A stretch of 64,000 bases of DNA from Gemmata massiliana (GTDB lineage Bacteria > Planctomycetota > Planctomycetia > Gemmatales > Gemmataceae): NCBI GenBank assembly GCA_000531095.1, contig HG799475.1, positions 44,782 to 108,781 on the forward strand, read 5' to 3'. Position 1 is the first letter of the stretch. Every line of letters starts with the position of its first letter. The notes beneath the pieces are model-generated. The model ran no database searches. It was not told the origin of the DNA and saw only the letters and a list, made by a program, of their open reading frames with translations. This document shows positions 1-64,000 of the stretch, one piece after another. A program made the position numbers and the translations under genes.

Positions 1-168
1 CGCGCCCGAACGGGACACGCGGCCGCGAACTTGGGGATGTTGAGGCGCGTGGCCGTGTCGCTCCTGAAGCGTGCCAAGACCAAGGGCAGCATCAAGACCC
101 GGCGCATGAAAGCCGGGTGGGACGACAACTACCTATTGCAAGTTATCCAAGGAATCACGGCACAATAA
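1..168 (+). pseudogene. ISAs1-family transposase, C-terminal end (cut by window edge)
   Basis: The first frame is open from base 1 and stops at TAA 166-168, giving a 55-residue tail. It contains LGMLRRVAVSLLKRAKTK followed by KTRRMKAGWDDNYLLQV. This arrangement (basic helix, then a GWD-xx-YLL end) is the usual C-terminus of ISAs1-family DDE transposases. The catalytic core lies outside the window, so it cannot be judged whether the element is intact. No terminal inverted repeat was confidently recognised downstream. Confidence 0.8.
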
Positions 169-283
169 AGTGCGCACGCCCTGCTTGGAGGGGAACGCTC
201 TTCGGGACTATAAATCAGGGCGCAACTGCTCGTCGCTATCGGTAGAATGTTACCGTTCCCAGTTTGCGTCCCGAGGTAGCGCC

Positions 284-2263
284 ATGCTGATCGGCCAGCA
301 GATCGGCCCGTTTGAAATTGAGAAGGAACTGGGCAGCGGCGCGATGGGCACCGTGTACCGGGCCAAGTTCCACCGCAGCGCCGAGAAGGTCGTTCCGGTC
401 GCGCTGAAGGTCGTGGCACTCGGGCTGCTCGGGAACGAAGGGGCGATGGCGCGCTTCGAGCGCGAAGCAAACATCCTCAAACAGCTCCGGCACCCGCACA
501 TCGTCCGGCTGATCGCGCACGGGAAGATCAACAAGGCGAACCCGTACATCGCGATGGAGTTCATCGACGGCGAGGCCCTCGACCGGATTCTCGCGCGCCG
601 CGGAAAGCTCGGGTGGGAAGAGGTCGTTTCTTACGGCAAACAGTTGGCCGAAGCGCTCCAGTACGCGCACGACAAGGGCATCATCCACCGCGACCTGAAG
701 CCGTCCAACCTGATGATTACGCGCGACGGCGCGATGAAGCTCACCGACTTCGGGATCGCGAAGGACACGGACGTCACCGCCCTCACCGGGGCGAACAGCA
801 CCATTGGTACCGCCGCGTACATGTCGCCCGAACAGTGCAAGGGCGACCGCAACCTGAGCAACAAATCGGACCTCTATTCGCTCGGAATCGTGTTCTTCGA
901 GCTGCTCACCGGGCGGAAACCGTTCGCCGCGGAAACCACCGTCGAAATGTTCCTCAAGCACGTCAACGAGAGCGCCCCGCGCATCGGCAAGATGGTGAAC
1001 GAGCTGCCGCCGAAGTTCGAGTCGCTCATCCTTCAGTTGCTCGAAAAGGACAAGGACGACCGGCCGGTGGACGCGGCGTGGGTCGCGCGGATTCTGGGCG
1101 AGATCGAGGAGGACGCCTTCGCGCGCAAGAGCGCCGGGCTCGCGGTCGCCCAGGTGCGCACCGCGAAGCCGATGAACCAGTCCGGCGAGAAGATGGACGC
1201 GACCGACAAGGAGGCCGCCCGCGCGCTGCGCGGGAAGAAGAAGAAAACCAAGAAGAAGGTCGCGGTCCCTCTTCACGAGCAGACGTGGGTTCACGCCCTC
1301 GCGATCATTGCGGTCCTCGCCGCGATCGGGACGGGGGTGTACTTCGCGCTGAAGCCGGCGGGACCGGAAAAGATGTTCGCCGCGATCGAGAAGGCGGACT
1401 CGGCCGGGGCGAAGGCCGACGCCGCGAAGAACTTCCTTGAAGCACACGGCTCCAAAGGCGGCGAGCTCGTGGACCGGGCTGCGGCGCTTTTTAAGGCCGC
1501 AACGGTCAGTGACCGCGAGAAACAGTTGGGGAACCGGAACGAGTCGAAGGCGCTGCGTAAACCCGCCGACGGCGACGACCAGGACGCCTTCGACAACGCG
1601 ATGCAGGCCATCGATGCCGAGAAGGGCGGCGACCTCGGGCTCGCCGAAGCGTTCTGGACGAAGGTGAAGGGCCGGTTCCCGGAAGAGGGGAACTTGCCCT
1701 ACACGGTAAACGATGAGGTGCTCCCGAAGGCGCGATGGGGGTGGGTCGCGGAGAAGCGGCTCCTGGACATCAAGACCGCCCGCGGGGAGTTCGGGAAGCT
1801 GCAACAGAAGATCAAAGAAAGTCGGCTCTACGAGCAACCGATGAAATTCGACTCCGGGAACCCGGAAGCGATCGCGCTCCGCGTGCTGCGCCTCAAAGAG
1901 TTCAGCGACCCGGAAAAGGCTTACCGCACGTGCGAAACGCTCATCGCGCTGACCGAAAAGGACAGCGACAAGCACGCATGGTTCCTGGTCGGTACCAGTA
2001 TGAGGAGCAATACGTCCAAGGGGGCGAGCGACCCGATCGCCGTGCGCCTCCAGCACCTCACCAACTTGCTGAATGAGATGGACCGCCTCGTGAAGCAGAT
2101 CAAGGACGGTCCGGAAAGTCCGGAGCAAATGGTCACCGAACGCACCGTGCGAACCCGGTGCCGCGAGGTCGCCGAGTTGTACGACGACGAAACCGACGAC
2201 AAGGTGCGCGCGGCCGTGACTCGCGCCGCCAAGATCGCGGAATCGGTCCCCAAGAAGTCGTAG
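284..2263 (+). CDS. Serine/threonine protein kinase, membrane-anchored
   Basis: This is a eukaryotic-type kinase of 659 residues. The glycine loop GSGAMGTV is at about 17-24, the ATP-binding lysine (ALK) at 42, HRDLKPSN at 135-142 and DFG at 155-157, so the catalytic residues are present. A lysine-rich stretch precedes one membrane helix at about 336-355, and the remaining 300 residues should be outside the cytoplasm. That part is charged and alpha-helical in character, with no domain I can name. The ATG at 284 was chosen over an in-frame upstream start because GAGG lies 7 bases before it and the kinase fold begins directly after it. This is the common planctomycete layout of cytoplasmic kinase plus external sensor-like region. 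Its substrates are unknown. Confidence 0.93.
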   Translation: MLIGQQIGPFEIEKELGSGAMGTVYRAKFHRSAEKVVPVALKVVALGLLGNEGAMARFEREANILKQLRHPHIVRLIAHGKINKANPYIAMEFIDGEALDRILARRGKLGWEEVVSYGKQLAEALQYAHDKGIIHRDLKPSNLMITRDGAMKLTDFGIAKDTDVTALTGANSTIGTAAYMSPEQCKGDRNLSNKSDLYSLGIVFFELLTGRKPFAAETTVEMFLKHVNESAPRIGKMVNELPPKFESLILQLLEKDKDDRPVDAAWVARILGEIEEDAFARKSAGLAVAQVRTAKPMNQSGEKMDATDKEAARALRGKKKKTKKKVAVPLHEQTWVHALAIIAVLAAIGTGVYFALKPAGPEKMFAAIEKADSAGAKADAAKNFLEAHGSKGGELVDRAAALFKAATVSDREKQLGNRNESKALRKPADGDDQDAFDNAMQAIDAEKGGDLGLAEAFWTKVKGRFPEEGNLPYTVNDEVLPKARWGWVAEKRLLDIKTARGEFGKLQQKIKESRLYEQPMKFDSGNPEAIALRVLRLKEFSDPEKAYRTCETLIALTEKDSDKHAWFLVGTSMRSNTSKGASDPIAVRLQHLTNLLNEMDRLVKQIKDGPESPEQMVTERTVRTRCREVAELYDDETDDKVRAAVTRAAKIAESVPKKS

Positions 2264-2433
2264 TCCTGCGGTAGATAATGCCCCTCAGTACCCGGCTCAT
2301 GCGTGGTCGGGCAAATTGTGGATTTTGTATATTTGTCCACTGCGCACCGGGTATAATGACTTGGTGAATTGGCCCGTTCGTAGAGGGCGCATCAGGGCCG
2401 TAAGGGTGGAAGCGAGCAGGTGCGGGAAACATT

Positions 2434-2713
2434 ACCCGCTCGTTAACACTCGCGGTTCACCCAGAGTGTTCTTGGCGAACCGCGAGTGTTAACGCTTCCA
2501 GTTGATCACATTTTTGGTGTTGACGTAGCAAGTGACTGCTGGGGCTGATCTTCCGTCGAATGATCTTGTGTGGGAATTTTGCACTCGGAAGCGGGGATCG
2601 CGGTTGGGATCGCGATCCAATCGGTCGAAACTACGGGCATCTTGAAGAGATCACGACAAACACCGCCGTCAACCCCAAAGATGTGACCAACTAGAAGGTG
2701 TTAACGAGCGGGT
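2434..2713. repeat. 280-bp element with 16-bp terminal inverted repeats, MITE-like
   Basis: The sequence ACCCGCTCGTTAACAC at 2434-2449 is matched by its exact reverse complement at 2698-2713. Overlapping the left end is an 18-bp perfect hairpin, CGTTAACACTCGCGGTTC at 2441-2458 with its complement at 2477-2494 and an 18-nt loop. I see no reading frame of note inside it and no obvious target-site duplication next to the ends. It fills most of the otherwise gene-free gap 2264-2848 between the kinase and hemL. The rest of that gap shows nothing recognisable. Confidence 0.55.
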
Positions 2714-2848
2714 GGAGTGGTTCGCCAATGTGGGCTGGGAACCTCTAGTGGCCCGGGCCAAAAGGTTAGCAAATGTTAGCCGGCGGCCCGAACCGTGGCT
2801 GGTCCAATTTCTGAGTAAGTTGATTACCGATAGCGAGAACGAATCGAA

Positions 2849-4156
2849 ATGCTCGAGCTCTCCACCGTCCGCCCTGCAAGTGCCGCCGCATTCGATCGTG
2901 CCAAGGCGGTGATTCCCGGGGGCGTGAACAGCCCGGCCCGCGCGTTCGGCGGGGTCGGCGGGAACCCGTTGTTCATCGCGCGCGCGGACGGACCGTTCCT
3001 CTTCGACCTCGACGGCAACCGGTACCTCGACTTCATCGGTTCGTGGGGGCCGATGATTTTGGGGCACTGTCACCCGGCCGTCGTCGAAGCAACGATTGCC
3101 GCGGTGAAGAACGGGTCCAGCTACGGCGCGCCGTGCGAACTCGAAACGCGGCTCGCCGAAATGGTGATCGACGCGGTGCCGTCGGTGGAGATGGTGCGGT
3201 TCGTTTCCAGCGGTACCGAAGCGACGATGAGCGCGATCCGCCTCGCGCGCGGGTTCACCGGGCGCGACCTCGTCATCAAGTTCGCCGGGTGCTACCACGG
3301 GCACGTTGATTCGCTCCTGGTCTCCGCCGGGTCCAGCGCGCTCACGCTCGGCGTCCCGAATAGTCCCGGCGTACCCGTCGGCTGCACGCAGGACACAATC
3401 GTCCTGAAATTCAACGACACCACCGCGCTCGCCGAGGTGTTCGCCGCGAAGGGGGATAAGATCGCGGGGGTGATCCTCGAGCCGATCGTCGGCAACATGG
3501 GGCTCGTCCCGCCGACTGCAGAGTTCCGCCGCGAACTCCGACAACGCACACAGAAGCACGGCGCGCTGCTCGTTTACGACGAAGTGATGACCGGGTTCCG
3601 GCTCGGGTACGGCGGCGCGCAGGAGCTACTCGGCGACAAGCCGGACCTCTCGTGCTTCGGCAAGATCATCGGCGGCGGGTACCCCGTCGGGGCCTACGGC
3701 GGGCGCGCGGACATCATGAAGAAGATCATGCCCGCTGGTCCCGTGTTCCAGGCCGGTACGCTCTCGGGCAACCCGGTCGCGATGGCCGCCGGGATCGCGA
3801 CGCTAAACGAACTGAAAGTGAATCCGCCCTACGCGCGGCTCGAAGAGCAGAGTAAGCGTATCGGCGAGGGGCTATTGAAGGCCGCCGCGAGCGCGAACGT
3901 ACCGGTGCAGTTCAACCGCGTCGGGAGCATGTGGACGCTGTTCTTCACCAACACGCCTGTGAGCGACCTCGACACCGCGAAGACGAGCGACACGAAGCGG
4001 TTCGGCCGGTTTTTCTGGGAGATGATGGACCGCGGCGTGTACCTGCCGTGCAGCCAGTTCGAGGCCGCGTTCACGTGCGGCGCGATGACGGACGAACACA
4101 TCGCGACGACGATTCAGGCCGGTGCGGAGAGCCTTCAAGCCGTCGCCAAAGGGTGA
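2849..4156 (+). CDS. hemL: Glutamate-1-semialdehyde 2,1-aminomutase
   Basis: The enzyme converts glutamate-1-semialdehyde to 5-aminolevulinate in the C5 route to haem, using pyridoxal phosphate. The 435-residue length is normal for HemL. Visible landmarks are the N-terminal VIPGGVNSPARAFGGVGG, the SSGTEATMSAIRLARGFTGR cofactor segment, and CFGKIIGGGYPVGAYGG, which carries the Schiff-base lysine near residue 272. The C-terminal FEAAFTCGAMTDEHI is also typical. The gene stands alone, with about 100 bases to the next gene in the same direction. No frame problem is visible. Confidence 0.96.
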   Translation: MLELSTVRPASAAAFDRAKAVIPGGVNSPARAFGGVGGNPLFIARADGPFLFDLDGNRYLDFIGSWGPMILGHCHPAVVEATIAAVKNGSSYGAPCELETRLAEMVIDAVPSVEMVRFVSSGTEATMSAIRLARGFTGRDLVIKFAGCYHGHVDSLLVSAGSSALTLGVPNSPGVPVGCTQDTIVLKFNDTTALAEVFAAKGDKIAGVILEPIVGNMGLVPPTAEFRRELRQRTQKHGALLVYDEVMTGFRLGYGGAQELLGDKPDLSCFGKIIGGGYPVGAYGGRADIMKKIMPAGPVFQAGTLSGNPVAMAAGIATLNELKVNPPYARLEEQSKRIGEGLLKAAASANVPVQFNRVGSMWTLFFTNTPVSDLDTAKTSDTKRFGRFFWEMMDRGVYLPCSQFEAAFTCGAMTDEHIATTIQAGAESLQAVAKG

Positions 4157-4252
4157 GATTTTCCGCGGGCGCGCGGGCGGATTCCGTTCTAGTTTTCGGC
4201 GCCGCGGAACTCGCCCGCGTACACTTCACCTCGCCCGCATCGGGGACCGCCA

Positions 4253-5626
4253 ATGAAGGCCCGCGCCGTCGTTCTCGTCGTCGGAATCAGCATGATCCTG
4301 GGACTCGGCGGGTTCATCGCGTACCAGAGCCCGTGGGTGCGCTCCCTGCTCGCACGCAGCACAGTCGATCCCGTCGAACTCGAACGCGGCATGAACGCGC
4401 CGCAACGCAACCACCAGCCCGCAGACGCCGCAACCGGCTCTCCGCAGTGGCGCGGGGCGTCGCGCTCGGGCGTCGCGCCGGTTGGGTCGTTCCGGACCGA
4501 CTGGGACAAAAAGAAGCCGGTGGAGTTGTGGCGCCAACAAATCGGGGGCGGGTACGGGTCGTGTGCGGTCGTCGGCGGGAAGCTCTACGTTCAGGACCGG
4601 CAGGGCGCGACCGAGCGCGTCGTGTGCCTCGACGCGGAAACCGGCAAACCGGTCTGGGATTACGCTTACGAAGCCGGACAAGCTGGCAATGACAGCACCT
4701 ACGCGATTGGCCCGCGTGCCACGCCGACCGTGATCGGGAACACGGTGTACGCGGTCGGCGGGTCGGGCAAGTTGCTCGTACTCGACGTCGAAAACAACGC
4801 GGCGAAGCTGAAGTGGGAGCACGACCTGCTCCCCGAGTTCCAGGCGCCGATGCCGCAGTGGGGCGTGGCGTGTTCGCCGCTCGTGCTCGGCGATCTGGTG
4901 ATCGTGATGCCGGGCGGCAAGGACGCGGCCGTTGTTGCGTTCGACAGAACCTCGGGCGCGGTGAAGTGGAAGGCCGGTTCCAACCCGCCGGGCTACAGCT
5001 CGCCCATCGCGGCCACCATCGGCGGGCAGGCGACCGTGTTCGCGTTCCTGGGCGACGCGCTCCTGGCCGTGCGCGCCGCCGACGGCGCGGTGACCGACAG
5101 CTTCAAGTGGGCCACGCAGTACACCGGGAACATCGCCACGCCCGTCGTTGTGGACGACGAGTACGTGTTCGTCTCGTCGGCTTACGGGATGGGCTGCGCG
5201 CTGTTGCGGGCCGAGAAGCAGGGCGCCGACGTGAAGCTGGTGAAGGTGTACGAGAACCGCGGGCGCGCGTTCCAGAGCCACCACGCGACCGGCGTGTTCA
5301 AGGACAAGCACCTGTTCGGCGTGGACGGCACGCGCGGCGCACGCGGACTCACGTGCATCGAGTTCATGACCGGCAAAACGGTGCCGGATTGGGAGTGGAC
5401 CGAGAGCGGACAAGCGAGCGTGATCCTCGCCGGCAATCACCTGATTCTCCAAACAGAGCGCGGGGATTTGTGTCTGGTCGAGGCGAACCCGAAAGAGTTC
5501 AACCTGGTCGCGAAGATCCCGAAGGTACTGAGCGGGAACAACAATTGGGCCACACCCACGCTCGTGAACGGTCTGCTGTACGTTCGGGACGAGCAGAAGG
5601 TGCTGTGCTTCGACGTGCGCCCGTAA
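4253..5626 (+). CDS. PQQ-binding-like beta-propeller protein, membrane-anchored
   Basis: This 457-residue protein begins with one hydrophobic segment (about residues 5-22), a signal anchor. A WRGASRSG motif and successive propeller blades follow: LYVQDRQGATERVVCLDAETGKP, VYAVGGSGKLLVLDVE, VVAFDRTSGAVKWKAG and similar. These match the PQQ-like repeat of exported planctomycete proteins. No catalytic residues identify it as a quinoprotein dehydrogenase, so its exact role is unknown. The beginning resembles that of the PQQ-like protein at 53.1-54.4 kb (WPVWRGPKGDG), but the two are clearly diverged. Confidence 0.87.
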   Translation: MKARAVVLVVGISMILGLGGFIAYQSPWVRSLLARSTVDPVELERGMNAPQRNHQPADAATGSPQWRGASRSGVAPVGSFRTDWDKKKPVELWRQQIGGGYGSCAVVGGKLYVQDRQGATERVVCLDAETGKPVWDYAYEAGQAGNDSTYAIGPRATPTVIGNTVYAVGGSGKLLVLDVENNAAKLKWEHDLLPEFQAPMPQWGVACSPLVLGDLVIVMPGGKDAAVVAFDRTSGAVKWKAGSNPPGYSSPIAATIGGQATVFAFLGDALLAVRAADGAVTDSFKWATQYTGNIATPVVVDDEYVFVSSAYGMGCALLRAEKQGADVKLVKVYENRGRAFQSHHATGVFKDKHLFGVDGTRGARGLTCIEFMTGKTVPDWEWTESGQASVILAGNHLILQTERGDLCLVEANPKEFNLVAKIPKVLSGNNNWATPTLVNGLLYVRDEQKVLCFDVRP

Positions 5627-5668
5627 TCCGCGTGACGCTCAATCGCGGGGCGGCACGCACTTCTGTAA

Positions 5669-7035
5669 CTACCCGCCCGTAACGACCGCCCCGGCTTCGC
5701 GGCAGAGTTGTTCCGCGCGCTCGGCGGTGGGTGCTTCGGCGATCACGCGGACCACCGGCTCGGTGTTGCTCCCGCGAACGTGCAGCCACCAATCTGCTCC
5801 GTCGAGCCGCAACCCGTCGATGCGGTTGATCTCCGCGTCCGGCCAGCGCGCTTCCAGCGCGGCCAGCGCACCGGGCAGGCGCTCGCGCGAAACGGTGAAC
5901 TTCGTCTTGAGCATCGCGTACTTCGGAAGTTCGGCTACGAGCTGCGAGAACGGCTTCTTTTCTTCGGCCATCAGGCTCAGAATGGATGCCATCCCGATGA
6001 ACGGGTCGCGCACCCAGCCGATGCGCGGGTCGATGACGCCCCCGTTGCCCTCGCCGCCGATGACCGCGTTCGTGTCGCGCATGAGGCCGACCACGTTCGC
6101 CTCGCCCACCGCGGAGCGGTAGAACGGGCACCCGGCCGCGGTCGCGACGTCCTCGTTCATGCGCGATGTAGACATATTCACGACCACCGGGCCGCGCTGC
6201 TGGCGCAACCGGTACTTCACCGCGAGCGCGAGCGTGGCTTCCTCGCTCACGCACGTCCCGGTTTCGTCGATGAGCGCGAGCCGGTCCGAATCCGGATCGA
6301 GCACGAAGCCCAGGGCGCACTCGTGCTGTTGCACCCAGGGGGCCACTTCAGTGAGGTTGGCCGGGATCGGCTCGGGTTCGTGGGTGAACAGCCCGGTCGG
6401 TTCGCAGCCGTACTGGATCACGTCGCACCCGAGGTCGGCCAGCAGGCGCGTCCCGAGCGGCCCGCCCGCGCCCGCGTTCGCGTCGAGGAACACGCGGAAC
6501 CGCTGGCCCGCGACCGCCGCGACGCTGATCGTGTCCAGCACCGCGCGGGCGTGATCGGCGCTCACGTCCGGCGGAACGCTGACGCTCCCGATGCCGTCCC
6601 ACGCGGACCGCGCGAAGTCCCCGGTTTCGTACAGGGCGCGGATGATTAGCCCCGTTTCGGCCGGGAGCACGGCCCCGTCCGAGCCGAACATCTTCAGCCC
6701 GTTCCAGGGGGCGGGGTTGTGGCTCGCGGTGATCTGGATCGCGCCGGCCGCGTTCGACTGGCGCACCGCGAACCCGCACGTCGGGGTCGGCGCGATCCCG
6801 TCGGCGCGATCCCGATGTCTTCTACGGTACACCCGGCCCCGAGCAGCCCCGCCATGACCGCGTGGCGCAGCATCTCGCCGCTGGGCCGGCCGTCGCGCGA
6901 CAGGATCACGCGCTTTCCGGCGACCGTGGAGCCATACGCGGCAGCGAACCGCGCCGTGGCCTCGGCCGTCAGCCCGGCGCCAACGATCCCACGAATTCCG
7001 GACACGGACACGATCAGATCGGACGGAACCGCCAT
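5669..7035 (-). CDS. glmM: Phosphoglucosamine/phosphomannomutase family protein, frame broken by 14-bp tandem duplication
   Basis: This is a phosphohexomutase of the GlmM/ManB type, which moves phosphate between the C6 and C1 positions; in GlmM this feeds UDP-GlcNAc and peptidoglycan synthesis. The N-terminus MAVPSDLIVSVSGIRGIVG (from 7035) is in one frame. The catalytic-serine motif ITASHNPAPWNGLKMFG, the metal site DPDSDRLALID and the phosphate-binding end RGSNTEPVVRVIAEAP are in another. The frames switch exactly at two adjacent copies of GTCGGCGCGATCCC (6786-6799 and 6800-6813). Removing one copy restores VEDIGIAPTPTCGFAVRQ and one full-length gene of about 450 residues. The choice between GlmM and phosphomannomutase is inferred. 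Confidence 0.85.
6786..6813. repeat. Perfect 14-bp tandem duplication inside glmM-like gene
   Basis: Two abutting copies of GTCGGCGCGATCCC. The extra 14 bases shift the reading frame by two and separate the N-terminal fifth of the mutase from its catalytic part. A single copy gives an uninterrupted, well-conserved protein. Confidence 0.95.
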
Positions 7036-7106
7036 AGCAGCGAGCCCTGGAGAACGGGTGGAGCGAGCGAATCGGGCCGAAGGTGTTATAGCAACAGGGG
7101 CTATCT

Positions 7107-7289
7107 TCAACTGATAACGCCCTCGCCGAACCGATTGAAAACGCCCTCACCGAACCGACCGAAGAGTGCTCGTTTTCCCTTCTTGCCCACGGTCTTCTCG
7201 TCCACAATGAGTGTTTTGAGGCGCTTGAGATACTTCGAGTCCGCGAGCGCTATTGCACCGGAGGGGCCAATTTTGGTGCTGTTGAGATC
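7107..7289 (-). pseudogene. Leucine-rich-repeat protein remnant (C-terminal end)
   Basis: On the minus strand the frame from 7289 to the TGA at 7109-7107 reads DLNSTKIGPSGAIALADSKYL, then LKTLIVDEKTVGKKGKRALFGRFGEGV. This resembles the last repeat and closing cap of Gemmata-type LRR proteins (N-x-IG-x-xGA-x-ALADS, then G-x-x-AL-x-x-RFG). A short in-frame duplication repeats FGEGV near the end. Nothing upstream continues the frame, which runs straight into a hairpin at 7290, so this is a truncated relic. The assignment rests on pattern recognition only. Confidence 0.5.
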
Positions 7290-7326
7290 TCACATCACCC
7301 ACCGCCCTTGTGGGCGGTGGATGTGA
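7290..7326 (-). terminator. Hairpin downstream of ggt
   Basis: The 9-bp stem CCACCGCCC (7299-7307) pairs with GGGCGGTGG (7312-7320) around a TTGT loop. An outer 6-bp pairing (TCACAT with ATGTGA) has a 3-base bulge. It lies 16 bases past the ggt stop codon. There is no clear T tract, so the role as a terminator is inferred from position. Confidence 0.5.
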
Positions 7327-7341
7327 GGGCTGGGGATCGAA

Positions 7342-9015
7342 CTACTCTCCGACGGCTTTGCCGTCCAAGCGCTTATCGGCCGCTCCGGTCCGCACACCCG
7401 TCTTGGGGTCGATCCAGATCGAGTGCCCGTCGCCCTGTCGCGCTTCGGTGACGGTGTGCCCGAGGGCCTTGAGTTTTGCCGCCAAGTTCGGGTGCGCCTT
7501 CACGCCCTCAAACCGTGCGGCGTCCGGGAACCACTGGTGGTGTAGGCGCGGGGCGCTCACGGCGTCACCGACAGACATCTCGAACTCGGTCACGTTCAGC
7601 ACGATGCACAGCACGGTGTTGATGATCGTGCGCCCGCCGGGGCTGCCTGTGACGAGGGCCGGTTTACCGTCCTTGAACACGATCACCGGCGTCATGGACG
7701 ACAGCATGCGCTTGCCCGGCGCGATCTGGTTCGGCTTGGTGCCGATGTCGCCCTTCGTGCTCGTGAACCCCGGTCGTGTGTTGAAGTCGGTCATCTCGTT
7801 GTTGAGGATGTAGCCCGCGCCGCGAACCACGACGCGGTTGCCGTAGCTATTTTCGAGCGTGTACGTGTTGCTCACCGCCAGCCCGTCTTTGTCGACGACC
7901 GAGAAGTGTGTGGTGCTGTCGCTCTGCTTGTCGAGCGGGATTTCCGGTGCGAGTTCCGCGCTCGGAGTCGCTTTCTTGAGGTCGATCGTCGCCGCGAGTT
8001 TCTTCGCGTAATCTTTGGTCGTGAGTTCGGCCGGGATCTTGGTGAAGTCCGGGTCGCCGAGGTACCGTGCCCGGTCCACGTAGGCGCGCTTCATCGCTTC
8101 GATCATGAGGTGCGACGTTTCGGGTGCCCAGCGCCCCTGCTTCTTGAGATTGAAGTTTTCGAGGATGTTGAGCATCTCGGAGAGCACCACGCCACCCGAA
8201 CTCGGGGGGGGCGGGCCGTACACATCGAACCCGCGGAACGTGGTGTGAATCGGCTTGCGCGCGTTCGCTTTATAGGCTTCCAGGTCCGCCTTCGTAATCA
8301 GCCCGCCTTCGGCTTTCATCTCTTTTTCGAGTAGGTCCGCGAGTTCGCCGGTGTAGAACCCATCTGCGCCTTTCTCGGCAATCGCGCGCAGGGTGCGGCC
8401 GAGGTCTTTCAGCACGAGCGTATCGCCCCCGCGCCACTTCTCGCCGCTGGGCTTTCCGTACACGCGCTTGAATTCCGCGTTCGTTGTCTTCGAGTCCGCG
8501 AGCACGCGGTTCAGCCCGCCCGCGAGGGCCGCATTCACGGTGAAGCCGTTCTCGGCCAGTTCCGCTGCCGGCAGCACGAGCGCTTTCCATTCGAGTTTGC
8601 CGTACTTCTTGTGAGCCAACGCCAATCCTCGCACCGTTCCGGGCACACCCGCGGCCTTGTGGTTTAACCACGTCACTTTGCCGTCCGCGAACAGGTCGCG
8701 CTTCGCGGCAACCGGAGACGTTTCGCGGTACTCGATGCACGTCGGGTCTTTACCGGGCGGTGCGATCATCATGAACCCGCCGCCGCCGATGTTCCCGGCC
8801 TCGGGCCACGTGACGGCCATCGCGAACGCGGTTGCTACCGCCGCGTCTACGGCGTTGCCGCCGGACTTCAGCACTTTCAGTCCCACATCGGCCGCGGGCG
8901 GCGAGACGCACACCACCACGCCACCCTTGGACGTAACGGTTTCCGCTTGAGGTTGTGCGTGGGCCGTGAGTGGGGCCAAAAACAGCAACGCGACGAGTAT
9001 GGCAGCGCGAATCAT
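7342..9015 (-). CDS. ggt: Gamma-glutamyltransferase (exported)
   Basis: An N-terminal nucleophile hydrolase of 557 residues that cleaves and transfers gamma-glutamyl groups, typically from glutathione. The start MIRAAILVALLFLAPLTAHA is a signal peptide, so the enzyme acts outside the cytoplasm. GGNAVDAAVATAFAM and GGGGFMMI are conserved in the large subunit. The self-cleavage threonine lies in DSTTHFSVVD near residue 367 and begins the small subunit. MLSSMTPVIVFKDGKP and GSPGGRTIINTV are further family motifs. The gene appears intact; metF lies upstream on the same strand with an 80-base gap. Confidence 0.95.
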   Translation of the reverse strand: MIRAAILVALLFLAPLTAHAQPQAETVTSKGGVVVCVSPPAADVGLKVLKSGGNAVDAAVATAFAMAVTWPEAGNIGGGGFMMIAPPGKDPTCIEYRETSPVAAKRDLFADGKVTWLNHKAAGVPGTVRGLALAHKKYGKLEWKALVLPAAELAENGFTVNAALAGGLNRVLADSKTTNAEFKRVYGKPSGEKWRGGDTLVLKDLGRTLRAIAEKGADGFYTGELADLLEKEMKAEGGLITKADLEAYKANARKPIHTTFRGFDVYGPPPPSSGGVVLSEMLNILENFNLKKQGRWAPETSHLMIEAMKRAYVDRARYLGDPDFTKIPAELTTKDYAKKLAATIDLKKATPSAELAPEIPLDKQSDSTTHFSVVDKDGLAVSNTYTLENSYGNRVVVRGAGYILNNEMTDFNTRPGFTSTKGDIGTKPNQIAPGKRMLSSMTPVIVFKDGKPALVTGSPGGRTIINTVLCIVLNVTEFEMSVGDAVSAPRLHHQWFPDAARFEGVKAHPNLAAKLKALGHTVTEARQGDGHSIWIDPKTGVRTGAADKRLDGKAVGE

Positions 9016-9095
9016 GGTGAATTTGGTACCCGCGTGTGGTGGATGTGCAGGAGCGCGGCGGGCCTAAGTGAAGTTCAGGCCCGCCCGAACGAGGA

Positions 9096-10001
9096 TCACC
9101 CGGCGCGCAACGCGGCCGAGCTTTCGACCCCGAGGTTCTGATAAATCTGGCGCGTCGCGTCGGACTTGTTGAGCGTGTAGAAGTGGATGCCGCGCACGTT
9201 GTTGTGCAACAAGTCGGCGCACTGTTCGGTCGCCCAACTGATCCCCACGCGGGCCACCGCGTCGTCGTCCGCGCACCGGCCGACCGCGCGAATGAGTTTG
9301 GCGGGGAAGTGCGCACCGGCCGCGAGTTCGGCCATCCGGATCATGCCCGATTTCGACGTGATCGGCATGATGCCTGCGACGATCGGAACCTTGATCCCGG
9401 CCAGGTCGCAGCGCTCGCGGAAGTCGTAGAAGTCGCGGTTCTCGAAGAACAGTTGGGTGCAGATGTAGTCCGCGCCCGCGTCCACTTTGCGCTTGAGGTT
9501 GTCCAGTTCCTGGAGCCGGTTCGGGCACCCGGGGTGCCCCTCGGGGAACCCGGCGACGCCGATCCCGAACCCGCGCCCGTTCGCCCCGGACCGGTTGCGG
9601 AGGAACTTCACCAGCTCTTCTGCGTAGTGGAACGCATCCTTCGCGCGATCGTAGTTCGCGAGATTCTTGGGCGGGTCGCCGCTCAGTGCGAGTACGTTCT
9701 CGATCCCGCTGGCCGCGTAGCGATCGAGGATGGCGGTCATTTCCGGCAGCGAGTGGCACACGCAGGTGAGGTGCGACACCGCGGTGAGGTTGGTGTCGCG
9801 TTCGATGCGCACCACGAGGTCGTGCGTGCGGTCGCGCGTCGATCCGCCGGCCCCGTAGGTCACCGACACGAACGACGGCTGGAGCGATTGCAGTGCCGCG
9901 ATCGTTCGGAACAGCTCCTCGCTCGCCTCGTCGGTCTTCGGGGGGAAGAACTCGAAACTGAACGTGGTCCGGTGCTGGGCGAAAATGTCCTGTATGTGCA
10001 T
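9096..10001 (-). CDS. metF: 5,10-methylenetetrahydrofolate reductase
   Basis: An FAD enzyme that reduces methylene-THF to methyl-THF, the methyl donor for methionine synthesis. The 301-residue length fits bacterial MetF, without the eukaryotic regulatory domain. SFEFFPPKTDEASEELF near the start, VTYGAGGSTRDRT, VLALSGDPPK and ADYICTQLFFENRDFYDF follow the family order of the TIM barrel. The ATG at 10001 is the first plausible start. No riboswitch-like structure was recognised in the 100 bases upstream. Confidence 0.96.
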   Translation of the reverse strand: MHIQDIFAQHRTTFSFEFFPPKTDEASEELFRTIAALQSLQPSFVSVTYGAGGSTRDRTHDLVVRIERDTNLTAVSHLTCVCHSLPEMTAILDRYAASGIENVLALSGDPPKNLANYDRAKDAFHYAEELVKFLRNRSGANGRGFGIGVAGFPEGHPGCPNRLQELDNLKRKVDAGADYICTQLFFENRDFYDFRERCDLAGIKVPIVAGIMPITSKSGMIRMAELAAGAHFPAKLIRAVGRCADDDAVARVGISWATEQCADLLHNNVRGIHFYTLNKSDATRQIYQNLGVESSAALRAG

Positions 10002-10104
10002 GGCGTGTGCGCCGAAGTTCGCGTGGTTGTGGAAGAGTCTTGTACGAGAAGTTTACCCAATTCGGCGGGCGCTGACAGGTGGAGTTACCCGCGTGTGAAG
10101 AACG

Positions 10105-12570
10105 CTACTTCAACGGAAACAGCACCGGGAGCTTTGGTACGCTGCCCGCGTTGAGCGCGAGTTGCACGCCGGTGGCCGATTCCGTGCCCGAAGTGGTTTT
10201 CGTCAGGCGCGGTTCGCGTGTGAGGCGGTCAAACTGAAATGCGTTTGTCGCACCGGTTTCCCAAAGCAACTTCAGATCGCGGGTGCCGGCCCGAATCGGC
10301 AGTTCCGCACGGAGACCGTCGCCGGCGCGGTACGCGAGTTTTGTGGGGCCGTCCGGTAATAACTGATACACGGTCGTGGTTCCGCGCATCACACCTTTAC
10401 CGACCGTGAATTTCGCGACGCCCGACGTCTGGTTCGCGTGCGTGACGGTTACCGTGAACGGCCCGCTCGGTTCCACGCGGTCGATCGTCAAGTCGAGCGG
10501 GATCGTGAGCTGGAATCCTTGTAAATCGAGATCGAATACCTTCTTATCGAGCCCACGGAGGAAGTCGGTCAGTTCCACAACCGGGTCGGGGGGGGCCGGG
10601 TCTTGGAGGCGCGCCAGGAGGTGTAAGAGTTTGCCCCAATCACCGAATTTCGGTTCCGCAAGGGAGGCACCGAGCGCCTTCCAGCCTTCGATGGTGTCCT
10701 TCACCGCGAACAGCTTTTGGACGTGCTTGGCGCCGGCGCCGAACGACTTCCGGAGGCGGGCGAGAAGTTCCCCTCGCACCGGGTCTGGGAATCGTTGCAC
10801 GTCCCATTCGGAGAAGTTTTCGGATTGTCGCGTGTAGGTTCGCGTGAGTGCCTGCAAGCGCGTGGTCGCGAGCGCGGCGGAGTCAGTGCCATTCGGTTCC
10901 GGGAGCACGAGCACGGCTTCGGGCCGGTTCGGGGCGGAGATCAAACCGAGTGCGTCGGCGAGATCGCGTAAGTGGATGATTTGATCGTGCGTTTGTTCCC
11001 AGTATCGGCGCGCCTTGTATGCTTCGTCGAATTCATAGGGCACGCTGTACGTGATCGCTTCGCCGCGCGGCTGGCGCACTGCGGGCGAGTTCGGGATCGG
11101 ATCACTCAGAGGGAAGGGCGGTTTTTCGGCAGTTGCGAACAGGGCGTCGATGTCCTTCAACCAGTTCTCGTCGAACGTCCGCTTCAGCATGAGCGCGGTG
11201 CCGTCGCGATCGAGAGCACGATACCGGTCCACGAACGCGGACTGAGCGGCTTCGAGCGCAGTGCAGTCCGCGAGCCACTTGTCCCGGAGCTGAGCCGCGG
11301 CCGTTTCGCCCCAGGAATATTCGGCGGGCAGCGCGAGTTCGGTTCGTAGTGATTCCTTGATCTTCTTGAGTTCGGGCAGACTGCGCGCCGCGGCAGGAGC
11401 TATTGCGCCCGCGAGCTTCGCGCGGTACGCTCGGTAGTCGTCGATCTCTTTCAGTCGGCTCGTGACGAACGCCCGGCGGTCTTCGGAGAGGCGCGCGAAC
11501 GCACTGTCCCCTGCGAACCGGTTCAGAGCGGTTTTGTTGCGCTCGATGTGTTCGTCCGCGAGGCGCTCCGCGGCGGGGCGCTCCTGGCGCTCGTAGTCGT
11601 CGATTTTGGCCGCGAGATCGGGACCGGTCGTTTCCGGCGGGAACAGCGCGATCGTACCGAGCGTGAGGAGCAAGAACGTCAACCCGGTCAGCGCGCCGCG
11701 CACCGTCCAGCGCAACTGCTTTTCCGAGCGCCGCACGCGATCGTGGTGCGCTTTCGCCCCAGAAAAGCAATCGCGGAACAGTTCGGCGACCTGATACGGT
11801 TGGTCGCCCGGGGCGGGGTGCTCGGCGAGCGGCGGTCGACGAATGGCGACCGCAGACACTTCGAGATCCACGCTACCGAACGCCAAAAACGGCGACTCGC
11901 GCCCTTCTTCGGGGTCCGCGTCCTTCAGGTACTCCTCGAACGCTTTCCAGGCGTAATCGACGCGGTCTTTAACGCGCGCTTCCCAGATTTTCTGCGTGTC
12001 ACGGGGCTGCGCGAGCCGGTCGCACTGTGTCAGAACGAGGAAGATCGGGAACCCGCCGACGGAGCGGCTATCGGTTTTCGCGCTCTCGACGGTCGAGAGG
12101 AACGCATCGAACTCGTCGAACGCTTCGGTCAGTTCTTCGCGCGTGCTGGAAGCGTCGACGAGCAACACGATGGCGTCGGTTTCGACCACGGCCCGCGCGA
12201 GCGCGCTACCCGGAGCGCGCTGCGTGATCGGGGCGGGGTGCTCCATCAGCGCTTCGGCCGCTTTCCCGTCGCAATCGTCGAGTACGACCGTGAGCGGGTC
12301 CATCAGCGCCTGCTTGCCGACGCGCCAGGGGCGCAAGCGGATCGTGAAACTCGAAAGCTCAGTGTTCGCGGATTCGAGCTTCCCGCTGTACGCCGCCTCG
12401 CGGATGCGTGGGAGGTCCACCGACGAACTGACGACCTCACCCCGAAGCGTCTCGCCCTGTGTTTCGCCCGCTTGCAACAGCGCGCCGATGAGCGCGGACT
12501 TACCCGATCCGCGGTGCCCGAACAGCAGCACGCGGGGGACATCGAACGGTGGTGGGTCGGGTGTCTCCAT
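10105..12570 (-). CDS. Membrane-anchored GTPase-domain protein with large periplasmic region
   Basis: This 821-residue protein starts with a P-loop, LFGHRGSGKSAL (residues 16-27). A Walker-B-like VVLDDCDG, AIVLLVDASS and a TQCD motif in place of the usual NKxD follow, so it looks like a small GTPase of the TRAFAC class. One membrane helix at about 291-310 separates this cytoplasmic part from about 500 residues outside. That part is mainly helical, ending in a beta-rich region (TIDRVEPSGPFTVTVTHANQTS). The order GTPase, helix, helical arm, beta end recalls TssM/IcmF, but no sequence motif proves that. The start at 12570 directly precedes the P-loop region and was preferred to a longer frame. 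It lies downstream of TolQ/TolR-like genes, from which a palindromic repeat separates it. Confidence 0.75.
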   Translation of the reverse strand: METPDPPPFDVPRVLLFGHRGSGKSALIGALLQAGETQGETLRGEVVSSSVDLPRIREAAYSGKLESANTELSSFTIRLRPWRVGKQALMDPLTVVLDDCDGKAAEALMEHPAPITQRAPGSALARAVVETDAIVLLVDASSTREELTEAFDEFDAFLSTVESAKTDSRSVGGFPIFLVLTQCDRLAQPRDTQKIWEARVKDRVDYAWKAFEEYLKDADPEEGRESPFLAFGSVDLEVSAVAIRRPPLAEHPAPGDQPYQVAELFRDCFSGAKAHHDRVRRSEKQLRWTVRGALTGLTFLLLTLGTIALFPPETTGPDLAAKIDDYERQERPAAERLADEHIERNKTALNRFAGDSAFARLSEDRRAFVTSRLKEIDDYRAYRAKLAGAIAPAAARSLPELKKIKESLRTELALPAEYSWGETAAAQLRDKWLADCTALEAAQSAFVDRYRALDRDGTALMLKRTFDENWLKDIDALFATAEKPPFPLSDPIPNSPAVRQPRGEAITYSVPYEFDEAYKARRYWEQTHDQIIHLRDLADALGLISAPNRPEAVLVLPEPNGTDSAALATTRLQALTRTYTRQSENFSEWDVQRFPDPVRGELLARLRKSFGAGAKHVQKLFAVKDTIEGWKALGASLAEPKFGDWGKLLHLLARLQDPAPPDPVVELTDFLRGLDKKVFDLDLQGFQLTIPLDLTIDRVEPSGPFTVTVTHANQTSGVAKFTVGKGVMRGTTTVYQLLPDGPTKLAYRAGDGLRAELPIRAGTRDLKLLWETGATNAFQFDRLTREPRLTKTTSGTESATGVQLALNAGSVPKLPVLFPLK

Positions 12571-12609
12571 AAACACAGATCGTCGTATCCGGGCAGTTTT
12601 GGAGTCTAG

Positions 12610-12716
12610 TAACGAGCCGTGACCGCAAGGGAGCGGGAGACACTGTCTCCCTTTCGTGGTCACAGCACAATCTTTAAGAGCCGCCGTTCCCGCTCCCTTG
12701 CGGTCACGGCTCGTTA
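12610..12716. repeat. 107-bp palindromic element, 29-bp perfect inverted repeats
   Basis: Bases 12610-12638 and 12688-12716 are exact reverse complements (29 bp, starting TAACGAGCCGTGACCGCAAG). Overlapping the left arm is a 17-base palindrome, GGGAGACACTGTCTCCC, at 12635-12651. It lies between the GTPase gene and the upstream membrane-protein gene. It could fold into a very stable hairpin that terminates or attenuates transcription. It also has the shape of a dispersed palindromic repeat; a weakly similar stretch (ACGAGCCGCGACCGCGAGG) occurs near 34954. Confidence 0.8.
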
Positions 12717-12738
12717 GATCATCGCTCCTTCGGTCGCG

Positions 12739-13407
12739 TTACTCGAAGCGACTGAGTAGTTTGGCCTCTTGCACCCACGCGCTGAGCCGCTTCATTTCCG
12801 GGTGACTGTTGGACAGTGGATCTTTTGCGAAGCGGAACACCAGCGTCAGTTCGGTCTTGGTGTTCGTGCGGCGGTCGGTGACCGCCTTCTTCAGTTCGTC
12901 GAAGGTCTTTGCGGTCGTTTCGTTGTCGAGCACGTAGAACTTGCCGTCGCGAACGTCCGCCCCGCTGAGGATCGCGACCCGCACGTCGCCCGGGGTCGGC
13001 TTCGGGTCCGGTGGCTTGGGTTCGATCTTCGGTAGTACGAGCTTTGGGTTTTCCTGCGGGGGCACGGACGGAGACGGCTGTTGCTTGTCCTTGTTCTCTG
13101 TCGCGGGTGTTCCCTTTCCGTCGCCCGGCGCTCCGCCCCCGCCGAACAGCCCCCCGCCGCCTTCACCGAACACGATCAGCGCGACAACGATGGCCAGCAC
13201 GAGGCCGCAGAGCATCGAGCACAGTTTCTTGAGTTGAACAGGGGCTTTGTGCGCGAAGACCCAGCGGTCGAGCGCCCACGCGAGCACGCTGCCCGCGAAG
13301 TACCCGACGAGGAACCCGCCGCCCACCGCCAAACACTTGATGACGTACCCGGCGAGTTTCTCGCTCAGCCCGGACGTGAGTCCGTCGGCAATGAGGGTTT
13401 CACACAT
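12739..13407 (-). CDS. Membrane protein with glycine/proline linker and periplasmic domain
   Basis: A 222-residue protein I cannot assign to a named family. Residues about 20-40 and 66-86 are hydrophobic, suggesting two membrane passes. A flexible stretch rich in Gly, Pro and Lys comes next, then a C-terminal domain of about 85 residues (DVRVAILSGADVRDGKFYVLD to the end). That domain resembles in size and layout the periplasmic domain of ExbD-like proteins, but this is a guess. The gene follows the TolR/ExbD-like gene by 24 bases and is probably co-transcribed with it. Confidence 0.65.
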   Translation of the reverse strand: MCETLIADGLTSGLSEKLAGYVIKCLAVGGGFLVGYFAGSVLAWALDRWVFAHKAPVQLKKLCSMLCGLVLAIVVALIVFGEGGGGLFGGGGAPGDGKGTPATENKDKQQPSPSVPPQENPKLVLPKIEPKPPDPKPTPGDVRVAILSGADVRDGKFYVLDNETTAKTFDELKKAVTDRRTNTKTELTLVFRFAKDPLSNSHPEMKRLSAWVQEAKLLSRFE

Positions 13408-13431
13408 GGCGGCTGCGCCTCGTCGTGCGGG

Positions 13432-13944
13432 CTACTGGAACTCGTGCGGGATGTCGCGGAACCAGTGGTGGATCTGGTCTTCCTGTGTCTTCGTCGGGAA
13501 CCCCAGCGAGTTTTCCGGGTAGAGGATCAGGAAGTAGAGATCCTTCACCCCGCCGGCCTTGCTCGCGAGTGTCTTCTGGTGGATCACGAACCGCTGGGCA
13601 TCGGCCTCGGTGCGAATTTCTTGCCGGTCCGGATCGAAGTAGTAAAGCGTGCCGTCTTTGCGATCGGTGTGGAGCACCCGTACCACGAGTCGGTCGGTTA
13701 CGCGCGCCTGTGCGAGCTTTTCCGTGCGCGAGAGGCGATCCCGGGCCTCGGCGAGTTGGCGCTGTAGTTCCTGCACGTTGTCGGGCAGCGGGTCTTTCGG
13801 CGGAGCCGGCTTCGTGTCCGTCTGCTCGGGCGCGGACCCGCCGCTGACGAAGGGCATCAGCAGGAAGATGCAGAACAGCAGAATGAGGACGTCGATGAGG
13901 GGAATGAAGAACCGGGTCACGGCCCGGCGCGGCGGGGTAATCAC
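13432..13944 (-). CDS. TolR/ExbD-type biopolymer transport protein
   Basis: The 170-residue product begins VITPPRRAVTRFFIPLIDVLILLF. The start is a GTG at 13944 that overlaps the TGA of the upstream TolQ/ExbB gene (GTGA). One membrane helix contains the Asp (residue 18) that in ExbD/TolR helps carry protons. A proline-rich linker, a coiled coil (ELQRQLAEARDRLSRTEKLAQAR) and a small periplasmic domain follow. The overlap implies translational coupling and a stoichiometric complex with TolQ/ExbB. The coiled-coil insert is longer than in the classical proteins. Confidence 0.82.
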   Translation of the reverse strand: MITPPRRAVTRFFIPLIDVLILLFCIFLLMPFVSGGSAPEQTDTKPAPPKDPLPDNVQELQRQLAEARDRLSRTEKLAQARVTDRLVVRVLHTDRKDGTLYYFDPDRQEIRTEADAQRFVIHQKTLASKAGGVKDLYFLILYPENSLGFPTKTQEDQIHHWFRDIPHEFQ

Positions 13945-14480
13945 AGCTTGGCCCCCGGCGCGCTGGGCGGCTCGGGGGGCGGCGCGATGCCCGCCAGCGA
14001 GCGGATCAGGTCGCGCCCGATGGCGACCACCCACACCGGCAGAATGTTGATGAACGCCATATACAGCCCGCCGCCGGTCGCGGTGATCGCGGGGGCGTAC
14101 TTGCGGATGATGTCTTGCGGGGTCGGGTTGGCGCCCGGGGTGATCGAGCTGAACGTTTGCAGGATCGCCGCGACCGTCCCGATGAGGCCCAGGAGCGGGA
14201 ACCATTCCGCGGCCTGGCACAAGTGGCTGAGCCAGCGGTCGGCCTTGAGGTCGAAGTCCGCGGACTGCCAGCGCATCGCGCGCCACGCGAGGACGGTCTG
14301 CGCCGTGAACAGCGTGAAGCCGATGCCGAGGATGATCCAATCGATCGGAGACGTTTCGACGCGGGCGAGGTAGTCGCGGCGCGCGTCTGCTGGGACCGCG
14401 ACGAAGACGAGCGCCGCGGCCAGCACCGGGATGGCGGCGAACACCGCCGGGAGCACCTGATGAATCCAGAACCGGCGCAC
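13941..14480 (-). CDS. MotA/TolQ/ExbB-type proton-channel protein
   Basis: A 179-residue membrane protein. Hydrophobic segments lie near residues 8-28, 45-65, 95-115 and 135-158. The signature WFPLLGLIGTVAAILQTFSSI and ATGGGLYMAFINILPVW are the conserved channel helices of the MotA/TolQ/ExbB family. It should form the stator with the overlapping downstream TolR/ExbD-like protein and use the proton gradient to act on the envelope. It is shorter than E. coli TolQ. Whether it serves a Tol-Pal, Ton or other function cannot be told from sequence alone; the preceding YbgC-like gene favours Tol-like. Confidence 0.85.
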   Translation of the reverse strand: MRRFWIHQVLPAVFAAIPVLAAALVFVAVPADARRDYLARVETSPIDWIILGIGFTLFTAQTVLAWRAMRWQSADFDLKADRWLSHLCQAAEWFPLLGLIGTVAAILQTFSSITPGANPTPQDIIRKYAPAITATGGGLYMAFINILPVWVVAIGRDLIRSLAGIAPPPEPPSAPGAKL

Positions 14481-14569
14481 GGAACCTCCCTGCGTTGGCG
14501 ACCGGCCGGTGTGGGCCGGTCCGTGAGCGAGTCGTTACTTCGCGCGTCGGTTCCACCGACGGCGCCCGC

Positions 14570-14956
14570 CTATTTCGTTTCCGACAACCACTGCGGCATC
14601 TCGCGCAGCTTTCCGTCGCGCCCCACGCACGCGAGCGTCGTCGCGCCCTCGGTAATGAGCACCCCGTCACGAAACACTTCGTACTTGTGCTCCAACCGGA
14701 CGGCGGAGGTCCGGGTCACGGTGGTGCGGATCGTCAGCACGTCGTCGTAGTGCGCGGGGTTCTTGAATTTCACCTCGGCCTTCGCGACGACCAGGAAGTA
14801 CCCCTGGTCTTCCAGTTCCTTATACGATGCGTGGCGCCCGCGGAGCAACTCCGTTCGGGCCTGCTCGAAGTACACCAGGTAGTTCGCGTGGTGGAGCAGG
14901 CCCATTCGGTCCGTCTCGGCGTACCGCACGCGGATCTGGATCTCACCGGTTAGCAT
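14570..14956 (-). CDS. ybgC: Acyl-CoA thioesterase, YbgC/FadM (4HBT) type
   Basis: A single hot-dog domain of 128 residues. VRYAETDRMGLLHHANYLVYFEQAR contains the Asp and surrounding residues of the 4-hydroxybenzoyl-CoA thioesterase active site, as in YbgC. VKFKNPAHYDDVLTIRT and FRDGVLITEGATTLACV complete the fold. In many proteobacteria ybgC is the first gene of the tol-pal cluster. Here it lies 90 bases upstream of a TolQ/TolR pair in the same direction, which supports that assignment. The natural substrate is unknown. Confidence 0.87.
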   Translation of the reverse strand: MLTGEIQIRVRYAETDRMGLLHHANYLVYFEQARTELLRGRHASYKELEDQGYFLVVAKAEVKFKNPAHYDDVLTIRTTVTRTSAVRLEHKYEVFRDGVLITEGATTLACVGRDGKLREMPQWLSETK

Positions 14957-15035
14957 CGTGCTCCCTCCAGCCGCTCCGGGGCAACCGTCCGGAGCGATCC
15001 GAGCCCTTATGTTGCTTTAAGCCGCGCCCACGGGG

Positions 15036-16801
15036 TCACTTGATGAACCCGACGCGGTTCTTCTCCGGGTTGAAGCGGACCGGGGGCCACCCGAGTTTCC
15101 AGTCTAGGGCCACCGGGAAGAACACGAAAACGGCTTTACCGAGCATCAAGCGGTCCGGCACCACGCCCCACTCACGGCTGTCGGAGCTATGAGCGCTGTT
15201 GTCGCCCATGCAGAAATAGTGCCCGGGCTGCACGTAGAAGATGTCCGCTTCGTTGAAGTCGCTGGGGAGCGATTGGGTGCCGGGCGGGGACCACGTGTAG
15301 TAGATGTCGCGCTGGAGCTTGAGGTGACGGATCGCGGTCACTTGGCCCTTCGCGCCAATTTTGGCCGGCGCCTCAATGTCGTTGGCCCGGACCCAACCCT
15401 GCTTTTGTTGGTCGTCGTGCTCGTACTCCGATTCTTTCAGTTGGGTCGGTTCGTAGTCGGCTTCGGCACCGAAGTCGATCCGCTTCCCGTCCACCCACAC
15501 CCACAACCGTGCGTCCACGTTCGCGAACCGGAGTTTGTAGGTGCCGGCCGTCACTTTACACGGCTTGCTCCCCATCTCGCCCGCTTTTGGCCCCGACCGC
15601 GTGAGAGTCACTTTGCCGTTACCGAACGTCGCCCGGAACCGGTCCGCGCCTTTCGAGAGATCGATTGCAACTTCTGCACCGGCCGTGATTTCGGCCTCGC
15701 ATTCCAGACACAGATCGCCGACCCATGATTGCTCGTGCGCGCCGGTCGAGCGCCCGACGTTGTAGCCGAGGAAGTTATCGATGTAGCTCGGCTTCTGGGC
15801 TTTCAGTGCCTCGAAGTCGGTTGCAGGAGTGTCGTCGACCTTGTTGGCGGGTGCTATTTTCCACTGCATCGAAAGGTGCTGGTACCGAATCCAGTCGAAC
15901 GAGTCCCCCGTGTGACCGAACGCGCGAGGCGAGCGCGGGTCGTCCGCGCGCCACTGGGCGGCGCCCTCGGGGCGGCTTGCCATCGGGATTTCAACTGTCC
16001 GGCCAAATCGGTCGGTTGCTTGTCGTTGTCCCAAACGATTCGGAGGTCGGCAAGCATTTGCTCTTCGCCCTTCCGCACGATCTGAAACCCGCCGGGAACG
16101 GTGCCCGTGAACCCGGCCGCGCGCGACGCAGCGAACAGAGTAACCGCCTTCGTGCTGTTCCGGTAACGGTATTCGGGTTTCCACAACTCGAGCGGGTCTT
16201 CCGGTCGGGCGAAGGCGGGATCATCGGCCGGGTACGTCAGTGAGGACGTCACGAACAGGTCGCCGCGGTGAACGGCGAGTGTCTCACCGCCGAAACCCAT
16301 CGCCCGCTTGATGTAGTTCTGGGCGGTTTGTTGGGTTTGCGGGGCCTGGGGGTACTTGAACACGACCACATCGCCGCGCCGCGGGTCGCGAATGTGGTAC
16401 AGCGGCTTGAGTACGAGCACGCGGTCGCCACTGTTGTTCGCCGGGCGCGGGTTGAGGTCGCTAATCAGTCCGTAGTGCCGGCAGTTCGGGCAAATGTACT
16501 TGGTGAGCGGAACGATCTCTTTTCTGCCATTGGGGTTGTTCGGCGGAGCGACCCCTTCCACCTCGTCGTGCGAATTGATCGGGAACGAGTGACCGCACTT
16601 CGGGCAGGCAATGATCTTCTGGTAACCGTAGAGCGTTTCCGCCATCGACCCGGTGGGGATGACGAACGCTTCCGTGACGAACAGTTTCAGCAAGAGAACC
16701 AGAACCACGACGAACACGACCGTCTCGATGACCTCACGGGCCGGGTCGCGGGGCTGGTGCTTCTTCTTGTCGTCGGTCGTCTGGGCGGAAGCGGTGGACA
16801 T
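15036..16801 (-). CDS. lepB: Signal peptidase I with zinc-ribbon and beta-domain inserts (single-base frame break)
   Basis: A leader peptidase that cuts signal peptides at the outer face of the membrane. A membrane helix at about 24-43 precedes IPTGSM with the catalytic Ser at 52. A CPKCGH/CPNCRH pair (Cys 66, 69, 104, 107) looks like a zinc ribbon. The catalytic Lys is in NYIKRAMGFGGETL (about 165). The last conserved box GHYFCMGDNSAHSSDSREWG is far downstream, after an insert of roughly 300 residues that looks like a beta-sandwich. The upstream and downstream parts lie in different frames. The break falls at a run of four G on the plus strand (15969-15972), and adding one base restores one protein of about 588 residues. 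Confidence 0.87.
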
Positions 16802-16976
16802 TCGGGCCTCATTTCGGACAGCGTCCGGGCGTAACGGCGATACAGAGTGTTCGCCCGTGCGGAGTCGAAATTCTGTGGCGACCGGCCGGCGGGACCAGCC
16901 GCGATCTCACCGGTTCGAGTTCAATGGCGAGGTCCAACTTATCGGCCGGTTCGCACTGACCGGCGCTCGGACCGCG

Positions 16977-18595
16977 TTAGTGCAGCCACCGCAAGCGGGA
17001 CCAGTCGAGCGTTTGGAACACGCGCTCGCGCCCGCCGACCGACACCCGGCCGAGCCGGAGCGGTTGGTGAATGAGGAATGGTTTACCGATGAACGCGCTT
17101 TCCGGCACGCCCGGTGTCGGCCATTTCCGGCTGTCCTCGGAGTTCCCGCTGTTGTCGCCGAGCACGTAGTATTCGTGCGACCCGAGCACCGCGGGGTGCC
17201 GAGTGCCGTGCTCGCCGTAGTCCGACATGTAGTAGATGTCGCGGTACAGGCGGATGTCGCGGATCACTGCGCGGCAGCCGCGGGCGCTGAACCGCACCGG
17301 GCGGGACACGTCCCCGCGCTTTTGCGCCGGCTCCAGGTCCGCGTGCGGTACGATCTCGTGCCCGTCGAGGGCGAGACTGGCCCGGCGGTCCACGAAGGCG
17401 AACTCCAGGCGGTACTTGCGCTTCGGTTCGAGGGCGACGCCGCTCTTGATCCCCAAACCGCCGTGGTACTCGTGGACGAGTTGCGCGCGCCCCGAGGATT
17501 TTGGTCCCACCGCGATGTCGGCCGTGATCGCGTCCGCGCCGTCGGCCAGCCGGCACTCGAAACTGGCCTCGCCCGCGGCCCCGGACGTCGCGGTGATTTC
17601 CACCTCACACGTCAGGTAGAAGTCGTGTGCCGCCGGGAGGTCGTTCGGGCGCCGCGGGGAGCCGTCGTAAGCGTTCCACACGCGGACCGGGTTCTCCCGG
17701 TGGTTGTCCAGGTGCCAGTGCCGGTACCACGCGGTGAGCGTCGAGTGCGGCGCGTCGGACGCATCCAGTACGAGGGCGCCGTTCTCGATGACGGGCGGAC
17801 CGGTGGAGTTCGGGGCCGAAGTCACCGGGAGCCGCGGGTCGCCGGAACTGACGAGCCACCTGTCCCCCAACCGCCGGGGTTCGGCGCGAAGTTCATGTCG
17901 AAGACCGGCGTGAGCGTTTCGCGCACTTCGGCCAGGCCCTTCCGCGCGATCGCGCCGACGGCGGAGGTGTCGCCCGGGCGCTGCACGTACACGTCGCCGT
18001 CCCGAATGAGGATCGTTTCGTCGGGCAGCCCGATGAGCCGCTTGACATACGGCTTCCCGAACTCCGTGGGGTTCGGGTTCGGGCACCGGAACACGACCAT
18101 TTCCCAGCGCCGTGGGGACCGCAGGTCGTAGATGTTCTTGTCCACGAGGAGCCGGTCGCCGCTGAGGTCGCGCGCGTCCGCCAGCGACATGTCGCGGTCG
18201 CAGTTCGGGCACGCGACCTTCCGGAAGTGCTCGCTGGCGCTGCCCGAACCGGGGCGCCCGACGCGGACCGTGTACCCGCACCGCGGGCACGGCCCGTCGC
18301 GGTGGTGCCCGCTGAGTGCCGGGGCCATGCTGCCCGTTGGCACGCCGAACGGTTCGACCGCGATCGTCCGAAGGACGAGAAACAGGCCAATGAACCCCGA
18401 CGCCACCACGATCAGAGCGCGGAACGGGCTTGTGTTTCGTGCGTGAGGACGTCTGGCGGGGACGGGAACCGGTGTTTTGGGGGTATTTGGGGTGGGAACG
18501 AGAGGGCGCACCGGGACCGTCGCATCTTCTGAAAATGCCGGCTCTTCCGGCGGCAGATCCATTGCGACAGGGGGTGGGGGATCGGTGTGGTCCAT
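16977..18595 (-). CDS. lepB: Second signal peptidase I, zinc-ribbon type (single-base frame break)
   Basis: A paralogue of the gene 175 bases downstream. A proline-rich N-terminus leads to a membrane helix, then VPTGSM with the catalytic Ser near 89. CPRCGY and CPNCDR supply four cysteines (103, 106, 129, 132), and the catalytic Lys is in YVKRLIGLPDE (about 185). SHEYYVLGDNSGNSEDSRKW closes the active site after a beta-rich insert. The frame changes at a run of five C on the plus strand (17864-17868). With one more base the junction reads FAPNPGGWGDRWLVSSGDPR. The start at 18595 is an ATG without a clear ribosome-binding site, and is uncertain. Confidence 0.85.
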
Positions 18596-18667
18596 GTCAC
18601 GTTTCGGCAGTAGCCGCACACCGAAGGAACTTGTTGTTTGTTACGTGATCCGAGGGTCGTGTTTGGA

Positions 18668-18705
18668 AACCCCAGAACGCGCCCGCGGCGCGGGCTTCTG
18701 GGGTT
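18668..18705 (-). terminator. Hairpin terminator after lepA
   Basis: AACCCCAGAA at 18668-18677 pairs with TTCTGGGGTT at 18696-18705 around a GC-rich, self-complementary centre. It begins 20 bases past the lepA stop. On the lepA strand the stem ends in GGTTTCC, which gives only a short T run. Confidence 0.65.
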
Positions 18706-18724
18706 CTTCGGATACCGAGAGAGG

Positions 18725-20527
18725 TTATTCGTCCGATTCGAGAACCGCGAGGAACGCTTCCTGCGGTACTTCCACTTGCCCGATCTGCTTCATGCGCTTC
18801 TTGCCCTCGGCTTGTTTCGCCCAGAGTTTACGCTTCCGCGTGATGTCACCGCCGTAGCACTTCGCGGTCACGTTCTTGCGCATCGCGGCGATGTTCTCGC
18901 GCGCAACCACCCGCGCACCGATCGCGGCCTGGAGCGCGACCTCGAACAGGTGCCGGTCGATCTCCTCACGCAACTTCTTCAAAATCAGTCGCCCGCGGCG
19001 CTCTGCGCTCGTCCGGTGGACGATGACCGAGAGCGCGTCCACCTTCTGCCCGTGAACGAGGATGTCCATTTTCACGAGGTCCGCGGGCTTGAACCCCAGG
19101 ATCTCGTAGTCCATTGTGCCGTACCCGTGGGTCACGGATTTCAGCTTGTCGTACAGGTCGTAAATGACTTCCGCGAGCGGCATTTCGTACACGAGAATGA
19201 CGCGCTGCTGGCTCAGGTACTCGGTCCGCACGAACGTCCCGCGGCGCTCGGTACACATGCCCATCAGTGCGCCGATGTTGCCCGCCGGGATCAGGAAGCT
19301 GATGCGGACGATGGGTTCGCGGAACTCGTCGATCAATCCCGCGTCGGGCACTTCCTGCGGTCCGTGGACCGTGACGACCTCACCGTCGCGCTTCTTGATC
19401 TCGAAGCTCACGTTCGGGGCGGTCTGTACCAGGTTCAGGTTGCTGTCCTGTTCGAGCCGCTGCTGGATGATTTCGCGGTGGAGCATCCCGAGGAACCCGC
19501 AGCGGAACCCGAACCCCAACCCGTCGGACACTTCTGGCTGGAACGTGAACGAGCTGTCGTTGAGCTTCAGCTTGCCGAGCGCCTCGCGCAAGTCCTCGAA
19601 CTCGTTGTTGTTGACCGGGAACAGCCCGGAGTAGACCATCGGCTTCGGCTCTTTGTACCCCGGGAGCGGCTCGGCCGTCGGGGTCGCGGCGTCCGTCACC
19701 GTGTCGCCGATGTTCACGTTCTCGATGTTCTTAATGTTGGCTGTGAAGAACCCGACCTGGCCCGCCGAGAGTTCGTCGCACTTCTGCATCTCGGGCCGGA
19801 ACTGTCCCATTTCGGTGATGACGTACTCGCGGCCCGTGCGCATCAGTTTGATGCGCTGACCGGGCTTGATGACGCCGTCGATCATCCGAATGTAGACGAC
19901 GACGCCCTTGTAGGTATCGAAGTGGCTGTTGTAAATGAGCGCCTTGGTGGGGGCGGTTGGGTCGCCTGGGGGTGGCGGGACGCGCTCGACGATCGCCGCG
20001 AGCATGTCCTCAATGCCGATCCCGGCCTTTCCGCTCACACGGAGCACCTCGTCCGGGTCCACCATCAGCGCCTGTTCCATTTCGCCGATAACGAAGTCCG
20101 GGCGCGCGTGCGGCAGGTCGATTTTGTTCAGCGTGGGGAGGATCTTCAGCCCGCCGTCCATCGCGAGGAAGGCGTTCGCGACCGTTTGTGCCTGGACGCC
20201 CTGGAACGCATCGACGAGCAGGATGGCGCCCTCGCACGCGGCGAGGCTGCGGCTCACTTCATAATTGAAGTCGACGTGGCCGGGGGTGTCGATCAGGTTC
20301 AGTTCGTAGCGCGTGCCGTTCAGCGTGTAGTAGACCGTGACCGGGTGCATCCGGATCGTGATCCCGCGCTCGCGCTCAAGGTCCATACTGTCGAGCGTCT
20401 GGGCCTTGATGTCGCGCTCGGAGATCGTACCGGTTTTAAGCAGGAACTGGTCGGCCAGCGTGCTCTTGCCGTGGTCGATGTGTGCGATGATGCAGAAGTT
20501 GCGGATGATCGCGGTCGGCGTCGGCAT
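18725..20527 (-). CDS. lepA: Elongation factor 4 (LepA), translational GTPase
   Basis: A 600-residue ribosome-associated GTPase that promotes back-translocation and affects translation under stress. FCIIAHIDHGKSTLADQF is the P-loop (residues about 10-27). RGITIRMHPVTVYY is switch I, DTPGHVDFNYEVSRSL is switch II and LNKIDLPHA is the guanine-specificity loop. The C-terminal GYGTMDYEI and KCYGGDITRKRKLWAKQAEGKKRMKQ are specific to LepA rather than EF-G. The ATG at 20527 was chosen because conserved sequence begins seven residues later. In many genomes lepA and lepB are neighbours, as here. Confidence 0.97.
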   Translation of the reverse strand: MPTPTAIIRNFCIIAHIDHGKSTLADQFLLKTGTISERDIKAQTLDSMDLERERGITIRMHPVTVYYTLNGTRYELNLIDTPGHVDFNYEVSRSLAACEGAILLVDAFQGVQAQTVANAFLAMDGGLKILPTLNKIDLPHARPDFVIGEMEQALMVDPDEVLRVSGKAGIGIEDMLAAIVERVPPPPGDPTAPTKALIYNSHFDTYKGVVVYIRMIDGVIKPGQRIKLMRTGREYVITEMGQFRPEMQKCDELSAGQVGFFTANIKNIENVNIGDTVTDAATPTAEPLPGYKEPKPMVYSGLFPVNNNEFEDLREALGKLKLNDSSFTFQPEVSDGLGFGFRCGFLGMLHREIIQQRLEQDSNLNLVQTAPNVSFEIKKRDGEVVTVHGPQEVPDAGLIDEFREPIVRISFLIPAGNIGALMGMCTERRGTFVRTEYLSQQRVILVYEMPLAEVIYDLYDKLKSVTHGYGTMDYEILGFKPADLVKMDILVHGQKVDALSVIVHRTSAERRGRLILKKLREEIDRHLFEVALQAAIGARVVARENIAAMRKNVTAKCYGGDITRKRKLWAKQAEGKKRMKQIGQVEVPQEAFLAVLESDE

Positions 20528-20681
20528 TCTGCAGTGCTCACGGGGAAGGCGGGGCGCCGGGGTCGTTCGGCCGCCCGGTCGGTCCCTCATATCCTAGCAC
20601 TACCGACCGGCGCTGAATAGTCCGCGCCCGCGGCGCCGGTCGCGCTATTATTCCTTATCGTTCTTTCCGGAGTACCCGACC

Positions 20682-21218
20682 ATGCGAGCGCTCGGTGTCG
20701 TGGTTCTGTTGGCACTGGTAATTGCCGCGGGGTGCCGGCCCACCGCCCCGCTGCCCGAACCCACCGCGGCGATCCCCGTGGCCGTGACCGAAACGGACCA
20801 CGACGGGCTTTACGGAGTTTTGAAACAACAGAAAGGGAAAGTCGTCCTGATGGACTTTTGGGCGACGTGGTGCCCCCCGTGCGTGAAAACGTTCCCCGAG
20901 TTCGTCACCCTTCACCGGAAGTACGCGGATCAGGGTTTGGTTTGTGTGAGCGTAAGTATGGACGTCGCGTGGAGGCCCAAGGGGGGCTATGACAAAACCC
21001 AAGTGCTGAAGTTCCTTGAAGAGAAGAGCGCGACGTTTCCGAACTTCATTGCCGCTAAACAAGACGACGAAATGTATCAACGGCTGTTCGGCCTGGGCGA
21101 CAGTATTCCGTTCCAGGCACTATTCGGGAAGGACGGAACCCGGGTGTGGACCAAAGGGGAAAAACACTTGACCGAGGCGGAACTCGACAAACTGATCCGG
21201 ACCGAACTGGCCAAGTAA
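20682..21218 (+). CDS. Thioredoxin-fold lipoprotein (TlpA-like)
   Basis: The start MRALGVVVLLALVIAAGC is a lipoprotein signal with the lipobox cysteine at 18, so the 178-residue protein should be anchored outside the cytoplasm. A TlpA/AhpC-type thioredoxin fold follows: VVLMDFWATWCPPCVKTFPEF carries the CPPC redox pair. IPFQALFGKDGTRVW holds the cis-proline region. It is likely a thiol-disulfide reductase of the envelope. The next gene, 41 bases downstream, encodes a related protein, so the pair probably arose by duplication. Confidence 0.88.
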   Translation: MRALGVVVLLALVIAAGCRPTAPLPEPTAAIPVAVTETDHDGLYGVLKQQKGKVVLMDFWATWCPPCVKTFPEFVTLHRKYADQGLVCVSVSMDVAWRPKGGYDKTQVLKFLEEKSATFPNFIAAKQDDEMYQRLFGLGDSIPFQALFGKDGTRVWTKGEKHLTEAELDKLIRTELAK

Positions 21219-21259
21219 CGGGTGCCACTGATCGATCCCTTATTCAACAGGAGTTACTC

Positions 21260-21790
21260 GTGCAGCGCTTTTTGATTCTCGCGGGGGTACTGGCGACCGG
21301 CGGACTCGTCGCGGCCTTCGGACGCGCGGCCGACGAACCGAAGGCCGTCGCAATGGCCGAGGTGAAGTTCGACGCACTCGACAAGGCCATCGCCGACCAG
21401 AAGAAAAAGGTCGTTCTGGTGGATTTTTGGGCGACGTGGTGCGGGCCGTGCGTGAAGGGATTCCCGCACTTCGTGGCGACGCACAAGAAGTACTCCGGCA
21501 AGGGGCTGGTGTGTGTGAGTGTGAGCCTGGACCCGAAGGGGAAGGAAGACAAGTACGACAAGGACGCGGTACTCAAGTTCCTGAAAGACAAGGAGGCCGC
21601 GTTCCCGAATTTCGTGCTGCTCGGGTTCCGGGACGACGAGGACAAGGTCACGAAGCGCTTCGGGCTGGACGGCGGCATCCCGTTTAAGGCACTGTTCGGG
21701 AGGGACGGGAAGCGCGTGTGGACGAGCGAGGAGAAGGAACTGACCGACGAGGAACTCGACAAGCTCATCGAGATCGAACTGGCGAAGTAA
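21260..21790 (+). CDS. Exported thioredoxin-fold protein (TlpA-like), paralogue of preceding gene
   Basis: A 176-residue protein with a Sec-type signal (MQRFLILAGVLATGGLVAAF, cleavage near GRAADEP). It shares the redox core VVLVDFWATWCGPCVKGFPHF and the ending LTDEELDKLIEIELAK with its neighbour. The redox pair is CGPC rather than CPPC, so the redox potential probably differs. The start is a GTG at 21260, chosen because AGGAG sits 7 bases before it and the signal peptide begins there. A longer frame reaches back into the upstream gene. A strong hairpin follows the stop codon. Confidence 0.87.
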   Translation: MQRFLILAGVLATGGLVAAFGRAADEPKAVAMAEVKFDALDKAIADQKKKVVLVDFWATWCGPCVKGFPHFVATHKKYSGKGLVCVSVSLDPKGKEDKYDKDAVLKFLKDKEAAFPNFVLLGFRDDEDKVTKRFGLDGGIPFKALFGRDGKRVWTSEEKELTDEELDKLIEIELAK

Positions 21791-21801
21791 CACAGAACAA
21801 A

Positions 21802-21845
21802 AAATACGGCCGATCCCCTTACGACAAGAGGGGCCGGCCGTATTT
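21802..21845 (+). terminator. Bidirectional hairpin terminator
   Basis: AAATACGGCCG (21802-21812) pairs with CGGCCGTATTT (21835-21845), and the inside adds a bulged CCCC/GGGG pairing. A-rich sequence precedes it and T-rich sequence closes it, so it can act for the thioredoxin gene on the plus strand and the pilin gene on the minus strand. Confidence 0.8.
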
Positions 21846-21864
21846 GTAGCGCGGGTTCCGCGAC

Positions 21865-22053
21865 TCAGCTCGAGGCCGTCGGCGCGACGGACGAGCCGAC
21901 GAATGAGAAGGTGCTGTTGGCATTGGAGCCGAGGGTGGTGATGGCGGCGATGCACACCACGACGATCAGGGCCAACATCACCGCGTACTCGACGGCCGTC
22001 GGGCCGTCTTCGGCCTTCACGAACGCGACGAGCTTCTTGGCGACAGTACGCAT
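21865..22053 (-). CDS. Flp/Fap-type pilin (copy 1)
   Basis: A 62-residue type IVb pilin. The prepilin pattern is a short basic leader followed by EDGPTAVEYAVMLALIVVVCIAAI, in which the Glu and Tyr of the Flp motif and a long hydrophobic helix are present. It should be processed and assembled by a Tad-type machine; no tad genes lie in this window. A second copy lies just upstream on the same strand. From about codon 13 to codon 55 the two copies are nearly identical even at DNA level, which indicates a recent duplication or gene conversion. Confidence 0.85.
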   Translation of the reverse strand: MRTVAKKLVAFVKAEDGPTAVEYAVMLALIVVVCIAAITTLGSNANSTFSFVGSSVAPTASS

Positions 22054-22357
22054 AGCAGGGACTCCGTGTGGGGTTCGGCAGCCGTGCGCTGGCCCCGAAC
22101 TACGTGAAGGAAAGTGAACCGGGCGAGTCACGCCGGCCCCCCCGGTGGTCGGGGGCGTGCCGTTCGCGTCGACACACAGACTTAGAACCGCGAATCTGAC
22201 GTGTGGGAGTTTTCTGTCGATTTCTCCGGTCGCGCCGGGTGATCGCGTCCGGAAGGTCGACACCGCGGCGCGGGCACGCGGCGGGGCGAACTGTTGGTAC
22301 CAAAAGAAACAACCCCGCCAAAAATGGCAGGGTCGTTTTAATTGCAGTAGCGCGAAC

Positions 22358-22558
22358 TCAGCTGGCGGTGCCGCCACCGGACGGCGGCTTGATGGACGAG
22401 CCGACGAATGAGAAGGTGCTGTTGGCGTTGGAGCCGAGGGTGGTGATGGCGGCGATGCACACCACGACGATCAGGGCCAACATTACCGCGTACTCAACAG
22501 CCGTCGGGCCGTCTTCCGCCTTCAGGAACGACACCAAACTCTTGGTCAGACTGCGCAT
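22358..22558 (-). CDS. Flp/Fap-type pilin (copy 2)
   Basis: A 66-residue paralogue of the adjacent pilin. The leader is MRSLTKSLVSFLKAEDGPTA and the hydrophobic core and SNANSTFSFVGSS are the same as in copy 1, but the tail is different (IKPPSGGGTAS). The 300 bases between the two genes show no conserved gene and may hold the promoter of copy 1. Having two tandem major-pilin genes is common in Tad systems. Their separate promoters or roles cannot be judged from the sequence. Confidence 0.85.
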   Translation of the reverse strand: MRSLTKSLVSFLKAEDGPTAVEYAVMLALIVVVCIAAITTLGSNANSTFSFVGSSIKPPSGGGTAS

Positions 22559-22835
22559 CAAACACTCCTGGATTGAAGGGTCGGGCACCTCGCCCTGCCG
22601 TTCGCCGTTCGTTCGTGATTTAGGTGAGCGAGAACACCAAATACCTAGTTCACGCGCAGAACCGCTGCAAACGTTCGGGCCGCTTTTCCCGATACAATTC
22701 GACCCGTTCGCGCTTCCCGGAAAAGTCGCCCGCGCTCTCATGGCCGGCGCGAGCCCAATCCGGATAACAGAGAGAATCGGGTTGCACTGTGGATTTCCGT
22801 TCGTTTGACGCGAACGGGTACGAGAGGGGCTCTCC

Positions 22836-24518
22836 ATGTCCGACGGATCGACACGCACCAGTCTCACCACCACCGGCGGCTCCGGCCGCGCGCCGAACCG
22901 GGCCATGCTCCGCGCGGTCGGGTTCACCGACGAGGACTTCGACAAGCCGGTCGTGGGGGTCGCGTCGCTGTTCAGCGACATCACGCCCTGCAACGCGCAC
23001 CTGGACCGGCTCGCGGAGAAGGGGCGCGAGGGCGTGCGCGCCGCCGGCGGCGTGCCGCAGACGTTTGGTGCCCCCACCGTCTCCGACGGGATCAGCATGG
23101 GGCACAAGGGGATGCGGTACTCGCTCGTGTCGCGCGAGGTGATCGCCGACTCGATCGAAACCGTCGCGGGCGCGATGAACCACGACGGGCTGATCGCGTT
23201 CGGCGGGTGCGACAAGAACATGCCCGGGTGCGTGATGGCGATGGCTCGGCTCAACATCCCGAGCGTGTTCGTCTACGGCGGGAGCATCATGCCCGGTGTC
23301 GGGCCGACCGGCGAGGACGTGGACATCGTGTCCATCTTCGAGGCGGTCGGGAAGTACCAGGCCGGCACGATCGACGAGAAGACGCTCCACAAGGTGGAGT
23401 GCTCGAGCTGCCCCGGGCACGGCTCCTGCGGCGGCATGTACACCGCCAACACGATGTCCAGCGCGATTGAGGCACTGGGCCTGTCGCTCCCCTACGGCGC
23501 GAGCAACCCGGCCGTGGGCGCGGCGAAGGAGCGCGAGGCGTTCCTCGCGGGCAAGGCCGTGATGAAGTGCATCGAGAAGAACATTCGCCCCCGTGACATC
23601 ATCACGCGCAAGAGCCTGGAGAACGCCTACACGTTCGCACTCGCGCTCGGCGGCAGCACGAACGCGGTGCTGCACCTGATGGCGATCGCGCGCGAGGCCG
23701 GCGTGCCCTGGACCCTCGAAGACTTCGACCGGCTCGCGGCGAAGGTTCCGCACCTGGCGGACCTGAAACCGGGCGGGAAGTACGTGATGTTCGACCTCTA
23801 CCGGGTCGGCGGAACGCCACCGGTGCTCAAAGCGCTGCTCGAAAAGGGCTACCTGCACGGCGACTGTATCACGGTGACGGGCAAGACGCTCGCGGAGAAC
23901 CTCGCGGACGTGCCGAGCGTGTACGCGAAACCGCAAAAGGTGGTGCGCCCGTTCGAGGATCCGCTCTTCAGCCACGGCATCCACGTCATCCTGAAGGGGA
24001 ACCTCGCCCCCGAGGGCGCGGTCGCGAAGGTCGCCGGGCTGAAGCAGCGCTCGATCACCGGCCCCGCGAAGGTTTTCGACGGCGAAGAGGCGTGCTTCGA
24101 GGCGATCCAGGCGCGGAAGATCGTGGCCGGTGACGTGGTCGTGATTCGCGGCGAGGGGCCGGTGGGCGGTCCCGGGATGCGCGAAATGCTGAGCATTACC
24201 GGTGCGCTGATGGGGCAGGGCCTGGGTGAGAGCGTGGGCCTTATCACCGACGGCCGGTTCAGTGGTGGTACGCACGGCCTCGTTGTGGGGCACGTGGCGC
24301 CAGAAGCGTGGGTGGGCGGACCGATCGCGCTCGTGCAGAACGGCGACTCGATCACCATCGACGGGGACGCGAAGCTCCTCACGCTGAACGTCCCGGACGC
24401 GGAACTCGAGGCGCGGAAAGGCAAGTGGAAAGCTCCGGCCCTCCGCGTCGAGCGCGGGGTACTCGCGAAGTACGCCCGGCTCGTGAAGTCCGCGAGCGAA
24501 GGCGCTGTGACGAGCTGA
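22836..24518 (+). CDS. ilvD: Dihydroxy-acid dehydratase
   Basis: An iron-sulfur enzyme of valine and isoleucine synthesis that turns 2,3-dihydroxy acids into 2-keto acids. The 560-residue length is normal. Cluster and metal ligands appear in [29 protein letters not shown] and [44 protein letters not shown] is the conserved C-terminal site. The ATG at 22836 follows a GAGGGG-rich stretch with suitable spacing. It stands alone and other ilv genes are not in the window. Confidence 0.97.
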
Positions 24519-24625
24519 TTTTCCGCAGCACGTAATGCGGCCGATTCGTTGCGCCCGCAGTTCCTTCTCTTAACCGGAGCGGAATTGCGGGCGTTGTGGG
24601 AAGTGGCGGGAGCGGCCCCGGCTTG

Positions 24626-25021
24626 CTAATCCATCAGTCTCGGGTTTGCTTTCTCGATCGCCTCTCTCAATACGGCGGGATCGGCCATTGCTTCGAGCAT
24701 TAACCGGGCGAGTTGCACCAGCGCGTCGCGGTCCGGCCCGAACGCGACGAACATGCTGCCTTCCGGGTCGTATTTGATCTTCTTCTTCAGTTTCGGGGCC
24801 TTGAGCCGGACGAGTGCATCGGCCACGCCGTGCCAACTGTACCCGCCGCCGTCCCATTCCAGTTCCTCAAACGTAGCGGCCCACGGGCTGAATTCCGTGA
24901 GCATCAAGCTGTAGCTCCCGTCACCGTCCAGGAATCGGAGCGGTGCGAACTCGTCTTTTTCGGCCACGACTGCTCCCGCGTTGGATGTCGATCCCGGTTG
25001 TAACGGACCCCCGCTTGCCAT
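24626..25021 (-). CDS. Imm51-like protein (immunity-type fold), uncertain
   Basis: A 131-residue soluble protein. SYSLMLTEFSPWAATFEELEWDGGGYSWHGVADALV, then IKYDPEGSMFVAFGPDRDALVQLARLM, follows the pattern I associate with the Imm51 family (a hydrophobic strand, a G-x-Y-x-W turn, then D-P-E-x-x-M-F). Imm51 proteins neutralise partner polymorphic toxins, but no toxin gene is adjacent, and orphan copies are common. The start at 25021 was chosen because AGGG lies 8 bases upstream; a longer form starting at 25081 lacks a ribosome-binding site. Confidence 0.55.
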   Translation of the reverse strand: MASGGPLQPGSTSNAGAVVAEKDEFAPLRFLDGDGSYSLMLTEFSPWAATFEELEWDGGGYSWHGVADALVRLKAPKLKKKIKYDPEGSMFVAFGPDRDALVQLARLMLEAMADPAVLREAIEKANPRLMD

Positions 25022-25344
25022 CGCCACCCTAATATTTCGTGAACCGTCCAGAAATGTCAGCAGCACTTCCCGCTCGCCCATCGAACAAGACAACACGTAT
25101 CGGCAGCCGTTGGGCACAATCCACAAGCGACACCTCGTTCAAAGCGCACAATCACGCCAGTCTTATCGACACGCCGGGGGCGAATTGGTAAGCTGGGCAA
25201 AATAACCCTCGGCCACCGGTGCCGCGCCGGTCGCATTTCGATGGAACGGACGATTCCCAACTCGCGCCACGAACCGGCGCAGACCTTCCCGCTCGCGGGT
25301 CGGGCCGGCACCCACCCGCTCGGAGACCGGCCTTGTTCCGCTCT

Positions 25345-28311
25345 ATGTTCCTGCTCCGCCGCGGGCTCGCGGCGCTCGTGCTCGTCGGCGGATTCGTTGC
25401 CGTCATCCGCGCCGAAGACCCACCGAAAACCCGCGAGCAACAAGCCGCGGAAATCGAAAAGCAGATCGCCGAACTCAAGAAGAGGCTCGACGACCTCAAG
25501 GCGAAATCCGCGCCCACGGGCGCCGGGAAAAAGCCCCTCACGCTGGCCGAAGCGGAAACCTGGCGCTCCGTTCGCGGGGTCGCGCTGTCGCCGGACGGCA
25601 AGTGGTTCGCCCACCGCGTTGGCGCGAACGAGGGCGAAGCCGACCTGATCCTGCGCAACACCGCGGACGGCAAGGAGACGAAATTCCCCGGCGGTCAGGG
25701 GTTCGGCGCGCTGCTGTTCTCCCTCGATAGCAAGTGGTTCGCGTTCACCTACACTCCGGTCACCCCGAAGGGTGCCGCGCCCGGCGCCACGCGCCCGAAG
25801 GCGAAAGTCGTCCTGGTCAACTTGGCCAACGGCGAGAAGACCGAGATCGAAGGGGCCGCGTCGGTTCGCTTCAACGGCGAGGCCGCGACGCACATCGTGT
25901 TCCGCAAGGTCACGGACCCGCCCGCCGCTCCGCCCGGTCCGGGAGCTGCGCCCGCACACTCGGGTTCGGACCTCGTTCTGCGAGAACTGGCGACGGGAAT
26001 CGATCTCGTATTGGGCAACGTCTCTGATTTTGAGTTCGATAAGGCGGGCGCGTGGTTAATCACCGTGATCGACGCGACGGGGCAACTCGGGAACGGCGTT
26101 CACCTGCGCGACATGAAGACCGGCGCGGTGCATCTGATCGAATCGGGTAAGGCGGTGTACCGCGGGCTGTCGTGGAACGAGGACACCACCGCGTTCACCG
26201 TTACGAAGGCCGTCGACGACCCGGGGTACGAGGCGAAGTGGATCAGCATCCTCGGCTTTACCGAACTCGGCGCGAAGCCCACGAAGACGACTTACGATCC
26301 GAAGGACGACAAGGACTTCCCGAAAGACATGGGGATCACCGGATCGGCCTCGTGGACCGATGCGCTCGACGGGTTCAGCTTCAACATCACCGCGCGCAAA
26401 AAGAAGGGCGAAGTCGCCCCGGCGCCGAAAGAGATGAAGACCGAGGTGAAGGTCGATCCGAAGGACGACGGCAAGAAGGGCAAAAAGGCCGGCCCGACCA
26501 CGGGCGGTGCGGGCGACGGCGCGAAGCCGGACCTCGTGGTGTGGCACTGGAAGGACGACCGGCTCCAGCCGATGCAGGAGAAACAGGCCGGTACCGACCG
26601 CGTGGTAAACTACAGCGCGGTCTACTGGACGAAGGACAAGAAGTTCGTTCGCCTCGCCACCGACGAACTGAAGCAAGCGGGGTTGGTCGCGAAGCAGAAG
26701 TACGGCATCGGGCGCGACTCGAAGCCCTACGAGTACATGAGCTACCTGAACGGCAAACTCTACACCGATGTGTACGTGATCGACCCGAAGACCGGGACGA
26801 AGACGAAGGTGGTGGAGAAGCTCGCGAGCTTGTTCTTCGGCGGGGCGAACGTCAACACGGCCCCGACCGGCACGCACTTCCTCTACTACAAGGACGGGCA
26901 CTACCACGTCTACGACATGACCGCGGGGAAGAGCACGAACGTGACAGAGAAGGTCGGTTCGTCGTTCGTCGACGCGGACGACGACCACAACTTCGACAAG
27001 CCGGCCACGCCCGCGTTCGGCTGGAGCCGCGACGGGAAGTTCGTGCTGCTCTCCGACGGGTGGGACATCTGGCGCGTGAGCGTTGACGGCTCAGGCGGCA
27101 CGAGCCTGACCGAGAACGGCAAGAAGGACGGCATCCGCTACCGCGGGCTGAACCAGTTCGAGGCCGAACCCAAGCCCGGGGTCGACCTCACGCGCCCCGT
27201 GTACACGGCGATGTACGGCGAGTGGACGAAGAAGGACGGGTTCGCCCGCATCGATCCGTCGAAGCCCGGCGCGAACGTGCTGCTGTGGGGCGACTGTGCT
27301 TACGGGGTGCAGGCCAAGGCGCGCAAGGCGGACACGTTCGTGTTCTCCCGGCAGACGAGCGTGGACTACCCCGATTTCTACATCGCGGACGCGACGTTCA
27401 AGAACGCGAAGAAGGTCACGGACGCCAACCCGCAACAGAAGGACTACAAGTGGTCCGCGGGGGCGAAACTGATCGAGTACAAGGGCGTGGGCGGGAAGAA
27501 GCTCCAGGGCGCGCTGTTACTGCCGGCCGATTACGAACCGGGCAAGAAGTACCCGACCATCGTGTACATCTACGAGAAACTGTCACAGAACATCCACCGC
27601 TACCAGCCGCCGAGCGCCGGAGCGATCGGTTCGATCTACACCTCGGCTGGCTACGCGGTGCTGATGCCGGACATCACCTACCGGCTGAACGATCCGGGGA
27701 TGTCCGCGGCCGAGTGCATTCTGCCCGCGCTGGACGCGGCCGTCGCGTCGGGTGTTGTGGACGGGGACAAGATCGCACTACACGGGCACTCGTGGGGCGG
27801 GTACCAGACCGCGTTCATGGTGACGCAGACGAACCGCTTCAAGTGCGCGATCGCGGGGGCCGCGCTCACCGACCTCGTGAGCATGTACAGCAGCGTGTAC
27901 TGGAACGTCGGCATGGCGAACCAGCCGATCTTCGAGAGCAGCCAGGGGCGGTTCACGGCCGGGTACTGGGATCTGCAGGAAGCGTACATCCGCAACTCGC
28001 CCGTGTACCACGTGAAGAACGTGAAGACGCCGCTCCTCCTGTTGCACAACGACAAGGACGGCGCGGTCGATTTCACGCAGGGGGTGGAGTACTACAACAC
28101 GCTGCGCCGGTTGCAGAAGCCGGTCGTGATGTTGCAGTACCGCGGTGAGAACCACGGCCTGGTGAAGCCGGAGAACCGCACGGACTACGCGATCCGGATG
28201 CGCGAGTTCTTCGACCACCACCTCATGGGTAAGCCGGCACCAGACTGGTGGGCCGAGGGCGTCCCGCACCTGAAGATGGAAGACCACCTGAAGGCGCGCC
28301 CCAAGCCGTAA
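25345..28311 (+). CDS. S9-family prolyl oligopeptidase (exported)
   Basis: A serine peptidase of 988 residues. The signal peptide FLLRRGLAALVLVGGFVAVIRA is followed by a Lys/Glu coiled coil (about 30-60). A long beta-propeller region contains a charged insert rich in Lys, Asp and Gly (about 385-400). The C-terminal alpha/beta hydrolase carries HGHSWGGYQ (nucleophile Ser near 816), LLLHNDKDGAVDF (Asp) and RGENHGL (His), a complete triad. Family members cut short peptides after proline or other residues. The start at 25345 matches the signal peptide; a longer frame exists but has no plausible leader. Confidence 0.9.
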   Translation: MFLLRRGLAALVLVGGFVAVIRAEDPPKTREQQAAEIEKQIAELKKRLDDLKAKSAPTGAGKKPLTLAEAETWRSVRGVALSPDGKWFAHRVGANEGEADLILRNTADGKETKFPGGQGFGALLFSLDSKWFAFTYTPVTPKGAAPGATRPKAKVVLVNLANGEKTEIEGAASVRFNGEAATHIVFRKVTDPPAAPPGPGAAPAHSGSDLVLRELATGIDLVLGNVSDFEFDKAGAWLITVIDATGQLGNGVHLRDMKTGAVHLIESGKAVYRGLSWNEDTTAFTVTKAVDDPGYEAKWISILGFTELGAKPTKTTYDPKDDKDFPKDMGITGSASWTDALDGFSFNITARKKKGEVAPAPKEMKTEVKVDPKDDGKKGKKAGPTTGGAGDGAKPDLVVWHWKDDRLQPMQEKQAGTDRVVNYSAVYWTKDKKFVRLATDELKQAGLVAKQKYGIGRDSKPYEYMSYLNGKLYTDVYVIDPKTGTKTKVVEKLASLFFGGANVNTAPTGTHFLYYKDGHYHVYDMTAGKSTNVTEKVGSSFVDADDDHNFDKPATPAFGWSRDGKFVLLSDGWDIWRVSVDGSGGTSLTENGKKDGIRYRGLNQFEAEPKPGVDLTRPVYTAMYGEWTKKDGFARIDPSKPGANVLLWGDCAYGVQAKARKADTFVFSRQTSVDYPDFYIADATFKNAKKVTDANPQQKDYKWSAGAKLIEYKGVGGKKLQGALLLPADYEPGKKYPTIVYIYEKLSQNIHRYQPPSAGAIGSIYTSAGYAVLMPDITYRLNDPGMSAAECILPALDAAVASGVVDGDKIALHGHSWGGYQTAFMVTQTNRFKCAIAGAALTDLVSMYSSVYWNVGMANQPIFESSQGRFTAGYWDLQEAYIRNSPVYHVKNVKTPLLLLHNDKDGAVDFTQGVEYYNTLRRLQKPVVMLQYRGENHGLVKPENRTDYAIRMREFFDHHLMGKPAPDWWAEGVPHLKMEDHLKARPKP

Positions 28312-28328
28312 CTGTAGTTTGGTGAGCA

Positions 28329-28383
28329 CCGCCCACAAAAACGGTGGGCGGATCGGTGAACCCCGTCCGCAAGGGCGGGGTTC
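28329..28383. terminator. Twin hairpins between convergent genes
   Basis: The first stem is CCGCCCAC (28329-28336) with GTGGGCGG (28344-28351). The second is GAACCCCGTCC with GGGCGGGGTTC (28358-28383) and a short GCAA loop. They lie between the S9 peptidase and the converging pgm gene and can serve both. Confidence 0.65.
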
Positions 28384-28385
28384 GC

Positions 28386-30026
28386 TTATTTGAGCGCTGC
28401 GGTGACGATCTGTTGAGCTTCGCTGACAATGCGATCGAGGTGCTCAGCACCGCGGAAGCTCTCGGCGTACACCTTGTACACGTTCTCGGTACCCGACGGA
28501 CGCGCGGCGAACCAGCCGCCCGCAGACACCACTTTGAGTCCGCCGATCGGGGCGTCGTTTCCCGGAGCGCGAGTCAACTTCGCGGTGATCGAATCCCCGG
28601 CCAGTTCCGACGCGGTCACGTTTTCCGGTGCGAGTTTCGAGAGTTTCGCCTTCTGCTCCGGGGTGGCGGGGGCGTCGATGCGGGTGTAGCTCGGCATCCC
28701 GAATTCGGCCGCGATCTCGGCGAAGTGCTCGCCCGGGTCTTTCCCGGTCGCGGCCGTGATTTCGGCCGCGAGCAGGCACAGGATCGGGCCGTCCTTGTCG
28801 GTGGACCACACGGTGCCGTCTTTCCGGAGGAAGCTGGCGCCGGCGCTTTCTTCGCCTCCGAAGCCGACGGACCCGTCGAACAGCCCCGGCGCGAACCACT
28901 TGAACCCGACCGGTACTTCCAGCAGCGTTCGGCCGAGCGAATAGACCACGCGGTCGATCAGCGCGCTGCTGACGAGCGTCTTGCCGACGGCCGCGCTCGC
29001 GCGCCAGCCCGGGCGGTGCGTCAGTAGGTACCGAATCGCGACGGCGAGGTAGTGGTTCGGGTTCATCAGCCCCGCGGACGGGGTGACGATTCCGTGTCGG
29101 TCGGAGTCCGGATCGTTCGCGAACGCGACGCGGAATCGGTCCTTGAGTGCGACGAGCCGGGCCATCGCGTAGGGACTGGAACAGTCCATCCGGATCTTCC
29201 CGTCGTGGTCCGCGGTCATGAACGAGAACGTCGGATCGACCGCCGCGTTCGTGACCTCGATGTTCAGCCCGTAGGTCTCGTTGATGACGGCCCAGTACCC
29301 GCCGGCCGCGCCGCCGAGCGGGTCCACGCCGAGCTTCAGCTTCGCGCCGCGGATCGCGTCCGTGTCGATCACGTTCCGGAGGTCGTCCACATACGGGCGG
29401 ACGAAGTCCTCGTGGCGCGTGGTCGCCGCGGTGAGCGCCGAGAGCGGCGGGACGCGCTTCACGCCCGCGTTGTTCCCGCGCAAAAGTTCGTTCGCGCGGT
29501 CCTGGACCCACTTCGTGATGTCCGTGTCGGCCGGGCCGCCGTTGGTCGGGTTGTATTTGAACCCGCCGTCCTCGGGCGGATTGTGCGACGGCGTAATCAC
29601 GATCCCGTCGGCGAGGCCCGTTGTGCGCCCGCGGTTGTGTACGAGGATCGCGCGCGAGATCACCGGCGTCGGCGTCACCCCGTTGTCCCTCTGGATCACG
29701 GTCTCGGCGCCGTTGGCCGCGAGCACTTCGAGGGCCGTGCGCTGGGCCGCGGCGGAGAGCGCGTGCGTGTCCTTGCCCATGAACAGCGGGCCGGTGATCC
29801 CGTGAGCCGTGCGGTAGTCGCAGATGGCTTGCGAGATCGCGAGAATGTGGGCTTCGGTGAACGTGTTGTTGCCCGGGGTGCCGCGGTGCCCGCTCGTGCC
29901 GAACGCGACCCGCTGGTTGGGGTCGCCCGGGTCGGGCTTGTGGGAGTAGTACGCCCGCTCCAGGGCGGCGACGTCGATGAGCAGTTCTTTCGGGACCGGT
30001 TTCCCGGCGAGCGGAGAGATCGGCAT
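28386..30026 (-). CDS. pgm: Phosphoglucomutase (alpha-D-glucose phosphate-specific)
   Basis: The enzyme interconverts glucose-1-phosphate and glucose-6-phosphate. Its 546 residues match the E. coli Pgm type. [20 protein letters not shown] is the N-terminal substrate loop. [27 protein letters not shown] holds the phosphoserine near 145. DPDSDRHGI binds the metal, [16 protein letters not shown] gives sugar specificity and [16 protein letters not shown] closes the site. It lies 47 bases downstream of glgP on the same strand. Glucose-1-phosphate released by GlgP is therefore the likely substrate. Confidence 0.96.
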
Positions 30027-30073
30027 CGGGTACTCTCTGGTAGTCGCGCCGCGGACGCGCGAATTCGGTTGAC

Positions 30074-32569
30074 TCAATCGACCGGGCACGGCCCAGCGCC
30101 CCAAATCTCGGTCGCGTACTCGTGGATCGTTCGGTCGCTGGAAAACCGGCCCGAGTGCGCAATGTTCAGGAGCGCCTTCTTCGCCCAGGCGTCCGGGTCC
30201 GTGAACAGCGCGCTCACGCGCTCCTGCGTGCGCGTGTAATCGGCCAGGTCCGCCAGGTGCATGTAGTAGTCGCCCTTCGTGAGCAGCGTGTCACGGATCG
30301 GGGCGAACACCCCCGGGGCACCGTTACTGAAGTGACCCAGCGCGATCAAGTCGAGAGCGGTCCGGGTTTCCAGTTCGTGGGCGTAGTGCCAGTGCGGATC
30401 GTACCACCCGCGACTACTTGCCACTTGATCGGCGGTGAGGCCGAACAGGAAGAAGTTCTCCTCGCCGGCTTCCTGGGCCATTTCGATCGTGGCGCCGTCG
30501 CGTGTGCCCACCGTGAGCGCCCCGTTCATCATGAACTTCATGTTGCTCGTGCCGCTCGCCTCGAACCCCGCGGTGGAGATCTGCTCGGACACGTCCGCGG
30601 CCGGGATCAGCCGCTCGGCGAGGGATACGTTGTATTCGGGTAGAAACACCACCGCGAGTTTTCCGCGCACCGCCGGGTCGGAATCGATCACCGCGGCCAC
30701 ACTGTTGATGAGGCGGATGATGAGTTTCGCGAGCGTGTATGCCGGAGCCGCCTTGCCCGCGAAGAAAAACGTGCGCGGTGGAATGGGGAGACTCGGGTCC
30801 GCTCGCAACCGGTTGTAGAGCACCACGATGTGCAGCACCATAAGTAACTGGCGCTTGTACTCGTGGATGCGCTTGATTTGGCAGTCGAAGATCGAGACCG
30901 GGTTGACGACCTGCCCAGTCGTAGTTTGCAGCCAGGAGGTGAACCGCTCCTTGGCGGTTTCTTTGGCCCGGCGGAACTTCGCGCGAAGGGTCGGGTCTTC
31001 GGCGAGTGGTGCGAGCGCACGGAGCTTCGACAGATCGGTGATCCAGCCGTCGCCGATCGCGTCGGAGACGAGTGCGGCGAGCGCCGGGTTGCACAGGTGC
31101 AGCCAGCGCCGCGGGGTGATGCCGTTGGTCTTGTTCCCGAACCGTTCGGGGAACATTTCGGCGAGGTCTTTCACGGTGCGGGTGCGGAGCAGTTCCGAGT
31201 GGATGGCCGCGACGCCGTTGGTGCTGTGCGTGCCCACAATCGCGAGGTGTGCCATCCGCACGTTGCGGCCCTCGCCCTCTTCAATGAGGCTCGCCCGCTC
31301 TGCTCGCGCTTCGTCATTGGGGAACTTGGCCCGTACCGCACCAAGGAATCGTCGGTTGATCTCGAAGATCAGCTCCAGGTGGCGCGGGAGCACCAGCTCG
31401 AACAGTTCCACCGGCCACCGCTCCAGGGCTTCGGGCAGCAGCGTGTGGTTCGTGTACGTGAGCGTGCGGACGGTCAGATCCCAGGCCTCGTCCCACCCGA
31501 GGCGCGCGTCGTCGAGCAGCACGCGCATCAGTTCGGTGACCGCGAGGGCCGGGTGCGTGTCGTTCAACTGGATCGCGACCTTGTCGGGCAGGGCGCGCCA
31601 GTCGCTGTTGCTGGACTTGAACCGGCGCAGGATGTCCGCGAGGGAACAGGCGACCAAAAAGTATTCCTGCACGAACCGCAATCGGCGCCCTGCGGCCGTC
31701 GAATCGTCCGGGTACAGCACGCGGGTCAGGCTCTCGGCCGTCACGCGGTCGAGAACCGCGCCGAAGAAGTCACCGTGGTTGAACTCGCCGAGGTTGAAGA
31801 AATCGGGGGCCGATGCGCCCCACAATCGCAGCGTGTTGACAGTTTTCCCGCCGAACCCGACGATCGGGCGGTCGTAGGGGACGCCGACGAGCACCCGGGG
31901 AGTGTTCGGCTCCAGGTGCGGCGCGCCGTTGTGAATGCGGACCGAACAGTTGAGTCGCACTTCAACGGTCTCGCACGGGCGGGGAATTTCCCACGGGTCC
32001 GGCCGGCGGAGCCAGTTGTCCGGTCGCTCCACCTGCGCGCCGTTCTCGATCTCCTGGCGGAAGATGCCGTACTCGTAGCGCAACCCGTAGCCGATGGCCG
32101 GGAGTTGCATGGTGGCCATCGAATCGAGGAAGCACGCCGCCAGCCGACCGAGCCCGCCGTTGCCCAGCCCCGCGTCTGGTTCCTGTTCGGCCAGCGTGAT
32201 CGGATCAAGTCCTTCCCGTTGCATCGCTTCCTGAACGATCGGTTCGGCCATCAAGTTGGTGATATTATTGGTCAGCGAGCGACCAATGAGGAACTCCATC
32301 GACAGGTAATACACGCGCTTCGGGTTCGCTCGATCGTAGGTCTGAGTGGTTTTGAGCCACTGCCGGGTGAGGAGATCGCGGACCGCCCGCGCGACCGCTT
32401 CAAACTGCTCGCGGATCGTCGCGGTTTTAGGCTCGACGACGTGATCGAATACGAGCCGTCGTTCGTAGGAAGCGTTCGGGTCACCGGAAAACAGAATCTT
32501 TCCATGCCCGTTGTGTTCCGTTGTGGCCGGAGTGCCGGTGGGAGCCGGTTGTGCAGAGATCGGTGGCAA
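30074..32569 (-). CDS. glgP: Glycogen/starch phosphorylase
   Basis: A pyridoxal-phosphate glycosyltransferase of 831 residues that releases glucose-1-phosphate from alpha-1,4-glucan. [17 protein letters not shown] and [19 protein letters not shown] are the N-terminal conserved blocks. [18 protein letters not shown] and [12 protein letters not shown] follow. The cofactor-binding lysine is in [28 protein letters not shown] (near 677). It is upstream of pgm and probably forms an operon with it. The glucose-6-phosphate dehydrogenase fragment directly upstream hints at a formerly larger sugar-phosphate block. Confidence 0.96.
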
Positions 32570-32688
32570 TGGAGTGCTCCAACGAAGTCATCAACTCCCA
32601 ACTCCGCACCAGCATACCCGATCATCGGCTTAAGCATTTCACGCCCGAGCGAGAATAGCATAAAAGCGCCCGTGGCCCTCAATTTGCG

Positions 32689-33066
32689 TCACGAATTTGC
32701 TTTGTGAACCGCGGAATCGTGCCACGGGCCATCGCTCCCGATCAGCCGGTTCGCCTCTACTGGTCCCCACGAATGCGGTTCGTACTCGACGACCGGGACT
32801 ACGGACCCGAGTACCGGGTCGACGATGCGCCACGCCTCTTCTACGTAGTCCTCGCGGGCGAACTCGGTCGCGTTACCTCTCATCGCATCGCCGAGCAACC
32901 GCTCGTAGGCGTCCATCTCCGCGCTGTCGGGGTGGTGGACCGCGATCAATTCCGCGGGCGTGCCGGTGAACGCTTCGCCCGGAGCCTTCACCATTGTGGA
33001 GAGCGCGATCGCGACGTCCGGGCTGATCCGGAACCGGATGTAATTGGCCGGGGTGGTAGCCACATG
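32689..33066 (-). pseudogene. zwf: Glucose-6-phosphate dehydrogenase fragment (C-terminus only)
   Basis: About 125 residues from PANYIRFRISPDVAIALSTMVKAPGE to the TGA near 32689 match the C-terminal part of Zwf. HPDSAEMDAYERLLGDAMRGN, ATEFAREDYVEEAWRIVDPVL and YEPHSWGPVEANRLI are all characteristic. The NADP-binding and catalytic domains are missing, and sequence upstream of 33066 no longer resembles the family in any frame. The remaining part is well conserved, so the truncation seems recent. A rearrangement, or an assembly join, could explain it. Confidence 0.85.
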
Positions 33067-33583
33067 AGTGAACTGACCACGAAGTGATGTGTTAGCCGAG
33101 CCGCTGACGTCGAGCGAGTCGCGGGAACTGATTTGATCCACGCTACGGGCACTCAAGCGGCGCTTCCGATACCCCGGGCGCAACCCGATCGGCGGCCGCG
33201 AGGTGCGAACGGCATCCTATTCGTACTCAGAATTGGAAGCCCGTGAGAGTTTTCCGCCGAGATGGGTCGCGGTTGCGGGACGACTTGTCGGTGTCGAGCT
33301 TGGCAGAAAGCCGGGGCGGGTACGCACTTCACCAATTGTCGTTGGGCAAATTTATCGGGCGGGAGATCGATTGGTCTCGGGCGGCGGTCGAGGCACTTTC
33401 GCTCGGGCGCTCGGCGCGGCCGAGGGGAGCGTGCTGAACTGTTTGCGGATCCCGAGTGTGAAACCGCACTTGTGCGTGGGCGCCAGCAGACGGGACCGGG
33501 GGCGACCTCGAAACCGCACCACGACAGACGGGTCGCGGCCCACAGTCCGCGCACCAATCGCTCGCTTCCAGGGATCGCAGAAA
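33067..33583. other. Gap without recognisable gene
   Basis: About 500 bases between the zwf fragment and the DUF1501 gene. Several frames are open on both strands, but none shows a known motif, a convincing start or coherent codon use. It marks the breakpoint of the truncated zwf gene. Confidence 0.5.
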
Positions 33584-34909
33584 CTACGAACCGAGTAATT
33601 CTGCGACCGGTTTGGCGGCAGAGTCGACGACCGGGATGGGGCGCCCGGTGTTCGATACGTTCTGCGTTTGCGGATCGATGCCGAGAGCCTTGCACACGGT
33701 CGCGAGGAAATTCGGAACGGTCACCGGGCGCTCTTCGACCGCGGTGCCGTCCGTGCTCGTTTTGCCGAGCGCCTGCCCACCACTAATCCCGCCACCCGCC
33801 AGCGCCGCGGCCCACGCATAGGGGTAGTGGTCGCGCCCCTTACTGCCGTTGATCTTCGGCGTGCGCCCGAACTCGCCCATCCAGACGATCGTGGTGGTGT
33901 CGAGCAGCCCCCGGTCCTTCAAGTCGTCCAGTAGTGCGGACCACCCGGCGTCGAGCGTTTGGCTCAGTTGTTTGACGCGCTCGAAGTTGTCGGTGTGCGT
34001 GTCCCAGCCCACGCCGCCCGCACCGCCGAGCGCCACTTCCACGAACGGCACCCCGCTCTCGACGAGCCGCCGGGCGAGGAGGCACCCCTGACCGAAGACG
34101 TCGCGCCCGTAGGTGTCGCGGAGTTTGGCCGGCTCGTCGTCGAGCTTGAGCGCTTTCGCCGCGGCCGAGCGCATCAGCTTCGCGGCGCGGTCGTAGGCCG
34201 TGTGGTGGCTCTTGGCCGCGGGGTCGGGGCGCTCCGCGGCGAACTCGTGCTGGAGTTCGGCCGCTAATTTCCAGCGCGCGTCGAACCGGTCTGTGGCGAT
34301 CCCGCCGGGCAGCGCGAGGTCTTCGACCCCCATTGCTTGGTTCGCGCTGCCCGGTTGCGGGGCGAGCGGGCGCGATTCGCCCACCGCGAGCGGCGCGTAC
34401 CGCGGGCCGAGGAACCCCGGCTCGTGGGCGGCCGGGCTGAACGCCCGGAACGGCGCGACGCTCACGAAGTTCGGTAGCGCCGCATCGTCCGCCCCGAGTT
34501 CCTTGGCCACCACCGAGCCGAGCGACGGGTAGCGGATCGGCCCGCGCGACGAGTACCCGGTGTGCGCGAAGTACGTGGCCAGCCCGTGGTCGCCTTCTTT
34601 ACTGGTCATCGAGCGCACGAGCGCGACGTGCTTCATGCGGGCCGCGATCTTCGGCAGGTGCTCGCTGATCTTCACACCGGGCGCCGCGGTGCCGATCTCC
34701 TTGAACGGCCCGCCGTTGTCGTGACCCGGCTTCAGATCCCACAGGTCGATGGTGCTCGGCCCGCCGTTCATCCACAGCAAAATGCACGCGCGCTTGCGGG
34801 CCGGTTCCTTCGCGGCGGCGTTAGCGAGCGGCGCCAACCAGCCGGACATGCTGGTCCCGACGCTCAGCGCACCGGTGCGAAGGAAGTAACGGCGGTCGAT
34901 GGATCGCAT
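33584..34909 (-). CDS. DUF1501 domain protein (exported, sulfatase-like fold)
   Basis: A 441-residue protein of a family abundant in planctomycetes. DRRYFLRTGALSVGTSMSGW is a twin-arginine-type leader ending near ANAAAKE. ILLWMNGGPSTIDLWDLKP, MKHVALVRSMTSKEGDHGLATYFAHTGY, and WDTHTDNF with WMGEFGRTPKIN plus GRDHYP are the family's conserved blocks. They resemble alkaline phosphatase-superfamily metal sites, but no reaction is proven. The ATG at 34909 has GGAG upstream. It lies about 130 bases downstream of a DUF1549/DUF1553 gene, the usual planctomycete pairing. Confidence 0.92.
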   Translation of the reverse strand: MRSIDRRYFLRTGALSVGTSMSGWLAPLANAAAKEPARKRACILLWMNGGPSTIDLWDLKPGHDNGGPFKEIGTAAPGVKISEHLPKIAARMKHVALVRSMTSKEGDHGLATYFAHTGYSSRGPIRYPSLGSVVAKELGADDAALPNFVSVAPFRAFSPAAHEPGFLGPRYAPLAVGESRPLAPQPGSANQAMGVEDLALPGGIATDRFDARWKLAAELQHEFAAERPDPAAKSHHTAYDRAAKLMRSAAAKALKLDDEPAKLRDTYGRDVFGQGCLLARRLVESGVPFVEVALGGAGGVGWDTHTDNFERVKQLSQTLDAGWSALLDDLKDRGLLDTTTIVWMGEFGRTPKINGSKGRDHYPYAWAAALAGGGISGGQALGKTSTDGTAVEERPVTVPNFLATVCKALGIDPQTQNVSNTGRPIPVVDSAAKPVAELLGS

Positions 34910-34936
34910 GGGAACTCCGGGTTGATAGCGATTCAG

Positions 34937-34948
34937 GTTACATGTAAC
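34937..34948. promoter_or_regulatory. 12-bp palindrome upstream of DUF1501 gene
   Basis: GTTACATGTAAC is a perfect palindrome 28 bases before the DUF1501 start codon. Its position would suit an operator, but there is no second copy or known regulator to support that. Confidence 0.25.
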
Positions 34949-35038
34949 GGCTTTACGAGCCGCGACCGCGAGGCGCAGCCCGTGTAGTCGCGCGCTGCTT
35001 GGGTAGTTGCGGGCCTCAATTCGCGACCCGAAACCGGA

Positions 35039-36547
35039 CTAATGGTTCACCGCGAACTCGGTGCTGTTGAGCAGCGCCCAGAACACGTCCGCGAGCGCGG
35101 TTTGTCGGTCCTTCGCCGGTCGGTCGGGGCCGACGAACTCGGCCATGCGTTTCAGTTCGGTCGCAGTGGGCTTGCGCGCCAGCGCCACCAGGAACAACTG
35201 TTCGACCTGATCCGCGACCGACCCGGGACCGGTGGCGATCGCGCGGAGGGTCGGGCTTTTCTCTAAACTCGTGGCCGTGGTCGTGTACGCGCCGTTCATC
35301 AGGTAGAGGGCCTGTTGAATGGACGTGGCCGCGTCGATCGGCTGGTCGGGCTGCGTTTGGAACTTCGCGAGGAACTTGGCCCGCGGCGTGGTCGCGACGA
35401 GCAGGGCGTCGCTCGCGTTCTCGGTCGGCGGGGCGTACCCGGTAGCCTCGGTCAAACTGTCGTAGAGCTGCTCCCCGCTCAGCCCGCGCACCGGCACCCG
35501 TGCGAACAACCGCGGGTCGGCTTGAGCCGCGTGCGTCTGCCGGCTCGTGCGCTGGTACGCCTTCGTTCCGGTGATGGCGCGGGCGAGGAACTTCAGATCG
35601 AACTTCTGTTCGGCGAACGCCCGGCTCAGTTCGTCCAGCAGTTCGGGGTGGCTCGGGAGATTGTCGGCCACGCCCAGACCATCAACCGGGTCAATGAGCC
35701 CGGTCCCGAAGAAGTAGCCCCACATGCGGTTGACCGCGGCCCGCGCGAACCACTTGTTGTCCGCCCGCGTGGTCCACTCCGCGAGTACCGCACGCGGGTC
35801 CGCGCCGTCCGTCCAGTTCAGCGCCCGGCCGTCGAGGAACTCGGCGGCGATGTATTCTTCTTTCTCAGGCAGTTTGATTTGCGGTGGGCCTTTGGCCGCG
35901 GGTTGGTCCCCGCGCGCACCGGGCAGGCGCGAGAAGAACGCCGCGAACTGCCAGAACTGCTCGCGGCTCCAGGTTCCGCCGCTGCGGTCGGCGTGGCACT
36001 GGGCGCACTCCAGTCGCACCCCCAGGAACACGCGCGAGGTGCTCCCGGCGACGTTCTCGGGCTTGTTCTCGTAGGCCGAGAAGTAGTCGGCCGCGTCCGC
36101 ACTCGTGAGCAGGTCGCGGACGAGTTTGTCGTAAGGGACGTTCGCCCGGAACTGTTTGCGGAGGTAGTCTTCGAGCCGCCCGGGGCGCGCGGCCTGGGCG
36201 TTCGATTGCGCGAGCAGTACGGCGCGCCAGTAGTTCGCGAAGTGCGCCGCGTAGCGATCACCGAAATCGCCCTCAATCAGTTCCCGCGCCCAGAGCCGGC
36301 GCTTGTCGGGGCGGTCGTCATCAAGGAAGTCGCGCACGAGCGACAACGGGGGGACGCGCCCGTTGAGGTCGAGACAGAGCCGGCGGAAGAACTCCGCGTC
36401 GCCCGCGGTCGGTGCGGGTTCAACCTTTGCCCTCGCTAGCTTCTCATCGATCCGGGCGTCGATGCGCTCCGAGATCCGCGCCGCGGCGTCGGCCCCGAGA
36501 GCGCAGTAGCCGAACGGGAGCAGTAGTAGGGTCAGTGCGTATCGCAT
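35039..36547 (-). CDS. DUF1549/DUF1553 (PSD1) exported protein with CxxCH motif
   Basis: A 502-residue protein. Its signal peptide is RYALTLLLLPFGYCALGADAAA. The DUF1549 part includes FFRRLCLDLNGRVP and VFLGVRLECAQCHADRSGGTWSREQFW, in which CAQCH is a haem-c-type site. The DUF1553 part includes WFARAAVNRMWGYFFGTGLIDPVD and SHPELLDELSRAFAE and ends DVFWALLNSTEFAVNH. Such proteins are thought to work in the periplasm beside DUF1501 proteins, perhaps in polysaccharide breakdown; the reaction is not known. The start at 36547 gives the signal peptide; a longer frame enters a palindromic repeat. Confidence 0.9.
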   Translation of the reverse strand: MRYALTLLLLPFGYCALGADAAARISERIDARIDEKLARAKVEPAPTAGDAEFFRRLCLDLNGRVPPLSLVRDFLDDDRPDKRRLWARELIEGDFGDRYAAHFANYWRAVLLAQSNAQAARPGRLEDYLRKQFRANVPYDKLVRDLLTSADAADYFSAYENKPENVAGSTSRVFLGVRLECAQCHADRSGGTWSREQFWQFAAFFSRLPGARGDQPAAKGPPQIKLPEKEEYIAAEFLDGRALNWTDGADPRAVLAEWTTRADNKWFARAAVNRMWGYFFGTGLIDPVDGLGVADNLPSHPELLDELSRAFAEQKFDLKFLARAITGTKAYQRTSRQTHAAQADPRLFARVPVRGLSGEQLYDSLTEATGYAPPTENASDALLVATTPRAKFLAKFQTQPDQPIDAATSIQQALYLMNGAYTTTATSLEKSPTLRAIATGPGSVADQVEQLFLVALARKPTATELKRMAEFVGPDRPAKDRQTALADVFWALLNSTEFAVNH

Positions 36548-36641
36548 GGGAATGCTCTCGTCGCGTCGCGCCCCAACTTGGGGCGCGACGGTGAACCGAT
36601 TGGATGTGGGTTGCTGCGTTGAAAGCTTGTGCCTTGTGTTC

Positions 36642-36697
36642 GTGGCACGGGCCTCTGGCCTGTGTGAGTGCCTCCACAGGCCAGAGGCCCGTGCCAC
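36642..36697. repeat. Perfect 23-bp palindromic hairpin repeat
   Basis: Bases 36642-36664 and 36675-36697 are exact reverse complements (starting GTGGCACGGGCCTCTGGCC) around a 10-base loop. It sits between the sigma-WD40 gene and the DUF1549 gene, both on the minus strand, where it may terminate the first. Its form suggests a dispersed palindromic repeat. The rest of the 36548-36741 gap shows nothing else. Confidence 0.75.
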
Positions 36698-36741
36698 CAA
36701 ACAAAAGACCAAATGCACCAGGTCAACACAGCAATGTGGCG

Positions 36742-39700
36742 TTACTTCGTGGCGGTCAGTCGCGCGAGGGCCGCGGACGCTTCGAGCGTGAGTCGGGCGC
36801 CTTTGGCCCCCTTAGCGAGCGCCTCCAGGACGCGCTTCGCTTCGGGCGTCGCGGCTTGCTCGAGTAACTCGACGGTGCGCAGCTCCCGGAGCTGGTCCTC
36901 GGTAAGTTTGCTCACAGTGGCCTTTTGCAGAAGGGCCTCTACCCGCTGTTTCAGATCCAGGGGTGGGGCTCCTTCGAGTGCCTTGCGCAAGTGCGGGACC
37001 GCGACCGCGCCGAGTCGCTCCAGTTCGGCGGTCGCCTTGCGTCGGGCGTTGAAGTTGCCACCGAGGTCGGTCACCAGTTCCGCGATCCGGGCGTCCTCGA
37101 CCACCGGCACCGGGCGGAGCCGTTCACTCAGATAGGTCACCGCCTGTTTGCGGTCGGTCAGGAGCTTGCGCGTTGCCGTGAGCGCGACCGCCGGGTCGGG
37201 TTTCGCGAGATCGGCCCAGAGTTGGTCTAGGTCGGCCGCCGGGAGGGGCGTGTCGCGTGTAAGTTCGACCCGGGTGAGTTTCGACAGATCCCACGTCAGC
37301 GCGGTCGTGTCCACGCTCCCGGTAACGAGCACGTTCCCGCCCGTAACGCACAGGTGCGACACGCTCCCACTGTGGCCCTTCAGGTGCCCGATTTCCTGGC
37401 CGGTGAGCGTGTCCCAGGCGCGGAGCGCGGAGGTGCCCGCGGCGGAGAACAGGAACCGCCCGTCCGCGGTGAACCCGATCGCGCCGGCGTTCGCGAACCC
37501 GCGCCCCAGCGCGCTAATCGCGGCCGTGCCCCCGGCGATGTCGCGCGGGTGGTTCGCCGCGGAGCCGTCGCCCGCGCCCCGCGTCACGAACCGCTTCTCC
37601 CCGGTGGCGATTTCGTACCCGGTCACCGTTCCGTCTTGGGTCAGAAGTGCGAGCACGTGCCCGTTCGCGGAGAACTCGAACGCGACGCCCAGCGACTTGG
37701 GGGCCGCGATGTCGCACACCGCCGTTCCAGTGGCCGCGTCCCACACGCGGAGTTGTTTTTTGTCGCTGGCGGCAGCGATCAGGCGGCCGTCCGGTGAGAA
37801 CCGTATTACGGGCGTCTGCATACCGGAGATGTCGAGGGTGACGCGCCCGCCGCTGAACACCGGCTCGCCGTCCTGACCGATCGTGCGGACGTGGGCGCCG
37901 GTGTTCGCGTCCCAGAGGTTCACCGCGGAATTCAGTTCGGCCTTTGTCGCGAGTAACTTGCCGTCGGGCGAGAACGCGATCCCCGCGACGTCCCCGCGCT
38001 TCGTGTCGATCTCGCGGACCTGCTCGCCCCGCGCCGCGTCCCACATCCGGACGACCCCGTTTCCGGACGAGGTGGCCACGACCTTCGCGTCGGGTGAGAC
38101 GGCGACCGAGATCGCGGGCGGGGTCAGCGCCCAGTGCCGGACCGCGCCGCCGGCCCGATCCCACACGCGGACCGATTCGCGGCTCACGGTGACGACCGTT
38201 TTCCCGTCCGAACCGACCGCCATGATTCCCGAGAGGTGCCCGGGCGTCGCCGCGATTTCTTTCCCCGTTCCGGTGTCGAACTGTCGCACGGCCGCGCTAC
38301 CGAGGCTGACCGCGATTGTTTTTCCGTCCGGGGCGAGCGCGAGGTCCGTGTGGGTCATTCGGCTCCCCCCGCCGCGCACGATGCGCACCGCGACGCGGCC
38401 CGACGGCTCGGCCGTGTAGCCACCGATGGTTTGCTTCAGCTTGCCCTCGGCGATGTCCCACAGTTCGATCGCGTCGTTCGAGAGCGTGACCGCGACAGTC
38501 TTGTTGTCGGCCGCGATGCGCAGCGACTTCCCGAAGAACCGCGGCTTCATGGCCGTTCCGCTGCCGAAGCGGTTCACCTCTTTGTGCGCCCCGACGTCCC
38601 AGACCGTGATGCCGTCGGTAAACGAGGCCCAGGCGAGGTACTTACCGTCCGGCGAGAACGCGATGTTCTGGGCACCGCCCACCGAGAGCTTGATGTCCGG
38701 GAGCGCGGTCCCGGTCGCGAGTTCGGTGACGCGGAGTGAGCCGTTCCCGGTTTCGGGTTCGATCAGTTGTTGAACGATGTGCGTCCCCGCCGGCGAGACG
38801 GCGGCCCCGGTCTTCGTCGCCCCCTTCGCGCCGGCCTTCGGCTCGAACGTCTTCCGCGCCGTTCCCTCGACCGGGTTCCAGAGCACGACCGCGTTGTTCG
38901 CGTCGGCGGAGACGAGCGCCGTGCCGTCCGGCGCGAATTCCAACTCCGTCACCTCGGCGGCCGCTGTTAGGGCGTGGAGTTTCTTTCCGGTCGCCGTGTC
39001 CCAGACCGTAATGGTTCGGTCTTTGGCTGCAACGAGCATCTTCCCGTCGGGCGCCAGCGCGACCGGGAAATCGTCCGGGGGCGTAGTCGACATCATTTTG
39101 CCCGACATCGCGGGCATTGCAGGTTTCTGCGCGAGCGGTTCCTTTTTCCCCTCCGCGCGCTCGAACTGGCGCACGACCTGCCCCGTAGCGCGGTCCCACA
39201 ACCGAATGGTGTTGTCGCGCCCCGCGGTCACGATCCCTTTGCCGTCGGCCGTGTATGCGATGAAGAACACCACGTCGCCGTGCCGGAACTGGGCCGTGCC
39301 CATGCGGGCGCTCGCGCCGTCGGGCACTTCGTTGGGCTTGGCGGGCTTGGCGGTCGGCGCGGGCTGATCTGCAACTGGTGGCGGTGGGGCACTCATTGCG
39401 GCCGAGCGCGCCAGCCACGCGGTCCCGCCGCACAACCCGACCGCCAGCACGACGGCGGCCGCGACCCATTTACTTGTTGTCATGGTTCCGATTGTTCCTC
39501 GCGCGAGTTCGAGCACCTGCGCCGAAGGCGCGGCGTGTGTGGTTCCATCGGCGGAGCGCCCCGCGAACCACAGCCCGGCGCGCACCGTGGTATCGAAGAG
39601 GGGCGCCGGCGCTGTTGTGCCGGTCCCAGCGGACACGATCAGAGTGGCGACCCCGGCGACCGGGCAAACAACGCCCCGGCTCGTGAGGCGCACGCGGAGC

Positions 39701-40266
39701 GCGTCCCGGGCGCGCGTGAGGCGCCACCCGACTGACCCGACCGGGCACCCGATTGCCAGGGCCACCTGCTCGTAGGTGCGGCCCTCCAGGTACGACAGCA
39801 CGAGCGGCACGCGGTGCTGTTCCGGGAGCCGGTTCAGCTCCTCGTGCAGTACAATGTGCCCGTCCTCGGGCACGCTGGGGGGAGCGATCACGGACCGGCA
39901 CTGTGCCCCGGCCGCTTCGAGCCGCTGGCGCCGGGCGGCGTTCGCCCGTGCGCGGCACGCGAGCCGAAACGCGACCGTGTAGAGCCAGTCCGACACGGGG
40001 CGGTTCCGGTTGATTGCCGCGGCCCGGTGAACGAGCACCAGGAACGTGGCCTGGAATGCGTCGTCGGCTGCGTTGGGATCGACCAGAACGCGCCGGCAGA
40101 CGCCGAAGACGAGCCGACTGTACCGGCGCACGAGGCACTCGAACGCGGACTCGTCGCGCCGGTCCACGAACCGCGCGACGAGTTCGCCATCGGGAACGTC
40201 CTCGCGGGCGTCGCCGATCAGGTTCCGGACCTCGCGCATGAGTCGGCCGGTTTCGGGTGTTGACAT
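36742..40266 (-). CDS. ECF sigma factor fused to membrane helix and WD40 repeats
   Basis: A 1174-residue fusion. Residues about 30-90 hold sigma region 2 (ESAFECLVRRYSRLVFGVCRRVLVDPNAADDAFQATFL). About 138-186 hold region 4 (RLPEQHRVPLVLSYLEGRTYEQVALAIGCPVGSVGWRLTRARDALRVRL). A hydrophobic helix (WVAAAVVLAVGLCGGTAWLA) follows near 260-280. The rest is a long series of WD40 repeats (for example KGIVTAGRDNTIRLWDRATGQVV). This layout places the sigma domain inside the cell and the propellers outside, so the protein could sense and transcribe in one chain. The start at 40266 was taken because the sigma domain follows; AT-richer upstream sequence may hold its promoter. Confidence 0.92.
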   Translation of the reverse strand: MSTPETGRLMREVRNLIGDAREDVPDGELVARFVDRRDESAFECLVRRYSRLVFGVCRRVLVDPNAADDAFQATFLVLVHRAAAINRNRPVSDWLYTVAFRLACRARANAARRQRLEAAGAQCRSVIAPPSVPEDGHIVLHEELNRLPEQHRVPLVLSYLEGRTYEQVALAIGCPVGSVGWRLTRARDALRVRLTSRGVVCPVAGVATLIVSAGTGTTAPAPLFDTTVRAGLWFAGRSADGTTHAAPSAQVLELARGTIGTMTTSKWVAAAVVLAVGLCGGTAWLARSAAMSAPPPPVADQPAPTAKPAKPNEVPDGASARMGTAQFRHGDVVFFIAYTADGKGIVTAGRDNTIRLWDRATGQVVRQFERAEGKKEPLAQKPAMPAMSGKMMSTTPPDDFPVALAPDGKMLVAAKDRTITVWDTATGKKLHALTAAAEVTELEFAPDGTALVSADANNAVVLWNPVEGTARKTFEPKAGAKGATKTGAAVSPAGTHIVQQLIEPETGNGSLRVTELATGTALPDIKLSVGGAQNIAFSPDGKYLAWASFTDGITVWDVGAHKEVNRFGSGTAMKPRFFGKSLRIAADNKTVAVTLSNDAIELWDIAEGKLKQTIGGYTAEPSGRVAVRIVRGGGSRMTHTDLALAPDGKTIAVSLGSAAVRQFDTGTGKEIAATPGHLSGIMAVGSDGKTVVTVSRESVRVWDRAGGAVRHWALTPPAISVAVSPDAKVVATSSGNGVVRMWDAARGEQVREIDTKRGDVAGIAFSPDGKLLATKAELNSAVNLWDANTGAHVRTIGQDGEPVFSGGRVTLDISGMQTPVIRFSPDGRLIAAASDKKQLRVWDAATGTAVCDIAAPKSLGVAFEFSANGHVLALLTQDGTVTGYEIATGEKRFVTRGAGDGSAANHPRDIAGGTAAISALGRGFANAGAIGFTADGRFLFSAAGTSALRAWDTLTGQEIGHLKGHSGSVSHLCVTGGNVLVTGSVDTTALTWDLSKLTRVELTRDTPLPAADLDQLWADLAKPDPAVALTATRKLLTDRKQAVTYLSERLRPVPVVEDARIAELVTDLGGNFNARRKATAELERLGAVAVPHLRKALEGAPPLDLKQRVEALLQKATVSKLTEDQLRELRTVELLEQAATPEAKRVLEALAKGAKGARLTLEASAALARLTATK

Positions 40267-40808
40267 AGCATGGGTCTCATCCGGGATCGCTCGGACACAG
40301 AGTAATTGCCCCGCCGAAACCCGGCGCATAGGAAATTCTCGCGCGACTTTATTCCGGACTGCCGGATCAACGGACGTGGTCGGGGGAAATCGGTGCGATC
40401 GCTTGATCCGGGAGCGAAATGGGACCGAGTTCGACGACTTGTCGGTAGCTGTGGTATTGGGACACGGACGCCGCTACTGCAATGCGCGGGGACAATAATT
40501 CCGAAACACGGGGTTATCGATTTCCACAATTTAACTAGCGATTTTAAAAGAATTTGTGGCGAATGAATGTGCGTACCGCGGGGGAATTATCGTCCCAAGT
40601 GATGTCCAGCAAACAGTTGTGAGTTGGTGTTGATTCCTGGTTACTATTGCAATTTTCTGATCTTTTCAGTTGAGCTGAGGTTGCCATCCGGTTCGCCCAC
40701 GTTAAACACCAGTTGGCCCCCGTTTGTCTACGACCCGGTTCCGTCCGGACGGTAAGAGGGTAGAGCGACTCTGGCACCTCGCCCGCCGCTCGACCAGCGA
40801 GGACAACC
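40267..40808. other. AT-richer gap without gene
   Basis: No coding frame of note. Bases 40500-40700 are clearly AT-richer than the surroundings, and this stretch probably contains divergent promoters for the sigma-WD40 gene (minus) and the WD40 fragment (plus). No consensus promoter could be assigned with confidence. Confidence 0.45.
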
Positions 40809-41173
40809 GTGTTAAACTATCTTACGCGAACCGGTTACGTGGTTCTGGCCGTCGCGGTACTGATCGCTGTCGCCCACCGAGCCTCGGTCCGTTCCGAGCG
40901 CCCACTGGGGCGAGCGATTTCGATCCGTCGGCCGAAGTGGTGCTCGGGAGCCTAAATGTTCCGGTGGACGAGCACGTCGTCGGGGTCGCGTTTGCTCCCG
41001 ACGGGCGCGCTGTTGCGACCGGTACTCGTGCCGGGCAAGTGACCGTGTGGACCGCGACCGGTGACCGGGTTCTCGCTTGGCTGGCCCACCCGAAGCCGGT
41101 CCGCGCGCTTTGCTTTCTGGTCGATTCTCGGTCTCTGATTTCAATTGACCGGGAAGGCACGTTAAGAATGTGA
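40809..41173 (+). pseudogene. Truncated WD40 protein with signal anchor, frame broken
   Basis: A GTG at 40809 opens MLNYLTRTGYVVLAVAVLIAVAHRAS, a signal or anchor helix. A shift at the G run 40907-40910 leads into SDFDPSAEVVLGSLNVPVDEHVVGVAFAPDGRAVATGTRAGQVTVW and a second WD40 blade, LIISIDREGTLRM-like, ending at TGA 41171-41173. One extra G would join the two frames. The protein then stops after about two blades, far short of a propeller, with IS630 debris following. It is probably a remnant of an exported WD40 protein. The first break may be a sequencing error, whereas the truncation is probably real. Confidence 0.6.
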
Positions 41174-41230
41174 TCCCTTTCATCCGGTGCGGTGCTACGG
41201 GCCGCGGCGCGTGGGGGAGATCCCACGATA

Positions 41231-41793
41231 TCAGCAGGGGTGACTCGGGCGCGGCACCCGGCGCGCGAACCCGAGCCCGACGAGCCATCGCCAACCGGTC
41301 CGGGTAACCACCTCGGCGCCCCACCGGTCGCGCACGTAACGGGCCACCTTGGGACCGGACCACAGACCCCGTCCGGCGGGTCCGCCTGGAGCGCGGTGTA
41401 CAGGTGCTCCTGTTGGGCCGAGGTCCGTAGCGGTTCGGATCCGTTGTCCTTGCGCCCGTCCGTCAGCCCCTCGGGGCCGCGCGCGTTCCACCGCTTAAGC
41501 AGGGTTCGTCCCCACGACGCGGTAAGCCCGACGGATGATACCGAATCCAGTTGATTAGTAACCATCAGCCATTTCGCAAGTGGTTGCCCAATAGCAACTT
41601 CTGCGATGACTTATGAGCAACGGATCAACGCGATTTGGTATGACGCGGCCCGACCGGTGGACATCGGCTGGTCCGAGTGGGTGACCCGCCGAATGATCTG
41701 CCACCGCGTCTTCTCAGCACCGTCCGGGCAGGTGCGGTACCGCCGTGCGATCTCGGCCGGCGGAACGTGCTCAAGCGCGGGTAATCGTTTCAT
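41231..41793 (-). pseudogene. IS630-family transposase remnant (N-terminal half)
   Basis: In three minus-strand frames the sequence reads PPAEIARRYRTCPDGAEKTRWQII, then GRTLLKRWNARGPEGLTDGRKDN, then GLWSGPKVARYVRDRWGAEV with GWRWLVGLGFARRVPRPSH. This is the order seen in the helix-turn-helix half of IS630 transposases. The DDE catalytic half is absent and the frames do not join, so the element is dead. No terminal inverted repeats were found. It lies between the WD40 fragment and the giant PKD gene. Confidence 0.75.
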
Positions 41794-41862
41794 CGCTTTT
41801 CCTCCCCTAGAATTGGAGAGGGATAGCCTTCAATGAGATCCGGTATCAGTGGCCAGACGCGA

Positions 41863-44800
41863 TCACGGGTTGGGGAACCCGAGCGTCTCGCTGGCCGCGT
41901 CGTCGGTCGCGTCGTCGCGGGTGGGATCGAACAGGAACCAGTCGCGGCCCGCGGCGCCGGTCAGCCGGTCTGTGGAGGAGTCGTCGAACACGGTGTCAGT
42001 TGCCAATCGGATGCCTCCGGAAATTGTGCCGGTCGACTGGAGCGCGGCGATCCGCTGGGTGTAGGTCTTGGTCGGGTCGACCCACACACCGTGGAGGGCC
42101 GTCAGAGCGCCGAAATCATCGTCGTAAGCGGTGAAGCCCGCGATCAAGATGTCTTCTCCGCTGCTGCCGGTGATCCGGTCCGTCCCGTGTCCGCCGATCA
42201 GCAGGCTTCGCCCGGTGCTCCCGACCAGTTCATCGTTCCCGTCGCCACCGACGAGGATCGACGGCCCCGACCCGTAGACCCGGAGCACGTCGTTACCCGC
42301 GCCCCCGGCTACCAGCACCCGGGTGAACGTCCCGGAGATTTGCACGTTGTCGTCTCCGTCACCCGCCGACACCGTGGCCGTATTGAAGTTCCCGGACACC
42401 TGAACGGTATCGTTCCCGCTCCCCGCGCTCAGAATTGCGTCGCGGAAGTTCCCCGACACCTGGGTCTGGTCGTTGCCCGCTCCGCCGTCCGTGAAGAGGT
42501 CGCGGAACGTGCCCGACAACTGGATCTGATCAGTCCCCGCTCCCGCATCGACCAGAACGTCCTCGAAATTACCGCTAATCTGGACCTGATCGTTTCCGCC
42601 CTGACCGTAAGCGGCGAGCCGACCGGTGCGGGCGAACGAGCCGAGATAGGTGCCGTTCAGGTTCACCGTCACGGAATTGCTGCCGCTGAGCTGGATCTGG
42701 TCGTTTCCCGTTGTCCCACCAACGACCAGAGCGGTCTTGGACGGGTCGGTCGGGTCGGTCTGTAACTCGACCGTTTTGATGACAACTTGCTGTGCGAACG
42801 AAACCGTCCCCCCGTCGTCGTCGCGGACCGTAACGGTGACCGTGTAGGTGCCGGTCGCTGCGAAAGCGTGCGCCGGGGCGCTCGTTGTGCTGCCGGACAG
42901 CCACCCGCTGACCGTACCGTCGCCGAAGTTCCACTGGACTTCGTGCGTGTCGATCGTTCCGGTGTCACTGAACCCGACCGAGAACGCGAGCGGTTGCCCG
43001 CGCACGCCGCTGAACGCGACCGGTGCCCCGCCCAGTGTCGCGGTCGTTTGCGTACCGGCTACCGGTCCCGTGAGCGAACCGATGATCGGGGCAATGTTGT
43101 TCACCGTGACCGGGACCGTTGCGGAAGTCGCTCCCGCGTCGTCGTCCGTGACTGTTACGCCGATGGCGTAGGTGTCGCTCACGGTTCCGGACGGAGCGTC
43201 ATCCAGGTAGCGGTGCGTGGCGGTGAAGGGGCGCTTCCCGTCTAGCCTCGATAACGGCGAAGAGGGGCGTTTCGGCCGAGAACGCCCCCCAACGGGCACC
43301 GATCTCCACGTTGTTGTAGTTGAAGGCGTACCCGGTCGGGCCGACGAGATCACTCGGTTGGCCGGTGGCCCAGTTCGTGTAGCTCGGGGACTCACCAGAG
43401 GCCCATTGAAGCGGTCTATCGGTGCCGCCGTCGGACAACCCGATCCAGGTCTGCACGTCCCCCTGGAGCGCGGCACGGCGGACGTAATGGAAGAGGAACA
43501 GGTTTTCTGCGTTCGAGTTGATGGTGACGAGGTGGCCGCCCATGCGCCGGGCCTCTGCCTCGGCGTCCGCCCACGAGAGCGGCGTTGAGATAAAGTGGTA
43601 GGTGTGGCCCCCGAATTCCGCACTGGCCGCGAGGCCAACACCCGGGGATGGTGTGCCAGGGAACGCCGGGACCGCAACCTGTGAGGTCGAACCGTCCTTC
43701 CAGTCAATCGTGACTGTGTGCGCGTCGAGCGTGCCGCGGTCGGTGAAACTTCCGGTGAGCGTGACCGAGCCGTCTTCGTTGATCGTTACCGCGTCGGTGG
43801 AAACGGTCAGGTCGGTCGGGGCCGCGTTGGTCACCGTGGCTGTTGTAGTGGCACTCGAAGTCCCCGCGTCATCGTCGGTGACGGTGACCCCGATCGTGTA
43901 CGTGTCGGTCGCGGTGTCGTCCGCGTAGCGGTGCGACAGCGTGAAGGTCCGCGTGGGGTTCACCTCGACGACCGCGTAGGCGCCCCAGTAAACGGCGCTG
44001 TCGCGCGTGCCGGCGAGGTCGTTCCACCACCCCGGGCCGTACCCGTAGGCGTAGTTGGTGATGGCGAAGTCTTCCGTCACCTGTGGCGGGTAGTCGTTCG
44101 GCTCACCGTCTTGCACGAACCAGTTCGTGTACGTGATCGGGTCGCCCGAAACCCACCCGAACTGCCCCTCGTTCGCTTCGTCGTTCAAGCCGATCCATGC
44201 CAGGGCGTAGTAACCGAAGTTCGACCGGAGCAATTCCGAGACGAACGTGTTCTCGGCCGCGTCGTTGATGGTGACCAAGTTCCCGCCGAGCCGCTGGGCC
44301 TGGTCCTGGGCCTCGAACCAGGACAGCCCGGCCTGGCGGATGACGTAATAGCGGTGGCCGTTGTATTCGACCGCCTGCGACACCGAGACCGTCGCCCCGC
44401 CACCGAGAACCGTTTGCGACCCGTCGCCCCAATCCACCGTAACCGTGTGGGTGTCGTTCAACCCGGCGTCGGTGAACGTGCCGGTGAGCGTGACTGTCCC
44501 GTCCTCGCCGACTGCGGGGCCGACTTGGAGTACGGGGGAAGTCGGGGCGACGTTGGCCACGGTGATCGGAATGCCCGGCCCCGTGGTCGTGAGCAGGCTC
44601 ACGTCGTCCAGGTTGACGTTGAAGTAGAACAGGTTGTCGTCCAACTCGAAGCTGAGCCGGATCGTCTGCCCCGCGCGCCCAACCAGGAGTGCGGTGAGGT
44701 CGAAGGAGCGGCGGTTCGGCCCGAGCTGTTCGACCGGGTCGCCGGGGTTAGTCGAGAACACGGTCGCCAGTTCGTTCCCCGCAGCGTCGAGGACGCGCAC

Positions 44801-47800
44801 CCGCCACTCCTGGTTCGGGTCGCTGTACTGGGAGTAGTGGTTCCGAATCCGGTCCGACCAACTGAGGACCGCGGACGTGATCCCGGTGGGCACCACGATC
44901 GGGGCCGACAGGATCAACCGGGACGGCCCGGACTGCGACGCGAGGGCGTCGAACTGCCCGGAAATCGGCGCGGTGGGCAGTCCCGGGCCGTCCGGATCGG
45001 TGCTCCCGGAGTTGAGCGACCAGGTTCCGCTCTGCACGTTCGTGGTCCAGCCCGTGAAGCCCGACTCGAACCCGCCGTTGGTAACGAGTTCCTGGGCGCC
45101 GCCCCCACTGAGCCCGCCGTCGTCGTCGCGGACCGAGACCCCAACCTGGTAGACGTCCGCGGGCGTGCCGGTCGGGTTGTCGTCGGTGTAGACGTGGGTC
45201 GCGATGAAGGTCCGGTCCGCGTTCACCACTGCCGTGGAAGAGGTTCCGTCGCCCCAAGAAACCGTGACGGTGTGAGTGTCGGCCGCGCCCGGGTCGGTGA
45301 TCCGCCCGGTAACGGTGGCCGTACCGCCCTCGTTCACGACCGGTGTGACGCTCACGTCGGTGGCCGTCGGTGCGACGTTCGTGACCGTGATCGTCGCGCC
45401 CTGTCCGCCGCTCGCGCGGGCCGCCCACTTCACGCCGTCGACGTAGAGTTGCAGCACGTCCGCGTCGTTCAGGGTGCCCGAGAAATAGTTGCCGGCGTGG
45501 TGGAATGCGACCACGTGCCCGGTGCCGAACTCGCGCACCGCGACCGCGTCGTTACCGAACTGGTCCCGCATCAGTGCGACCGCCGGTTGAGTCGCGTAGC
45601 TGCGCACCTGCCCGACGTTGTACGACGCGCTGAAGAACGCGGGTGATGGGACGTTCGCCAGGATCGGGTGCCCGGACTGCCCCGACACGTCCGTCAGTGT
45701 GAGATTGCCGGAGCTGTTACTGACCGCGTTGAGGAGGACCAGGTCGCGCATCTGCTGCATGTGCCCGATCGAGAATTCGTAAGCGTTCCACTCGTTGCCG
45801 ATGTACCCGCCGCCGTTCTGAACGTAGTTCACGAGCGCCGTCTGCCCACTGACCGGCATATCGGTCGGCCACGTGGTCCCGTTGAGGTGAATGACCGCCT
45901 CGTAGGGCGTTAGGAACGGGTTCGACCCGTTGAACAGCGTCTCGTCCGTCGTGCTCAACGAGACGTTCATACCCGCGGCCTGGAGCGCGTTCCGGAGCGC
46001 GATCGTACCCGGGGCCGTGGCCGCATCGTAGATGATGAGCACGTCGGTCGTCCCGGCCGCCGGCCCGCCGAACGAACCCGTGCCTCCGACCCCGACCCCG
46101 CCGTCGTCGTCGGTCACCGTCAGGGAAACGACGTAGGTTCCGTTGTCGTTGGGGGTGAAGGTGAACGTGGAGCCGTTGGTCGGGGTTCCGGTCGCGTAGG
46201 GTACCCCGTTTTTCGTCACGCTCCAGGCGTAAGTGAACGTGTCCCCGCTGCCGGGATCGCTCACCGTGCTCCCGAGTGTAATTGCTGTACCTTCGGGGCT
46301 GTTCGCCGGCGCCCCGGTGATGCTAACCGTCGGGGCGACGTTGGTCACTGCGACCGTGGTCTGGTAGTCGCTGAACCCGCCGTCTTTGTCGAACACTCGG
46401 GCGAACACGGTGTACGTTCCGTTCTCCGGGAACGAGAACTGCTGCGCACTTGCCGCGCCCGCGGTCGCGTAGCTGGTGGCGAGGTTCGCCGCACTCGTCG
46501 AGAAACTGTACCGCAGACCCGCGCTCAGGTCCGTAGCCGAGTCCACCGGGTTGGTGAGGCTGACCGTCGCGGCACTTCCTTCGCCGACCGATCCACTGGT
46601 CGAGATGGTCGCGGTTGGGGCGGAGTTGGTCACCGTTGCGTTCGTGGTGTAGTCGCGGAACCCGCCGTCCTTGTCGAATATTCGGGCGAATACGGTGTAA
46701 GTGCCGTTGTCCGGGAACGTGACTTGCCCGCTCGCGAGCGGGCTGGCGCCGGCGTAACTGGTCGCCAGTCCCGCCGCGCTGGTGGCGAAAACTGTAGCGG
46801 AACCCGGCGGCCTGGTCCGCGGTCGACACATCGGTCGCGCCGGTGAACGTGACGGTAACCGGCACCGCCTCGGGTACGGGAGTGGCACCCGAGAGTGTGG
46901 CAGTGGGGGCAACGTTCGTTACAAGAATCGTTGCTGATGCGCCCGGTCCACCGGCCCCGCGCCGGCTCGCCCACTTTACGCCGTCGATGTAAAGCTGCTG
47001 CAATTCCGTGTCCGATAGCGCGGTCCCGCCCGAGTAGTTGCCGGCGTTGTGGAACCCGACTACCCGACCGGTGCCGAACTCGCGCACCGCGAGCGCCGCG
47101 TTGCCGAACTGGTCGGTCATCAGCACGGTCGTCGGGTTGGTTGCGAACGTGTGAACGGGGCCGATCAGCGCGCTCGCGTTAAACGACACCGAAGCCGGCA
47201 CGTTCGCCAGAATCGGGTGCGCGGATTGGGCGGCGACCTCGGTCAGCGTCAGCGTGGTGAGGAACCGCTCGCCCTGGTAATCGAACAGGACCAAATCCCG
47301 CATCGGCCCCATCGAGCCGAACTGTGTCTCGTACGAACTCCACTCGCTCCCCAGATACGCTCCGCCGCTCTGAACGTAGCCGACCAAGGCGTTCTGCCCG
47401 GCCACCGGCATGGGGCTCGACCACGTGGTGCCGTTCAGGTGGATGACCGCCTCGAACGGGGCCAGGGACGGGTTCGTTCCGTTGAACAGGGTTTCGTCGG
47501 TCGAGCTGAGCGCAACGTTGAAGCCGGCCGCTTCCAGGGAGTTCTTCAGTGACTGGGTTTGGGCATTGAGCACGTCGTAGATAATCAGCACGTCGGTCGG
47601 CCCGGTACCCGTTGTGGCTCCCGACGTTCGGCCGTCGGGGGCGGTCACCGTGAGCCCAATGACGTAGGTTCCGTTGTCGTCGGGGGTGAAAGTAAAAGTG
47701 GGGTCGGTCGAGGTTCCCGTTGCGTGGGACGCTCCGTTTTTCGTCACGCTCCACGCATAGGTGTAAGGGCCGGTACCGACCGTGTCGGTCACGGCGGCGC

Positions 47801-48524
47801 TCACAGTGACCGCGCTGCCCTCGGCACTATTTGCAGGAGCCCCGAAGATCTGAGCGGACAGCCCGTTTTCGACCGGCGGCGGGTCACTGGCTGTGACCGT
47901 CACATCGTCGATGTTCCACGAACTCATTGTGAACGCGCCGGAGCTGCCGACGCTGAACCCGAACCGCACCTGCATGTTCGCGTTCTTGTAGGCCGAGACG
48001 TCGAACTGCTGGCGCTGCCACGAACTGTCCTGGGTGCCGGGCGAGCCGGCCGTTTGCCAGACCGTCTGCCAGTTCGCGCCGTCGAACACTTCGACCCGGT
48101 TCGCCATGAACGGCGCGTAGTCGCTGTTGAGCCAGCGGTAGAACTCCAGCGTGACGGGAGCGGTCGCGCTGGCCGTGTTGATCGTCGGGCTGGTCAGATA
48201 GTAGTAGTCGTGGATGGTGGTCGCTGCGTTCCCGCCGATCTTTACCCCCGCAACGCCGTTATCGCCCGTCGGGGTGTGATCGAGAGCCGGGTCGGGGTTC
48301 CCCGTCGACTGACCTGCGGAGAGCGTGGCTGAACCGATTTGCCATTCGGTTCCCAGGATCCAACCGGCACTATTGTCGGAAAAATCCTCGGAAAATAGGA
48401 CGGACGGCACGAGGCGGTCTTCGAGGCGCGCGACGCCGAGCGGCGCCCGACGGGGGCTCCGGCGCGAAGACGGTTTGCGAGTGACCGGCTTCCAACGGCG
48501 CAACCACGACTTGAGCGAAAACAT
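41863..48524 (-). CDS. Giant exported PKD / C-type lectin / calcium-repeat protein (two frame breaks)
   Basis: About 2,220 residues if read through. The N-terminus is basic and includes LEDRLVPS, a planctomycete export-associated signature. In order follow a jelly-roll domain, PKD-like repeats, and two copies of a GATase1/ThuA-like module (DVLIIYD to DGVKWA, about 47.6-46.95 kb and 46.05-45.4 kb). Next come two C-type lectin domains (about 44.4-43.9 and 43.65-43.25 kb) and GGxGxD calcium-binding repeats (42.6-42.1 kb). The frame changes at A runs 46788-46791 and G runs 43228-43231. Removing one base at each restores RYSFATSAAGLATSYA and REAPFTATHRYLDD. It is likely a surface or matrix adhesin. 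Confidence 0.85.
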
Positions 48525-49112
48525 GCGGGAGCTCCAATGTGGGTGACGAGATCCGACGCCAACGAACCTGACAAGTGGACAACGGGACCGGGGCGCCGTT
48601 ATGAACGGACGACCCCGGACCCACTGCCCTGGCAGCGGGTTCAGACCGCAGCACGGTCGGACGGTGCCACTCGTGCCCCGGTGCGGAGACACGGGGGTAC
48701 CGTCTGTTCGGGGGTGGTATTAAGTGCTTGGATTGCTTTGATTGATACGGCGGTCGAAATTGCGACTAAGAGTCGCGGGTCGGTTTATAGACGAATTGGG
48801 GCGATCAAAAACGCTCATAACACTGTGGATAAGAGAGGTAGTACGATCCACAACGAACCCCGGGGAAGGGTTTAGGGCGATAATTGTGAGAAAGGTAATC
48901 GAGCGGATCGAGAGACACAAGGACAGTTGCGCAACTTTTACAAAGAGGTTACGTCGAAGTTTGTTGGGAATTCGCGGTGCTTTGAACGCACGATCGGGAA
49001 TTCCTCCGGTTCTCGGCGCGGCGATGTACCGGAACCGTGTCGCCGAGCGGGGTAACCGCGCGAATCACGGAGCAACTGAAGAGATTCGCGACACTGGCGC
49101 CCTTTGCGCGCC
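48525..49112. other. Gap without gene upstream of giant PKD gene
   Basis: No coding frame shows conserved sequence. The stretch 48715-48960 is noticeably AT-richer and likely contains the PKD-gene promoter. It also contains one perfect DnaA-box match (TGTGGATAA, 48824-48832), which alone is not evidence of an origin. Confidence 0.45.
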
Positions 49113-50324
49113 TCATTTCGCACGCCACAACGTGCACGCGGGAGTATATGTCTCGATCTGTCGAATCAGTTTGGTAGTCGGCTCTCCGAAGTGCGTGGGG
49201 GCGAGCCGGGTGGCTTCACGGAGGTGTTCGAGCGCCGAACCGGGGCGCCCGCCGTCGTGGTAGTGCCGCCCGAGTTGGAAATGGAAGTGTGCGGCGCGGT
49301 CCGGTAGCAAATCCAACCCGCGCTTCAGCGCGCGCTCCGCGTCTGCGGGGCGCCGATCGGCCCGGGCGTTAAACGTGAGCCCTTCAATGGCCGTAAAGCA
49401 CATCTCGCGTGCCGGCGCGTTCGTTTCTGCGCGCGGCGCCATTTTTTCCAGCACGCGCGAATACAGTTCGTCACTCTCCGCCCACCGCTCTTGATCGCGG
49501 TACACGGTTGCGAGGAGTAATGTCGCGGTATCGTTCGCGGTGAGCGCTTCGAGCAGTGCGGCGGCTTCGTCGAGTCGATCGAGTTGAATCATCAGGAGAG
49601 CGCGGTTGAACCGGTCGCTCGGTTTTGCGTTCGCCGAGCGCGGTTGATCCCCGGACCGTTTGAGTCGCGGAATTACGGTGGCGAGATCCTTGTGGATCGC
49701 GGCGGGTAGCTTTTTGCCAATGGGCCGATCGCTCCCGAGTTCGATCAGCCCCGTCAACACGGCATCGGCGCGCACGACCCGTTCGCGCTGGATCAAGTCG
49801 CCGGCCTGTTCAGTCCGCGCTGCAATAACCGCTTCGGCGAACAGGCCACACGGAAGAACCGCGCCACCCGCGGCCAACCCGAACAGCACGCCGGGATTCA
49901 CAAGCGGACGGGCATTTGAATCGGGCGCGTCCGTAGCCCAAACGCACCACGGCAACACTATCGTGAAAGCGATCGTAGTGCGAAACACCAGGAGCGGGAC
50001 AGCCCCGAACTCACCCCCGCTAATAGCATCGCCGAACGCGGCGCACATCTGCGTTCCGAGGGCAGCAACTCCCAAACCAGTTCCCACCCACAGCACCGGG
50101 GCAGCACCGTTCACTGCAGGAACCGAACGCAGCCACCCGGCAACGAGTAACCCCGGCGGCAGCGCGGTCACGAGGTGCGCCACGAGCACCCGCACCCACC
50201 CGAACGGAGGGGCGGTCAGTCCGGCAGCGCGGCGCTCGTCTGCGGCCCCGAAGTGCAGGACGCAGGTGGGGACCACTACCGCGAGAACGCACCCGACGGC
50301 GAAGCGTAAACCCGAGGGCATCAT
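49113..50324 (-). CDS. Membrane protein with C-terminal TPR-like repeats
   Basis: A 403-residue protein. The first 220 residues contain about five hydrophobic segments (RFAVGCVLAVVVPTCVL and onward). The C-terminal half has tetratricopeptide-like helical pairs, such as FNRALLMIQLDRLDEAAALLEAL, AERALKRGLDLLPDRAAHFHFQLGRHYHDGGRPGSALEHLREAT. The start at 50324 overlaps the stop of the upstream gene (ATGA), so they are translationally coupled. The function is unknown; TPRs suggest a protein-binding role next to the membrane. Confidence 0.75.
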   Translation of the reverse strand: MMPSGLRFAVGCVLAVVVPTCVLHFGAADERRAAGLTAPPFGWVRVLVAHLVTALPPGLLVAGWLRSVPAVNGAAPVLWVGTGLGVAALGTQMCAAFGDAISGGEFGAVPLLVFRTTIAFTIVLPWCVWATDAPDSNARPLVNPGVLFGLAAGGAVLPCGLFAEAVIAARTEQAGDLIQRERVVRADAVLTGLIELGSDRPIGKKLPAAIHKDLATVIPRLKRSGDQPRSANAKPSDRFNRALLMIQLDRLDEAAALLEALTANDTATLLLATVYRDQERWAESDELYSRVLEKMAPRAETNAPAREMCFTAIEGLTFNARADRRPADAERALKRGLDLLPDRAAHFHFQLGRHYHDGGRPGSALEHLREATRLAPTHFGEPTTKLIRQIETYTPACTLWRAK

Positions 50325-51358
50325 GATTGCGTGACCCCCAGGGCCGCGGCCGTTTCCGGCCGGCGCAGCTTCCAGATCATCCCGTCGAACGCATAGTGAA
50401 CGAGCGCGGCCCACAGGTTCAGCCCCTGCCAGAGCACGATCAGCCCGCTATCCGGGCGCGATGCTAATACCCCGACCGAGCCGAGCGCGAGAACGTACAC
50501 GCCCAGAAACAGTGTCCAGAACCGGGCGAGTGTGCGGAACCGGCCCGGGCTTCCGACCGCCTCGCGCCGGCGCGCGTAGTGCGTGACGATCGCGAGGTAC
50601 TCCACCGCGTGGAACATGGAACCGGCGGCGGCGAAGATCACCACGAACCCGGACCAACCGAAGTGGAGGCTGAGTACGAACCCGGTGTAGAGCGCGCACA
50701 CGCTCGCGAGGTACGCGAGCTTCCCGATCCGGTCGCGTGTGGCTCCGATGAAATTGGTGAGAAGGAGTGCGACCGGAACCACGAGCACGGCCCAGTCGAT
50801 TCCCTTCAACCACGGCAGGTACGAAGTGTCGGCCTCGATCCAGCCCGTGGCCCACCCCGCGGCCCGGAGCGCACCATACGTAACGAAGGCACGCAGCCCC
50901 CAGCGCTCGAGCCACGCGGACCCGCCGCCGACCTTGCGCGCGTACATCCGGAGCACCCCCGCGTGCTGGCTCGCGAAGTGCCAGGAGTTCCAAACGTAGT
51001 CGACGAGCGCGAGGCAGAGGAACGCACCCGTGCCGAGGAACGCGCCCGTTACGAGAACGGCCGCGAGCGCTGCAAAGGCTACGAGCTTGTGTGTTTGGGT
51101 ACCGCGCCGGTCCGCATCGGTGAGGACGAGGACGAGCGTGATCCACCGGTGGGGGAGCGTGAGAAAATAGACCTGCCAGAAATCGATGGCCGTATCGGTC
51201 CGGGTCGCGAACCCCGGGAGCAGGAGAAGCAGCCAGCCGAGGTTCGCGAGGAAGAGCAGATCGAAGACCGGAGAGACGATCCACCCCCGGTTCGCCGCGG
51301 TTACGGGAGCGGGGCGGTCTTGATCTTCCACTTGTCCCCTTCTTTCACGAACGTCCAT
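50321..51358 (-). CDS. Polytopic membrane protein with conserved-looking histidine motifs
   Basis: A 345-residue protein with about eight hydrophobic segments and no family I can name. Histidines lie at helix ends in TLPHRWITLVLVLTD, WNSWHFASQHAGVLRMYARK, MFHAVEYLAIVTHYARRR and LVHYAFDGMIWKLRRP. These look like metal- or haem-ligand positions. The ATG at 51358 overlaps the end of the upstream lipoprotein gene by 58 bases; an in-frame GTG at 51331 also overlaps. The stop overlaps the next gene by 4 bases, making a tight three-gene unit. Confidence 0.72.
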   Translation of the reverse strand: MDVRERRGQVEDQDRPAPVTAANRGWIVSPVFDLLFLANLGWLLLLLPGFATRTDTAIDFWQVYFLTLPHRWITLVLVLTDADRRGTQTHKLVAFAALAAVLVTGAFLGTGAFLCLALVDYVWNSWHFASQHAGVLRMYARKVGGGSAWLERWGLRAFVTYGALRAAGWATGWIEADTSYLPWLKGIDWAVLVVPVALLLTNFIGATRDRIGKLAYLASVCALYTGFVLSLHFGWSGFVVIFAAAGSMFHAVEYLAIVTHYARRREAVGSPGRFRTLARFWTLFLGVYVLALGSVGVLASRPDSGLIVLWQGLNLWAALVHYAFDGMIWKLRRPETAAALGVTQS

Positions 51359-51681
51359 TCCTTCTCACTCGGATCGCCCCCGGCCTGCTTCTCGATCGCA
51401 ACAGTTCCGGTGGCGGTCGTGCCGTTGACAGTAACCTTGCCCTTCAAATCGTACCGATACTGAGGGTACGTTTTGGTCTGCTTCTTATCGACCGCTGTCC
51501 CCGCAGCGAAAATGCTCTTCAGCCGCGAAGTGGCGTTGCTCTCGTCGTTCATGCGGTCCACGAGGTCCGCGATCTGTTTCCCGTCGTCTCCACCGAAATC
51601 GGGTGGCGCAGAAGCCGCGCCCCCGCACCCGGCCGCGAGCACGAGAACCAGCCCAGTCAGAAGCGCTCCAACTAACCGCAT
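51301..51681 (-). CDS. Small predicted lipoprotein
   Basis: The start MRLVGALLTGLVLVLAAGCGG at 51681 is a lipoprotein signal with the lipobox cysteine at 19. The mature 108 residues include FGGDDGKQIADLVDRMNDESNATSRLKSIF and a beta-rich end (YRYDLKGKVTVNGTTATGTVAIEK, EWTFVKEGDKWKI), similar in style to SnoaL/NTF2-like accessory domains. That similarity is weak. The longer upstream frame was rejected because it puts the signal peptide inside the protein. It is the first gene of the unit with the two membrane proteins downstream. Confidence 0.75.
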   Translation of the reverse strand: MRLVGALLTGLVLVLAAGCGGAASAPPDFGGDDGKQIADLVDRMNDESNATSRLKSIFAAGTAVDKKQTKTYPQYRYDLKGKVTVNGTTATGTVAIEKQAGGDPSEKEWTFVKEGDKWKIKTAPLP

Positions 51682-51750
51682 CACGACCTCACGGTACGAG
51701 TCAATAATGTGGGCCGGTGATCCGCCACCGGCCCGATCATCGTGCCGCAA

Positions 51751-52986
51751 TCAATCGTTGACCACCACCTCGCCGCCCGATTTGGTGCCCATTGCCTGCC
51801 AGGTTTGGGGGTTGATCGAGTCGCGGATGAACCGCACGCTCCCGTCGGCGAAGCACGCGTTCACGCCCCCACTGTGCTTACTGCGGGCCGCGGCCCACAG
51901 GTTCCCGTCGGTCCGATTCTGCGTACACGCGAGCTTATCGGGGTTGGTCGTAGGGATGCGGGTGTCGCAGTAAAACATGCTGTCCCCCGTGCTCGAGTTC
52001 GGGGGCGTGTAGGTGACGAACATGTTCCCACCGGGGCCGGGGTAAAGAACCGCACCGCGCCCGTCCTTGTTGCGGCCCGGGCTGCTCGAATTGGCCCCGT
52101 CGAGGTTCTCGCTGAACGGGAGCACTTCGCTGAACATCACCGTGTTCGAGGTTCCGTCCCCGATCCCGACAATGGTCGTTCCCTTCCCGATGCCGAGGCG
52201 CGCCCCGGGCCCCCACTTCTTCACTTGCGCGAGATTGTACACCCCGGACGCGGGCAGACCGCCGCCGTATGCGGCACTGTTCCCGTAGGTGCTCCCGCCG
52301 AAGCACCCGACGTAATTCCCCTTCATCAGGTTCTCGAGCGAGTTGTCGTTGAGCATGATCGACGGGTCGTGCGGCGAGCTGGGGCACAGCAGCACCCTCG
52401 TCGCCAGCGTCGTCTGATAGTCCCGCTCCGGTCGGCGCAGCGGCTGCCCGTCGAGATTGTCGCTCGGGTTCGCTTCGTACAGGTCGGTACTCGTGACCGG
52501 GTCGCTGATCTGGGCGGCGAGTTTGGTCGCGAGCGGTTGCTGCTCGATCTCGGCCATGATGTGGAACGGCCAGCTCGGGCCGTAGCACCGGGCCTCGCCG
52601 CTGTACGCCTGGTTGCCGGTGAACCACCACAGGGGCGGGTCGGACCCGGCCGCTTTCGAGGGATCGCCCAACCCGTCGGCGAACGTCGTGGGGACGGGCG
52701 CGCTCGCCCACCCCGCAGGAACGGCCAGCACGGGGTTGTGCGGGGCGTTCTCGGCCAGCGTCTGGTTGAACCGCGGGACGCCGGGCGGGAACGTTCCCGT
52801 GGAACTTTCCACGTTGTGAGCCGCCAGCCCAATTTGTTTGAGGTTGTTCTGACACTTCATGCGCGCGGCGGCCTCGCGCACCTTTTGCACCGCGGGCAAG
52901 AGGAGCCCGATCAGGATCGCAATAATCGCAATGACAACGAGCAGCTCGATTAGCGTGAACCCACGCCAACGGTCCGGGCGGTTCAT
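51751..52986 (-). CDS. DUF1559 protein with type II prepilin-like N-terminus
   Basis: A 411-residue member of the large planctomycete DUF1559 family. The leader is [55 protein letters not shown], with the G/FTLIE cleavage site and hydrophobic helix of type II/IV pseudopilins. The C-terminal [19 protein letters not shown] contains the family's H/N-x-DG-type box. Members are presumed to be processed by a prepilin peptidase and to assemble outside the membrane; the cargo is unknown. The start at 52986 fits the short leader of the family. Confidence 0.93.
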
Positions 52987-53122
52987 GAATGAGGCTCCGA
53001 GCAAGGGATGATGACCCAGCAGCGGGAACAAGTAGCCGACGGTACGCTACCCACAATTCGTGAAGCCCTGATGTCGACAATGAGAAGAAAGGTTATCCAT
53101 TCATCAGAATACTTCGTGATGG

Positions 53123-54367
53123 TCACGGGCGCCCGGCGCGGGCCTTCGAGCCGATGCACCACAGGCTCGTCGCCGAGCGGACGAACAGGTGCCCGTCCGA
53201 CACAGCCGGCGTCGCGTGGCACTCCTCGCCCAGCGCGTTCTTCGTGACCAGTTCGTACTCCTCGTCGGGCTTCAGGATGTACGTGGTGCCGTCGTCCGCG
53301 AGGCAGTAGATCAGGTCGTTGATGAGGAGCGGCGAGGCGTGGTGCAGGCGCGAGCCGAGGCGCTCGGACCAGAGTTTCTTACCCGTTTTCGCTTCGAGTA
53401 GCGTTGCGATCCCGGAATCCGACAGCACGAACAGGTGTTTCCCAAACGCGAGCGGCGACGGAACGTAGGACGCGACCTTCGTGTCGGACCACTTGGTGTG
53501 TGATTTGGTGACGTTGCCCGTTCCGGTCGGGTCGAGGGCGACGAGCGTGTTGTTGGGGCTGGTGCCGGTCGCAAAGACCAGCCCTTCGGTGAACGCGACC
53601 GTCGCGACGAACTTGTCCGTCGTGCTGTCCGCGATCCAGAGCTGTTTACCGGTGGTCGGCTCGAACGCGGCGACCGACTTGCTCCCGGCCAACACCAGTT
53701 GCAACTTTCCGCGAACTTCCACGAACAGCGGCACGCTGAATGACCGCACGCGGTTGGGGCGGTTGATCTTCCACTTCGTTGCGCCGGTCGTTTTGTCGAG
53801 CGCAGCTACGAACGCATCGCCGTCCGAGTCACCATTAACGATCACGAGGTCGCCGAACAGCACCGGCGTTCCGCAAAACCCGTGAACGGAATCGAACCCG
53901 TCGAACGACTTCAACCAGACCTGTTTTCCGGCAAACGAATAGCACGCGACCGCGACCTTTCCAGCGTCCAAAAACGTGACCCACACGTGGGTGCCGTCAC
54001 TCGCGGGCGTGGAACTGGCGGGCGTGTTGTTCTTGTGCATCTTCTCGGCCGTGGCACTCAGCACGCTCTGCTTCCAGAGCAACTTGCCGTCTTTACGGTC
54101 GAAGCACAGGAGTAAGCGATCGGTCGTTGATGACTCGAACGACGTGAGGAACACGCGCCCGTTGGAAACGACGGGCGACGAGTGCCCAGTACCGGGAACG
54201 TCCACCTTCCAAACGATGTTCTCGGTTGCGCTCCACTTGGTAGGGATCGCGGCGTCGGTCACGATGCCGTCGCCCTTTGGCCCGCGCCACACCGGCCAGT
54301 CGGCGGCACGGAGGGAGGGTGCGAATATGAGCCCGAGCAAGAAGCAGCAAATCGGAGCGCGGAGCAT
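53123..54367 (-). CDS. PQQ-binding-like beta-propeller protein (exported)
   Basis: A 414-residue protein with a signal peptide (APICCFLLGLIFAPSLRAADWP). The repeats follow the PQQ-like pattern: VWRGPKGDG, LLCFDRKDGKLLWKQSV, VAALDKTTGATKWKINRP, SVAAFEPTTGKQLW, ATLLEAKTGKKLW. It starts next to the stop codon of the cytochrome-WD40 gene (54367 is shared), so it is very probably co-transcribed. It is the last gene of the run starting near 64 kb. Whether it binds a quinone or only forms a scaffold cannot be seen. Confidence 0.88.
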   Translation of the reverse strand: MLRAPICCFLLGLIFAPSLRAADWPVWRGPKGDGIVTDAAIPTKWSATENIVWKVDVPGTGHSSPVVSNGRVFLTSFESSTTDRLLLCFDRKDGKLLWKQSVLSATAEKMHKNNTPASSTPASDGTHVWVTFLDAGKVAVACYSFAGKQVWLKSFDGFDSVHGFCGTPVLFGDLVIVNGDSDGDAFVAALDKTTGATKWKINRPNRVRSFSVPLFVEVRGKLQLVLAGSKSVAAFEPTTGKQLWIADSTTDKFVATVAFTEGLVFATGTSPNNTLVALDPTGTGNVTKSHTKWSDTKVASYVPSPLAFGKHLFVLSDSGIATLLEAKTGKKLWSERLGSRLHHASPLLINDLIYCLADDGTTYILKPDEEYELVTKNALGEECHATPAVSDGHLFVRSATSLWCIGSKARAGRP

Positions 54368-56042
54368 TATTTCTTCTCCTCCGCCTTCGTGATTGCCGCT
54401 TCCACTTCGACCACTTCGGCCTTCATCGCGAGTGCGGCCTCGCAGAGTTGCAGGTAAGCCTTTGCGAGCGCCGGGTTCTTCGGGCTGCGAGCGGCTTCGT
54501 CCTTGAGCTTCTCCGCCGCGTCCTCCACGGCCTTAAGTGCGGTTCGTTTGCGAGCCAGTTCCGCCTGAAGATTCGCGGGTGCAGTCGACGGGATGACCGG
54601 AGTAGTCGGTCGAACGGCCGCGACGGGCAAGTTCGGCGTCGGCACTGGGATTGCTGCCAGCGCTGAGGGTTTCGTTTCGACCGGCAGAGCGAGTTTCACG
54701 CCCGTTCCGCCCGCGACCGGCCACGTCCGAACCGCACCGGCCCAGTCACCGGACAGGACCGTCTTCGCGTCCGCGGTGAACGCGACTTTCAGTACCGCGT
54801 CGTCCGCGGGACCGAACTCGGCCGCGCGCTTCCCCTTCTCGTCCCAGAGTTTCACGCGCCCGTCACGCCCCGCGGTGACGATCGCGCCGGAAGCGTGGAA
54901 CGCGACGTCTGCCGCCCCGCCCTCGTGTGCCTCCCACTTCGTGATCTCGGTCCCTGTGTGCATGTTCCAAACGCGCACCGTCTGGTCGTCGCTACTCGTC
55001 GCGAGCGCGTCCGAGTCCGCGCGCCAGGCGATCCCCGTCACGCCCTTCGTGTGCCCGCGGAGCGTGTAGAACTCCTTGCCGGACTTCGTTTCCCACACGT
55101 ACAGTCCGCCGAACCGGTCGCCGGCTGCGACGAGCAGCCCCTCCGGGCTGAACCCGACCGACAGCACCCAACTTCGTATAATGTATGCGAAACGTAGTGG
55201 ACGATCTTGCCGTCGGGTACGGAAACCACCTTCACGATGCGGTTGGGACCGCCGAACACGACGCGGGATTTGTCCGCCGAGATGTCGGCCGCAAGAACCG
55301 CGTCGTTCTCGTCGGCAACCGCGAACTGACGCTTCCACGAAGCGACGTCGTACCCGACCACGGCACCCGATTGCCCGCCGACACCGCCCGCAGCGAGCAG
55401 CATCTTTCCGTCACGTGAGAAGCGAAGAACGTGAACCTCGCCTTCTGGAAACGCGAGCGCGCCGAGCGATTTACCGCTGGGCAATTCGTAGAGCAGGATT
55501 TGCTTCTTCCCGGGAACCGCAACAATCGGCGCGCTGGGGCTGACCGCAAGTGCGGTCACCGGCGTGAGTCGCGCCAGGGTCGCGACTTTGCCGAGGCCGT
55601 CAAGATTTTTGGGCGCAGGAGTAGGCGTGGCCTTCGTAGAAGCCGCTCCGCCCACCTTCTCAACCAGTCCGCCCTCGATCCACTTGCGGAGCATGTCGAT
55701 TTCGGTTTGAGGGATCTTGGGGCTGTTCGGCGGCATCTTCGGGTCTTCGAGGTGCGCCGTCATCGTGTAGAGCGGGCTGGAATCCGGCTTCCCCTCAACA
55801 ACTGCCCGGCCCGACACCCCGCCGAGCATCACCGCCGCGTAGCTCGACAGGTCGAGTTCCCCTCGCGGGCGCTCCGCGTTGTGGCACTTGCCGCACCGCT
55901 TCGCGAGGATCGGGCGCACCTGACCGTCGAACGTGACTTTCGCGCCCTCGACCTTCTCGTCGGCCCGGACCGGCGGTGCCGCGAGGGACGAGAAGTGAAT
56001 CACGAGCGCGAGTAACAAGAACACACACGGTCGCAGCGTCAC
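54367..56042 (-). CDS. Planctomycete-type cytochrome-c domain plus WD40 protein, interrupted by loxP-like linker
   Basis: The N-terminal signal peptide (TLRPCVFLLLALVIHFSSLAAPPVRA) leads to ILAKRCGKCHNAERPRGELDLSSY, a single haem-c site with the PSCyt1-type sequence, and then MPPNSPKIPQTEIDMLRKWIEGG. WD40 repeats follow. The frame changes at about 55170-55190, where GKIVHYVSHT should run into WVLSVGFSPEGLLVAAGDRFGGLYVWE. Exactly there lie 19 bases of loxP. The second part contains five more WD40-like blades and a lysine/glutamate helical end. The start is a GTG at 56042; a GTG at 56099 is possible. It follows the DUF1549/1553 gene closely. Confidence 0.85.
55170..55188. other. 19-nt loxP identity (probable library-linker remnant)
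   Basis: AACTTCGTATAATGTATGC is identical to 11 bases of one loxP arm plus the full 8-base spacer. The other arm is missing; GAAACG follows. It coincides with a reading-frame break inside a conserved WD40 gene. Cre-lox circularisation linkers in mate-pair libraries carry this sequence, so the simplest source is untrimmed linker. Confidence 0.9.
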
Positions 56043-56103
56043 AGCGGTGATCCTCGAGGTTGGCGAAATAAACCCAGCCGGCCTTATCGCTCGTCCCACT
56101 GCA

Positions 56104-58515
56104 TCAGCGGTTGAAAATGAACTCGTTCGTGTTCAGCAGCGCCCAGAACAGGTCTTCGAGCGCCTCCTTCTTGTCGGTCGCTTGTTCGAGCCGGGGCGCG
56201 AGTTTGGCGACTTCGTTCGCGGTGGGCTTGCGGCCCAAACACCGCAGGTACAGTTCCTCGGCCACCGCTGCCGGTTCTTTCTTGGCGAGCAATCCCTCCA
56301 CCACTTTCCCCTCACCGATCTTGCCCGTGGTGGTTTCGCCGTTGAGCAGGTGGAGCGCTTGCGAGAGCGTCGGCGTGGTCTTCACCTCACACGTGCAGGC
56401 GGTGGCGCGGGTGGACCGGCCGAACGTGGTGAGGAAGTAGTTCGGGGTGCGACCGTCCGGGAGGTGAACCGCCCGCCCGCCGAGCGGCAGGTTGGGGAAC
56501 CGGTTCGCCGTCTCGGTTACCTGAGTGATGCAGTCGAGAAGCACTTCGGCGCGCATCCGGCGCACAGTTTGGCGCGCGAAGTTTCGCTCGTCCCACTCGT
56601 TCGTCGGGTTCCGCTTTGTGGAGAGCTGGTACGTGCGACTGAGGCAGATGTCGCGTGCGAGCTTCTTCACATCGAACTTGTATTCGGACGCTTTCTTGCC
56701 GAGCGCATCGAGCAGCTCCGGGTTGCTCGCGGGGTTCGACACGCGGACGTCGTCCACCGCGTCCACGATGCCCTTCCCGAAGAAGTGAGCCCAAACGGTG
56801 TTGCTGATGTTCCGGGCGAACGCCGCATTATCGGTGCTGGTCAGCCAGTCCGCGAGGGCCGCCCGGTAGTCCCGGCCCGGCTTCAATTCGGGCGCGTCAC
56901 CGCCCAGGAACTTCGGCTTCACGAGCCGGTCCCCGAGCGGGTGCCGCATCTCGCCCGAGCCGGCGTTGAATACGGTGAGTTCGCGCGGGTCTTGTGCGTT
57001 CTTGTACCCGACCTGACTGAAGAACGCGGCGAACCCGTAGTAGTCGTCCATCGTCCAGCGGTCGAACGGGTGGTTGTGGCACTGGGCGCACTGAATGCGC
57101 GTCCCGAGGAACACCTGCGAGACGTTCTCGGCCAGCAGTTGCGGGGTGGTTTCCGTTTGGAAGTAGTTGACGGCCGGGTTCTCGAACGTCCCGCCGACGG
57201 CCGGGAGCAGTTCGCGCACGATCTGGTCGATTGTCGCGCCGCCACGGACCTTGTCACGGAGCCACTTGTCGTAGAGTTGCAGCCCCTTCTGGCTGATGCC
57301 GTTGATCGTGCGGATCTGGAGCATCTCGGCCCACTTCATCACCCAGATGTCCCGGAACTCGTCGCGTGCGAGGAGCGCGTCGACCAGTTTCTCGCGCTTC
57401 TTCGCGTCCGGATCGGCGAGGAACTTTTCGCGCTCCGCGAGTGTGGGGAGTAAGCCCAACAGATCGATGTACACGCGGCGCAGGAACACTTCGTCGGTAC
57501 AGCACGTCGGAGGGGACGACGTGGAGGCGGTTGAGTTTCGCGTGGACGTGCGTGTCGATGTAGTTGAACGCCGGCGTCTTCGGGTCGGTGAACTCGGTGC
57601 CGGGCCGAACGATCGACGGCGCTCCCCTCCGTGAACTGGTCGAACCGCGCGAGAATGAACGCCTCACCCGGCCCGGTCCCCGTAATCACGCCGTACATCG
57701 GAAACGGTCGCGGCCGCGTCGTTGTTACCGACGAACACGGTGAACCGAGTCACGTCGCGGTCGGTACCGTCGTCGTACTTGGCGCGAACCACGAGGCGCT
57801 GGGCCTCGCCCTTCGTCGCGAACACCGCCTGCTTCGGGAACACCTCGATGCTCACCGGCTTGGCCGTACTCTTCGGGTCTTTGGGGGCGCCGCCTTCGAG
57901 CCAGCGCAACAGCAACAGGTAGTTTTCGCTACCCGGTTCGATGCGCGTTCCGCCCGTGTGCGGAACCTTCCCGATGGCCTTGTTGATGAGCAGGCAATCG
58001 TCCGGTGTCGCGAGATTAACTCGGCGCCCGCCCATCTCACGGGTGATGCGGAAGTGGTCGCCCTCGGGGTCGTACCCGAACAGCCCCAACCGGAACCCGT
58101 CCTTCCCGGACGCGGAGCCGTGGCACTTGCCCGTGTTGCAGCCCACTTTTGTGAGGACCGGCATCACGTCCGTGCGGAATCGGAGTGCTTCTGCTTCTTT
58201 TGCCTTCGTCACAGTTACGGGCACCTTCGCGGAGAACGTGCCGAACGCGACGCTGAGCGTTGCTGCTCCATCTGTAACCGGTGCGAGAAAGGCGTTCGTG
58301 ATCGTAGCGACCGGCTTATCGAGCGCGAACGTGGCACTGGCGGTCACGTCCTTTGTGCTGCCGTCGGCGAACTCCGCCTGCACGACCACCCCCTGGCGGT
58401 CGCGTGCCGAAGTCAGGTCGACCCGATCCGGCGCAACGGTGATCCGCACCGGCTCCGCTGCGCGGACGGGAGCGACAACGGCTACCAACACAGCAGCGAT
58501 CAGCGCAAAACGCAT
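56104..58515 (-). CDS. DUF1549/DUF1553 protein with N-terminal Ig-like domain and haem-c motif (three frame breaks)
   Basis: About 800 residues if read through. The signal peptide is RFALIAAVLVAVVAPVRAAE. An Ig-like beta domain comes next, then VGCNTGKCHGSASGKDGFRLGLFGYDP with its CxxCH site. The DUF1549 part (DEVFLRRVYIDLLGLLP, FLGTRIQCAQCHNHPFDRWTMDDYYGF) and DUF1553 part (NAAFARNISNTVWAHFFGKGIVDAVDD, DLFWALLNTNEFIFNR) complete the usual family order. Between 57490 and 57700 the frame changes three times (near 57512-57515, 57611-57627 and 57691-57700), mostly beside runs of four G or C. The flanking parts are well conserved, so sequencing error is more likely than decay. Confidence 0.83.
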
Positions 58516-58592
58516 AGGGAAGGTCCTCGGGTGTACTTCTTCGCCCGTTTCTTTGTTTCTCGCTCGCGGAGGCAATATCGCACTCCGCGGGG

Positions 58593-61064
58593 TTACTTCT
58601 TCTTTTGCTCCAGCCGCAGAGCATCGAGCGGGCTGAGCGGTTTGCCGGTCGCGTCGGTCTTCACCGCGCCGGGTGCGTCCACCTTCAGCGCCCCGTCGCG
58701 CCCGAGCCGGTAGACGATCTTCTGCCCGCCCAAAGTGCCGGTCAGTTCGCACACGAGTGATGCGTGCGCGCCGGGGGGCGTGGTTGCGTCGATGGCGACG
58801 GTGAACTCGACCTGTTTCGTGTCGGCCTGAACCTGAACTTCTTTTGAAGTCGCACGCGGGGGAAGCCCGTCGAGCTTCGCCGTGAAATTACCCTTCAGCG
58901 GCGGGCCGTCGAACTTGCAGACCACCTTGACCGACTTGCCCTGTTCCCCCGCGGCGAGGTCGAATTTACCCTTCAGCGGCGCTTCGGCGAGTTTCACCGC
59001 GTGCATCTCGGACGCGACCGGGGGCATCCCTTCGGGAGACCGACGCGACCGCCGACCACCGCCGCCTCCACTCGCACCCATGCCGCCCATTCCCATCGGT
59101 GCGGCGAGCGGGTCACGCGCCGCGCGCCCCGGGCGAGCAACGTTCGCCTCCGCGATGAGCTTCCAGTCACCCAGCTCGGCGTCCTTACTCGCGACGAGCG
59201 TGACAACGGCTTCCGTTTTGTTTGCGGGAATGAGAACCGCGGTCGGGACTTCGACACCCGGCGGCAGACAGGGGAACGTCACTTCGATCGGTTCGGTGAA
59301 ATCCTTGGCTCGGTTGACCTGCACCGTCACATCGAGTGTCCCGTCGGCGGCGATGGGCGCAACCGGCGGAACAATGCTGACGGACAGCGGAGATTCTTCC
59401 ACAACCACGATCGCGAGTTTCGCAAGCGCAACCGAGTGGAGCGCGGAATCACCTGGCCCGCGAACGAGCGTGACTTGCTGTGTGAACCCACCGGTGATCG
59501 GCGATTTTGGCTCCCCGCCGGTTCCGGTCAGGTCGATCAGATTCCCGCCGAGGGGTGCATCCGCAGCGGCCTCGAACACAACCGGCAGGAGATACTCGTC
59601 CGCGGGAATTGGACTCAGCCCGACCTTCACCCCCGTGGGCAGCGCGCTTGTGGCGAGCGTCACAGGGCCGGTATACCCGTCGCGCCGAACCGCGAGGTAG
59701 GCGGTAACGCGGTTCCCACGCGGCACAGTGATGACGTTCCGGTTCTGGGTCTTCCGGTTGCGTTCGGGCAGAAACACCGCGAGGCCCATTTGAGGGCGGG
59801 CGAGTTCGATGCGGTAGATGAACGCCGGGCCGCCCTGGTTCCGCTTGTCGGTGACGCGGACGAAGTATTCGCCGTCCGCGGGGATCGCGACCTGGAGTCG
59901 GCTGTCGTGCGTTTCGTCGTCGTCGTTGGAACCGAGGAGTTCTCCTCCAGCATCGAGTACCGCAACGACCGTATCGAGCGGCGCCCCGACGCGGAACGCG
60001 AACGCCTGCACATCAATCACGTCGCCCTTCTTAGCGCGGAACCGGAAGTGGTCCGCGTCGCCGGGCTTTTCGATGATCCCGTTGAACGCGACCGGCCACT
60101 CCACCGCGACGTTCGCTTGTTTGAGTTCGTTGTTCGGTTCGACCTCGTTCACGTTCGGGAACGCCGACACGCGGAACGGGTTGGGGGTCGGCGCGTTGCC
60201 GTTGAGATCGGAGGGATAGAACTCGAACGGGGTGCCGACCTTCGGAAGTTTGACCCGCTCGGATCGCTCACCCGTGGCGTCACCGAACAGCTTCACCGCG
60301 ACTTCGGTTCCGGCTTGCCCGCCGGCGGGGAAGACCGCGCCGGGCCGCGTAAAGGTGCCGATGTGGAGTACGTAACGGTGCGTGTCGCCGCCACCGAAAT
60401 TCGTGTCGTGGACCTGAACCATATAGGTGCCGTCGCTCGGCGCGAGGATCGTCACGAACGGGTCTTGGCGGAACAGTGGGGTGTCGTCGACCGCGGCCAG
60501 TTGCTTCCCGTCCGGCCCGAATACCGCGATGGCGGTGTCGTTGAGTTCGCCACCCATCCGGACGCCTTCGATCTCGGCCGCGAGCCGCTGCCCCTTCTTC
60601 AGCGCGACCGCGAAGTAATCGGACCCGCCCGATTCGACCACGCCCGCGACGCTCACGTTCAGCGGAACCGATTGGGCCTGTTCGCGCGTGTCGTTGGGCT
60701 CCTTCTCGGGCACGACGGGGAACGGCGAGACGCGGAACGTGCGGAGCTCGGACACGCCGCCTTTGGTGCGTAACCGGAACGGGTATTCGCCGAGCTTGCA
60801 GCCCGCTCCGGACTTCAGCGTCGCGGTCACTTCGTTCTCGCCCCTCGCGGTCAGCTTCGTGCAGACCACACCGGGGCCGTACATCATCAGTTCTTGCGGA
60901 TCGTTTAGTCGCGCCCCGGTAATGGTCAGCGTGAACTCGGTCCCGCGCTGACCGACGCCGGGCGCGACGCCTTCGGTGGTCGGGGGAGCAGAAAAGGAAT
61001 AGCCACCAAAAGGCACAACCAGCGCAAACACAGACAAGAGGACGCGGACCGAGGTGCGATTCAT
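58593..61064 (-). CDS. Exported protein with pre-peptidase C-terminal (PPC) domains
   Basis: An 823-residue protein. The signal peptide is MNRTSVRVLLSVFALVVPFGGYSFSA. An IPT-like stretch (GVGQRGTEFTLTITGARL) leads into two PPC-type domains marked by PEKEPNDTREQAQSVPLNVSVAGVVESGGSDYFAVALKKG and NEVEPNNELKQANVAVEWPVAFNGIIEKPGDADHFRFRAKKG. Several Ig-like beta domains follow. It lies between the DUF1501 and DUF1549/1553 genes on the same strand, the normal place for such proteins in planctomycete operons. A binding role outside the cell is likely; there is no enzymatic motif. Confidence 0.87.
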   Translation of the reverse strand: MNRTSVRVLLSVFALVVPFGGYSFSAPPTTEGVAPGVGQRGTEFTLTITGARLNDPQELMMYGPGVVCTKLTARGENEVTATLKSGAGCKLGEYPFRLRTKGGVSELRTFRVSPFPVVPEKEPNDTREQAQSVPLNVSVAGVVESGGSDYFAVALKKGQRLAAEIEGVRMGGELNDTAIAVFGPDGKQLAAVDDTPLFRQDPFVTILAPSDGTYMVQVHDTNFGGGDTHRYVLHIGTFTRPGAVFPAGGQAGTEVAVKLFGDATGERSERVKLPKVGTPFEFYPSDLNGNAPTPNPFRVSAFPNVNEVEPNNELKQANVAVEWPVAFNGIIEKPGDADHFRFRAKKGDVIDVQAFAFRVGAPLDTVVAVLDAGGELLGSNDDDETHDSRLQVAIPADGEYFVRVTDKRNQGGPAFIYRIELARPQMGLAVFLPERNRKTQNRNVITVPRGNRVTAYLAVRRDGYTGPVTLATSALPTGVKVGLSPIPADEYLLPVVFEAAADAPLGGNLIDLTGTGGEPKSPITGGFTQQVTLVRGPGDSALHSVALAKLAIVVVEESPLSVSIVPPVAPIAADGTLDVTVQVNRAKDFTEPIEVTFPCLPPGVEVPTAVLIPANKTEAVVTLVASKDAELGDWKLIAEANVARPGRAARDPLAAPMGMGGMGASGGGGGRRSRRSPEGMPPVASEMHAVKLAEAPLKGKFDLAAGEQGKSVKVVCKFDGPPLKGNFTAKLDGLPPRATSKEVQVQADTKQVEFTVAIDATTPPGAHASLVCELTGTLGGQKIVYRLGRDGALKVDAPGAVKTDATGKPLSPLDALRLEQKKK

Positions 61065-61120
61065 TTGTGGTTCTCGTTTGTGCCCTTTGTGCTTTTTTGT
61101 GGCCGTTACGTCTTCCGCTC

Positions 61121-62491
61121 TCAGGCCAGTAGCCCCTTCACCACTTTGCCGTTCATGACGATCTGCTGCGGGCGGTTGCCCGGCGACATGAGATCCTTCT
61201 TCGCATCAATACCGAGGAGGTGGTACAGCGTGTGGGCGTAGTCCTCGACGCCCAGCGCGTTCTTGGTCGGTTCGGCCGCGAGCGCGTCGCTGGCCCCGTA
61301 GACCTGCCCGCGCTTGATCCCGCCCCCGGCGAGCACCACGCTGAACACGCGCGGCCAGTGGTCGCGCCCGCCGCCCGCGTTCACCTTCGGCGTGCGCCCG
61401 AACTCGCTGTTCACCACGACCAGCGTGCTGTCGAGCAGCCCGCGCTGGTCGAGGTCGGTGACCAGCCCCGCGAGCGCCACATCGAGGACCGGCATCTGCG
61501 TTTGGATGCCGTTGTAGTGGAACGCGTGCGTGTCCCACGACCCGAAGGTAACGGTAACGAACCGCGCGCCCGCCTCGACCAGCCGGCGCGCGATCAGGAA
61601 CCGCGCCGCGCCGCCGTTGCGGAACGCGAGCGGCCCGGTCAGCCCGGCCATACCGTAGAGCTTCTTGGTCTCTTCGGTTTCGCTCTTCAGGCTGAAGGCG
61701 TCGCGCACGGTGGGCGAGTTGAGCATCCCGTAGGCGCGCTGGTAGAAGCTGTCCATCGCGGCGAGCTGGTCGTCCTTCTCGGTCCTCGCGAAGTGGTCGT
61801 CGACGAGTTCCTTCCACTCTTTGCGCGCCGCGAACCGCGCGTCATCGACGCCCCGCGGCAGCGCCAGGTCGCGCACCGCGAACCCGGGCCGACCGGGGTC
61901 GGTCCCTAGCGCGAACGGGCCGTACTGGTTGCTCAGGTACCCGCTGTTGAGGTACTGGCTGCCGGCGGTGGGCACCACGACGTACGGCGGCATGTCGTTC
62001 CGCGCGCCGAGCTGCTGCGCGGTCACGCTCCCCATGCTCGGGTACGTGAGCGCCGGGCTGGGCCGGTACCCGGTGAACATGCTGTGCTCGCCGCGGCTGT
62101 GGTCCACTTCCGTGTGCGTCATGCTGCGCACGACCGTGAGCTTGTCCGCGGCGGCCGCGGTCTTCGCCATGTGCTCGCTGAACCGCACCCCGGGGAGTTT
62201 CGTTTCGACCGTACCGAGGATGCCGCGGTACTCCGCGGGCGCGTCCGGCTTCGGGTCGAAGCTGTCCATGTGGGCGAACCCGCCCTGGAGGTAGATGTGG
62301 ATCACGGACTTCGCCTTCGCCTCGACCTTGCTGGCCGGTTCCGCGGCTTTCGCCGCCGCTTCCATCTTGAGGAAGCCGCCGAGCGACAGGCCGAGCCCCC
62401 CGAGCCAGCCGACACGAATCAGGTCGCGGCGCGTGGGGCGGGTGAAGTGGGCCGGGTCCGCGTTCCAGGTGCCGGGTTGTGGGGCGCTCAT
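61121..62491 (-). CDS. DUF1501 domain protein, Tat-exported
   Basis: A 456-residue protein. TRRDLIRVGWLGGLGLSLGGFL is a twin-arginine leader. HIYLQGGFAHMDSFDPKPDAPAEYRG, VVRSMTHTEVDHSRGEHSMFTGYRPSP, FGSWDTHAFHYN, VNSEFGRTPKVN and GGRDHWPRVFSVVLAGGG are the family blocks, including candidate metal-binding Asp and His. It ends GNRPQQIVMNGKVVKGLLA, as family members usually do. It is paired with the DUF1549/1553 gene three genes downstream. It is a paralogue of the DUF1501 gene at 33.6 kb, which has its own DUF1549 partner. Confidence 0.93.
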   Translation of the reverse strand: MSAPQPGTWNADPAHFTRPTRRDLIRVGWLGGLGLSLGGFLKMEAAAKAAEPASKVEAKAKSVIHIYLQGGFAHMDSFDPKPDAPAEYRGILGTVETKLPGVRFSEHMAKTAAAADKLTVVRSMTHTEVDHSRGEHSMFTGYRPSPALTYPSMGSVTAQQLGARNDMPPYVVVPTAGSQYLNSGYLSNQYGPFALGTDPGRPGFAVRDLALPRGVDDARFAARKEWKELVDDHFARTEKDDQLAAMDSFYQRAYGMLNSPTVRDAFSLKSETEETKKLYGMAGLTGPLAFRNGGAARFLIARRLVEAGARFVTVTFGSWDTHAFHYNGIQTQMPVLDVALAGLVTDLDQRGLLDSTLVVVNSEFGRTPKVNAGGGRDHWPRVFSVVLAGGGIKRGQVYGASDALAAEPTKNALGVEDYAHTLYHLLGIDAKKDLMSPGNRPQQIVMNGKVVKGLLA

Positions 62492-62531
62492 TTGGTCCTC
62501 ATGGTAATTTGAGCCGGGGGCGGGTTGTGTG

Positions 62532-63185
62532 TCACTTCTTGGGCGGGGTGAACTCGACCACCAATTTCGGGCGCTGCTTCGCGTCCTCGAACTCGGACGT
62601 GTAGAAGTCCCACCCGTTGCCGCCGGTGTTGATGAACACCCAGCCGTAGTTGGGCGTGCCGTTGGCCCACGCCTGCACGGTGTCCGTCACTTCAAAGGGG
62701 ATGTCCGACGAACTGGCCGAGATCTTCCCGAACGTGAAACTGTCTTTCTGCTTCGAGGCTTCGAGCCCGTCGGCGGTCACGCCCGCGACCAAGCTCGTCC
62801 AGGTGGCAGTGCGCTTCCACGGCACGAGCATCCGGTGCAGGTGAACCGTGTCGCCCGGATCGAACGCGCTCACGACCATCTTAGCCGAATGGATCGCGGA
62901 CTTCGGCGGGATCTGTCCGGGTTTGTCGCCGATGATGTTCTCGAACCGCATCAGAATTTGGCTCTCGCCGCCGTCGTTGTCGGCGTCGCTGCTCGCGTTC
63001 GGGTTCCCTTCGAGGCACGTGTTCGGCGACACTGCCCAGATCTCGATGTCCACGGTACCGGCGTAGCCGTTCGCCCCGTCCTGGAACGTCACGGTCCGTT
63101 TCGCGCCGGTGCCCGGAGGCACATCGGCAGTGAGCCCCACCGCTACGAGCAGGGCGCCCGCGAGCGCTGCGAAAGTTACTTTCAT
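62532..63185 (-). CDS. DNRLRE-like exported protein
   Basis: A 217-residue protein with a signal peptide (KVTFAALAGALLVAVGLTA). The mature part is one beta-sandwich in style: AKRTVTFQDGANGYAGTVDIEIW, SQILMRFENIIGD with a conserved Arg, SAKMVVSAFDPGDTVHLHRMLVPWKRTATW, FEVTDTVQAWANGTPNYGWVFIN and a final PKLVVEF. This order is that of DNRLRE/CBM96-type domains, which bind polysaccharide in some enzymes. The start overlaps the preceding gene's stop (ATGA). Confidence 0.7.
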   Translation of the reverse strand: MKVTFAALAGALLVAVGLTADVPPGTGAKRTVTFQDGANGYAGTVDIEIWAVSPNTCLEGNPNASSDADNDGGESQILMRFENIIGDKPGQIPPKSAIHSAKMVVSAFDPGDTVHLHRMLVPWKRTATWTSLVAGVTADGLEASKQKDSFTFGKISASSSDIPFEVTDTVQAWANGTPNYGWVFINTGGNGWDFYTSEFEDAKQRPKLVVEFTPPKK

Positions 63186-64000
63186 TGCGTGCCTCCTTCC
63201 GAGGGGCCGGGCAGAACCACATCCGGAATCGTGATCGTCTTGCCGGGCTCGATCGCGAACTTGCCGAGAGCAACCCGGTTCGCCCCGGAGCCGACCGTAA
63301 CGGCATACCGCGAACCGGGGATCAGTGCGGACAGTTCGGCGACACCATCGGCGTTCGTCTTCGGGCGGGTTGGGTAATTTGTCGCGTCGAACCACTCGAC
63401 CGGTTGCGCGTCCGCGGCTCGCTCGCGCGCATTTGAGTCGGTCGTGCGATCGCGCTCGACGAGCAGCGACAGCCCGACGTCCTGCCCCGCTTTGGGCTTG
63501 CCTTTGGAATCCAGAACCCGCAGGCGAATCGTGCCGCACGCGCGTAGAGGAACGTTCGATGCCGATGTGCCGGGACTTACGTCCGCAACTGCACCGGTTC
63601 GTGCGACCGGATCGAGCAGGTAAGCGCGCGTCGTGTAGCCCTCACGACAGCCGGGCACACTGAACGCGCCGCCGCGCACGGATACCGGCAGCGCTGCGTA
63701 CCCGCGAACGGGTGAGACGCGCCCCGACGCGAGCAGAATGGTGGTTCCACTATCCGCGCCGGGATGAAGCACTGTGCCGTTGATGGATCGAGCCGAGCGG
63801 AGAGTGGCTTTGACGGGCTGCACCGCACCGGGCTCGGGCATTTCGATCCGTGCAATGTGGTGCGCGAAGATCGTGGTGTGAGTCGTGCCGGGGAGCTTCG
63901 CTGAAACCGTCTCGAAATCCGGCGTCGGGCCGTAAACACGAACCGAGCACGCGCCGGGAAGTACCGGGAGTGCGAACGCCCCATCCGGCCCCGTGCGAGT
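63182..64000 (-). CDS. Large protein with carboxypeptidase-regulatory-like beta domains (5' end outside window)
   Basis: The frame is open from the window edge to the TGA at 63182, at least 272 residues. Blocks of the form GPDGAFALPVLPGACSVRVYGP, INGTVLHPGADSGTTILL, GTIRLRVLDSKGKPKAGQDVGLSLL and TNADGVAELSALIPGSRYAVTVG are typical of repeated regulatory-like beta sandwiches found in exported planctomycete proteins. The N-terminus and any enzymatic domain are not visible. Its stop overlaps the start of the DNRLRE-like gene by 4 bases. Confidence 0.7.
   Translation of the reverse strand, partial: TRTGPDGAFALPVLPGACSVRVYGPTPDFETVSAKLPGTTHTTIFAHHIARIEMPEPGAVQPVKATLRSARSINGTVLHPGADSGTTILLASGRVSPVRGYAALPVSVRGGAFSVPGCREGYTTRAYLLDPVARTGAVADVSPGTSASNVPLRACGTIRLRVLDSKGKPKAGQDVGLSLLVERDRTTDSNARERAADAQPVEWFDATNYPTRPKTNADGVAELSALIPGSRYAVTVGSGANRVALGKFAIEPGKTITIPDVVLPGPSEGGTQ

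Follow-up and report, generated by a model that had tools for sequence, protein, structure and literature searches.

In the genome assembly of Gemmata massiliana, a gene for a planctomycete cytochrome with WD40 repeats changes frame at a stretch of 19 nucleotides that resembles loxP. Is this stretch a native Cre target, is the gene a pseudogene with a fortuitous resemblance to loxP, or did the sequence come from the laboratory? A preliminary description had favored the last possibility, as half a loxP site from a mate-pair linker. We followed it up in the window (by which we mean the whole 64,000-nucleotide stretch of contig HG799475.1 that was analyzed) and in the complete assembly, which consists of 22 contigs and 9,269,192 bases. 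Almost certainly, the 19 bases are what remains of a synthetic loxP linker used in a Roche 454 Titanium paired-end library.

A linker remnant in a cytochrome-WD40 gene

The resemblance to loxP is exact, as had been claimed. The stretch, AACTTCGTATAATGTATGC on the forward strand, equals bases 3-21 of loxP, covering 11 of the 13 bases of one arm and all 8 bases of the spacer. It is also identical, without interruption, to bases 7-25 of a longer sequence, the 42-nt loxP linker TCGTATAACTTCGTATAATGTATGCTATACGAAGTTATTACG, which we take to be that of the 454 Titanium paired-end kit. This agrees with the 42-bp loxP linkers described for the kit (PMC6992861), and the sequence itself appears as a mate-pair adapter in the list of PMC5199103. 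Given its base composition, the window should contain about 4 × 10^-7 exact matches of 19 bases with the linker, wherever in the linker they fall, so that chance is indeed as negligible as had been supposed. The GC content of the stretch is 32%, against 65% for the window, and outside this site the window shares no 11-mer with the linker.

What follows the match is less simple. The second arm had been described as missing, and this is right insofar as the window contains no full loxP site (an 8-bp spacer flanked by two inverted 13-bp arms), even when up to 3 mismatches are allowed. Part of the arm is there, however: local alignment at the site spans linker bases 7-35, and the ten positions after the exact match agree with linker bases 26-35 in register at seven places, which taken alone is weak. 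The extra A at 55196 is absent from all seven relatives that we compared and is the letter that the linker has at that place. We suppose that these ten positions are a consensus in which linker and native reads are mixed.

The product of the gene has a PSCyt1 domain (Pfam, E 7e-12) followed by WD40 repeats (E 6e-23). Upstream of the linker the correct frame is that of the first of the two overlapping open reading frames listed in Table 1, and downstream of it that of the second. Seven relatives of the same genus, with 70-92% DNA identity over the query, contain the stretch without the linker and have the frame open, and the remainder of the gene in the window shows no decay. The two frames and the seven intact orthologues thus corroborate the claim that the frame changes at the match, and the comparison with related Gemmataceae, which had been proposed as a check, gives the same answer seven times out of seven.

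Relative to these orthologues the window has a net gain of 5 nt, four of them within the linker stretch and the fifth at 55196. Fifteen foreign nucleotides occupy the place of 11 native ones. Because the relatives share the outermost bases of the 19 nt (GCA and the final T, on the reverse strand), only a core of 15 of these nucleotides is strictly foreign. Judging from the alignment, then, the linker letters appear to overwrite native sequence, and the event was no clean insertion. Read in frame, the linker is CAT ACA TTA TAC GAA GTT, that is HTLYEV. One detail of the preliminary description has to be given up here: the "HT" that was assigned to a damaged WD40 motif is translated linker, and at this position the proteins of the relatives read VHTFRKPTDWVLSVGFSPEG or something close to it. 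The gene is an intact one that has been falsely broken by a library artifact.

Table 1. Features at the site, in positions of the window
Feature	Positions	Strand	Basis or remark
Planctomycete cytochrome (PSCyt1) and WD40 gene, falsely split	54367-56099	-	one open frame in relatives
False ORF 1, 353 aa: N-terminal part correct, tail past the linker out of frame	55038-56099	-	
False ORF 2, 323 aa: head out of frame, C-terminal part correct from WVLSVGFSPEG on	54367-55338	-	
454 Titanium paired-end loxP linker remnant, bases 7-25 exact	55170-55188	+	sequence match
Strictly foreign core, 15 nt in place of 11 native nt in relatives	55171-55185	+	alignment with seven orthologues
Probable blend of native sequence and second arm, including the extra A at 55196	55189-55198	+	7 of 10 positions equal linker bases 26-35 in register

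Copies in the rest of the assembly

A search of the whole assembly for loxP and linker sequences, also proposed at the outset, gave a clear result. The genome contains 24 perfect loxP sequences and 22 more with 1-3 mismatches, many of them within the exact 42-nt linker, while the reversed pattern of loxP, used as a control, has no match in the same genome. Exact single arms number 96, and the 15-nt core is present in 48 exact copies (the site in the window included). When single-arm and core matches are merged, 71 distinct sites on 14 contigs result, partial ones counted. Most copies are bounded by TCGT and TACG, the two ends of the linker itself. An N gap lies at most 100 nt away at 22 of 74 scored places (these were taken from the stretches retrieved, a few of them being additional partial places, the weakest of which could be due to chance), and some copies stand directly at N runs.

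The copies are not all cut alike. At least 11 of them stop after base 38 of the linker and continue with GC in place of TACG, and about as many others begin exactly at linker base 6. These fixed cut points look like an effect of trimming or of a linker variant.

If the copies derive from circularized fragments, a read across the junction would begin in the downstream end of the fragment, cross the linker and continue into the upstream start of the fragment. Circularization therefore places the true home of the left flank downstream, or that of the right flank upstream, on the same strand and at a distance of about one fragment length. We took the exact 18-mers adjoining the linker and sought them in the surrounding sequence of roughly 12 kb. 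A second copy of a flank was found in the predicted direction at nine sites, in the opposite direction, at that range, at none and inverted at none; the distances are 1466, 1818, 1991, 2038, 2208, 2435, 2448, 2454 and 4011 bases. Seven further sites with a same-strand repeat at less than 1 kb were left out of this count. The pattern of the nine duplications is characteristic of a mate-pair library whose fragments measured roughly 2-3 kb; no natural lox element known to us would give such a circular geometry. Along with the 71 remnants and the intact relatives, this 9:0:0 distribution upholds the original suggestion that a mate-pair linker was left in the assembly, with the amendment that at our site it was apparently overlaid and not cleanly inserted. 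The geometry is seen at other sites only, since 55170-55188 has neither a flank duplication nor an N gap. Hence it would seem that the consensus took up only linker letters there, and no distant mate.

These observations bear on every other reading of the locus. Some seventy copies dispersed over 14 contigs are what one might expect of a mobile or regulatory repeat, and the copy in the WD40 gene could then be a degenerate member of a native family of lox-like elements or Cre targets. But the copies show the exact 42 nt of the kit, non-lox ends included, many of them adjoin N gaps, and their flank duplications follow mate-pair geometry. Furthermore, a search of 94 other Gemmataceae genomes that allowed up to 3 mismatches found no loxP, so that the conservation to be expected of a native site is not seen in the family. 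The preliminary description was right to consider a native Cre target far less likely, and we regard a native element as very improbable. The more specific idea of a natural dispersed lox-like planctomycete repeat used by an unknown tyrosine recombinase deserves still less credence. The chance of a genuine frameshifted pseudogene with a coincidental likeness to loxP is just as slight as that of such a repeat: the frame does shift in the assembled sequence, but a coincidence would have to produce a 19-mer match of the rarity given above, in a gene that is intact in seven relatives and free of decay elsewhere, and in an assembly that holds about 70 other linker remnants. An engineered strain with loxP scars of Cre-lox mutagenesis is no better placed, for although loxP belongs to the laboratory, mutagenesis does not leave a pattern of about 70 scattered copies with mate-pair duplications and, often, an assembly gap alongside, and the isolate of the matching paper came from a hospital water network.

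Probable source of the linker and consequences for the genome

A library that could have supplied the linker is on record. For G. massiliana IIL30, 454 Titanium reads of two kinds, shotgun and 3-kb paired-end, were assembled with Newbler 2.8 into 22 scaffolds of 9,249,437 bp (PMC4672568). The paper names BioProject PRJEB621 for these reads; the type strain is DSM 26013. The assembly that we analyzed agrees with the published one in the number of scaffolds and closely in size, although it is about 20 kb longer, and is presumably the same one. In 454 Titanium paired-end libraries, the 42-bp linkers are ligated to the fragments and circles are formed via Cre (PMC6992861); a Roche 454 paired-end kit with Cre-lox has also been described elsewhere (PMC3253782).

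A likely course of events can be suggested. Sheared genomic fragments would receive loxP linkers, Cre would close them into circles, and the circles, sheared anew, would yield reads of the form end-linker-start, which the assembler is meant to split at the linker. If the linker in a read were shortened by the end of the read, or contained errors, it might go unrecognized, and its letters could enter the consensus of a contig. At the site in the window, the linker tail of one or a few reads would have been laid over the native WD40 gene. If this tail prevailed in the consensus over about 30 bases, the net gain of 5 nt and the false frameshift would be the result. The literature that we searched holds no paper on loxP linker contamination of this particular genome, an absence that proves little; on 454 loxP linker contamination of public genomes in general, only method papers were found.

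The neighboring gene (reverse strand, about 56104-58752) also has irregularities. It contains three single-base insertions, at 57502, 57614 and 57695, which lie within 194 nt, are absent from two close relatives and jointly restore the frame. None of them lengthens a run of equal bases. Low coverage in this same assembly has probably led to errors in the consensus here.

Whatever the exact course of events was, the feature at 55170-55188 is a data error, neither a Cre target nor a pseudogene, and has no biological meaning. Its importance lies in what it says about the assembly, which has about 70 corrupted places where genes may be falsely broken. At nine linker sites, a flank that has a second copy 1.5-4.0 kb away adjoins the linker. 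Such flank copies imply wrong joins or duplications in parts of the assembly, which goes beyond mere interruption; at some linker places, pieces that belong kilobases apart have been joined or repeated. Counts of pseudogenes, claims of split genes or gene fusions, and reports of native loxP should all be checked when they come from this assembly.

Other public records and known systems

The same linker is present in other public species-representative genomes. Perfect loxP occurs in at least 102 stretches of species-representative genomes. Both linker ends, TCGT and TACG, are found on 102 of the 130 loxP copies among the matches listed, and therefore most of these listed copies are residues of the same kind. 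At least about 19 other species-representative genomes are involved, mostly with linker ends. Examples among the matches listed are Legionella tunisiensis LegM, Candidatus Paracaedibacter symbiosus PRA9, Sediminibacterium salmoneum NBRC 103935 and a Rickettsia MAG. Two Escherichia records, whose loxP copies share another context, may contain natural sites like that of P1. A contig of Aeromicrobium and a plasmid of Alicyclobacillus have in common a loxP context without the linker, CGCATCGAAT...TAGCGATGAG, which is perhaps vector sequence. In IMG/VR, four stretches contain the complete 42-nt linker, and in one of these it occurs twice, 98 nt apart, and a third copy begins.

Among known systems, phage P1 loxP, the target of Cre, agrees with the site over 11 of the 13 bases of one arm and over the entire 8-bp spacer. 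The site in the window differs from it in the second arm, where the partial agreement in register is mixed with native sequence, and in its origin, which is a library kit. The 454 Titanium linker is the closer counterpart. It shares 19 contiguous bases with the site, occurs in full 42-nt copies elsewhere in the assembly, and is accompanied at other copies by circular mate-pair geometry; the difference is that the site is exact only over bases 7-25 and then passes into a blend with native bases. Untrimmed linker or adapter contamination in public assemblies involves the same loxP linker with TCGT and TACG ends; at the site in the window there is, in addition, a partial and easily missed overlay inside a gene.
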